This document shows, in pieces, positions 1 through 32,993 of a stretch of 32,993 nt of DNA. Positions within the stretch are counted from its first letter, which is position 1; each line of letters opens with the position of its first letter. Where the stretch lies: contig JAJYIQ010000003.1 of assembly GCA_021789995.1 (NCBI GenBank), positions 71,767 to 104,759 of the forward strand. The letters run 5' to 3'. A model generated the notes under the pieces. The model was not told where the DNA came from. It was given only the letters and a program-made list of their open reading frames with translations, and did not search any database. The stretch is from a bacterium (GTDB lineage Bacteria > Patescibacteriota > Microgenomatia > UBA1406 > GWC2-37-13). Both the position numbers and the translations under genes were made by a program.

Positions 1-519
1 ATCTATACAAAGACCGGCGACGGGGGAATAACTTCGCTTTTTGGCGGCATACGCGTCCTTAAATCCGATTTGCAGATTGAGGCTTACGGCTCGGTCGATG
101 AACTGTCTAGCTATTTGGGGTTAATTATAGCCAAAATCAACTGTACCGATGACAAGCGTTTACTGACGGAAATTCAAACCGATCTTTACCAAATTATGGC
201 GGTTTTGGCAGGAAAAAACGACGGTCTTTCCGTTCTAAAAAACCGGACAAAGCAATTTGAACAAAAGATTGATGAATTGACATTAAGACTTCCTAAACTA
301 AACCGTTTTATTTTACCTCAAGGGAGCGAAATAAGTACTTTTTTTCACATTGCCCGCACCATCTGCCGCCGGGCAGAAAGAGAAGCCGTCCGCTATTTCG
401 AAGAAATGAAAATTGAGAACCGGAAACCGGAGATCACCCAATACCTTAATCGCCTGTCCGACCTCCTTTTTATGATGGCCCGCGGCTACAACTCGGAAAA
501 AGAAGTTGCAGCTAAGTAG
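1..519 (+). CDS. pduO: PduO-type ATP:cob(I)alamin adenosyltransferase, 5' end cut by window edge
   Basis: The reading frame is open from base 1 and encodes 172 residues. It transfers the adenosyl group of ATP to cob(I)alamin to make coenzyme B12. The first residues visible, IYTKTGDGGITSLFGG, are the hallmark N-terminus of the PduO/ATR family (ATP-binding TKTGD loop), and AYGSVDELSSYLG follows as expected. Near residues 118-128 comes the conserved ARTICRRAERE helix, which contains the ATP- and B12-contacting Arg and Glu residues. Family members usually begin one to three residues before this point, so only the start codon and perhaps one or two codons are missing. A TTG at 70 would cut off the ATP loop and is not the start. 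It is convergent with the VOC gene. No other B12 gene is visible here; the cofactor may serve a B12-dependent enzyme elsewhere, for example a class II ribonucleotide reductase (inference). Confidence 0.93.
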   Translation: MYTKTGDGGITSLFGGIRVLKSDLQIEAYGSVDELSSYLGLIIAKINCTDDKRLLTEIQTDLYQIMAVLAGKNDGLSVLKNRTKQFEQKIDELTLRLPKLNRFILPQGSEISTFFHIARTICRRAEREAVRYFEEMKIENRKPEITQYLNRLSDLLFMMARGYNSEKEVAAK

Positions 520-568
520 CGGTTGGAGCTTTAACACGTTGATCATCTTGACTGCTGTCTGTGGGGTT

Positions 569-973
569 TTACTTCTTTGGCTTAATATACAGAATTTCAA
601 ATAAGATATGATCAGGAGATTCAAACATCACTTGATAATAACAAGAAACGGTATTGCAAAATTCCGGTCGGTGTTTTGGAGTACCAAAAAGCGGTTTGAT
701 TTTTTGTTTGGTAAGATATGCCGTTGTTTTATCCACGTCTTCTATTTTTTCGACGCCGATGGCGATGTGATTGACGCCGAAATTGTCGTAATCGCTCTTA
801 TGGTTTTTCAGGCTTTTTTCAAACCATAATTCTCCGTTTGTGCCGCTCTTATAACCAGCATGATTTTTCCCTTGAATAATGATTTTCCACCCTAAAAAAG
901 CCATGAGCTTCTTATAAAAATTGAGGTTGATCGGATTGATATTGACTTGAAGATGGTTAAGATACGATTTCAT
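569..973 (-). CDS. VOC (glyoxalase/bleomycin-resistance fold) protein
   Basis: This 134-residue protein has the paired beta-alpha-beta-beta-beta layout of the vicinal oxygen chelate superfamily. Likely metal ligands are His7 in LNHLQVNI, His69 in VNHIAIGV and Glu126 in ILFEILYI; the fourth ligand, probably a Glu near residues 48-52, is less clear. The sequence ESPDHILFEILY is typical of small stand-alone VOC proteins. The family includes glyoxalase I, dioxygenases and antibiotic-binding proteins, and the substrate cannot be told from sequence. The start codon is only 14 bases from the divergent start at 988, so the two genes share one AT-rich promoter region. A CATAAT hexamer (985-990, minus strand) ends 11 bases before the ATG. 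Confidence 0.85.
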   Translation of the reverse strand: MKSYLNHLQVNINPINLNFYKKLMAFLGWKIIIQGKNHAGYKSGTNGELWFEKSLKNHKSDYDNFGVNHIAIGVEKIEDVDKTTAYLTKQKIKPLFGTPKHRPEFCNTVSCYYQVMFESPDHILFEILYIKPKK

Positions 974-975
974 AG

Positions 976-981
976 TATAAT
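976..981 (+). promoter_or_regulatory. -10 box of the gene at 988, leaderless spacing
   Basis: TATAAT is followed by six bases and then ATG at 988. No purine-rich ribosome binding site fits between. No good -35 hexamer is visible at 16-18 bases. The divergent VOC gene starts at 973, so both promoters sit in the same 14-base gap and the first codons. Confidence 0.6.
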
Positions 982-987
982 AAAATT

Positions 988-1386
988 ATGGCTAATAAAA
1001 ATTATACTATTATTGATCACTTTATTGGTAAATCGGCAAAAGAAGGGGAGCCGATTCTTTCCTCGGCGGAAAAACCGTTTTTGCAGGAGGTGGTTGAACA
1101 CCAAGCGGAGGAAGAAGTCCGGCCATATATTTCCCCCCGGGCGGAGACAATCGAACTGCCGCCGGATGTCAAAAAACTGGGTGTTCAACCAACGACAAAC
1201 ACTCAATTTTCCACTTATCAAACCGTCAAGCTGCCGATTTCCGACGATAAGATCATGGCGGGATTACACGCTCCAATTACTTCATCACTTCGCTGGTTGG
1301 CCACATTAGCAACATATATCCTGCAACATGCCCATCTGGGGTTAAAAGTCATTCATGGAAAGGTTGTAAGAGTGATCAGGCAGTAA
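988..1386 (+). CDS. conserved-looking hypothetical protein, 132 aa
   Basis: I do not recognise a family. The protein is soluble for most of its length: residues 1-80 are charged and Pro-rich, with the stretch AEKPFLQEVVEHQAEEEVRPYI, and residues 95-125 form an amphipathic to hydrophobic segment (SLRWLATLATYILQ) that could lie on or in the membrane. No signal peptide or catalytic motif is seen. It is divergent from the VOC gene and its 3' end overlaps the convergent thioredoxin gene by 11 bases. The ATG is chosen because a TATAAT box lies six bases upstream and nothing else in frame fits. Confidence 0.65.
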   Translation: MANKNYTIIDHFIGKSAKEGEPILSSAEKPFLQEVVEHQAEEEVRPYISPRAETIELPPDVKKLGVQPTTNTQFSTYQTVKLPISDDKIMAGLHAPITSSLRWLATLATYILQHAHLGLKVIHGKVVRVIRQ

Positions 1387-1696
1387 CCTTATTTAATTCG
1401 GCCAGGAAGCCTTCTTTACCCATCGCGCCGACAAACTGGTTGATGGCCTTACCATCTTTAAATACAAGAAATGTCGGAATGGAAAAAACCGAATAAAGAG
1501 ATGCTAGATCGGGGTTCTGGTCGACATCGACCTTGACGAATTTAATATCCTTCATTTCACCGGATAACTCTTCCAAAATTGGCGACGTCATTTTGCACGG
1601 CCCGCACCACTCGGCGTAAAAATCGACAAAAACAACCCCTTTTTGTTCCAAAACTTCTTTTTGAAAGCTGTCTTTATCGATGTGGGCAACTGCCAT
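1376..1696 (-). CDS. trxA: thioredoxin
   Basis: This is a 106-residue thioredoxin of standard length. The active site W30-C31-G32-P33-C34 follows the strand VVFVDFYAEW, and the cis-proline lies in FSIPTFLVF near residue 74. It reduces disulfides in cytoplasmic proteins using electrons from a thioredoxin reductase, which is not in this window. The ATG at 1696 gives the normal N-terminus. It is divergent from the acyltransferase gene with only 26 bases between start codons. The Cys-rich surface proteins encoded nearby would be exported, so a direct link to them is not implied. Confidence 0.97.
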   Translation of the reverse strand: MAVAHIDKDSFQKEVLEQKGVVFVDFYAEWCGPCKMTSPILEELSGEMKDIKFVKVDVDQNPDLASLYSVFSIPTFLVFKDGKAINQFVGAMGKEGFLAELNKVTA

Positions 1697-1706
1697 AGAG
1701 TAATAT

Positions 1707-1716
1707 ATTATATAAT
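1707..1716. promoter_or_regulatory. overlapping divergent -10 boxes of trxA and the acyltransferase
   Basis: On the plus strand TATAAT (1711-1716) ends six bases before the ATG at 1723. On the minus strand TATAAT (1712 to 1707) ends ten bases before the trxA ATG at 1696. The two boxes overlap by two bases, so polymerase probably cannot occupy both at once. The -35 hexamers are weak on both sides. Confidence 0.55.
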
Positions 1717-1722
1717 TTTTCC

Positions 1723-2739
1723 ATGGATAACAAGCGGTATTTTGAGATCGATGCCCTGCGTGGACTGGCGATTTTAGCGATGATCTTGATCCACACCAAC
1801 GCCTATTTTCTAAACAATAAAATCGCCGATTGGCTGTGGGATTTTAATGAATGGGCGGTGCCGGTTTTTATCTTTTGCTCGGCCTATATTTATTTCAAAA
1901 AACCGCCGCCGTTAAAAAATCTTGGCGATTTTTTTTCCTATATTAAAAAAAGGTTCTTGCGGCTGCTCCGGCCGTATTATTTATTTGCCTTAATCTATTT
2001 ACTGATCAGCCTGACCAAAGACCGGACAAATCTGGCGCCGTCTTTTATCATTCCAACATTGACGATTAACGGTGGAACGCTTGACATCAACTGGCTGGTG
2101 TTGCTTTTTCTGGTCTTCGCCTTTTTGATGCCGATAATCTACTATTTAGCCGCTAAAAAAAAGGTTTGGTTTTACGGGTTTTTCTCACTGTCGCTTCTTA
2201 GTTCAATTGTTTTCATTTTCTATAAATTTCCGGCCAATTACCGGCTAATCATGTGGCTGCCGTGGAGCCTGATAATCTTCTTCAGCTGGCTGTTGGTCAA
2301 AAACGAAAACAGCAATCGGTTTTTGATTGGGGGAGCGGCGGTTTCTTTAATAATGCTTTTTATTGTCCGGCAGATAAAAATTGCCCTTCACCAATCGTTA
2401 ATTCAGTATCAAAACAAATATCCGCCCAACTTTTACCATTTGATTTACGGCGTGTCGTTTATTTTCATTCTTTTTTTTCTGGCCAAAAAAGGGCTATTCA
2501 ATTTTCAGCCGGGAAAAATGCTGCTAACTTTTTTAAGCCGCTATTCCTTTCCGATTTATTTTATCCATTACCTGATAATCTATATTCTGACGGTTATCTG
2601 GCAATGGCGGTTTAACGGTTGGGTCGATTTTTTTCTCTGGGTATTTGTCAGTTCGTTAATAACTCAGGTGGTCGTTAACGCTTCTCAACGTTATATAATG
2701 GCCCGACGATTTGAATATTGGCCGGTGCGCGCAAGTTAA
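1723..2739 (+). CDS. acyltransferase family 3 membrane protein
   Basis: The 338-residue protein begins RYFEIDALRGLAILAMILIH, the signature of acyltransferase_3 (OafA/WecH-like) enzymes, with the conserved Arg of the DALRG motif and the catalytic-region His of MILIH. About ten hydrophobic helices fill the rest. A basic loop KKRFLRLLRPYYLF follows helix 2, and FPIYFIHYLIIY is the usual late helix with a His. Such enzymes O- or N-acylate sugars or peptidoglycan at the membrane. The acceptor is unknown. The last 65 bases overlap the convergent SpoIID-like gene. Confidence 0.85.
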   Translation: MDNKRYFEIDALRGLAILAMILIHTNAYFLNNKIADWLWDFNEWAVPVFIFCSAYIYFKKPPPLKNLGDFFSYIKKRFLRLLRPYYLFALIYLLISLTKDRTNLAPSFIIPTLTINGGTLDINWLVLLFLVFAFLMPIIYYLAAKKKVWFYGFFSLSLLSSIVFIFYKFPANYRLIMWLPWSLIIFFSWLLVKNENSNRFLIGGAAVSLIMLFIVRQIKIALHQSLIQYQNKYPPNFYHLIYGVSFIFILFFLAKKGLFNFQPGKMLLTFLSRYSFPIYFIHYLIIYILTVIWQWRFNGWVDFFLWVFVSSLITQVVVNASQRYIMARRFEYWPVRAS

Positions 2740-4357
2740 ACCAGTTTTTAAATTCGCTTCCGTCAAAACTGGCCGATCCGCCGTCACCGCTCACGTTAAC
2801 ATTGGTTACCTTACCGTACCCGAAATCGGCGTTGACCACAATGTTGTCAATATGGTTATATGGGGTAATGTGCCGGTTTTGTAGTTCCTGCTTAACCCGG
2901 TCAACACCCCAAATATCCACTCCGGCTGGGGGAGAGTCGATCTGATAGAGGTGTTCTGTTGTTGATGAATCGCTTCTGGCCAGTAAAATCACATTGACGA
3001 TATCGGCAACTTCTTCTGGTTTTAGCCAGGCGGTTTTATTGTATTGGGCTCGCGATCCCCAATCGCAATAAAACCAAGGGGAACCCTTGTCGTAAGCCTT
3101 GCTTTGCAAGTCGGAAAAACTGCCAACACTGCCGTCAAAATCATTCCCATGCTTTGTCCATGAAGTGCCCGACCAGCCAACATCACTTGAGCTGAAAATA
3201 TAGCCACCATGGGTGGAGGAGAACCATGCCTTGATCGGATTACCGCCTTGAACCATTACTTTACCCTGCGTGGCGTCAACGGCCGCATCCCAATTTCCTC
3301 CTTTATCTTGCGGTTGAAAAACTTGACACTGTTCTGATGAGCATATCGAACCAGTCCCTTTATTAGTGTAGGCTAAAGCGTAAGAACGAGCCGCAATCGC
3401 TTGTGCTTTCAATGCCTCCATCCCGCCACTGCTTCCCCAATCATCCGGGACTTCATAAATCCTTTTGACATAATCCTCCAGACTAAAACTTCCGTATCCA
3501 TCGACATTAATATGAATACTGTTGTCGAAGTTTTGATAACTATCAAAATTATAATAAGCGCGCAAGATTTGGTCGTAGCTTTGACCGGCCTTGGCCCGGC
3601 CATAAGCGCCCCACTGATTCATACCAACACGGTTGGGGACGCCATAGGTAAAAAAACCAAACTTTGGACCGAAACCGGGATCACGACCGTTAGTCAAATC
3701 GCTGTCGCAGCGGCCCATGGAAGCGGCCGAGCGGGAAATATTCAGACTGGCCAGTTTTTGGGCTATTAATTGTTGCTGGCGGGCAGACAACTCGGCAATT
3801 TTTTGTTTTGTTTCCTCGATTTGCCCGGCCAGCAATTGCGATTGTTTATTTACCTCCTCTTTCAAAACGGCCAGTCTGGTTTTTTCGTCTTCGAGGTTTT
3901 TAATATAAAGCACGACTTTAATAATGGTTTTTTTATCCTCATCAACGGCGGTTTTCTGGTAAAAAAATCGGTTGAGCGATTCGGACAAATTGTCGGAAAT
4001 CAAAAAATCGACGACTGATAAAGACGAACCGGTAATATTTTTGTAATACGATTTTACCCGGGCATTAAGAAGCTGTTTTTGATACATAAGTGCTTCTTCA
4101 CCTTTTTGTATATTCTGGCCCAATATGATTATTTTTGCTTTAATATCGTCAAGTTGCTGTAACATATTTTGATAACTGGTGGTTTTATTTTTTAGATCAT
4201 TGTTGAGGTTATTGATGTCTGCCCCTAATTGATCGATGGCTGATTGACACGATTGGCTCTGGTTGGGATTACTACAATCCTGAGCTTTAACTAAGGTGTT
4301 TTTTATTAATACCATAAAAACTACTGCCAATATGATCAATGCCAAAATTTTCTTCAT
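2675..4357 (-). CDS. exported SpoIID/LytB-domain protein with N-terminal coiled coil
   Basis: With the start at 4357 the protein has 560 residues. Residues 3-24 form a signal peptide or anchor (ILALIILAVVFMVLIKN). Residues 33-205 are heptad-rich coiled coil like the stalk of PcsB/EnvC-type hydrolases. Residues 225-520 are a SpoIID domain: VGMNQWGAYGRA (244-255), SLEDYVKRIYEVPDDW (292-307, containing the Glu that matches the catalytic Glu of SpoIID) and ALKAQAIAARSYAL (315-328). SpoIID is a lytic transglycosylase acting on glycan strands, so a role in wall remodelling, perhaps for pilus passage or division, is inferred. An upstream in-frame ATG (4486) would add 43 unlikely residues; 4357 lies six bases after a TATAAT box and begins the signal peptide. 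Confidence 0.88.
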   Translation of the reverse strand: MKKILALIILAVVFMVLIKNTLVKAQDCSNPNQSQSCQSAIDQLGADINNLNNDLKNKTTSYQNMLQQLDDIKAKIIILGQNIQKGEEALMYQKQLLNARVKSYYKNITGSSLSVVDFLISDNLSESLNRFFYQKTAVDEDKKTIIKVVLYIKNLEDEKTRLAVLKEEVNKQSQLLAGQIEETKQKIAELSARQQQLIAQKLASLNISRSAASMGRCDSDLTNGRDPGFGPKFGFFTYGVPNRVGMNQWGAYGRAKAGQSYDQILRAYYNFDSYQNFDNSIHINVDGYGSFSLEDYVKRIYEVPDDWGSSGGMEALKAQAIAARSYALAYTNKGTGSICSSEQCQVFQPQDKGGNWDAAVDATQGKVMVQGGNPIKAWFSSTHGGYIFSSSDVGWSGTSWTKHGNDFDGSVGSFSDLQSKAYDKGSPWFYCDWGSRAQYNKTAWLKPEEVADIVNVILLARSDSSTTEHLYQIDSPPAGVDIWGVDRVKQELQNRHITPYNHIDNIVVNADFGYGKVTNVNVSGDGGSASFDGSEFKNWFNLRAPANIQIVGPLYNVEKR

Positions 4358-4363
4358 ATGGTA

Positions 4364-4385
4364 ATTATAGCCAAAATGATATACT
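4364..4385. promoter_or_regulatory. divergent -10 boxes for the SpoIID-like and pilin genes
   Basis: Minus strand: TATAAT (4369 to 4364) ends six bases before the ATG at 4357. Plus strand: TATACT (4380-4385) ends six bases before the GTG at 4392. Neither has a Shine-Dalgarno sequence. The start codons lie only 34 bases apart. Confidence 0.6.
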
Positions 4386-4391
4386 GAAATT

Positions 4392-4976
4392 GTGAGAAAA
4401 CTTTTTTTGTTTTTTTCCCTGCTGTCTGCTTTTATGATTATACGAAACGGTTTCAAACCGTTTCCCACAATTACACTCGCCGACACACAAACACCTGCTC
4501 CCCGCCATGCCGCCTGCGATTTGTGCGGTTATTGCCCGCCCAATCCGGCACCTTCCAGTTGGGGTGATTGCGTCAATTGTCTTTATGGTTTACCTAAAAA
4601 TACCTCGCCTGATGCGGGGGTGACGTTAAACATCGATGATAATACTAATTTGCCCCCGGAACCGACTCCGGGTAAACAATACACAATGTTGGGGTGTATT
4701 GGTGGTTTTGGCGGATTCGCACAATCAGGCGGGCAGGCGAGTGTCATCCAGGTGGTTTTGAATATTATTTTTTCGATTGTCGGCGGCGTCGCTTTATTGT
4801 CGCTTATCTATGGCGCCTTTGTCATCATGACCTCCCAAAGCAATCCGGAACGGTTAAACTACGGCAAACGAATAGTTTATGGAGCAATCATTGGCACTAT
4901 TTTTACGGCTTTTTCCGTGTTTCTAATCAACTTCCTCGCGACCGGAATATTGAAAATACCCGGCTTTGGACAATGA
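4392..4976 (+). CDS. TrbC/VirB2-like pilin of the type IV secretion system
   Basis: The 194-residue protein starts at GTG. An N-terminal hydrophobic segment (LFLFFSLLSAFMII) serves as signal peptide. A Pro/Cys-rich extracytoplasmic part with CDLCGYCPPN and further Cys residues follows. The last 80 residues hold two membrane helices (VVLNIIFSIVGGVALLSLIYGAFVIM and YGAIIGTIFTAFSVFLINFLATGIL) joined by a short charged loop SNPERLNYGKR, the layout of VirB2/TrbC pilins. It is unlinked to the other secretion genes here (15870-19192 and 21225-23588) but probably belongs to the same apparatus. A 21-base near-perfect palindrome (4444-4464) lies inside the region between signal peptide and mature part. 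Confidence 0.75.
   Translation: MRKLFLFFSLLSAFMIIRNGFKPFPTITLADTQTPAPRHAACDLCGYCPPNPAPSSWGDCVNCLYGLPKNTSPDAGVTLNIDDNTNLPPEPTPGKQYTMLGCIGGFGGFAQSGGQASVIQVVLNIIFSIVGGVALLSLIYGAFVIMTSQSNPERLNYGKRIVYGAIIGTIFTAFSVFLINFLATGILKIPGFGQ
4444..4464. repeat. 21-bp palindrome inside the pilin signal region
   Basis: GAAACGGTTT, one central C, then AAACCGTTTC: two perfect 10-base inverted arms. It encodes part of RNGFKPF just after the hydrophobic core of the signal peptide. The element resembles a mobile palindromic unit that has been accommodated in frame. Confidence 0.6.
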
Positions 4977-4987
4977 CTTAAGCGTGA

Positions 4988-5308
4988 TTAAACTCTTCTT
5001 CTAAGAAAGACTCCGCCTGTTAAGGCAGAAATAAGTATTGGGATAAGTAGTGTGGGAGAGCCGGTTGCCGGGATGGTAGAATATGAATGATAGGTTGGGT
5101 TGGTGGGGGCAGCTGCCTGACCGGCCGCCGATACTGTTGGTGTCGGTTTTTGAGCGGGGGTAATAGTTGGTTTCGGTGTGGTGGTGGGACCGCTGCTTAG
5201 AAATGGTATTCTGCTTCTTAAATTGAGTCTGCCGGTAATAAACGCAAGAAAAACAATAACAACAACAAGGCCCAGAATGAAAGAAACCGTCCGGTTCAGA
5301 TTATCCAT
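4988..5308 (-). CDS. small surface protein with N-terminal anchor and LPxTG-like C-terminal sorting signal
   Basis: The 106-residue form starting at 5308 has a membrane helix at residues 7-24 (VSFILGLVVVIVFLAFI), a Thr/Pro-rich linker, and at the C-terminus the motif IPATG, then a hydrophobic stretch and a final basic RRR. This order (xPxTG, hydrophobic, positive tail) is that of sortase substrates. No sortase gene is in the window. The earlier in-frame ATG (5350) would add 14 residues and place a second helix badly; the 5308 start lies nine bases after a TATAAT and is preferred. It is convergent with the pilin gene, 11 bases away. Confidence 0.7.
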   Translation of the reverse strand: MDNLNRTVSFILGLVVVIVFLAFITGRLNLRSRIPFLSSGPTTTPKPTITPAQKPTPTVSAAGQAAAPTNPTYHSYSTIPATGSPTLLIPILISALTGGVFLRRRV

Positions 5309-5331
5309 ATAGTAAATATTATAACACACGT

Positions 5332-5360
5332 TTGACAGAAAACAAGCCAAATGCTACTAT
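5332..5360 (+). promoter_or_regulatory. sigma70-type promoter of the gene at 5367, leaderless
   Basis: TTGACA (5332-5337), 17 bases, TACTAT (5355-5360), then six bases to the ATG at 5367. The perfect -35 makes this one of the clearest promoters in the window. The transcription start is expected at or next to the start codon. Confidence 0.75.
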
Positions 5361-5366
5361 GTATTT

Positions 5367-5912
5367 ATGGATAATCCTCAGGTGCTTTATTCGTGGAAGG
5401 CACCCCTTCGGCCGTATAAAAAGCGTTCATCGATGATATTGCGTTTTTATTTGGCCGTCGCCCTGCTTTTGTCGTTGATTGTTTTCTTTTTCGGCGACAA
5501 AATCCTTCTTGTCCCTATTTGGTCATTATTGTTTTTGTTTTATACGCTGACCATTACGCCGCCGCCGGATGTGGAGAATAAAATCACCATGTTTGGGATT
5601 GATGCTGCCGGCGTCACTGTCCGTTGGGAAGTGCTTTCCTACTTTTATTTCGGCAATCGTTTTGGTTTTGACACGGTTACCGTTGTCAGCCATGCCCCAT
5701 ATTTTTATCACCTTTATCTGGTTTTTCCCGATGAGCGGGTTAAAAAAGAAGTGGGCCAGTTTTTAGCGGATCATTTGGTTTTTCAGGAAAAGCCGCAAAA
5801 AACAGTTACCGACCGGTTGTCGGACTGGCTGTCCCAGCTTGTTCCGGAAGATGAGTCTTCCATACCGCCGTCGGCATCTCCTTTACCCCAAACTGCCGTC
5901 CCCAATAAATAA
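5367..5912 (+). CDS. hypothetical membrane protein with two helices, 181 aa
   Basis: I do not recognise the family. The N-terminus (YSWKAPLRPYKKRSS) is cytoplasmic and basic. Two helices follow at about residues 25-43 (ILRFYLAVALLLSLIVFFFG) and 46-63 (LLVPIWSLLFLFYTLTI). The remaining 115 residues form a soluble domain starting with PPDVENKITMFGID and ending in a Pro/Ser-rich tail. The layout resembles small two-helix membrane proteins of unknown function in which a domain of predicted beta strands follows a helical hairpin. Its 3' end overlaps the convergent PIN-protein gene by 107 bases. Confidence 0.65.
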   Translation: MDNPQVLYSWKAPLRPYKKRSSMILRFYLAVALLLSLIVFFFGDKILLVPIWSLLFLFYTLTITPPPDVENKITMFGIDAAGVTVRWEVLSYFYFGNRFGFDTVTVVSHAPYFYHLYLVFPDERVKKEVGQFLADHLVFQEKPQKTVTDRLSDWLSQLVPEDESSIPPSASPLPQTAVPNK

Positions 5913-6456
5913 CTCCCTCGTCGCTTGTGACCAGATAACCGTTTTGTTCTTTAGCCAAAACAATCAGGTCGAGATCGGTAACGCTGTCTAAAAATTTTGT
6001 CCGGGTGGCATTACGGTAACGGTCACGAAAGGTTTTAATGACTGTACCGATTTTTATTTCAAACTCTTTTTTGGATAAATTACCAGCGCCCTGCATTATC
6101 TGGCCGGCGTTTTTGATTTCATCTTCGCCGATAGCCAGTCCGCGATAACTTCGCTGACGAATATCATCAATCAAATGGTAAAAAACCGTTGCCGAAAAAC
6201 CAATTTTGCTAATATCGGGGGATTTAATTGTGATCGCCGATAAAAAATCGTTGATAAACGGCTGTTTTTTGTCTTCAAAAAAACTCAAAAACTCATCAAT
6301 GGCCCGCGGTGGCATCATAAATTGTGCCTGGTTTTCTTTTTTTAACACACCGGCTTTTTGAGTAATGTTTTTTACCACCTCTTCGGTTTTTTGACCAAAT
6401 CCAAGACCGGCCTCCATATTGAAAAAAAGGTTGGTGTCTAAAATGTAAGTTTCCAT
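5806..6456 (-). CDS. PIN-domain protein of the COG1458 / RNA ligase partner type
   Basis: The 216-residue protein starts YILDTNLFFN, where the Asp begins the PIN active site. It continues FGQKTEEVVKN, then MMPPRAIDEFLSFF with a second acidic pair, and later VTDLDLIVLAKEQNGYLVTSDEGV, which supplies the remaining acidic residues of a PIN nuclease. The order of the segments (MPP..EF, then IRQRSYRGLAIGEDEI) matches UPF0278/COG1458, known in some bacteria as the RNA ligase partner protein. No RNA ligase gene is visible here. The gene has its own -10 box six bases before its ATG, although it follows dnaN by only 21 bases. Its C-terminal tail overlaps the convergent gene. Confidence 0.72.
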   Translation of the reverse strand: METYILDTNLFFNMEAGLGFGQKTEEVVKNITQKAGVLKKENQAQFMMPPRAIDEFLSFFEDKKQPFINDFLSAITIKSPDISKIGFSATVFYHLIDDIRQRSYRGLAIGEDEIKNAGQIMQGAGNLSKKEFEIKIGTVIKTFRDRYRNATRTKFLDSVTDLDLIVLAKEQNGYLVTSDEGVIYWGRQFGVKEMPTAVWKTHLPEQAGTASPTTGR

Positions 6457-6462
6457 ACGATT

Positions 6463-6468
6463 ATTATA
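6463..6468 (-). promoter_or_regulatory. -10 box of the PIN-protein gene, leaderless spacing
   Basis: TATAAT on the minus strand ends six bases before the ATG at 6456 and lies between the dnaN stop and this start. No convincing -35 is seen; the spacing would place it inside the dnaN 3' end. Confidence 0.5.
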
Positions 6469-6477
6469 ACAGTTTGT

Positions 6478-7575
6478 TTATTCCTGTATTCTCACCGGCA
6501 TTATGATGTGGAGAAAATTGGGGTTTTTATCGGATTTAAAAACCGCCGGCGAGTCGGCCCGCAGCAATTCAATGGTGATTTTTTTTGCTTCAACGTTGTT
6601 TAACAGGTCTATTATGAACCGATGATTAAAGGCGATTTTTTGTTCCTCGCCGTCAACTGTCGCCTCCTGGACGGTGACATTTTCTCTACTCTGGTCGGTT
6701 TTCGGTCTCATTTCGATACCGTCCTTGGTGGTTTTTAAAATAATAATGTTGGAAAACTCCCGGGCAAAAATTGAAACCAGTTTAACGTTTCTTAAAAACT
6801 CGTCCTTGTCGAGAACAACGGTGGTTTTTCGGCTGGTTGGAATCACTTTTTCAAACGGCGGGTAATCGCCTTCGATAAGCCGGGTATATAGGTCGTGTTC
6901 ACCAATGCGCAGGTTGACTGTTTTCTCCTGGGGTGAATAGCCGAATTTAATCGTTTTTTCACCCTTGACCAAACGGACAACTTCATCCAAAAAACCAGAC
7001 GGCAAAATCATCGGAGGAAAGTCGGCGATTTTTTTCAGCCGAAGAAGGGAAAGACGAAAACCGTCGGTAGCGACAATCGAGGTGTCCTGATCGGTTGTCA
7101 GAAAATTAACGCCCGACAGGGCGGGCCGGGTTTCGTCGGTCGAGGCGGCAAACAAAACCAACGGCAGATTTTTCAAAAAAAATTCCGCCTCTATTTCCTG
7201 TGGTTTTTCTTCGGTTTTTGGCGGTGTGGGAAATTCCTCGGCGCTCATCACCAGAAATTCACCCTTGGTCTTTCCCTGGGAAATGACTATCTGTTTCTCT
7301 TTTACTTCAAGGTTGATTTTACCCGGCTCCAAAAGAGCCAAAAACTCCCCGGTTCTTTTTGGGTCAATAATAATGACAAATGAAGATTGGTTATCTGTCT
7401 TCATTGTTGTATGATAATAAGAATTCAGGTTGGTAGAATAAAAATGGATCAGCCCTTTTTCGGCTTTGATAAAAATTCCCTGAAGGGCTACTAAGGAAGA
7501 AATTTTTGCCGAAGTAAAATGGGAAGCGAAATTAAGCTTCTCTAAAAACGGTTCTTTTAGAATAGATGTTTTCAT
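6478..7575 (-). CDS. dnaN: DNA polymerase III sliding clamp, beta subunit
   Basis: The 365-residue protein has the length and three-domain plan of bacterial beta clamps. Recognisable parts are LPLVLFAASTDETRPALSGVNF (start of domain 2), IVATDGFRLSLLRL (the conserved TDGHRL-type motif), the YPPFEKVIP segment, and the C-terminal FLHIIMPVRI ending (family: YVVMPMRL). It encircles DNA and tethers the polymerase. It lies directly downstream of dnaA in the same direction, the usual arrangement at an origin. Its upstream gap contains DnaA-box-like sequences (7594-7610, 7667-7675). Confidence 0.96.
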   Translation of the reverse strand: MKTSILKEPFLEKLNFASHFTSAKISSLVALQGIFIKAEKGLIHFYSTNLNSYYHTTMKTDNQSSFVIIIDPKRTGEFLALLEPGKINLEVKEKQIVISQGKTKGEFLVMSAEEFPTPPKTEEKPQEIEAEFFLKNLPLVLFAASTDETRPALSGVNFLTTDQDTSIVATDGFRLSLLRLKKIADFPPMILPSGFLDEVVRLVKGEKTIKFGYSPQEKTVNLRIGEHDLYTRLIEGDYPPFEKVIPTSRKTTVVLDKDEFLRNVKLVSIFAREFSNIIILKTTKDGIEMRPKTDQSRENVTVQEATVDGEEQKIAFNHRFIIDLLNNVEAKKITIELLRADSPAVFKSDKNPNFLHIIMPVRIQE

Positions 7576-7674
7576 AATAGTAGTAATAGACGGTGTGTAT
7601 AAGTGTATAAGATAACATTAAGATTTTCAAGACAAACCAAACGACAAAAAAAACATGGGGACAGGGTGTGGATG
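7576..7674. other. dnaA-dnaN intergenic region with DnaA-box-like repeats, candidate origin part
   Basis: On the minus strand two boxes follow each other: TTATACACT (7610-7602) and TTATACACA (7602-7594), the second matching the TTATNCACA consensus. A third, weaker box (ACATCCACA, 7675-7667) abuts the dnaA stop. The rest is A-rich on the plus strand. The two adjacent boxes sit just upstream of a TATTAC hexamer (7583-7588) that lies seven bases before the dnaN ATG, so they may act in origin function, dnaN control, or both. Confidence 0.5.
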
Positions 7675-9006
7675 TTATGTTGACTGAGAAAGAAGAGAGG
7701 TTATTCTATCAATGTCTTGTTTGAAAGAGTTGTCTTTCATGATCAGGCCCCCTATCTTCCTGTTGGCGTGAATGACGGTGGTGTGGTCTTTTCGTTTTAG
7801 AATTTCTGCTATCTCAGTTAGTTTTAAATGGAGCTCCCGGTAAAGAAGATACATCGCCACCTGGCGGGGGAGAGCAATTGTGTCGGTGCGGACCGCGCTT
7901 TTTAAATGGCTTTGTTTTACCCCGTAGAAAGAACAAACCGCCTTAACAACATCGCTTGGGGAAATTTTTTTGACCTTAGTTTTGGTTTTTTGGCTGAAAA
8001 AAAACTCCACCGCCTCCAGATCGATCCGGTCTTTTTTGCCCAGGACCAGGGCATAAATCGACAGGAGAGCGCCTTCCAGACCCCGCGAATCAGTGATTTG
8101 TTCAGCGACAATTTTGGCTGCCTCAATATCGATTTCGATGCCTTTTTCTTTAGCTTTAATTAACAAAATGGCGGTCCGCAGGTCGAAGTCTGGTGGTTGA
8201 ACATCAACAATTAAACCGCCGGAAAAACGGGAACGCAGCCGATCCTCCAGGTTTTTGATTTCTGAAGGCGGCCGGTCGGAGGTAAGGATGACCTGACCAC
8301 CCGAGGAAACAATTGAGTTGAAGGTATGAAAAAACTCTTCCTGCATATGGGCCTTACCGGCGATAAACTGGATATCGTCAACAATAAGCAGATTAAGCCG
8401 CCGGTATTTTTGCCGGAAGCGCGGTTGAGAATTGTCTCTGATTGACTCAACCAGCTCGTTGGTAAAGTTGTCGCCGGGACAGAAATAAACCCGTTTGGTG
8501 TCGTCGGCTTCAATAATGGTGCGGGCAACAGCTTGCGCCAAGTGGGTTTTACCGACACCAACACCGCCGTAAAAAAACAGCGGATTATAGGCGGTTCCCG
8601 GATTTTTGGCGACTGCCTGGGCGGCGGCATAGGCCACCTGGTTGGTTGAAGAAACGGCAAAATTATCAAAACTGTATTTGTGGTGGAGGCCGGCTTTGGC
8701 CAGCCGGTCTTCAGTCGAGGGAGTAAATGAAAGAAGCGGAGTTTCCGACGGTTTATTTTGTGGTTCGATAACGGTGAACTTCATGGTTAGGTGCTTTTTT
8801 AAATACCTGAAAAGCTCCTGCTCGATTTGGGAGCGGTGTTTTTCCAGATAAGAGCTGATTCCCTGTCGTTCACAACCAACGGTAATTGATTCATCGGTTA
8901 ACTTCAGCGGCTTAACCTGTTTGAGAACGGAGAATAGTACCGGGTATTTATTATCAATAGAAAAATGTTTTAAATAACCATTCCAGAAAGAGGATAAGAC
9001 AGACAT
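7675..9006 (-). CDS. dnaA: chromosomal replication initiator protein DnaA
   Basis: The 443-residue protein has all four domains. Domain I lies at about residues 1-80 and a linker runs to about 105. The AAA+ domain carries Walker A GGVGVGKT (147-154) and Walker B LLIVDDIQF (206-214). The C-terminal DNA-binding domain has the helix-turn-helix LTEIAEILKRKDHTTVIHANRKI, whose DHTT motif contacts the DnaA box. It opens the origin and can repress its own gene. The ATG at 9006 begins a normal domain I. The promoter region carries two inverted perfect DnaA boxes (9017-9035), suggesting autoregulation. Neighbours rnhA and dnaN are transcribed the same way. Confidence 0.97.
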   Translation of the reverse strand: MSVLSSFWNGYLKHFSIDNKYPVLFSVLKQVKPLKLTDESITVGCERQGISSYLEKHRSQIEQELFRYLKKHLTMKFTVIEPQNKPSETPLLSFTPSTEDRLAKAGLHHKYSFDNFAVSSTNQVAYAAAQAVAKNPGTAYNPLFFYGGVGVGKTHLAQAVARTIIEADDTKRVYFCPGDNFTNELVESIRDNSQPRFRQKYRRLNLLIVDDIQFIAGKAHMQEEFFHTFNSIVSSGGQVILTSDRPPSEIKNLEDRLRSRFSGGLIVDVQPPDFDLRTAILLIKAKEKGIEIDIEAAKIVAEQITDSRGLEGALLSIYALVLGKKDRIDLEAVEFFFSQKTKTKVKKISPSDVVKAVCSFYGVKQSHLKSAVRTDTIALPRQVAMYLLYRELHLKLTEIAEILKRKDHTTVIHANRKIGGLIMKDNSFKQDIDRITSLLSQST

Positions 9007-9012
9007 AATTTA

Positions 9013-9035
9013 ATTATGTGGATAACTTATCCACA
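9013..9035 (-). promoter_or_regulatory. dnaA promoter with an inverted pair of perfect DnaA boxes
   Basis: The boxes TGTGGATAA (9017-9025) and TTATCCACA (9027-9035) are separated by one base and form a 19-base palindrome. A CATAAT -10 (9018 to 9013) ends six bases before the dnaA ATG and overlaps the palindrome by two bases, so the boxes fill the -10/-35 spacer. Bound DnaA would block polymerase. Confidence 0.75.
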
Positions 9036-9079
9036 AATAATAAACATAATCACACCGATAGTCAAGGGGGATTTTTTCT

Positions 9080-9478
9080 TTAGCGGCCAAGGGCTTTTTT
9101 GACCAGAGAGTCAGTGAAGGAGTTTTTTTCCCGGGGAATATGCTTGTAGACAATTGTTAAACCAATTTCTTGCTCCAGCCCCCGGATTTTAAGGATAAAT
9201 TCACGAATCGCAGCGTTTTTAACTTTAAATAACCCGTTTACCTGGTTGACCATAAGCTGTGAGTCGGAAAAAACAACGACGGCGTCGTTTTGGGAATGGC
9301 TTTTCAACCACTCCAACATCTTAATCAGGCCGGTATACTCGGCGACATTATTGGTGGCCACACCGATCGCTTTTCCTTCGGAATAAATCAATTCATTGTC
9401 CCGATAGACGGCAAAAGCATAAGCGGCCGGCCCGGGATTATTAAGTGAACCACCATCGGTGTAGATTCTTAGGCTCAT
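9080..9478 (-). CDS. rnhA: ribonuclease HI-like protein
   Basis: The 132-residue protein starting at 9478 opens with RIYTDGGSLNNPGPAAYAF, the RNase H signature with the first catalytic Asp. The catalytic Glu lies in NNVAEYTGL, the third acidic residue in FSDSQLMVNQVNG, and the last Asp in NSFTDSLVKKAL. It cleaves RNA in RNA:DNA hybrids, for example primers and R-loops. A longer frame reaching 9613 overlaps the upstream gene and is not supported: 9478 is six bases after a TATAAT box (9485-9490). The gene is shorter than E. coli RNase HI and resembles the single-domain RnhA-like proteins without the basic protrusion. Confidence 0.9.
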   Translation of the reverse strand: MSLRIYTDGGSLNNPGPAAYAFAVYRDNELIYSEGKAIGVATNNVAEYTGLIKMLEWLKSHSQNDAVVVFSDSQLMVNQVNGLFKVKNAAIREFILKIRGLEQEIGLTIVYKHIPREKNSFTDSLVKKALGR

Positions 9479-9484
9479 ATAACC

Positions 9485-9490
9485 ATTATA
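9485..9490 (-). promoter_or_regulatory. -10 box of rnhA, leaderless spacing
   Basis: TATAAT on the minus strand ends six bases before the rnhA ATG at 9478 and lies between that start and the xer-like stop codon at 9495-9497. No clear -35 is visible. Confidence 0.5.
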
Positions 9491-9494
9491 ACCG

Positions 9495-10358
9495 TTATAA
9501 TTCCCCAAGTTTTTCCTTCTTTTCCGCTTCTTCCTTGACAAGATTGAGGAAGCGTTCGGTGGAGGAGAGGCGGCGGTGGCCGACAAGCCGGGCGATATAT
9601 TCGACCGAGGCACCGTTCATTAACTGGTGGGCGATAAAAGTGTTTCGCAAATCATTGACTGTCGCATTTTCTACCCCCACCTCACGGAAGCAGCGGGTAA
9701 TAATCTGGCGGATATTGCGCACCAATAGCGGGTGGCCGGTCCGGGTAACAAACAGGTGACCGTCTTTGGCGATTGTCGACCTTTCTTTTACATATTCGTC
9801 AACCGCTTTTTTCACCGCTTTATTTAATGGAATTTCCCGTTCAGGATTTTTGCCGTAAGAGCGGATATGAAGACCGGCGTCTTTGATGTCTTCCAGATGA
9901 ATGTTGGCCAGCTCGCCAATCTTAATTCCGGTCTGGAGCAGTATTTCTACCAAAGCATATGTCCGGGTGTCTTCTTTGGCAAAATCGCGAAGAGCCCGGT
10001 ATTCCAGTTTGGAAAAAATTCGCGGCGGCGACTGAACATATTTCGGATGGGAAACATCCAGAGAGGGGTTTTGTTCAATAACGCCATCGGCTTTTAAAAA
10101 CCGGAAAAAAGTCCGGATGGAGTTCAGTTTGCGGGAGGCGGATTTTTTCGTGTAATTATCGGTAATTAGCTTATTGATAAAACCGTCAATATGATCTTTT
10201 TTGACTTCCCGGATGTCGTTAACCTCCTGGCTGGTTAAAAAGCCGGTGAACTGCTCCAGATCTTTTTTATAGGCTATCAAGGTAAAAGATGATTTTCCCT
10301 GGGACTGAAGATGTTTGATGAACCGTTCAATCAATGACGGTAGCAGGTAATTATCCAT
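9495..10358 (-). CDS. Xer-like tyrosine recombinase lacking catalytic residues
   Basis: The 287-residue protein has the XerC/XerD plan: a SAM-like core-binding domain (about residues 1-95) and a catalytic-fold domain. Aligned by motif with XerD, only three of six active-site positions are kept: Lys170 (YGKNPER), Arg238 (NDLRNTF) and His261 (LVGHRRLSS). The first Arg is Lys146 (TGIKIGEL for TGLRxSEL), the HxxR His is Asn235, and the nucleophilic Tyr is Phe270 (STERFLNL, where active enzymes have a Tyr). The reading frame is intact. It should still bind DNA but should not cleave it. It is transcribed towards rnhA and dnaA, 16 bases from rnhA. The promoter is TTGAAA, 17 bases, TATATT. Confidence 0.85.
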   Translation of the reverse strand: MDNYLLPSLIERFIKHLQSQGKSSFTLIAYKKDLEQFTGFLTSQEVNDIREVKKDHIDGFINKLITDNYTKKSASRKLNSIRTFFRFLKADGVIEQNPSLDVSHPKYVQSPPRIFSKLEYRALRDFAKEDTRTYALVEILLQTGIKIGELANIHLEDIKDAGLHIRSYGKNPEREIPLNKAVKKAVDEYVKERSTIAKDGHLFVTRTGHPLLVRNIRQIITRCFREVGVENATVNDLRNTFIAHQLMNGASVEYIARLVGHRRLSSTERFLNLVKEEAEKKEKLGEL

Positions 10359-10368
10359 AATGCCCTAT

Positions 10369-10397
10369 AATATATCATAAAACCTCTTACATTTCAA
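10369..10397 (-). promoter_or_regulatory. promoter of the xer-like gene
   Basis: On the minus strand TTGAAA (10397 to 10392), 17 bases, TATATT (10374 to 10369), then ten bases to the ATG at 10358. No Shine-Dalgarno sequence lies in the short gap. Confidence 0.6.
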
Positions 10398-10424
10398 GAG
10401 AGTTGTTGTTGGATGTTGTGGAGG

Positions 10425-12890
10425 TTATTGTAGCTCCTTGTAATCATATTTGGCAATAGATAAATAAGGGAGTAAATTCAGATAAATATTTGGTTGGAAA
10501 TCAACATAAATAGAAGGAATGGCTGTGTTGGTCCATGAACGGCCGTTATTCAGAGTGGTTTCAGCAATCAGGTTTCCTAAGATTAATAGCCCCTGGTTGG
10601 ATGGACTACCGGTATTAACCGTATTGGCGACAAATATTCCTTTGGCATCCTGGGTGGTATTGCTAAAATCGATTTCATCGGCCACGATAGCTACCGATCC
10701 GGCCGGCTGGAAATGTTGCTTATCGATCGTAACCTTGGCACTGTTGCTGATCAAAACCACGTTGTGGGCGCCGAATTTGCCGTCATCACTAATGGTTAAA
10801 TCACCACCTTTCCAGAGATAAATGCCGTCACCGGTAATTGAGCCGGCAGGGATACTGGTATCTCCCGCCGAGCCAATTGATGTCGATGTTTTTCGTGAGC
10901 GAACATAAGCGGCGTAGCCGTCAGCCGACATCGTCAAATGCCGGGAATAAGATGAACTGTTCCAGTTATTGGGGATAGAGTAAGCCGCTCCCAGATTAAT
11001 ACCGACGCCTAAGGTGCTGCCGGCAGTGCCGATAATAAAAAGCGATGAGTTGTTGTCGCTGCTTCCCGGATAAGCGGTTGCCCAGACAGGGATGTTCACA
11101 CTGTTTACTGACGATGACACAAACGAAGTGTTGTTGCTTTTAAACCAGGTGTTGCCGGAGAAATTAAAAGTGATCGGCTGATTAATCGTACCGCCGGCAC
11201 TTATACTCACGGTTTTATTACTGCTAAATGGAGGATTGGGGGGTGAATTACAATTGTTGTCTGTCCAGCCGGTTAAGGTATAGCCAACAGGAGCAACCCC
11301 GATTAAATTAATGGTAGCACTGGTTGGCCAGGTGGGTGGGTTATTGCCTAAACAGTTATTACTGGTAAAAGTGGTGGTGCAGAAATATTTAACGGCGGCA
11401 GTTGTGCTGTGGGAGCCGCCGCTATCTAAAGCATAACAAGTGGTTGAAGTTGCCGTTTGTGATCCGCAGGCGGTTGAAGAAACGATCGGATTGCCGACAG
11501 GGAAATTGTGGTTGGTATCGGCCGGGGTGCAGCCGCTGCCGGATTTTTGCTGAAGATTTCCCTGGATCGTTGTACTGGAAGGATTAACAGGTAAATTAAC
11601 AAGAAGAAAAGCTGTGTTAGAAAAATTCATAAAATCATAGGTGGAGCGGGCATAAACAGTCCGGCCCGGCACAACGTTGACAACAGTTGGTGATGTCGCC
11701 GGTCCATTAAACAGCCAGTTGCCGGCACTATCCCAAACCTGTAGGCCGGTGCCATTAGCCCAGGTAACAGTTACCGGCGTATATGGATTGGTTGGACTCT
11801 CGTTAAAATTGCCGGGAGTCAGGGTCGGTTTGGACGGGGCAATAACCGTTATCTGGCAATAAGAATTAGTAGTCGGATTGGAACAGGTGACCCAGCTGCC
11901 ATTAGCCGGCAGCCCCCAAGGGTTACTGCTGCAGCGGCTGCCCAGCTGGTCATAAATATCAGGTACCATATAAAAGGTTTTGCCGACGTCGGCGCCGGCC
12001 GGTGTCCAGGTAGCGGTAACAGTGGCATTGCCGCCGCTTATACTGACATTAGGATTAAGATTGGTATTTTCCAAAAACCCGTTAGATTGGAGGAGCGACC
12101 AGGATTGATTGGATGTTGGCGAAAAATAAAAACCCATACTTAAAAGATTATTGCCGGAATCAGTGGCTTTGACAGTAAAACTGGCTGAATTGCCGATTAT
12201 GACCGTTGAGGCAAGACAGATAGTGGTGGCTTGGGGAGGGTTGAGACACGGTTGGGTATTGCAAGTATAGGCATTTCCGCAGACGTCGGTACACGTGCCG
12301 CCGCCGCAGGTTTTCGAGCAGCCAGTCGTACAGGTACCGGCGGGGAACCAGGTACAATGTTGCCAACCGTTACCATACTGGTCGGTGCCCCAGGTATTTT
12401 CGCAACTCGCTTGAGTACTCGGTGTTTGGTACCCATTACTACTAGCCGTGCATAAGTTGGCCGGGCAATAGCACGTAGTCTTCGCCTGCCAACTGCAGGG
12501 GTAGTTACACGAATCGACACCATAGGTGGCGCCGTTATCAATCTTACCCATAGCGATTCCGCCACATTTGCCGGTGCATCCCGGGCCGCTACCGCCGCAG
12601 GAGCCGCATTGACCCTCGATGCTGCAGCCGGATGGCGCACTGCTGCCACAGGGAACACACTTATCTGCCGTCATCACACCTTGAGTGTTCCAGCATTTTT
12701 CATCGACCTGGCTGACAGCGCTGGTGGGGTAGGGACCGGTGCCGCTCGTTTCACCAACAGGTGGCGGAGGCGGCGGCGCCACCGGAGCAGTACAGGTGCC
12801 ATCACAGACAAGCATCGCTTTGACTTTTGGGATAAACAAAACGCTGATTATAGAGGCAAATAATAATATCAAAAAGACGACTTTTTTCAT
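10425..12890 (-). CDS. large exported Cys-rich surface protein (adhesin-like), locus 1
   Basis: The 821-residue protein has a signal peptide (VVFLILLFASIISVLFIPKVKA), a Pro-run linker, and a Cys-rich region over about residues 65-215 with many CxxC and CGG units. Gly/Ser/Thr/Asn-rich beta-type domains follow and end in a conserved C-terminal domain of about 150 residues. That last domain (GAHNVVLIS, GSVAIVADEIDF, LGNLIAET, final LLPYLSIAKYDYKELQ) is nearly repeated in the 846-residue protein at 25117-27657, so the two are paralogs. Export, disulfide bonding and a role in attachment or as a pilus-associated adhesin are inferred. No enzymatic motif is seen. It has its own TTGTAT-17-CATAAT promoter. 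Unlike its paralog it has no PilX-like gene coupled to its stop codon. Confidence 0.75.
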   Translation of the reverse strand: MKKVVFLILLFASIISVLFIPKVKAMLVCDGTCTAPVAPPPPPPVGETSGTGPYPTSAVSQVDEKCWNTQGVMTADKCVPCGSSAPSGCSIEGQCGSCGGSGPGCTGKCGGIAMGKIDNGATYGVDSCNYPCSWQAKTTCYCPANLCTASSNGYQTPSTQASCENTWGTDQYGNGWQHCTWFPAGTCTTGCSKTCGGGTCTDVCGNAYTCNTQPCLNPPQATTICLASTVIIGNSASFTVKATDSGNNLLSMGFYFSPTSNQSWSLLQSNGFLENTNLNPNVSISGGNATVTATWTPAGADVGKTFYMVPDIYDQLGSRCSSNPWGLPANGSWVTCSNPTTNSYCQITVIAPSKPTLTPGNFNESPTNPYTPVTVTWANGTGLQVWDSAGNWLFNGPATSPTVVNVVPGRTVYARSTYDFMNFSNTAFLLVNLPVNPSSTTIQGNLQQKSGSGCTPADTNHNFPVGNPIVSSTACGSQTATSTTCYALDSGGSHSTTAAVKYFCTTTFTSNNCLGNNPPTWPTSATINLIGVAPVGYTLTGWTDNNCNSPPNPPFSSNKTVSISAGGTINQPITFNFSGNTWFKSNNTSFVSSSVNSVNIPVWATAYPGSSDNNSSLFIIGTAGSTLGVGINLGAAYSIPNNWNSSSYSRHLTMSADGYAAYVRSRKTSTSIGSAGDTSIPAGSITGDGIYLWKGGDLTISDDGKFGAHNVVLISNSAKVTIDKQHFQPAGSVAIVADEIDFSNTTQDAKGIFVANTVNTGSPSNQGLLILGNLIAETTLNNGRSWTNTAIPSIYVDFQPNIYLNLLPYLSIAKYDYKELQ

Positions 12891-12901
12891 TTGATATTCT
12901 G

Positions 12902-12930
12902 ATTATGAAGAACTTATTGAATAAATACAA
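12902..12930 (-). promoter_or_regulatory. promoter of surface protein gene 1
   Basis: TTGTAT (12930 to 12925), 17 bases, CATAAT (12907 to 12902) on the minus strand, then 11 bases to the ATG at 12890. The CATAAT form of the -10 recurs at three other surface genes in this window (14674, 27657, 29597). Confidence 0.6.
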
Positions 12931-12944
12931 GAAGGAAGAGATTC

Positions 12945-14066
12945 TTAATAAATAATCCCGCCATTATAATATGTATTAATGACAGTTTGTGTTTGTGAAC
13001 GTTGATTAGGATTTACCTGATTTTCGGTATAAATCTGTAAAGCTCCGGTTACCATTTCTGCCATGTGACCAGAATCACCATCCGCCGGTACTATGCCTGT
13101 AGCATAGTATATACGGGCATTAATTACCATATTGATTTTACCTGCAGCTGCTTCTTTCAATATTTTTATCCATAAAGGAGGAACAGAAGTTAAATCATCA
13201 GGAGCTAACAATATTCCTGAATTAAACCGATTAGAAAAAATAGCGCAACAATATCCACATTTGCTTCCTATGGTTGTTCCAATTTCCGTCGTTGTCCCAA
13301 AAGTATAGCTATTGACCCATATCCCTTGAAAAAATGTTTCCGGTGTCAAATCGGTAATAAATTCATGGACGACATCATCCCAGTAAATGCCGTATTTTTT
13401 GCCGTAAAGGTCATTAAAATGCTGACGGAAATCACGGTGCTGGTTATCAATGTTTTTTACGTAATTGTTTAGGTCTTTGGCTGTTAAGCCGTAAGGAAAA
13501 CGGGTCACTGCTTCAATCGCCGCCTGTTTAATCATTGTTTTTTCCGTATCTCCCGGATAGGTGATATTGATTTTATTGACTTCCTGATTGGCGATTGTTT
13601 CCGGACTGAGGGTCGGCTCTTGGGTAGGTGGTTTATTACGGTTGGCTAAATCATTAGTGGCAGTAGGAACGACTGTTTTAGTCACGGTGGTTGTTGGTTT
13701 AATAGTTTCCGTTGCTGACGGAACGGCAAAGGGTGTTCCCGGAATGGGTAATGGAGTGCCAACCGTCGGAGTAATAACCGGGACAGTGGTGGTAATCGTT
13801 TCCGTTGCTTTTGATGGGGGGAGAGGAGATACTTCCACGGTTATGGTAGGAGAGGCAGGAATAATTGATGGGGCATGAGCCGGAGTCATCGGGATAATGG
13901 CGGTTGCCGTATCGGTCGCTATCGGGGTTACCCCTTCCGGTGGTTTGGCCATTGCCGGATTATTACTGCAGGCGGATAAAACACCGATAGTTAACGGGGT
14001 TAAGGCAAGAGCAGCCTTAGTCAGGGGGATTCCTTTTTGTCTTTCCGGATTAATACCTGTAGGCAT
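12945..14066 (-). CDS. surface lipoprotein with Thr/Pro-rich stalk, paralog 1
   Basis: The 373-residue protein begins with the signal segment LTKAALALTPLTIGVLSAC, where LSAC is a lipobox. The Cys (residue 33) would be lipidated and the protein held on the outer face of the membrane. Residues 38-160 are a Thr/Pro/Ala stalk. Residues 165-373 form a globular domain with SKCGYCCAIF and the ending YNGGIIY. The first 130 residues are nearly identical to those of two paralogs (28866 and 30862), while the globular domain is only distantly related (shared PYGLTAKDLN / PYNLTAKTLN and DFRQHFNDLYGK / DFRKYINDTYGK). Function is unknown. It is transcribed from its own promoter between an anchored protein and the large surface protein. 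Confidence 0.78.
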   Translation of the reverse strand: MPTGINPERQKGIPLTKAALALTPLTIGVLSACSNNPAMAKPPEGVTPIATDTATAIIPMTPAHAPSIIPASPTITVEVSPLPPSKATETITTTVPVITPTVGTPLPIPGTPFAVPSATETIKPTTTVTKTVVPTATNDLANRNKPPTQEPTLSPETIANQEVNKINITYPGDTEKTMIKQAAIEAVTRFPYGLTAKDLNNYVKNIDNQHRDFRQHFNDLYGKKYGIYWDDVVHEFITDLTPETFFQGIWVNSYTFGTTTEIGTTIGSKCGYCCAIFSNRFNSGILLAPDDLTSVPPLWIKILKEAAAGKINMVINARIYYATGIVPADGDSGHMAEMVTGALQIYTENQVNPNQRSQTQTVINTYYNGGIIY

Positions 14067-14110
14067 ATGAGAATATTATAGGATAGAGAGATGATAGTGT
14101 CAAGGGAAAA
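13690..14110 (-). repeat. lipoprotein 5' repeat, copy 1
   Basis: About 420 bases covering the promoter, signal peptide and most of the stalk are nearly identical to copies 2 and 3. Similarity on the upstream side ends just beyond the -35 box (shared CAAGGGAAAA with copy 2). On the coding side it decays in the stalk near residue 125. Confidence 0.8.
14075..14103 (-). promoter_or_regulatory. lipoprotein 1 promoter, leaderless
   Basis: Consensus sigma70 elements: TTGACA (14103 to 14098), 17 bases, TATAAT (14080 to 14075), and only eight bases to the ATG at 14066. The same elements and spacings occur before both paralogs. Confidence 0.85.
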
Positions 14111-14125
14111 GAATACGGTGTTTTT

Positions 14126-14674
14126 TCATCGCAGTTTGACGATTTTGCCGGAAATAAAGCTATTGTCCGGATCCTGCATCAAATTTACCGTCAGGTAAAG
14201 AGAAACATAATCGCCGATTTTTAGATTTTTCAATTCGTACGGCAGTTCTTGGCCATTGACAATCTGTGTCGCTCGGATATTCCCCAGTTCTTTAGCGGAA
14301 AAAAGAAAGGCGTTGGTGACGCCGTTATCGGCATAAAGCCGGATACGAAAAGCATAATTGAAAGTTTGTTCCGTTCCGCCACCGTAATTGAGTTCGGCAA
14401 TACGGCCGCGAAATTCATTGGTGGCCATCGAGGAAACAAGCATGCCTTTGTGGATTTGGCGGAAACCGTCCCATGTTTGTCCGTTAATTGCCATTTCTGC
14501 TGTTGTAGCAATCGTATTGGCCGGAGTGGGTGTGGCTTTGATTATTACCGCCGGCGATGGTGTAATAGATAAGGTAAACGGAGCTAATTGTTTTTTAGGG
14601 AGGACAAGGATGATGATTTCTGCAGCGACGATCATCAACAAAAAGACAAACAGGATAAGCAAAAATTTTTGCAT
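14126..14674 (-). CDS. membrane-anchored protein with Thr/Pro linker and small beta-rich domain, locus 1
   Basis: The 182-residue protein has an N-terminal helix (FLLILFVFLLMIVAAEIIILVL), a linker SITPSPAVIIKATPTPANTI, and a C-terminal domain of about 110 residues. The domain reads GRIAELNYGGG, IRLYADNGVTNAFLFSAKEL, then LKNLKIGDYVSLYLTV and ISGKIVKL. The pattern resembles OB-fold-like exported domains in which a GDxVxV strand precedes a final beta strand; this is a fold guess. It shares the start MQK and the anchor plus linker plan with the 214-residue protein at 28953-29597, which also precedes a lipoprotein gene. It is divergent from the S1-protein gene. Confidence 0.65.
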   Translation of the reverse strand: MQKFLLILFVFLLMIVAAEIIILVLPKKQLAPFTLSITPSPAVIIKATPTPANTIATTAEMAINGQTWDGFRQIHKGMLVSSMATNEFRGRIAELNYGGGTEQTFNYAFRIRLYADNGVTNAFLFSAKELGNIRATQIVNGQELPYELKNLKIGDYVSLYLTVNLMQDPDNSFISGKIVKLR

Positions 14675-14681
14675 TATTTCA

Positions 14682-14710
14682 ATTATGTGTAATTGTCAGG
14701 GAAAATTCAA
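14682..14710 (-). promoter_or_regulatory. promoter of the anchored protein gene, locus 1
   Basis: TTGAAT (14710 to 14705), 17 bases, CATAAT (14687 to 14682) on the minus strand, then seven bases to the ATG at 14674. Confidence 0.6.
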
Positions 14711-14728
14711 GAGGCAGAACGGGCACAG

Positions 14729-14784
14729 TTGTTTTTTTAACAACTATTTGGTATATTATATATTCTTGGATTACTGTAAAGGAG
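14729..14784 (+). promoter_or_regulatory. promoter and strong Shine-Dalgarno of the S1-protein gene
   Basis: TTGTTT (14729-14734), 17 bases, TATATT (14752-14757), then a leader of about 30 bases with AAAGGAG (14778-14784) nine bases before the ATG. This is one of the very few genes here with a normal 5' leader and ribosome binding site. Confidence 0.7.
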
Positions 14785-14793
14785 ATTTAACTA

Positions 14794-15867
14794 ATGCCGA
14801 AAAAAACCGAAAAAAGAGCTGTTAACCCCATGGAAGCGCTTCTTAAGCTCAAGCGCCCCGCCCTAGTCAAAAAAGGAAGAGAGATCGACGCTACAATCGT
14901 TACACTATCCAAAAAAGGAGTGACTTTTGATGTTGGCGGCAAGGCCTACGCTGTCTTGGGCGAGTTGGAAGTGAAGGAGATTTCCACCTATCTACCATAC
15001 CTGAAAATCGGTGATGTTGTCCGCGCCAAAATAATTTCCGAAGAATCGAAAAATGGTTTTCCGGTTGTTTCCTTGCAGAAATTCTTTGAAAAAGGGAAGT
15101 GGGAGATATTGGCACAGAAGAAGGAAAAAGAGGAGGAAATCGAAGTGGTTTGCGGCGAATATGGCAAAGGCGGTGTTTTTATCGACTTTATGGGTATTCG
15201 CGGCGTCATCCCCAAAATCCAACTGACCGACACCTTTATCAATAACCCGGAAAAATTAAGCGGCCAGAAAATTAAAGTCAAAATTCTTGAAGTTGATAAA
15301 ATCAAAAACCGGCTGGTTGTTTCCCAGAAAGCATCCGCTCTCCATATTTCCCAAAAAGAATTAAAACAGAAGTTTGACGCCATTAAAGAGGGTGGAACAT
15401 ATAAAGCCAAAGTACTGGGTGTGTCGGAATTTGGTGTTTTCTGTGAGGTAGAAGGGGTTGAAGGATTAATCCATATTTCGGAAATTTCCTGGGAAAAAGT
15501 GAGTTCGGCCGAAAGCTTTGTCCGGCCGGGGGAAATGATTAACGTAATGGTGGTTGAAAAAAACCCGACCGATTTAAAGCTTAATTTATCGTTAAAACGC
15601 CTAACGCCTGATCCGTGGGAAAAGGTTGAAGAAAAATATCCAAAAGATCGTGAGGTTGAAGGTGAGGTTGTTCGCCGGGAAAAATACGGTTTCTTTGTCC
15701 GCCTGGAGCCGGGAGTCGAAGGCCTCATTCACGTCAGCAAACTGACCGGCAAAGAAGATATTAAAATCGGCCAGAAACTAAAAACTTTCATCGAAAGAAT
15801 TAATAAAAAAGATCGAAGAATGAGCCTCCTTCTTCCGCAAATGGAAAAACCGGTAATGTACCGGTAA
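14794..15867 (+). CDS. rpsA: 30S ribosomal protein S1 homolog with four S1 domains
   Basis: The 357-residue protein contains four S1 RNA-binding domains at about residues 25-95, 108-180, 195-268 and 283-348. Domain 3 (GGTYKAKVLGVSEFGVFCEVEGVEGLIHISEISWEKV) and domain 4 (EGEVVRREKYGFFVRLEPGVEGLIHVSKL) match the family best; domains 1 and 2 are more diverged. E. coli S1 has six domains; four-domain forms occur in several phyla. In the ribosome S1 binds mRNA leaders and helps initiation on structured or weak sites. It is convergent with virB4, two bases away. The strong ribosome binding site and separate leader contrast with neighbouring genes and may allow autoregulation (inference). Confidence 0.9.
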   Translation: MPKKTEKRAVNPMEALLKLKRPALVKKGREIDATIVTLSKKGVTFDVGGKAYAVLGELEVKEISTYLPYLKIGDVVRAKIISEESKNGFPVVSLQKFFEKGKWEILAQKKEKEEEIEVVCGEYGKGGVFIDFMGIRGVIPKIQLTDTFINNPEKLSGQKIKVKILEVDKIKNRLVVSQKASALHISQKELKQKFDAIKEGGTYKAKVLGVSEFGVFCEVEGVEGLIHISEISWEKVSSAESFVRPGEMINVMVVEKNPTDLKLNLSLKRLTPDPWEKVEEKYPKDREVEGEVVRREKYGFFVRLEPGVEGLIHVSKLTGKEDIKIGQKLKTFIERINKKDRRMSLLLPQMEKPVMYR

Positions 15868-15869
15868 AA

Positions 15870-17639
15870 TTATTCAATCAACCCCTTCTCTTCATCGGAA
15901 GCGACAACATGGAAACCGACGTGATTGTGGCCGGCAAAGAATAGGCCTTCTCCGACACCCGCCGACAATAAGAAATGTTTTTCGCCGCCGGTCAGGTAAA
16001 ACGTTTCGGTAATTTTTTCAACAGCGGCCGTTGACTGTTTTAAAATTATTTGCAGTGACGAGTTGGTGATAATTGCTTTGCCCTCATCGGTGGCCAAAAA
16101 ATCCTCTACATCCTGGGTGATTGTCGTCAACCCCAGTTGATATTTGCGGGCCCGCTTGGCAAAACTATGGAGATAGCTGCCGGAATCTTTTTGCTTGATC
16201 AGATACCAGGCCTCATCGACGATCAATACCCGTTTCTTTTTATCTTTGCGTACCCGGTTCCAAATATAGTCAAGGACGATATACATGGCGATCGGCCGTA
16301 GATTTTCCTCCAGGTCACGGATACCAAAAACAGTAAACGGGTTTTTAATGTCAAAATTCGACTGTTGGTTAAAAATGCCTGATGCCGATCCCTGGACGAA
16401 TTTTTCTAATCTGTCGGCTAATTCTTTTGATTCGGGAGTTTCCATCCCGAGAAAAATTTTATACAAGTCTTCGAGAAGTGGCGGTTCTTTGGTGAATGTT
16501 TCCGGTTCGGCGGTAATCCCTTTTTCGCGGTAGGTAGCGACCAGCGCCCGGTCAAGCATGGCATCCTGTGACGGGGTCAGCTCGCCCATAATGACGCGCA
16601 TGAGTGAATGCAGGTCAAGAATTTTGTTGGACAATTCATCCGGCTCAGGATTAACCGTCGTTAGATCAAAAGGGTTGATTTTATATTGGGAATTGGCGGC
16701 AAAAACAACAAACTCGCCGCCGACCGACTGGCACAGTTTCTGGTATTCATTTTCCGGGTCGACAATTATCACGTCGGTACCCAACATCAAAAGCCGCAGC
16801 GATTCCAGTTTGACCATGAAGCTTTTGCCGCCGCCGGATTTGCCCAGAATGACCGCGTTGGCATTTTCCAGAGTAAAACGGTCGAAGATAATTAATGAGC
16901 CGTCATGTTCATTAATGCCGTATAAAATGCCTTCGTTGCGGGTCAAAGAGGCGGTGGCAAACGGAAACGTTGTCGCCAACGAAGTGGTATCCATGTTGCG
17001 CCAGACACCCAGTTTGTCGTAAAACATCGGCAAAGTCGATTTAAAGCCTTCTTCCATTTCCAAAGTTGCTTGCCGGGCGACGACCAGAAGCGACGCCAAA
17101 ATCGAATCGACTTCCTTGCTGATCCGGTTCAGTTCCTCCAGTGTGTCTGCCGGAATTGTGATGTATAAACCGAATTGAAAAAAGCGCTCCGCTCCCTTGG
17201 CTAATTCCGCCTGGAGGGCCAAAGCGTCATCAAGAGCCACCTGGACGGTCGGATCAACCACCTTGCCGGCCTTAATATCGTTTTCGATTGTTGCTTCCAT
17301 TTCGGCGATTTTCCGCTTCAGGTCTTCCAAAACATTTTTGGACTCGGTCGGGTAAACATACATGGAAATATAAAGCGGGTGGTCGAAAGTAATGAGAGGG
17401 TAAAGCCAGTTAGCGGAAACATAGCGGGGGTAGCCGACGACATAAAGCGTCCGGTAATATTTATCATCGATTTTGATATTGTTAAAATCAACTTCAATAT
17501 AGGAAGGAGCGATCAAATCCTTGATGGAAACGGTGCCTTTGGCCAGAAATTCAGCCACGTTGGTAGGACCGGTTGGTGTACGGACAACCGAAGTGGGGGA
17601 TGACGCTTTATCGTTTTGTTTACCGAAAAAATTAAACAC
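15870..17639 (-). CDS. virB4: VirB4-family type IV secretion ATPase
   Basis: The 589-residue protein starts at GTG; an in-frame TGA two codons upstream rules out a longer form. Walker A is GKSGGGKS (266-273) and Walker B VLIVDEAW (471-478). DPENEYQKLC (294-303) is typical of VirB4/TraC ATPases, and ITQDVEDFL and TNSSLQIILKQS near the C-terminus belong to the same family. It powers pilus assembly or DNA transfer at the inner membrane. The N-terminal domain of a full VirB4 (about 200 residues) is partly supplied by the separate upstream gene at 17691-18347. This PrgI, N-terminal protein, ATPase order is, as far as I know, usual in CPR secretion clusters. Confidence 0.92.
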   Translation of the reverse strand: MFNFFGKQNDKASSPTSVVRTPTGPTNVAEFLAKGTVSIKDLIAPSYIEVDFNNIKIDDKYYRTLYVVGYPRYVSANWLYPLITFDHPLYISMYVYPTESKNVLEDLKRKIAEMEATIENDIKAGKVVDPTVQVALDDALALQAELAKGAERFFQFGLYITIPADTLEELNRISKEVDSILASLLVVARQATLEMEEGFKSTLPMFYDKLGVWRNMDTTSLATTFPFATASLTRNEGILYGINEHDGSLIIFDRFTLENANAVILGKSGGGKSFMVKLESLRLLMLGTDVIIVDPENEYQKLCQSVGGEFVVFAANSQYKINPFDLTTVNPEPDELSNKILDLHSLMRVIMGELTPSQDAMLDRALVATYREKGITAEPETFTKEPPLLEDLYKIFLGMETPESKELADRLEKFVQGSASGIFNQQSNFDIKNPFTVFGIRDLEENLRPIAMYIVLDYIWNRVRKDKKKRVLIVDEAWYLIKQKDSGSYLHSFAKRARKYQLGLTTITQDVEDFLATDEGKAIITNSSLQIILKQSTAAVEKITETFYLTGGEKHFLLSAGVGEGLFFAGHNHVGFHVVASDEEKGLIE

Positions 17640-17690
17640 TAATCAATTTTTAACTTTTAATTTTAGATTTCAAATCACAAGTGGTAAATT

Positions 17691-18347
17691 TTATCCATTA
17701 GTCAACACTACATCGGTATAACTTTCGACTGGTGCCAGTCTTCGTCCGGTGTTTGACGGGTTATACAGATTGTAAAATAATTCGGTTAATTCCTGTTTTT
17801 GCATGACGGTTCCCTGCAGGCCGATTTTGGACAATAAGCGTAGCAAGTTATCCCTTTTGGGGTAGAGGGAAGTTTTTGCCCGGCTGATAATATATTCTTT
17901 TTGTAAAGAAGTGGCGTTGGCGCCAACAATCCCAAGCTCCAACGGGGAAAACGGGACGACAAAAAAGAATCGCTTTTCGAGAACGGTGTTTTTTTTAACC
18001 ACGTTTTTGATAAATTCCCGGTAGCTCAAAAGCCGGGTGCGGATTAGTTCATTATGTTGTTTGTTAATATTGGCATCCAGATAATCAAGATATGAAGAAA
18101 TGTCCATTTTTTTGGAAACGATAAGAATCTGGGTTGGGAAAGACAATGAATTAAGAAGACCGGCATAAGCATAAATCATCGACGCCTGTTCTTCTTCGGA
18201 AAGGAGCCAGAAATTGACGGCACCGACTTCGATGACAATGGCGGCGGAAAAATCCTTCATCACAATAATATCGTCTTTAATTTCCTCGATTTCCACAAAA
18301 TTCTGGGTGGTTGATTTGATTGGTGATGTTGGTTTGGTTATGGGCAT
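17691..18347 (-). CDS. TraC/VirB4 N-terminal-like secretion protein
   Basis: The 218-residue protein lacks Walker motifs. Its core (EEIKDDIIVMKDFSAAIVIEVGAVNFWLLSEEEQASMIYAYAGLLNSLSFPTQILI, residues 20-76) is the start of a TraC/VirB4-type N-terminal domain, and the segment FFFVVPFSPLELG (127-139) follows the same pattern. It starts five bases after the PrgI stop, and the VirB4 ATPase follows after 51 bases, so the three form an operon. Probable role: scaffold or assembly partner of the ATPase at the inner membrane. This assignment rests on domain pattern and context. Confidence 0.72.
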   Translation of the reverse strand: MPITKPTSPIKSTTQNFVEIEEIKDDIIVMKDFSAAIVIEVGAVNFWLLSEEEQASMIYAYAGLLNSLSFPTQILIVSKKMDISSYLDYLDANINKQHNELIRTRLLSYREFIKNVVKKNTVLEKRFFFVVPFSPLELGIVGANATSLQKEYIISRAKTSLYPKRDNLLRLLSKIGLQGTVMQKQELTELFYNLYNPSNTGRRLAPVESYTDVVLTNG

Positions 18348-18352
18348 AGCTT

Positions 18353-19192
18353 TTAAAGCAATTCTTTTGAATAAAACTCTAACGGCTTTGGATTAATGCT
18401 TTCGATCCTAATTTTCATTGTATCAAACTGATAAGTGTTTTTTGCATCCTTGATCTCGAAATTGTAGTTACCCGACGGCAGCGGGTTAAAAGTGGCAAAA
18501 ATACCGTGAGGATTGGTTTTTAAGAGACGCAGTGTCTGACCGCTGTCATTTTTGACATAAATCAATACGCCGGGAATGGGGATTAGTTTATGGTTTTTGA
18601 CAATACCGGTAAAAAAAGGTGTTTTAGGCAGTTGGGAATTGGGAGTTGGGAGTTGAGAATTTTGGTTGGCGGTTGGTGATTGGATGGCGGGCGCGATTGG
18701 AACAGTGACTGGAGCCGGTGTTTTTTTAACCGGCGTAACCGGGAGCGAACCAAGGATATCGTTTATAGTTTGTTTCTGTGTTGATGCGGCGGTCGGATGA
18801 GCCCGGGCCATATAGGCGGCGAGCATTTCCTGTGACTGAATATGGGCCATTACCCGGTGGGGGTCGGTGACAAAATACAGGTTGCGCAGAAAATAAATCG
18901 GCGGGTTCAATTTTTGATATTGATATTGGGTCGGGGAAGTGAGCCGCCGGAACATATTTCTGATCCAGACATCAAGCGGCCGGTCGTTAATCGGCAAAAA
19001 CGCAAAAGCGACTCCCATCGCGCCGACCAGGATGCCAAGAAAAATGTTTAATAAGGGAATGGGGAAAATTACATAGGTGAGAAACCCCAGCGGGATAAAA
19101 ATAATCAGATAAATAAACTGCTTGATTGTCAGAAAGCCAATTAGCTTAAACTCAAAACTGGTAATTTGTCTCGGTACCGGATGCTGGTCCAT
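18353..19192 (-). CDS. PrgI-family protein fused to a carboxypeptidase-regulatory-like domain
   Basis: In this 279-residue protein residues 1-110 are a PrgI domain: VPRQITSFEFKLIGFLTIKQ, two membrane helices (FIYLIIFIPLGFLTYVIF and LNIFLGILVGAMGVAFAFLPI), then the RPLDVWI motif. A Pro/Gln-rich linker (about 145-200) contains a repeated NSQLP segment. Residues 200-275 (FTGIVKNHKLIPIPGVLIYVKNDSGQTLRLLKTNPHGIF, then LPSGNYNFEI) form a beta-sandwich domain of the CarboxypepD_reg type. PrgI is a VirB3-like inner-membrane part of type IV secretion. It is the first gene of the prgI / TraC-like / virB4 operon. A TATACT box lies six bases before the ATG. Confidence 0.85.
   Translation of the reverse strand: MDQHPVPRQITSFEFKLIGFLTIKQFIYLIIFIPLGFLTYVIFPIPLLNIFLGILVGAMGVAFAFLPINDRPLDVWIRNMFRRLTSPTQYQYQKLNPPIYFLRNLYFVTDPHRVMAHIQSQEMLAAYMARAHPTAASTQKQTINDILGSLPVTPVKKTPAPVTVPIAPAIQSPTANQNSQLPTPNSQLPKTPFFTGIVKNHKLIPIPGVLIYVKNDSGQTLRLLKTNPHGIFATFNPLPSGNYNFEIKDAKNTYQFDTMKIRIESINPKPLEFYSKELL
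18630..18682. repeat. GTTGGGA/GTTGG-type short tandem repeat in the PrgI linker
   Basis: Degenerate 7-8-base units (GTTGGGAATT, GGGAGTTGGG, AGTTGAGAATT, TTGGTTGGCGG) encode NSQLPTPNSQLP. Similar simple repeats are often found both between and inside genes of bacterial draft genomes. They appear tolerated here because the linker is unstructured. Confidence 0.55.
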
Positions 19193-19198
19193 AGATTT

Positions 19199-19204
19199 AG
19201 TATA
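19199..19204 (-). promoter_or_regulatory. -10 box of the prgI operon, leaderless spacing
   Basis: TATACT on the minus strand ends six bases before the ATG at 19192. The promoter lies in the 56-base gap to the divergent tRNA gene. The -35 is not clear. Confidence 0.5.
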
Positions 19205-19248
19205 ACGAAAATCGGAGATAGATGGTAGAATATAGAAGTTAACGATTT

Positions 19249-19322
19249 GGGCCTATGGTTCATCGGTAGAACGCATCCATGGCATGGATGAGGGCGGGGT
19301 TCAATTCCCCGTAGGTCCACCA
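19249..19322 (+). tRNA. tRNA-Ala (anticodon GGC)
   Basis: All four arms fold. The acceptor GGGCCTA pairs with TAGGTCC and contains the G3:U70 wobble pair, the identity element of alanine tRNAs. D stem GTTC/GAAC, loop with GG. Anticodon stem CATCC/GGATG with loop ATGGCAT, giving anticodon GGC (reads GCC). T stem CGGGG/CCCCG with loop TTCAATT. Discriminator A and an encoded CCA end. The variable loop has four bases, one fewer than usual. A TAGAAT hexamer (19226-19231) is a possible -10. A strong terminator follows at 19373. Confidence 0.95.
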
Positions 19323-19329
19323 GGTTCAA

Positions 19330-19351
19330 ACCTGCCTGCCGGCAGGCAGGT
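19330..19351. repeat. 22-bp perfect palindrome (CPR-type CCTGCCTGCC element)
   Basis: The half-site ACCTGCCTGCC is followed at once by its exact reverse complement. It lies between the tRNA 3' end and its terminator. When translated by chance it gives peptides such as PACRQAG, which I recall seeing in annotated CPR proteins; that points to a dispersed element. Confidence 0.7.
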
Positions 19352-19372
19352 CCGGTCGGGTCCACTGGTCTA

Positions 19373-19398
19373 GGGCCGCCGCTTGGCGGCCCTTTTTT
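19373..19398 (+). terminator. intrinsic terminator of the tRNA-Ala transcript
   Basis: Perfect 8-bp GC stem GGGCCGCC / GGCGGCCC with loop GCTT, followed by six Ts (19393-19398). No T-run lies on the minus-strand side, so it acts on plus-strand transcripts. Confidence 0.92.
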
Positions 19399-19405
19399 AC
19401 GATAA

Positions 19406-19642
19406 TCATATTTTTATCATACGCAAGGTCGTTGCTTTTGGCGATAAAATTCTTGGTTCGTTAGCTAAAGCGATCGTGCCAACGGCAATCGGCATTACCA
19501 TTTCCGTGGCGGTCATTTTAGCCATTTCAGCCGCTGTGACACCGTTCAAGTCGATAGCTCCCCGGTCGGGCAGTCCACCTCGCAATATTTGATCTCTCAA
19601 CAGAGCGGTTGCCTCAGAAATTATTGGTCTTCGTCCTTCCAT
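19406..19642 (-). CDS. small hypothetical protein, 78 aa, with strong ribosome binding site
   Basis: I do not recognise the family. The ATG at 19642 is preceded by AGGAGG (19656 to 19651) at a spacing of eight bases, the best Shine-Dalgarno in the window, which is the main support that this is a gene. A GTG nine bases upstream overlaps the Shine-Dalgarno and is less likely. The protein is mildly basic, reads MEGRRPIISEATALLRDQIL at the start and has a hydrophobic middle (MVMPIAVGTIALA). It ends TGA eight bases from the tRNA terminator. A promoter, a foldable leader and an intrinsic terminator lie upstream on the same strand, so expression may be attenuated. Confidence 0.55.
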   Translation of the reverse strand: MEGRRPIISEATALLRDQILRGGLPDRGAIDLNGVTAAEMAKMTATEMVMPIAVGTIALANEPRILSPKATTLRMIKI

Positions 19643-19772
19643 AAATTTCACCTCCTAACCCATCAAAAAACCCCGCTTGCGCGGGGTGCGTTTTTAACTA
19701 TTTAATTAATTAAAACAGCGCCCCGCTAAAAGTGGGGTAAAGAAAAAGAAATAAGTAACACGCTGTTTCATA
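19643..19772 (-). promoter_or_regulatory. structured leader A with same-strand terminator before the 78-aa gene
   Basis: Transcription from the promoter at 19780-19807 would begin near 19772. The leader can form an 8-bp closing stem (19761-19768 with 19713-19720, AAACAGCG / CGCTGTTT) around a CCCC/GGGG hairpin (19721-19737). An A/T-rich stretch, an intrinsic terminator (19687 to 19665) and the Shine-Dalgarno follow. The order is that of transcription attenuators or riboswitches. No known riboswitch class is recognised. In the minus-strand RNA one inner pair would be A-C, while the plus strand gives G-U, so the strand is not certain. Confidence 0.4.
19665..19687 (-). terminator. intrinsic terminator inside leader A
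   Basis: On the minus strand: ACCCCGC, loop GCAA, GCGGGGT, then six Ts in a row counting the last base of the stem (19670 to 19665). It ends eight bases before the Shine-Dalgarno of the 78-aa gene and about 130 bases after the stop of the gene at 19815. Confidence 0.8.
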
Positions 19773-19779
19773 AAAATTA

Positions 19780-19807
19780 ACTATACCAAATAAAAATTTA
19801 AAAACAA
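19780..19807 (-). promoter_or_regulatory. promoter of leader A
   Basis: TTGTTT (19807 to 19802), 16 bases, TATAGT (19785 to 19780) on the minus strand, just after the stop codon of the gene at 19815-20294. Confidence 0.5.
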
Positions 19808-19814
19808 GCTTTTT

Positions 19815-20294
19815 TTAATATTGGGATAGGTAGGCCCTTACTCTGGCCATAAAAATACTAAAGGGATATAAACGCAAATCAGGAATAAAAACACCTTCCA
19901 TCTTCAGCAGTTTTCCGTCTGATCCCATTTGGGCAACGCCGGTAACATCAACATTAATTGTACTGGTATATAAATGAGTCGCCCCACGGTGGTTACCCCT
20001 GGCAATTACCACAAATCGGTTCAAGACCTGTTGTTTATTGTATTTATCCACTACCCAACATGCCAACGGGTCAGCTTCATTTGCTTTTAACAAGTCATCC
20101 GGCCCCATATTTAAAACACTGTATAACCGGCGGGGATTAACCTCAAAATGGGGTGTATATAATTTTTTTCTATTGGTAAGTGCGCTTATTTGAATCGGAA
20201 TTTTCGTCCCCAATAAATTTTCCACCGGCACCATCTCCGGAATCAGTTCTGGTATATTATTAATTTGTTTTATTTTCCGATTAAATTCACTCAT
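19815..20294 (-). CDS. hypothetical protein, 159 aa
   Basis: I do not recognise the family. It is a soluble protein without signal peptide or membrane helices. Notable segments are IPELIPEMVPVENLLGTKIPIQ near the N-terminus, ACWVVDKYNKQQVLNRFVVIARGNHRG in the middle and PDLRLYPFSIFMARVRAYL at the end. The RGNHRGATHLYTSTINVDVTG stretch could be a beta hairpin. The ATG lies only five bases after the T-run of an intrinsic terminator on the same strand, so there is no space for a Shine-Dalgarno after the terminator. Confidence 0.6.
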   Translation of the reverse strand: MSEFNRKIKQINNIPELIPEMVPVENLLGTKIPIQISALTNRKKLYTPHFEVNPRRLYSVLNMGPDDLLKANEADPLACWVVDKYNKQQVLNRFVVIARGNHRGATHLYTSTINVDVTGVAQMGSDGKLLKMEGVFIPDLRLYPFSIFMARVRAYLSQY

Positions 20295-20411
20295 ATAACA
20301 AAAAAACCCGCCTGGCGGCGGGATCTTGTAAGTGCTTTATTACATTACATTCTCCCGCCACTTAAGGGGGTAATGAGGATAAAAATGAATAAAGCGCCGT
20401 TTACCATAATA
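20295..20411 (-). promoter_or_regulatory. structured leader B with same-strand terminator before the 159-aa gene
   Basis: RNA from the promoter at 20419-20446 would begin near 20411. Possible folds: closing stem GCTTTATT/AATAAAGC (20395-20388 with 20341-20334), an inner CATTAC/GTAATG stem (20343-20348 with 20370-20375), and a C-run facing a G-run. The terminator at 20322-20300 then ends five bases before the start codon. The inner part (TTACCCCC...GGCGGG) resembles that of leader A (TTACCCC...GCGGGG). No known riboswitch is recognised. Confidence 0.4.
20300..20322 (-). terminator. intrinsic terminator inside leader B
   Basis: On the minus strand: CCCGCC, loop GCCA, GGCGGG, then seven Ts (20306 to 20300). 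It could also end the acylphosphatase transcript, whose stop codon lies about 110 bases upstream. Confidence 0.85.
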
Positions 20412-20418
20412 AAAACAA

Positions 20419-20446
20419 AGTATAACAGATTATTTCCGGATTTCAA
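20419..20446 (-). promoter_or_regulatory. promoter of leader B
   Basis: TTGAAA (20446 to 20441), 16 bases, TATACT (20424 to 20419) on the minus strand. The -35 lies inside the last codons of the acylphosphatase gene. Confidence 0.55.
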
Positions 20447-20729
20447 ATCCCTCAATGATTTCTTTGGCATCTTGCCACATGATTTCCACATCGGTTACCC
20501 GGGAGACAGGTGGGCCGTCTTTGACCTGCTCAATCATTTTATTGACGTTTTCCTCGTCCCCTTGGAAGACGGCTTCAACGCCGCCGCCGGGACCGAACAC
20601 TTCCGGTTTTGTATAGACATTTCTTACCCAGCCGTTGACATTGTTGATCTTCGTCTGGATTTTCGTCCATGCCCGGAAGCCGATGCCGATGACGTCACCC
20701 TTTATGTATAAATGGACTTGTTTTAGCAT
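20430..20729 (-). CDS. acyP: acylphosphatase
   Basis: The 99-residue protein has the acylphosphatase signature GDVIGIGFRAW, with the phosphate-binding Arg19, and VNGWVRN with the catalytic Asn37. The family ends with a strand like EGFEIRK, present here. It hydrolyses acyl phosphates such as acetyl or carbamoyl phosphate in the cytoplasm. An insertion of about six residues (KPEVFGPGGG) after the Asn-containing strand makes it slightly longer than the usual 90-95. It follows the TPR gene by 39 bases in the same direction. Confidence 0.92.
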   Translation of the reverse strand: MLKQVHLYIKGDVIGIGFRAWTKIQTKINNVNGWVRNVYTKPEVFGPGGGVEAVFQGDEENVNKMIEQVKDGPPVSRVTDVEIMWQDAKEIIEGFEIRK

Positions 20730-20768
20730 AAGTTCAAAATCCTAATATTTGAAATTTGGTATTGGGAT

Positions 20769-21200
20769 TTATTTAATGCTTGGGTCCAATTCCTTTGCTT
20801 TATTCAGATATTCTTCCGCCTTTTGTGTGTTGCCATTTTCGCCGTACAAAAGCGATAAATTGTAAAGCGCCGTTACCGACTCCGGATTTTTGCACAGGGC
20901 GGCCTCGTATATATTTATTTCCTGCGTTTCCTGTCGCTTGTCGGCAAAGACGAAATCGGCAATGTCGGCACCGTAAATTTGCCGGTATTTATTTAGCTCC
21001 GCCAAAAATTGGGGGAGCATCTGGATGTGTTTCAGGTAGCTGGCGGCGGCGAGGCGGTTTTCGCTGACTAAATTGAAATAAAGCGGACTCATCAGCTGGG
21101 AAGAAACCAGATTAAAAAGTAGCCACAAGCCTAAAACCAGAGCAATTGATGTTTGGACATAGACGCTATATAATTTTACGGGTGTTTTCTTCGTTTTCAT
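20769..21200 (-). CDS. membrane-anchored TPR protein
   Basis: The 143-residue protein has an N-terminal membrane helix (VQTSIALVLGLWLLFNLVSS) after a basic start, a helical middle, and C-terminal tetratricopeptide units: IYEAALCKNPESVTALYNLSLLYGENGNTQKAEEYLNKAKELDPSIK. TPRs bind partner proteins, so this may be an assembly factor at the membrane. It is divergent from the VirD4-like gene with 24 bases between start codons. A TATAAT box lies eight bases before its ATG. Confidence 0.75.
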   Translation of the reverse strand: MKTKKTPVKLYSVYVQTSIALVLGLWLLFNLVSSQLMSPLYFNLVSENRLAAASYLKHIQMLPQFLAELNKYRQIYGADIADFVFADKRQETQEINIYEAALCKNPESVTALYNLSLLYGENGNTQKAEEYLNKAKELDPSIK

Positions 21201-21208
21201 ACATTATT

Positions 21209-21218
21209 ATTATATACT
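21209..21218. promoter_or_regulatory. overlapping divergent -10 boxes of the TPR and VirD4-like genes
   Basis: Plus strand TATACT (21213-21218) ends six bases before the ATG at 21225. Minus strand TATAAT (21214 to 21209) ends eight bases before the ATG at 21200. The boxes overlap by two bases. Confidence 0.55.
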
Positions 21219-21224
21219 GTTTTT

Positions 21225-23588
21225 ATGGATGCAATTTTTGCCACCACGATCGATCGGCTTATTACTTTCGGCCTGGCCCTATTGGCCGGCATCCTGGCCG
21301 CTGGCTTGACTTTTGTCTTTATTTATTTGATTATAATCTATCTCCGGCTGAAAAAGCGGGAACAAATCTCGCTGGAAATGGTTTCGCTGGAAGTCCGTCT
21401 GCCCAAGGAAAACGAAATCAAAATCGACGCCGCCGAGCAGATGTTTTCCGCTTTTTTTTCCCTGAAAAAATCCGGTTGGTTTTCCTTTTTGGATCTGGAC
21501 GACGTCATTGCTTTTGAAATTGTCGGCAAAAAAGCCGATATCCGCTTTTATGTGTCGGCACCGTCCCGGATAATCGACCTCGTCGAGAAAACCATTTACG
21601 GTTACTATCCCAACGCCGACATCAAAAGAGTAGATGAACCGAACATTTTTTCGGAAACCGGTAAGGTGTCTTTTGGCAGTTTGGTTATGAAGGATTATCC
21701 TTATATGCCGCTTAAAGCATTTAAGGATTTGGCGACCGATTCGATGGCGGCCGTCACCTCTGCCTTGTCCAAAATGGATGATGACGAAGGGGCGATGGTC
21801 CAGATCCTGATCCGGCCGGCCGATGGCAAATGGAAAAAAGCGGGCAAATCTTATGTCGCCTCAACCAAAAAACAGGAGGCCAATCCGGAAAAAGCAACTT
21901 TCAAAACCGACCCGAAAGTATTGGAAAAAATCGACGACAAATGTTCCAAACCGGGATTTGAATCAACCATCCGTTTCGTTGTTTCCGCCAAAAGCAAAGA
22001 ATTGTCCGACATGCATCTCAAAAACATCAAGTCGGCCTTTTCCCAGTTTAATTCCGACCTTAACGGGTTAAAAGGGGCACGGGTCCTTTTTAAAGGCGGC
22101 TTTATGATTGATTTTATCTATAAGTTTTTCCCAGTGCTGGAGCCGCCTTTTTATCACTCGGTTTCCATATTAAGCAGTGATGAATTGGCGACTCTTTTCC
22201 ATTTTCCCAACAAAACGATTGAAACTCCGCATGTCCAGTGGCTGAAAGCAAAAACGGCGCCCGTGCCGGCCGAAGTCCCCCAGACCGATGGCGGTGACGG
22301 TGGCACCTATATCGGTAAAGGTTATTACAGGGGGGTGAAGCGCCCGATTTATATTGGTTTTGAAGACCGCCGCCGCCACGTGTATATTATCGGAAAAACC
22401 GGTACCGGCAAATCCGTTCTCCTTCAGGACATGGCTATTCAGGATATCAAAGACGGCCATGGGGTCTGTGTCATCGATCCCCACGGCGATTTGATCGACG
22501 AAATCGTCAAATTCATTCCGCCTGATCGGGCCGAGGATGTCATCTATTTTGACCCATCCGATACTGAGCGGCCGATGGGCCTTAACCTTTTGGAGGCAAA
22601 AACCGAAGACCAGAAGCATTTTATTACAACGGCAATTATTAACCTGATGTATAAATTATATGATCCGCAGCGGACCGGTATCATCGGACCGCGGTTCGAG
22701 CATGCGGTTCGCAATGCGATGCTCACCGTCATGTACGAACCCGGGGCGACTTTTGTTGAAGTGATGCGTATCTTACAGGATCCAAAATACGTCCAGGAAA
22801 TTTTGCCGAAAGTGGAAGACCCAATTGTCCGGCGCTACTGGACCGACCAGATCGCCCAGACCTCTGATTTCCACAAGTCGGAAGTCCTCGATTATATCGT
22901 TTCCAAATTCGGCCGGTTTGTCACCAATAAAACGATGAGAAATATAATCGGTCAGTCGAAAAGTGCTTTCGATTTCCGCCAGGTGATGGATGAGGGCAAA
23001 ATTCTTCTAATTAATTTATCCAAAGGAAAATTGGGTGAGGAAAATTCGAGCTTCCTGGGGTTGGTACTTATCCCTAAAATTCTGGTTGCCGCCATGAGCC
23101 GGCAGGAGATTCCGGAAGAGCACCGCCGCGACTTTTTCCTCTATGTCGACGAGTTCCAAAACTTCGCCACACCGGATTTTGCCACAATTTTATCCGAGGC
23201 CAGAAAATATCATTTGAATTTGACCGTCGCCAACCAGTTTATCGGCCAAATGGAGGAGGAAGTGAAAAATGCTGTCTTCGGCAATGTCGGCAGTCTAATT
23301 ACCTTCCGCGTCGGCGTCACTGACGCCTCCTACTTGCAGCGGGAATACCAGCCAGTTTTTTCCGAATCGGACTTGATCAACATCGAGCGTTTTCATACCT
23401 ACGTCAAAACGATTGTCGACAACGAGCCGGTACCGCCTTTTTCCGTCGATATGACCAAAGATATGGCCGCTTACCGCGCCGCCGCCAACCCGAAAATCGC
23501 CCAGGCAGTTATTCAATTGTCACGATTGAAATTCGGCCGGCCGCGGGAGCTGGTCGAGGCCGAGGTCAGCCAGCGGGCAAGGCTGTAA
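21225..23588 (+). CDS. VirD4/TraD-like type IV secretion coupling ATPase
   Basis: The 787-residue protein begins with a membrane helix (ITFGLALLAGILAAGLTFVFIYLIIIYL, about residues 13-40). A long domain of about 340 residues follows, then the ATPase: GKTGTGKS (Walker A, about 389-396), CVIDPHGDLIDEIV, and FFLYVDEFQNFA (Walker B, about 636-647). SEARKYHLNLTVANQFIGQM and FGNVGSLITFRVG follow, as in TraD/TraG coupling proteins and the DUF87-like HerA/FtsK superfamily. Such ATPases bring DNA or protein to the secretion channel. It complements PrgI and VirB4 encoded 2 kb away on the other strand. The reductase gene follows after 12 bases. Confidence 0.88.
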   Translation: MDAIFATTIDRLITFGLALLAGILAAGLTFVFIYLIIIYLRLKKREQISLEMVSLEVRLPKENEIKIDAAEQMFSAFFSLKKSGWFSFLDLDDVIAFEIVGKKADIRFYVSAPSRIIDLVEKTIYGYYPNADIKRVDEPNIFSETGKVSFGSLVMKDYPYMPLKAFKDLATDSMAAVTSALSKMDDDEGAMVQILIRPADGKWKKAGKSYVASTKKQEANPEKATFKTDPKVLEKIDDKCSKPGFESTIRFVVSAKSKELSDMHLKNIKSAFSQFNSDLNGLKGARVLFKGGFMIDFIYKFFPVLEPPFYHSVSILSSDELATLFHFPNKTIETPHVQWLKAKTAPVPAEVPQTDGGDGGTYIGKGYYRGVKRPIYIGFEDRRRHVYIIGKTGTGKSVLLQDMAIQDIKDGHGVCVIDPHGDLIDEIVKFIPPDRAEDVIYFDPSDTERPMGLNLLEAKTEDQKHFITTAIINLMYKLYDPQRTGIIGPRFEHAVRNAMLTVMYEPGATFVEVMRILQDPKYVQEILPKVEDPIVRRYWTDQIAQTSDFHKSEVLDYIVSKFGRFVTNKTMRNIIGQSKSAFDFRQVMDEGKILLINLSKGKLGEENSSFLGLVLIPKILVAAMSRQEIPEEHRRDFFLYVDEFQNFATPDFATILSEARKYHLNLTVANQFIGQMEEEVKNAVFGNVGSLITFRVGVTDASYLQREYQPVFSESDLINIERFHTYVKTIVDNEPVPPFSVDMTKDMAAYRAAANPKIAQAVIQLSRLKFGRPRELVEAEVSQRARL

Positions 23589-23600
23589 CAATTCTAAACT

Positions 23601-24335
23601 ATGCTGCAAACTTATAAAACAACTCTTACCGAGAAAGTCCCGTTTACGCATGATGTTTTTCATCTTAAATTTGTGCTCGATGAACCAAAAGAATTATGCT
23701 TTATTCCCGGCCAGTACATGATTATGCGGGTGCCGCCCGATTCGTTGCCCCGGCTTTATTCCATCGCTTCCGCTCCCGACCAAAAAAACAGTTTTGAGCT
23801 GATCATGAAAATCGAGCCTTTCGGCAAAGCGTCGACCTATGTCCAAAATTCGCAAGTGGGCGACCAGTTTGTTTTTCAGGGGCCGGCCGGAGTATTCCGG
23901 CTTAAAGATACTCCAAACGGTAAGATTTTTCTGGCGACAAGCTGCGGAATCGCTCCGATGAGGAGCATGCTGCTATCGATAATAGAAAATAGAGAAGTGC
24001 CCCATTATTATTTATTCTGGGGACTGCCGACCTATAAGGACGTTTACCTGTTTGATGAAATTAAAAATTTAAAATCTCAAATCAAAAATTTTGATTTCCG
24101 AATCTGCCTATCACGTGAACAAAACCTTGGTATTGTACCGGAAGAAGACAGGCAGTATTTTGCTTTAGGTCATGTTGATGATTGCATTGAAGAGGCGATC
24201 CATAATTCGCAATTTGTAATGGACAATTCGGAATTTTATCTCTGCGGTAGCCGCCACGTGACCGAATCATTAAAAATCTATCTACTGACTCAAAAACAAG
24301 TTTCTCCGTCACAAGTCGTCTTCGAGAAATTTTGA
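23601..24335 (+). CDS. ferredoxin-NADP reductase-like FAD/NAD(P)-binding oxidoreductase
   Basis: The 244-residue protein has the FNR superfamily layout. The FAD domain carries FIPGQYMIMRVP and the flavin motif RLYSIAS (about 51-57). The nucleotide domain carries LATSCGIAPMRSM (a TGxGIAP-type loop with Ser-Cys in place of the usual Gly-Thr) and the C-terminal FYLCGSRHVTES. It should transfer electrons between NAD(P)H and a small carrier. No 2Fe-2S domain is fused, so the partner is unknown. It lies 12 bases after the VirD4-like gene, suggesting cotranscription without an obvious functional link. Two stretches (24061-24096, 24197-24240) encode simple NLKSQIKNF- and HNSQFVMDNSE-like peptides, apparently short dispersed repeats inside the gene. 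Confidence 0.86.
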   Translation: MLQTYKTTLTEKVPFTHDVFHLKFVLDEPKELCFIPGQYMIMRVPPDSLPRLYSIASAPDQKNSFELIMKIEPFGKASTYVQNSQVGDQFVFQGPAGVFRLKDTPNGKIFLATSCGIAPMRSMLLSIIENREVPHYYLFWGLPTYKDVYLFDEIKNLKSQIKNFDFRICLSREQNLGIVPEEDRQYFALGHVDDCIEEAIHNSQFVMDNSEFYLCGSRHVTESLKIYLLTQKQVSPSQVVFEKF

Positions 24336-24337
24336 AA

Positions 24338-25120
24338 TTAGAGAGACGTCACGAAGAAGTCTGCCGGAATCTGCGGATAACTCTGGAAAAGCTGGATGGT
24401 TTTGGTGACGCCGGTATTGGACTTCGCGGTCGAGGTAACGGTTTTACCCTGACTTTTTAATGAAAGACCCGATAAACCAATTTTAGTAGAAGCAAATAGA
24501 CTACGAGCAATTATCAATCTAGTATTAGCAACAGCGAATGAAGATGAATTTTTATAGGTAAAATTTATGCCATTAATCGTTCCACCATTGGTAGTTGGCG
24601 TTTTTGACGCTCCTTGTACCAAGTTGCAGGGATCCATAAGATAACGGGAAAGGGAATTATCGTCTTTTATAAATGTTAACTCTAGTGCTGGACAATTTGT
24701 TTCTGACTGGAAGTAAATATCCAAGCTTCCGTTCCAATCGCTGGAAAAAGCTCCGTTGGAGTAATCTGCCATGTAAAACGTGTATGCTTCATCCGTTTGC
24801 AAAAGAGGGGTGATAAAGGTGTCGCCGGTGACGGTCGAAACGGTGGCGTTGCCGGAAATATCGGTCATGTTGGGCAGATTGCCGATGGCGATCGTCGATC
24901 CATTGGTACCGCTTTTAAGCACGGCATCAATACCGGCCTGGGCGGCGGCAAGAGCTTTTTGGTTTTCTTCCTGCAGTTTGGTCACTTGTGTTTCGGTGGT
25001 TGACCGGAAGGACAAAGACAGAACGATAGTGATCGCCGTCGCCAACAACATGACGGTAACAAGCAGAGCCTGACCTTGTTTAGATTTAATATTCATTTTA
25101 TTTCTATTATTTATTATCAT
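24338..25120 (-). CDS. PilX-like type IV pilus minor pilin
   Basis: The 260-residue protein has the PilX N-terminal pattern: short basic start, then GQALLVTVMLLATAITIVLSLSFRSTTETQVTKLQEENQKALAAAQAGIDAVL, that is, one hydrophobic helix followed by an amphipathic helix. The rest is an exported Ser/Thr/Asn-rich domain with a Cys pair (NCPALE and DPCNLV). The classic prepilin Glu5 is not evident. Its ATG overlaps the stop of the upstream surface gene (ATGA), and AAGGAG (25131 to 25126) lies five bases before the ATG, so it is translationally coupled to that gene. The two products are likely partners. Confidence 0.75.
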   Translation of the reverse strand: MIINNRNKMNIKSKQGQALLVTVMLLATAITIVLSLSFRSTTETQVTKLQEENQKALAAAQAGIDAVLKSGTNGSTIAIGNLPNMTDISGNATVSTVTGDTFITPLLQTDEAYTFYMADYSNGAFSSDWNGSLDIYFQSETNCPALELTFIKDDNSLSRYLMDPCNLVQGASKTPTTNGGTINGINFTYKNSSSFAVANTRLIIARSLFASTKIGLSGLSLKSQGKTVTSTAKSNTGVTKTIQLFQSYPQIPADFFVTSL

Positions 25121-27657
25121 TGTAACTCCTTGTAATCATATTTGGCAATAGATAAATAAGGAAGTAAATTCAGATAAAGATTAGGTTGGAAATAAATAAA
25201 GACCGACGGCCTGGAAGTATCGCTCCATTGGCGGGAGTTGGTCAAGCTTGTTTGGGCGATTAGATTACCATTGATCTTTAACCCCTGGTTGTTGGTACTG
25301 CCGGTATTAACCGTATCGGCAATAAAGAGACCGGTGGCATCCTGCAAGGGGACAGTATCGTCAAAGTCAATCTCGTGAGCGATAATGGCGACACTGCCGG
25401 TTGGGGCAAAATGGCCGCTGGAATTACTGATAGTAATAACCGTTGATAACCCATCGGCGATTAAAACCACATTATGGCTGCCAAACTCCGTCCCGTCAAT
25501 TGTTTTGTTACCCCCCGTCCAGACATAAATGCCATCAGCGGTAATTTGGGATAAGTCACTGATTGATTGATATGATTTTCGTGCTTTGACATAGCTTTCA
25601 AACTGGAGAGGGTGAAGATTGATTGCCGGTGAATAATTGTGGGAGATGTCGGCCCAGTCGTGGGGAGTGGAGTAGGGAGTGTTGATGGAGGAATTGACGT
25701 TTAATTTAAGAACGGTACCCCCTTCATTACCATTGGGAGCAGTCGAGACAATAAACGATTTTTGGGCTAAATCGTCACTGTCATACAAATTCATGACGGC
25801 GGGAATAGTGACGGCGCCGATATCGACATCGTTGTAGGAGGCGTTTCTTAACTTGATCCAATTGGGGTTAGTGAGAGATAGTGTCAGCGGTTGATTGGTG
25901 TTATTGGTTGACGCCTGAATACCCGTAATGCCGCCGTAAACCGTTTGGGTATTATTGGGAGAAGAACAGCTCGAGTTAGTCCACCCGACAAAAGTGTAGC
26001 CGGAGGAATTGGCGCCGGTTAAAGTCAGGGTTGCCGATGACGGCCAGCTGGTTGGCAAACAGCTATTGCTGGTGAAGTTTGTTTTACAGGTATACGTATA
26101 GGCTTGAGAATTACTGTTAACTCCGCAGGTGGTGGTAACGCAAGGGGGGCCGGGGATAGTGGTAAAGGTGAAATTGGGATTGGTAAACTGAAAATAATTA
26201 TTATTACTTGAGGCCTGGGTACAGCCGGTACCCGACTTCTGGTAAAGAGGGCCGCTAATTGTCGCTGGTGACGGATTGGTTGGTAACGGGCAGGACTGGC
26301 AGTATTCGGCCGAATAGGTGATGCCGTCAGCCGACACTTTAGCGCAGGTAGTGCGGCCGCCTGGATTATCGGGAATATTGCCGATTGTCTGCTGGGGGGA
26401 AATGGCCGAATCATATTTCCCGTTGAAATTATCGATATTGGTTCCGGCTCCGGTTTGGGAGAACTGGCCGTATTTGACGGCCAGGTAGCTGCCGCCGGCA
26501 AAAGTCCAGGTGACAGGCGTATGCATAAATGTCGGGCTGCTAGGATTGCTGTCAAATGTACCGCAGACGGCACCGGAGGGGGGTTGGGGAACCGACGTCA
26601 GGGTGTATGGCGTTTTGCACTGGTAAAAATTATTGACATCATCATAGACATTGGCGGCAATATCATGGGTGCCGGCCGTATGGCTGGCATTACTGGTCGT
26701 CCAACTGAAATTGCCCTGCCAGTCATTGCTATAAATATTAGAATTCAAGCCCAAGCTTTCCCAGCTGCTATTATTATTGTTATAAGCATAAGTTTGCACG
26801 CTTTTGACCGCGATATTATCGGTGGCATGGACGGTGATGGTGACATTGTTATTAACATCGGTGGGCGAGGCCGGACTGAAAGAAAGCGTGCAGGAGGGGT
26901 TAATCTTGTCGCCAACATAGTGGAGGCTGGGGGTACACGTCATGCTTTGGCATGCCCAGAGATCTGTTTGGGCAATTATGTACAGTTCATAATCGTAGTT
27001 GTCGTTAATCTGGCTGGGCAGCGGTTGCATGACATTCCAGCTTTGGGTACAGCTATTGGGGCTGTTGTCCGTGCAAGTATAAACGTACATATTGCCGAAT
27101 CCTGTCTTACCGTTGGGCGCCGCCTCCCTAATTAATCCATAACCTGAGTTTGTTAGGGAACAGGAAATAGTGGTGCCAACCGGACAATAGTCGAGCGGAT
27201 AATTGAATGTCCGTTCGACCAGATTTTGGGATGAATCAACACCCACGGCCTCAACGACCGGATGGCCAAAAAAGTTGGCGCAGGTTCCCGGCGACACCTG
27301 AACGTTAAAGATCTGCCGTGTGACATCGTATTGAGGGTTGGCACAGTCTAACGTCGCTGTGGTTCCCGGACTGGTGCATGGTCCGCAGCCGCCGTTACCG
27401 GACGTACAACACTGGCCTGAGGTACAGGCCTGCTGGGCACAGTTGAAGGAAGAGGTAGAATTACCACCGCCCATATCTCCACAAGTCCCGTTGGGACAGC
27501 AGGAACAAGAATAGACGCCGGTGGTTCCGCACTCGCAGGCAGCATACGTTTTTTTGCTAAAGATTAAAGAAAGGAGAAAAACAAAACCAATAATCAAAAA
27601 AACACTAACAATGTATTTAGATAGCGATTTCATGGTAATCGTTTCCGATTTTTGCAT
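25117..27657 (-). CDS. large exported Cys-rich surface protein (adhesin-like), locus 2
   Basis: The 846-residue protein has a signal peptide (YIVSVFLIIGFVFLLSLIFSKKTYA), then about 70 residues packed with Cys (CECGTTGVYSCSCCPNGTCG and CTSGQCCTSGNGGCGPC). Several Ig-like or beta domains follow, then the C-terminal block shared with the 821-residue paralog (GSHNVVLIA, GSVAIIAHEIDF, INGNLIAQT, final LLPYLSIAKYDYKELQ). A segment near residue 485 (SGPLYQKSGTGCTQASSNNNY) matches QGNLQQKSGSGCTPADTNHN in the paralog. The leaderless promoter supports the first ATG (27657); the ATG at 27633 is an alternative start. Its stop is coupled to the PilX-like gene, so a pilus-associated adhesin is a reasonable inference. 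Confidence 0.76.
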   Translation of the reverse strand: MQKSETITMKSLSKYIVSVFLIIGFVFLLSLIFSKKTYAACECGTTGVYSCSCCPNGTCGDMGGGNSTSSFNCAQQACTSGQCCTSGNGGCGPCTSPGTTATLDCANPQYDVTRQIFNVQVSPGTCANFFGHPVVEAVGVDSSQNLVERTFNYPLDYCPVGTTISCSLTNSGYGLIREAAPNGKTGFGNMYVYTCTDNSPNSCTQSWNVMQPLPSQINDNYDYELYIIAQTDLWACQSMTCTPSLHYVGDKINPSCTLSFSPASPTDVNNNVTITVHATDNIAVKSVQTYAYNNNNSSWESLGLNSNIYSNDWQGNFSWTTSNASHTAGTHDIAANVYDDVNNFYQCKTPYTLTSVPQPPSGAVCGTFDSNPSSPTFMHTPVTWTFAGGSYLAVKYGQFSQTGAGTNIDNFNGKYDSAISPQQTIGNIPDNPGGRTTCAKVSADGITYSAEYCQSCPLPTNPSPATISGPLYQKSGTGCTQASSNNNYFQFTNPNFTFTTIPGPPCVTTTCGVNSNSQAYTYTCKTNFTSNSCLPTSWPSSATLTLTGANSSGYTFVGWTNSSCSSPNNTQTVYGGITGIQASTNNTNQPLTLSLTNPNWIKLRNASYNDVDIGAVTIPAVMNLYDSDDLAQKSFIVSTAPNGNEGGTVLKLNVNSSINTPYSTPHDWADISHNYSPAINLHPLQFESYVKARKSYQSISDLSQITADGIYVWTGGNKTIDGTEFGSHNVVLIADGLSTVITISNSSGHFAPTGSVAIIAHEIDFDDTVPLQDATGLFIADTVNTGSTNNQGLKINGNLIAQTSLTNSRQWSDTSRPSVFIYFQPNLYLNLLPYLSIAKYDYKELQ

Positions 27658-27665
27658 CTAAAATC

Positions 27666-27694
27666 ATTATGAACGATTCCTTGTTCAATTGCAA
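27666..27694 (-). promoter_or_regulatory. promoter of surface protein gene 2, leaderless
   Basis: TTGCAA (27694 to 27689), 17 bases, CATAAT (27671 to 27666) on the minus strand, then eight bases to the ATG at 27657. Confidence 0.6.
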
Positions 27695-27708
27695 TATGGT
27701 ATTTACGG

Positions 27709-28866
27709 TTACCTTGTGTGGACACCGCCGGTAAAAGCAGCATTGAGCAGTGTTGACATATAATCTGATACCGATGTATTGGAAAGAGAACGGCCTGTTT
27801 TATGGTATTGATTTAGCATATACGCCTCAATCGCCATAGATATTTCTTCGCCAAAATTTGCTTGAGCTTCGCCACCGATCATTTTATTTAATGAAGGAGT
27901 CGGCTTTCCCTGGGCATGAGCGTCATGAATTTGCTGCCAACGGATCGATGTGGCATAATCGCTGGCATAATTGGCGACTGCCTCTTTACCAAGAGCCAGA
28001 AACAATTCCGGATAGTATTGATTTAGATCATTTTGCGAATAATAAATCATATCGGTATCCGCTCTCCACTGAGTTGTGGGAATGGAAGGATTGGGGTTTG
28101 CCATTATTCCAACACTTCTAAATAAATCTTCCGGTTTATTGACGTTGATTTCTTTAAGAACCCGCTCCAAATCAAACGTATAATTCTTATAATTATATTT
28201 GCTATAAGTAACCGCCATGTGTTGAGCAAAATCTTTCCCGCTTTGTTGAAGGATAAAATCATTAAGTGTTTTAGCGGTGAGATTATATGGATAATAAGTG
28301 AGGGCATCTTGGATTGCTGCCTGGAATTTGCCCACCTGATCCGGCGGCAAGTCGCTGGGAATTAGCGCATTTGGTCCGGTAATTAGCTTAATAGACAGCT
28401 CATGGGCTTCTTTCCGGATTTCTTCCGGTGACCGGGTAGGAGTGGCAGTGGCTTCTTTAGTGGCAGTAGGAATGACTGTTTTAGTCACGGTGGCAGTTGG
28501 TTTAGTCTCTGTTGATGAGGGGATGGCAAAGGGTGTTCCCGGAATGGGTAATGGAGTGCCGACTGTCGGAGTAATAACCGGGACAGTGGCAGTAATCGTT
28601 TCCGTTGCTTTTGATGGGGGAAGAGGAGATACTTCCACGGTTATGGCAGGAGAGGCAGGAATAATTGATGGGGCATGAGCCGGAGTCATTGGGATAATGG
28701 CGGTTGCCGTATCGGTCGCTATCGGGGTTACCCCTTCCGGTAGTTTGGCTAAAGCCGGATTATTACTGCAGGCGGATAAAACACCGATCGTTAACGGGGT
28801 TAAGGCAAGAGCAGCCTTAGTCAGGGGGATTCCTTTTTGTCTTTCCGGATTAATACCTGTAGGCAT
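27709..28866 (-). CDS. surface lipoprotein with Thr/Pro-rich stalk, paralog 2
   Basis: The 385-residue protein has a signal peptide and lipobox (LTIGVLSAC) identical to paralogs 1 and 3. Its stalk is followed by SPEEIRKEAHELSIKL, which is also in paralog 3. The globular domain (about 175-385) contains PYNLTAKTLNDFILQQSGKDFAQH, EDLFRSVGI and the ending AAFTGGVHTR. It lacks the SKCGYCC segment of paralog 1. Protein function is unknown; surface display is inferred from the lipobox. The gene lies between the anchored protein (28953-29597) and surface protein 2, repeating the order of locus 1. Confidence 0.78.
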   Translation of the reverse strand: MPTGINPERQKGIPLTKAALALTPLTIGVLSACSNNPALAKLPEGVTPIATDTATAIIPMTPAHAPSIIPASPAITVEVSPLPPSKATETITATVPVITPTVGTPLPIPGTPFAIPSSTETKPTATVTKTVIPTATKEATATPTRSPEEIRKEAHELSIKLITGPNALIPSDLPPDQVGKFQAAIQDALTYYPYNLTAKTLNDFILQQSGKDFAQHMAVTYSKYNYKNYTFDLERVLKEINVNKPEDLFRSVGIMANPNPSIPTTQWRADTDMIYYSQNDLNQYYPELFLALGKEAVANYASDYATSIRWQQIHDAHAQGKPTPSLNKMIGGEAQANFGEEISMAIEAYMLNQYHKTGRSLSNTSVSDYMSTLLNAAFTGGVHTR

Positions 28867-28910
28867 ATGAGAATATTATAGGATAGGGAAATGATAGTGT
28901 CAAGGGAAAA
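28382..28910 (-). repeat. lipoprotein 5' repeat, copy 2
   Basis: Promoter, signal peptide, stalk and the first helix of the mature domain. It is nearly identical to copy 3 over about 520 bases, with a run of some 300 bases showing no difference by eye, and to copy 1 over about 420 bases. Confidence 0.85.
28875..28903 (-). promoter_or_regulatory. lipoprotein 2 promoter, leaderless
   Basis: TTGACA (28903 to 28898), 17 bases, TATAAT (28880 to 28875), eight bases to the ATG at 28866. Confidence 0.85.
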
Positions 28911-28952
28911 TAGTGTTATTGCTAAAACCAGTGATGAATGTCGGAAAAGATT

Positions 28953-29597
28953 TTATAGTGATAATTGGCGGCTGGCTAAAACTTCCGTCAGAAACGCACC
29001 TTCTTTATCAGTCAACACCGCTCCTTTTTTGTCAACCGAGATCAGGGCGACTAAAGCATCAGTGTTGGGAACCAGTGTTTGAAGGTCTTGGATGGTGACG
29101 GCCGATTTCAGTTTGTCTTTATTTTTCAGGGAGATAATTCCCGGCTTATCCAGGTGTTCGATTGCCATTAGTGTTTTTCCTAAAGTGACGCGTACTTTGC
29201 CAATCTCCGTGTTTTTGAGCGGATTTTTGAGATAGACGTACCAGTCGTCGGAGCCGGGAACGGCAGTAATTTTTTCCAACTGGCCAACCATAAAGGGCAT
29301 AGCGGTGTAATAGAACATGTTTATGCCCTCAAAACCTTTATCGCGGCGGCTGGCGTCTTTATAAGTATAAAAGATGGAGCGGCCGGTCGTATCACCGGTT
29401 TTCTGGTAAGCAATATTAATCTCATTAAAGGATGTTACCGGCGTAGGAATTGTTTGGGTAACGGGGGTAGGCGATGAAGTGGTGATCGGAGCGGTAGTAT
29501 CCATTGTTTTTTTGGAGGAAATTGAGAGGTAATAAATCACCTCGGCAGCACAGATAATCAATATAACAACCAAAATCAACACTAATGCTTTTTGCAT
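28953..29597 (-). CDS. membrane-anchored protein with Thr/Pro linker, locus 2
   Basis: The 214-residue protein starts MQK and has one N-terminal helix (ALVLILVVILIICAAEVIYYL), a linker TTSSPTPVTQTIPTPVTS, and a C-terminal domain of about 150 residues without recognised motif (notable: IFYTYKDASRRDKGFEG and GSDDWYVYLKNPLKNTEIGKV). Anchor and linker resemble the 182-residue protein at 14126-14674, but the outer domains do not look alike. As in locus 1, a lipoprotein gene follows directly. Function is unknown; an extracytoplasmic role is inferred. Confidence 0.62.
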   Translation of the reverse strand: MQKALVLILVVILIICAAEVIYYLSISSKKTMDTTAPITTSSPTPVTQTIPTPVTSFNEINIAYQKTGDTTGRSIFYTYKDASRRDKGFEGINMFYYTAMPFMVGQLEKITAVPGSDDWYVYLKNPLKNTEIGKVRVTLGKTLMAIEHLDKPGIISLKNKDKLKSAVTIQDLQTLVPNTDALVALISVDKKGAVLTDKEGAFLTEVLASRQLSL

Positions 29598-29605
29598 GTA
29601 AGCTC

Positions 29606-29634
29606 ATTATGAAAGATGTTTATGAAGATTTCAA
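29606..29634 (-). promoter_or_regulatory. promoter of the anchored protein gene, locus 2
   Basis: TTGAAA (29634 to 29629), 17 bases, CATAAT (29611 to 29606), eight bases to the ATG at 29597. Confidence 0.6.
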
Positions 29635-29642
29635 GTGGTTAA

Positions 29643-29767
29643 AGCTTGTTTAGGGATTCTATATGGAATCCGCCGGCAAAAGCGTGTTTTATACAATTGG
29701 TGGACGAATCGCTTCGGTGGCAAAATGGAAGATTTTTTATCAAATTGCAAGTAATAGCTATCTTTGT
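29643..29767 (-). pseudogene. orphan C-terminal tail of a fourth lipoprotein paralog
   Basis: Right after the stop of paralog 3, the minus strand reads in one frame to a TAA through HRSDSSTNCIKHAFAGGFHI. This matches in spacing and sequence the tail of paralog 2 (NAAFTGGVHT) and less closely that of paralog 3 (MFLGGIHV). It has no start codon of its own. It looks like the remains of an older 3' end left behind when the upstream part was replaced, or the end of a decayed extra gene copy. Confidence 0.45.
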
Positions 29768-30862
29768 TTAAGGTTTAACATGGATGCCTCCTAAAAACAT
29801 ATTTTCTAAAAATGTCGCCTGCGGGTACACGTAGAATTGAATAGCAAAAGAAATTGATTCTCCAAACGAAACCTGTGAATATCCTCCAATCAGTTGTGCA
29901 GGTGATGGAATTGGTTTTCCCTTCGCGAGTGCCTCTTCAATTTTAGCAAGTCGGATTGTTGTGGCATTATCAGATACTTTATTAGCAACAGACTCTTTTA
30001 TAAGACTGGCATATAGCGGGTAGCTGTTAGAGTTGGGATTAAAATCTTCGGGCGCAATGAATATTGTGTCTTTTCCGGGCTGCCACGATGTTGTTGGTCC
30101 AGAGTAATGATTGGGGTCGATGTTGATTCCGGAAAACAGATCTTCCATGTGATTGATATTTAATTGTTTGATTATTGTGTCATAATCTATTCCGTATTTT
30201 CCATAGGTGTCATTAATATATTTTCTGAAATCTTTTCCGGATTTGTTGAAGATGTCTTGGTTTAATTCTTCTCCAGTTATACCATACGGATATATAATTA
30301 ATGCTTGTTCAATGGCGGCGCGGATGGCTTCCCGTCTTGCCGGATCCAGATCGGCAGGAACAGCGGCGTATTCGCCGGTAGTTAGCTTAATAGACAGCTC
30401 ATGGGCCTCTTTCCGGATTTCTTCCGGTGACCGGGTAGGAGTGGCAGTGGCTTCTTTAGTGGCAGTAGGAATGACTGTTTTAGTCACGGTGGCAGTTGGT
30501 TTAGTCTCTGTTGATGAGGGGATGGCAAAGGGTGTTCCCGGAATGGGTAATGGAGTGCCGACTGTCGGAGTAATAACCGGGACAGTGGCAGTAATCGTTT
30601 CCGTTGCTTTTGATGGGGGAAGAGGAGATACTTCCACGGTTATGGCAGGAGAGGCAGGAATAATTGATGGGGCATGAGCCGGAGTCATTGGGATAATGGC
30701 GGTTGCCGTATCGGTCGCTATCGGGGTTACCCCTTCCGGCGGTTTCACAGCCGGATTATTACTGCAGGCGGATAAAACACCGATAGTTAACGGGGTTAAG
30801 GCAAGAGCAGCTTTAGTCAGGGGGATTCCTTTTTGTCTTTCCGGACTGATACCTGTAGGCAT
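29768..30862 (-). CDS. surface lipoprotein with Thr/Pro-rich stalk, paralog 3
   Basis: The 364-residue protein has the same signal peptide, lipobox (LTIGVLSAC) and stalk as paralogs 1 and 2. Its globular domain (about 165-364) aligns with paralog 2 in layout: PYGITGEELNQDIFNKSGKDFRKYINDTYGKYGIDYD, MEDLFSGI, TTSWQPGKDTIFIAPEDF, GGYSQVSFGESISFAI, end FLGGIHVKP. Similarity is modest compared with the nearly identical N-terminus. No enzyme motif is recognised. It begins immediately after the PBP2 gene, with a leaderless promoter in the 41-base gap. Confidence 0.78.
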   Translation of the reverse strand: MPTGISPERQKGIPLTKAALALTPLTIGVLSACSNNPAVKPPEGVTPIATDTATAIIPMTPAHAPSIIPASPAITVEVSPLPPSKATETITATVPVITPTVGTPLPIPGTPFAIPSSTETKPTATVTKTVIPTATKEATATPTRSPEEIRKEAHELSIKLTTGEYAAVPADLDPARREAIRAAIEQALIIYPYGITGEELNQDIFNKSGKDFRKYINDTYGKYGIDYDTIIKQLNINHMEDLFSGINIDPNHYSGPTTSWQPGKDTIFIAPEDFNPNSNSYPLYASLIKESVANKVSDNATTIRLAKIEEALAKGKPIPSPAQLIGGYSQVSFGESISFAIQFYVYPQATFLENMFLGGIHVKP

Positions 30863-30899
30863 ATGAGAATATTATAGGATAGGGAAATGACGTTGTCAA
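30379..30899 (-). repeat. lipoprotein 5' repeat, copy 3
   Basis: Nearly identical to copy 2 from the helix HELSIKL (residues about 152-158) back to the promoter; a three-base deletion and a few substitutions fall near residues 38-42. On the upstream side identity ends at the -35, next to the mrdA stop. Confidence 0.85.
30871..30899 (-). promoter_or_regulatory. lipoprotein 3 promoter, leaderless
   Basis: TTGACA (30899 to 30894), 17 bases, TATAAT (30876 to 30871), eight bases to the ATG at 30862. It fits exactly between the mrdA stop and this start. Confidence 0.85.
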
Positions 30900-30903
30900 T
30901 AGT

Positions 30904-32571
30904 TTATTCGTTTCTGCCAAAATAGTCTTTCAAAATATCCCGGGCAATCGGTCCGGCGATATCCGAACCCTGGCCGGCTTCCTCGACGAGGATGGTTAAA
31001 ACGATCTGTGGATTGTCATATGGGGCAAAAACCGTGATCCAGGCGTGGGGAATACTCGAGCCGGCCATGGACGATTCGGCGGTACCGGTTTTGCAGGCCA
31101 CCTGGATCGGTTTAAAATTAGCCGACATGGTGGAGGTTGATTTCGGGTCAAGGGTATTAATGCCAAAATTAAAAAGTGGCCAGCCGGTGCCGCCGGTCGT
31201 GCACGCTTTTTTCATCCCTTCGCGGATCAGACCTAATGTTTTGTCGCTTATCGGCATTTTCTTACAATTCGATTGTCCGGGCGAATTAATATTTGTTCCT
31301 GCCTTTAATAATTGCGGCGTGCACAGATACCCGCCGTTGGCGAAAACGGCCGTCAGGCGGGCAATCTGGATTGGAGTCACCTCCAAAAACCCCTGGCCGA
31401 TGGACATATTGTACGTGTCGCCGGTATACCAGTGGTCTTTAAGCGTTTCTTCCTTCCAGAAAGGCGACGGGACCAGGCCATCGGCTTCACTCAGGCCGAT
31501 ACCGGTTTTCTGGCCCAATCCGAATTTATCGGCCCAGGTTTTTATGTTGTTAACCCCGGTTTTGGCACCGGCCTGATAGAAAAAAGTATCGTTGGAACGC
31601 TGGATCGCTTTGACAATATTAACCGGACCTTCAGTGCGGCCGTATTCCAACCAATACCAGTTGCCAAATGTAAGGCTTCCCAAATGCAAGACACCGGTAT
31701 CTTCATAAATCGTCGTATCGTCGATCGCTTTACTCTCAAGGGCGGCGGTGGCCACCACCAGTTTGAAAATCGATCCGGGCGGATAAGTGGCTTCTGTCGC
31801 CCGATTAAAAAGCGGCTTCGCCTCGTCGGTAAAATAGTTAGCCACGCTATTGTCACCATCTTCAAAAAGCTGGGGATTAAATGACGGCGAGGAGGCAAAT
31901 ATCAGGACTTCGCCGGTTTGGGGATTAAGGCCGATGACGGCTGCCCGCTTATCCTTGATCAGATTGTAAGCTTTTTGCTGCAGCTCCCAGTCCATCGCCA
32001 GTTGAATAGTTTGGCCGGGAGTCGGCGGCAGAACAGTCAGTGTATTTAAATATTTTCCCCGGGCATCCATTTCTACCAGTTTTTTGCCCGGGACACCCCG
32101 TAACTGACACTCATACAGTTTTTCCACGCCTTTTTTACCGACTTTGTCGCCCAAATGCAGTTTTTGCAGGCAGTTGTCCTGCTTTAAATCGTTTTCATCG
32201 GCCAGTTGACGGTAGCCGACCAGGGGAGCAATCGCCATCGGCGTTTCGTAAATCCGGCGGGAAGGGATCCGGTCGCTGTCAATGGCAATATCAGGCTTAG
32301 TATTATGGGCGACGACAAAGCCTTTGCGGTCGATAATCTGTCCCCGCGGGGCTTCGATTAAAAGCTCTTTGATCCGGTTGTTTTCCGACAGCTGGCGGTA
32401 GTATTCGCCTTTGACGACTGTCAATTGAAAAAGACGCAGGGCAATGACGACAAAAAAAATAATAATAAAAAAAATAAAACCGACAAAAAACAGTTCGGTG
32501 GCATAATTTTCGTCGCGGTCAAACTGGATTCCGCCGGAACGGCCTTTAGAAAATAATGGTAACTTGTTTAT
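30904..32571 (-). CDS. mrdA: penicillin-binding protein 2 (peptidoglycan transpeptidase), apparent ATA start
   Basis: Class B PBP that crosslinks peptidoglycan during elongation. The transpeptidase motifs are SIFK (in TYPPGSIFKLV), SND (in QRSNDTFFY) and KTG (in ACKTGTAES). The dimerisation domain starts at APRGQIIDRKGFVVAHN. The first ATG/GTG/TTG codon in frame is TTG at 32424, which would remove the membrane anchor. Upstream the frame stays open for 49 more codons and encodes a plausible N-terminus, NKLPLFSKGRSGG, then a helix (LFFVGFIFFIIIFFVVIALRLF). The natural first codon is ATA at 32571, just where NKLPLF begins, so either a rare start is used or this base is wrong. The full form has 555 residues. 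It follows the glycosyltransferase gene by 44 bases. Confidence 0.9.
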   Translation of the reverse strand: MNKLPLFSKGRSGGIQFDRDENYATELFFVGFIFFIIIFFVVIALRLFQLTVVKGEYYRQLSENNRIKELLIEAPRGQIIDRKGFVVAHNTKPDIAIDSDRIPSRRIYETPMAIAPLVGYRQLADENDLKQDNCLQKLHLGDKVGKKGVEKLYECQLRGVPGKKLVEMDARGKYLNTLTVLPPTPGQTIQLAMDWELQQKAYNLIKDKRAAVIGLNPQTGEVLIFASSPSFNPQLFEDGDNSVANYFTDEAKPLFNRATEATYPPGSIFKLVVATAALESKAIDDTTIYEDTGVLHLGSLTFGNWYWLEYGRTEGPVNIVKAIQRSNDTFFYQAGAKTGVNNIKTWADKFGLGQKTGIGLSEADGLVPSPFWKEETLKDHWYTGDTYNMSIGQGFLEVTPIQIARLTAVFANGGYLCTPQLLKAGTNINSPGQSNCKKMPISDKTLGLIREGMKKACTTGGTGWPLFNFGINTLDPKSTSTMSANFKPIQVACKTGTAESSMAGSSIPHAWITVFAPYDNPQIVLTILVEEAGQGSDIAGPIARDILKDYFGRNE

Positions 32572-32615
32572 AGTAAAATGTTAAACTGCAACTTTTAATT
32601 TCACACCTTGAACTT

Positions 32616-32993
32616 TTAACTGACGAAGTATCCCTGTACAAAAAATCCCAATATTAATATATGTAATATTATAAATCCGGTAGCGATAAGAAACCTAAGC
32701 CAGGTTTGTTTCAACTGTCCGAGATAAATAAAGGCCGACAGGGAAAAAAGGGCATATCGGGGAACGGAGGAAAATGTACCGGTAAGCGTTGGCAACAGGA
32801 TGTTGGCTAACGAAAACAAGTTTAAGCTTATTCTCAAATAATTTTTAATTTTCAATTTCCAATTTTCAATCAAATCTAAAATCAAAATGACAAAAATAAA
32901 AGTGAAAACGGAAAACTCAAACAGGGAAATATAGTACCGGAAATCGTGGTTGGCCGTCAAAAATATTTTGATATAGCGCCAATAGACCTGGGG
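32616..32993 (-). CDS. C-terminal part of a membrane glycosyltransferase (PIG-V/mannosyltransferase-like), cut by window edge
   Basis: The frame is open to the end of the window (125 residues visible), so the gene starts outside. Four hydrophobic helices are seen. The segment ANILLPTLTGTFSSVPRYALFSLSAFIYL is characteristic of the late part of PIG-V/GT-C type mannosyltransferases, as is the short tail FFVQGYFVS. The visible N-terminal piece WRYIKIFLTANHDFRYYISL is also usual there. These enzymes transfer sugars from lipid-linked donors on the outer face of the membrane. A TTG at 32960 is inside the protein and is not the start. The stretch ENWKLKIKNYL (around 32841-32880) derives from an AT-rich simple repeat. 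Confidence 0.68.
   Translation of the reverse strand, partial: PQVYWRYIKIFLTANHDFRYYISLFEFSVFTFIFVILILDLIENWKLKIKNYLRISLNLFSLANILLPTLTGTFSSVPRYALFSLSAFIYLGQLKQTWLRFLIATGFIILHILILGFFVQGYFVS

Follow-up and report, generated by a model that had tools for sequence, protein, structure and literature searches.

The window (the whole stretch of DNA analysed, 32,993 nucleotides) carries on its minus strand an open frame for a full-length Xer-type protein of 287 aa, called here the xer-like gene. It is followed by rnhA, by dnaA, which has its own promoter, and then by dnaN (Table 1). The rnhA and xer-like genes are probably on the same transcript. Directly upstream of the xer-like gene, an 821-aa minus-strand ORF (10425-12890) has no Pfam or NCBIfam match and almost no relatives at the loci of neighbouring genomes, and may encode a fast-evolving surface protein.

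Table 1. Features of the xer-like locus, in window coordinates
Feature	Coordinates	Strand	Remarks
Degenerate Xer-family CDS, 287 aa	9495..10358	-	ATG at 10358; pentad K146 K170 N235 R238 H261 F270
rnhA (RNase H)	9080..9478	-	ATG at 9478, 16 bases past the xer-like stop
TGTGGATAAGTTATCCACA in the promoter region of dnaA, a pair of consensus DnaA boxes that overlap	9017..9035		
dnaA	7675..9006	-	neighbour in own family only
TGATATATTATAGG, extended -10 region and conserved ATTATAGG element	10364..10377	-	5 bases ahead of the start codon
-35-like TTGAAA	10392..10397	-	17 bases from TATATT (10369-10374)

The protein has the two-domain architecture of Xer proteins, a core-binding SAM-like domain (Phage_int_SAM_1, PF02899, 2.7e-16) and a Phage_integrase catalytic domain (PF00589, 1.1e-23), recovered both by Pfam and by an AF2 model examined with Foldseek. 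The NCBIfam XerD, XerC and XerA models also match it strongly, although well short of the equivalog cut-offs (159.7 vs 329.6 bits with the XerD model, and 157.4 vs 335.2 and 133.7 vs 220 bits for the other two). The AF2 model has a mean pLDDT of 90.7, and the lowest E-values obtained with it in Foldseek belong to XerA structures. It adopts a closed-clamp conformation, in which the whole-chain TM to apo XerA and XerD is poor and the best superposition is that on DNA-bound lambda Int (2.7-3.2 A, TM about 0.76-0.83); because there is no canonical Xer model as a control, this conformation is not counted towards DNA binding.

While the fold is that of Xer, catalytic residues have been lost. Functional Xers carry the set R-K-H-R-H/W-Y, whereas the window protein has K-K-N-R-H-F, residues R148, K172, H244, R247, H270 and Y279 of E. 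coli XerD aligning with K146, K170, N235, R238, H261 and F270. An earlier note on this DNA had assigned the same six residues from motifs, and the XerD alignment bears out every one. Its reading of F270 as a Tyr to Phe change is upheld by phmmer alignments to solved XerA and XerD structures, which also place this residue opposite the catalytic tyrosine. Another tyrosine was sought in the C-terminal 32 residues and none was found; the last tyrosine is Y254, and hence the C-terminal end offers no alternative nucleophile. The second histidine of the motif has changed too (LRHTF to LRNTF, Asn239). As to the statement that Lys170 remains, there is indeed a lysine at the aligned position, but its retention is doubtful, since the beta2-beta3 hairpin lacks one residue relative to XerD, the lysine is replaced or deleted in other members, and the column lies at the 72nd percentile of variability in the family.

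Matches to the protein were found in 56 of 57 relative genomes, and in 53 of these the match is clearly an ortholog (225 to 626 bits, with other Xers scoring below 60 bits). The gene is under purifying selection (dN/dS 0.023, dS 1.07, against the nearest ortholog, that of G001, which is 95% identical) and all the orthologs found among the relatives have open frames without internal stops, which agrees with the earlier claim that the gene is maintained. Asn at the HxxR position is common to all of these orthologs, except for a Gln in family f2. Phe at the Tyr position is found in nearly all orthologs of the window's own family, with Tyr retained in G016, G019 and G034, in f2 and in the remaining families of the class. 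The comparison of orthologs at the six positions, which the note had proposed as a check for sequencing error, therefore showed that the changes are common to orthologs and are not an error, with Asn shared throughout but Phe near-general only in the own family. The absence of several catalytic residues could be expected of a decaying, erroneous, mis-assembled or pseudogenic Xer; the changes shared by orthologs and the low dN/dS rule this out, and together with the open frames and the phylum-wide clade described below leave such a reading a negligible probability. A virus origin was also rejected, as a scan of viral contigs gave only two distant integrases; the gene lies in a chromosomal context adjoining core genes and not in a phage or prophage.

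Across the phylum, the family (membership threshold E <= 1e-30) is carried by 64 of 240 sampled genomes, among them Roizmanbacteria, Gottesmanbacteria, Woesebacteria and other Microgenomates. It is monophyletic: a branch with SH-aLRT 100 sets all 77 sampled family members apart in a tree that also included 33 canonical Xers from these genomes, XerC and XerD of E. coli and archaeal XerA. The family is separate from the intact canonical Xer, which is present in nearly all carriers; in G209 and G125 none was found, possibly because it was missed. The window genome has a single intact Xer with RKHRHY motifs (C4:99125-99664), the second, complete gene for which the earlier note had suggested a search. 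Where the family is absent from a genome of the phylum, the canonical Xer is the only one, except in G059, which has two canonical copies.

Other Xer-related proteins also occur in these genomes. The canonical Xer of the Roizmanbacterium G026 (C1:884500-889000) is encoded by a 733-aa ORF (L293:1018-3219, minus strand) with a putative intein-like insert, recognised by its motifs (CLHPQT...HN and GDG/DAEG) and located exactly within the active-site motif, between HxLRH and SY. The intact Xers of family f33 (e.g. L294:1090-2520) have frames of 426-487 aa owing to two insertions, a long extra one in the region that precedes the HxLRH motif and one that follows the N-terminal domain. Stand-alone integrase N-terminal SAM-like domain proteins of ~158 aa (PF13102/PF02899), with no catalytic domain, also occur in several related genomes (L070:2983-3456, L071:2347-2823 and L072).

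Within the family, the catalytic columns have fared differently (the HxxR and Lys columns were taken from motif strings, realignments and column counts). Among the 77 members, Arg-II is invariant and His-III is H in 75 and Y in 2. The HxxR His has become N in 72, F in three and Q in one, and is H in a single member; Arg-I is R in 55, K in 16, T in three, S in two and G in one; the Tyr column is Y in 64 and F in 13. The Lys column of other members holds E, G, N, R, H or A or is deleted; most lineages show such a replacement or deletion, and some have lost the Lys-bearing hairpin. No complete RKHRHY was found among the family members examined. The family-wide marks are the His to Asn change and the loss of Lys, while Tyr to Phe is found only in the window's own order and in a small number of members elsewhere, and most of the distant members retain Tyr. 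On the tree, Arg-I requires at least seven changes and Tyr at least four. The Lys column is of above-average variability in the family and near-invariant in canonical Xers; Arg-I stands at the 38th percentile of column entropy in the family, and both columns at the 12th in canonical Xers.

The Tyr, Arg-II and His-III kept in most of the distant members would speak for a still-active recombinase or topoisomerase with altered chemistry. However, this reading is very improbable: neither at the Tyr position nor close to it does the window protein have a Tyr, most lineages lack the general-acid Lys or do not conserve it, several have K, T, S or G in place of Arg-I, and a Phe substituted for the Tyr abolishes the activity of Cre, XerH and lambda Int (PMC10516654). 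Other parts of the protein are tightly held. Near-invariant in the family are K72, S75, R76, K77 and N79 of helix D and R214, N215 and R217 of helix J, all of which, except R214, differ from canonical Xer. From established knowledge of XerD and Cre, we take helices D and J to be DNA-contact helices; their conservation beside loosened catalytic columns is as expected of a protein that binds DNA but is released from catalytic constraint.

A non-cleaving protein could also serve as a partner of the canonical Xer, akin to the recombinase helper that the earlier note had put forward, occupying a dif arm or an accessory site and tuning or activating strand exchange by the intact enzyme. The presence of an intact Xer in nearly every carrier would suit such a role, as would the kept Xer fold and the near-invariant last residue, Leu287. 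Against this, the canonical Xer stands alone in the family-free genomes G166, G065, G069, G070, G074, G075, G077 and G078, so the family protein is not required. Moreover, the parts involved in Xer-Xer contact vary more than their counterparts in canonical Xers (2.43 vs 1.38 bits of entropy in the C-terminal region and 1.82 vs 0.63 bits in helix 252-259), and the dif searches described below identified no dif site. A partner role is thus considered unlikely.

The gene neighbourhood points away from the origin and towards cell division. The order xer-like to rnhA is retained in the own family (f1) and in f2, and adjacency to dnaA and dnaN is seen only in f1, with variable gene order and orientation. 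Other families have the gene in different surroundings, where its commonest partner in divergent orientation is divIC, which encodes a septum protein of the DivIC/FtsB type (PF04977). This is the immediate divergent neighbour at 53 of 72 distinct loci outside f1 and in 27 of the 34 families outside f1; divIC lies upstream on the same strand at six further such loci and does not adjoin the xer-like gene in f1. The link to the origin proposed in the earlier note is not supported by this comparison. Genes for a VirB4-like (CD1110 family) and a TrwB/TraG-like coupling ATPase lie near the dnaA region of the window (15870-17639 and 21225-23588), and a similar ATPase recurs close to the xer-like gene in other families.

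Proximity to divIC across the phylum, and to dnaA in the own family, might also be expected of a chromosome-organising DNA clamp, and a non-catalytic role of this kind is known for XerD as a sequence-specific SMC unloader, going by its citation in PMC12322038. However, the position of the gene relative to the origin is not conserved, and the best candidate for a binding site occurs in essentially one copy, inside the gene's own promoter, so that a regulator fits better than an array of unloading sites. A clamp has accordingly been left only a small chance.

This candidate site is the element that adjoins the start codon, where the xer-like gene appears to have a leaderless-type start. The pattern TTG-N~17-TATG.TATATTATAGG is found shortly ahead of the start codon in 62 of 63 own-family promoters, with minor variants, and TTG is kept at the same -35 spacing in the f1 consensus (62 promoters). 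The element is specific to this gene. Of the 26 occurrences of TGNTATATTATAGG in 37 family genomes, 24 immediately precede the xer-like gene, as do seven of the nine occurrences of ATGATATTATAGG in 54 genomes. On the same strand, ATATTATAGG lies upstream of 45% of 150 family genes vs 0 of 870 other genes; its reverse form is found in 2.5% of controls, largely divIC genes with a shared region. The element is strong in the own order and in some families of the class and absent from families f5, f8 and f13; a looser CCTATAG/CCCATAG form in other classes was picked after looking at the data. Since the element overlaps the -10 box, part of its conservation is promoter conservation. Its position relative to the -10 hexamer shifts by 2 bases between groups, which hints at conservation beyond RNA polymerase.

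Paired half-sites are the usual binding target of Xer proteins. A palindrome test for an inverted repeat in the promoter element did no better than column shuffles. The complement of the element, CCTATAA, resembles the XerC-type arm of Firmicutes dif. A dif search with TAANNNNNNTTATGTNAA gave recurrent matches, but the recurring form, TAACAGCGTTTATGTCAA, resembles coding sequence (DNSVYVK, on an informal reading), and hence no dif was assigned. Separately, an identical CCTATAATATTC stands on the minus strand at three places in the window (14071-14082, 28871-28882 and 30867-30878), in each case some 5 bases ahead of the start of an ORF that has no Pfam match (12945-14066, 27709-28866 and 29768-30862), which suggests that these ORFs have similar leaderless promoters.

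With relatives across much of the phylum, usually beside a cell-division gene, the family is probably an ancient DNA-binding regulator and not a broken enzyme. A chromosomal Xer paralog would have lost DNA cleavage long ago, becoming a pseudo-recombinase that retained the two-domain fold together with family-specific residues in its DNA-contact helices. We infer that this protein binds the candidate ATTATAGG-type operator over the -10/start region of its own gene, which would limit its own expression (autorepression), and that over most of the phylum, where the intergenic region also serves the divergent divIC gene, it probably controls divIC too. There is about an even chance that the protein does not cleave DNA but binds it sequence-specifically to regulate its own promoter and, in the ancestral arrangement, the promoter shared with divIC. 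The non-cleaving DNA-binding role favoured by the earlier note is thus still the best reading, although its interpretation as a whole is only partly supported. A fuller account is offered tentatively, at somewhat less than even odds of being right: an Xer duplicate that became a near-core regulator across much of Patescibacteria, tied to divIC by a shared divergent promoter, self-controlled via a dif-half-site-like element and relocated to the dnaA region in Roizmanbacteria.

With XerC, XerD and XerA (TIGR02224, TIGR02225, NF040815) the family shares the two-domain architecture, the fold, the chromosomal single-copy gene, Arg-II and His-III. It differs in the changed Lys, HxxR His, Arg-I and, in the window protein, Tyr, and forms a separate clade that falls under the equivalog cut-offs and coexists with an intact Xer. 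The XerD-like protein of streptococci and lactococci (NF002685) is without catalytic residues and is not known to be needed at difSL. It is likewise a chromosomal Xer paralog beside a working Xer, but has about 245 aa, belongs to another phylum and matches only weakly (42.7 vs 178 bits). B. subtilis XerD, as an SMC unloader, resembles the proposed regulator in acting via DNA binding and not recombination, to the extent of its citation in PMC12322038, but is also a working recombinase; an SMC role for the present family would be hypothetical. The master repressor of prophage SPbeta, MrpR (YopR), is built on a tyrosine-recombinase fold and no longer works as a recombinase; it has Asn in place of the HxxR His and binds a repeated element (PMC10516654). 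This DNA-binding regulator shares with the family its fold, its lost recombinase residues and that Asn, and is a proven parallel for the evolution of a recombinase fold into a repressor. In contrast to the prophage protein, the xer-like family is chromosomal, phylum-wide and Xer-like, and its own DNA binding is a prediction. Among the papers searched, none describes the family. Recombinase-fold regulators and Xer paralogs without catalytic residues are known kinds; new here is one that is ancient, chromosomal and phylum-wide.

Because xer-like genes resemble XerC and XerD by sequence, annotation by similarity would credit these genomes with two Xer recombinases each, one of which most likely cannot cut. 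If the proposed role is true, a large part of this phylum, whose bacteria are reduced and for the most part uncultured, would control a division gene by a pseudo-recombinase, and the family would represent a rare chromosomal, phylum-wide switch from enzyme to regulator.
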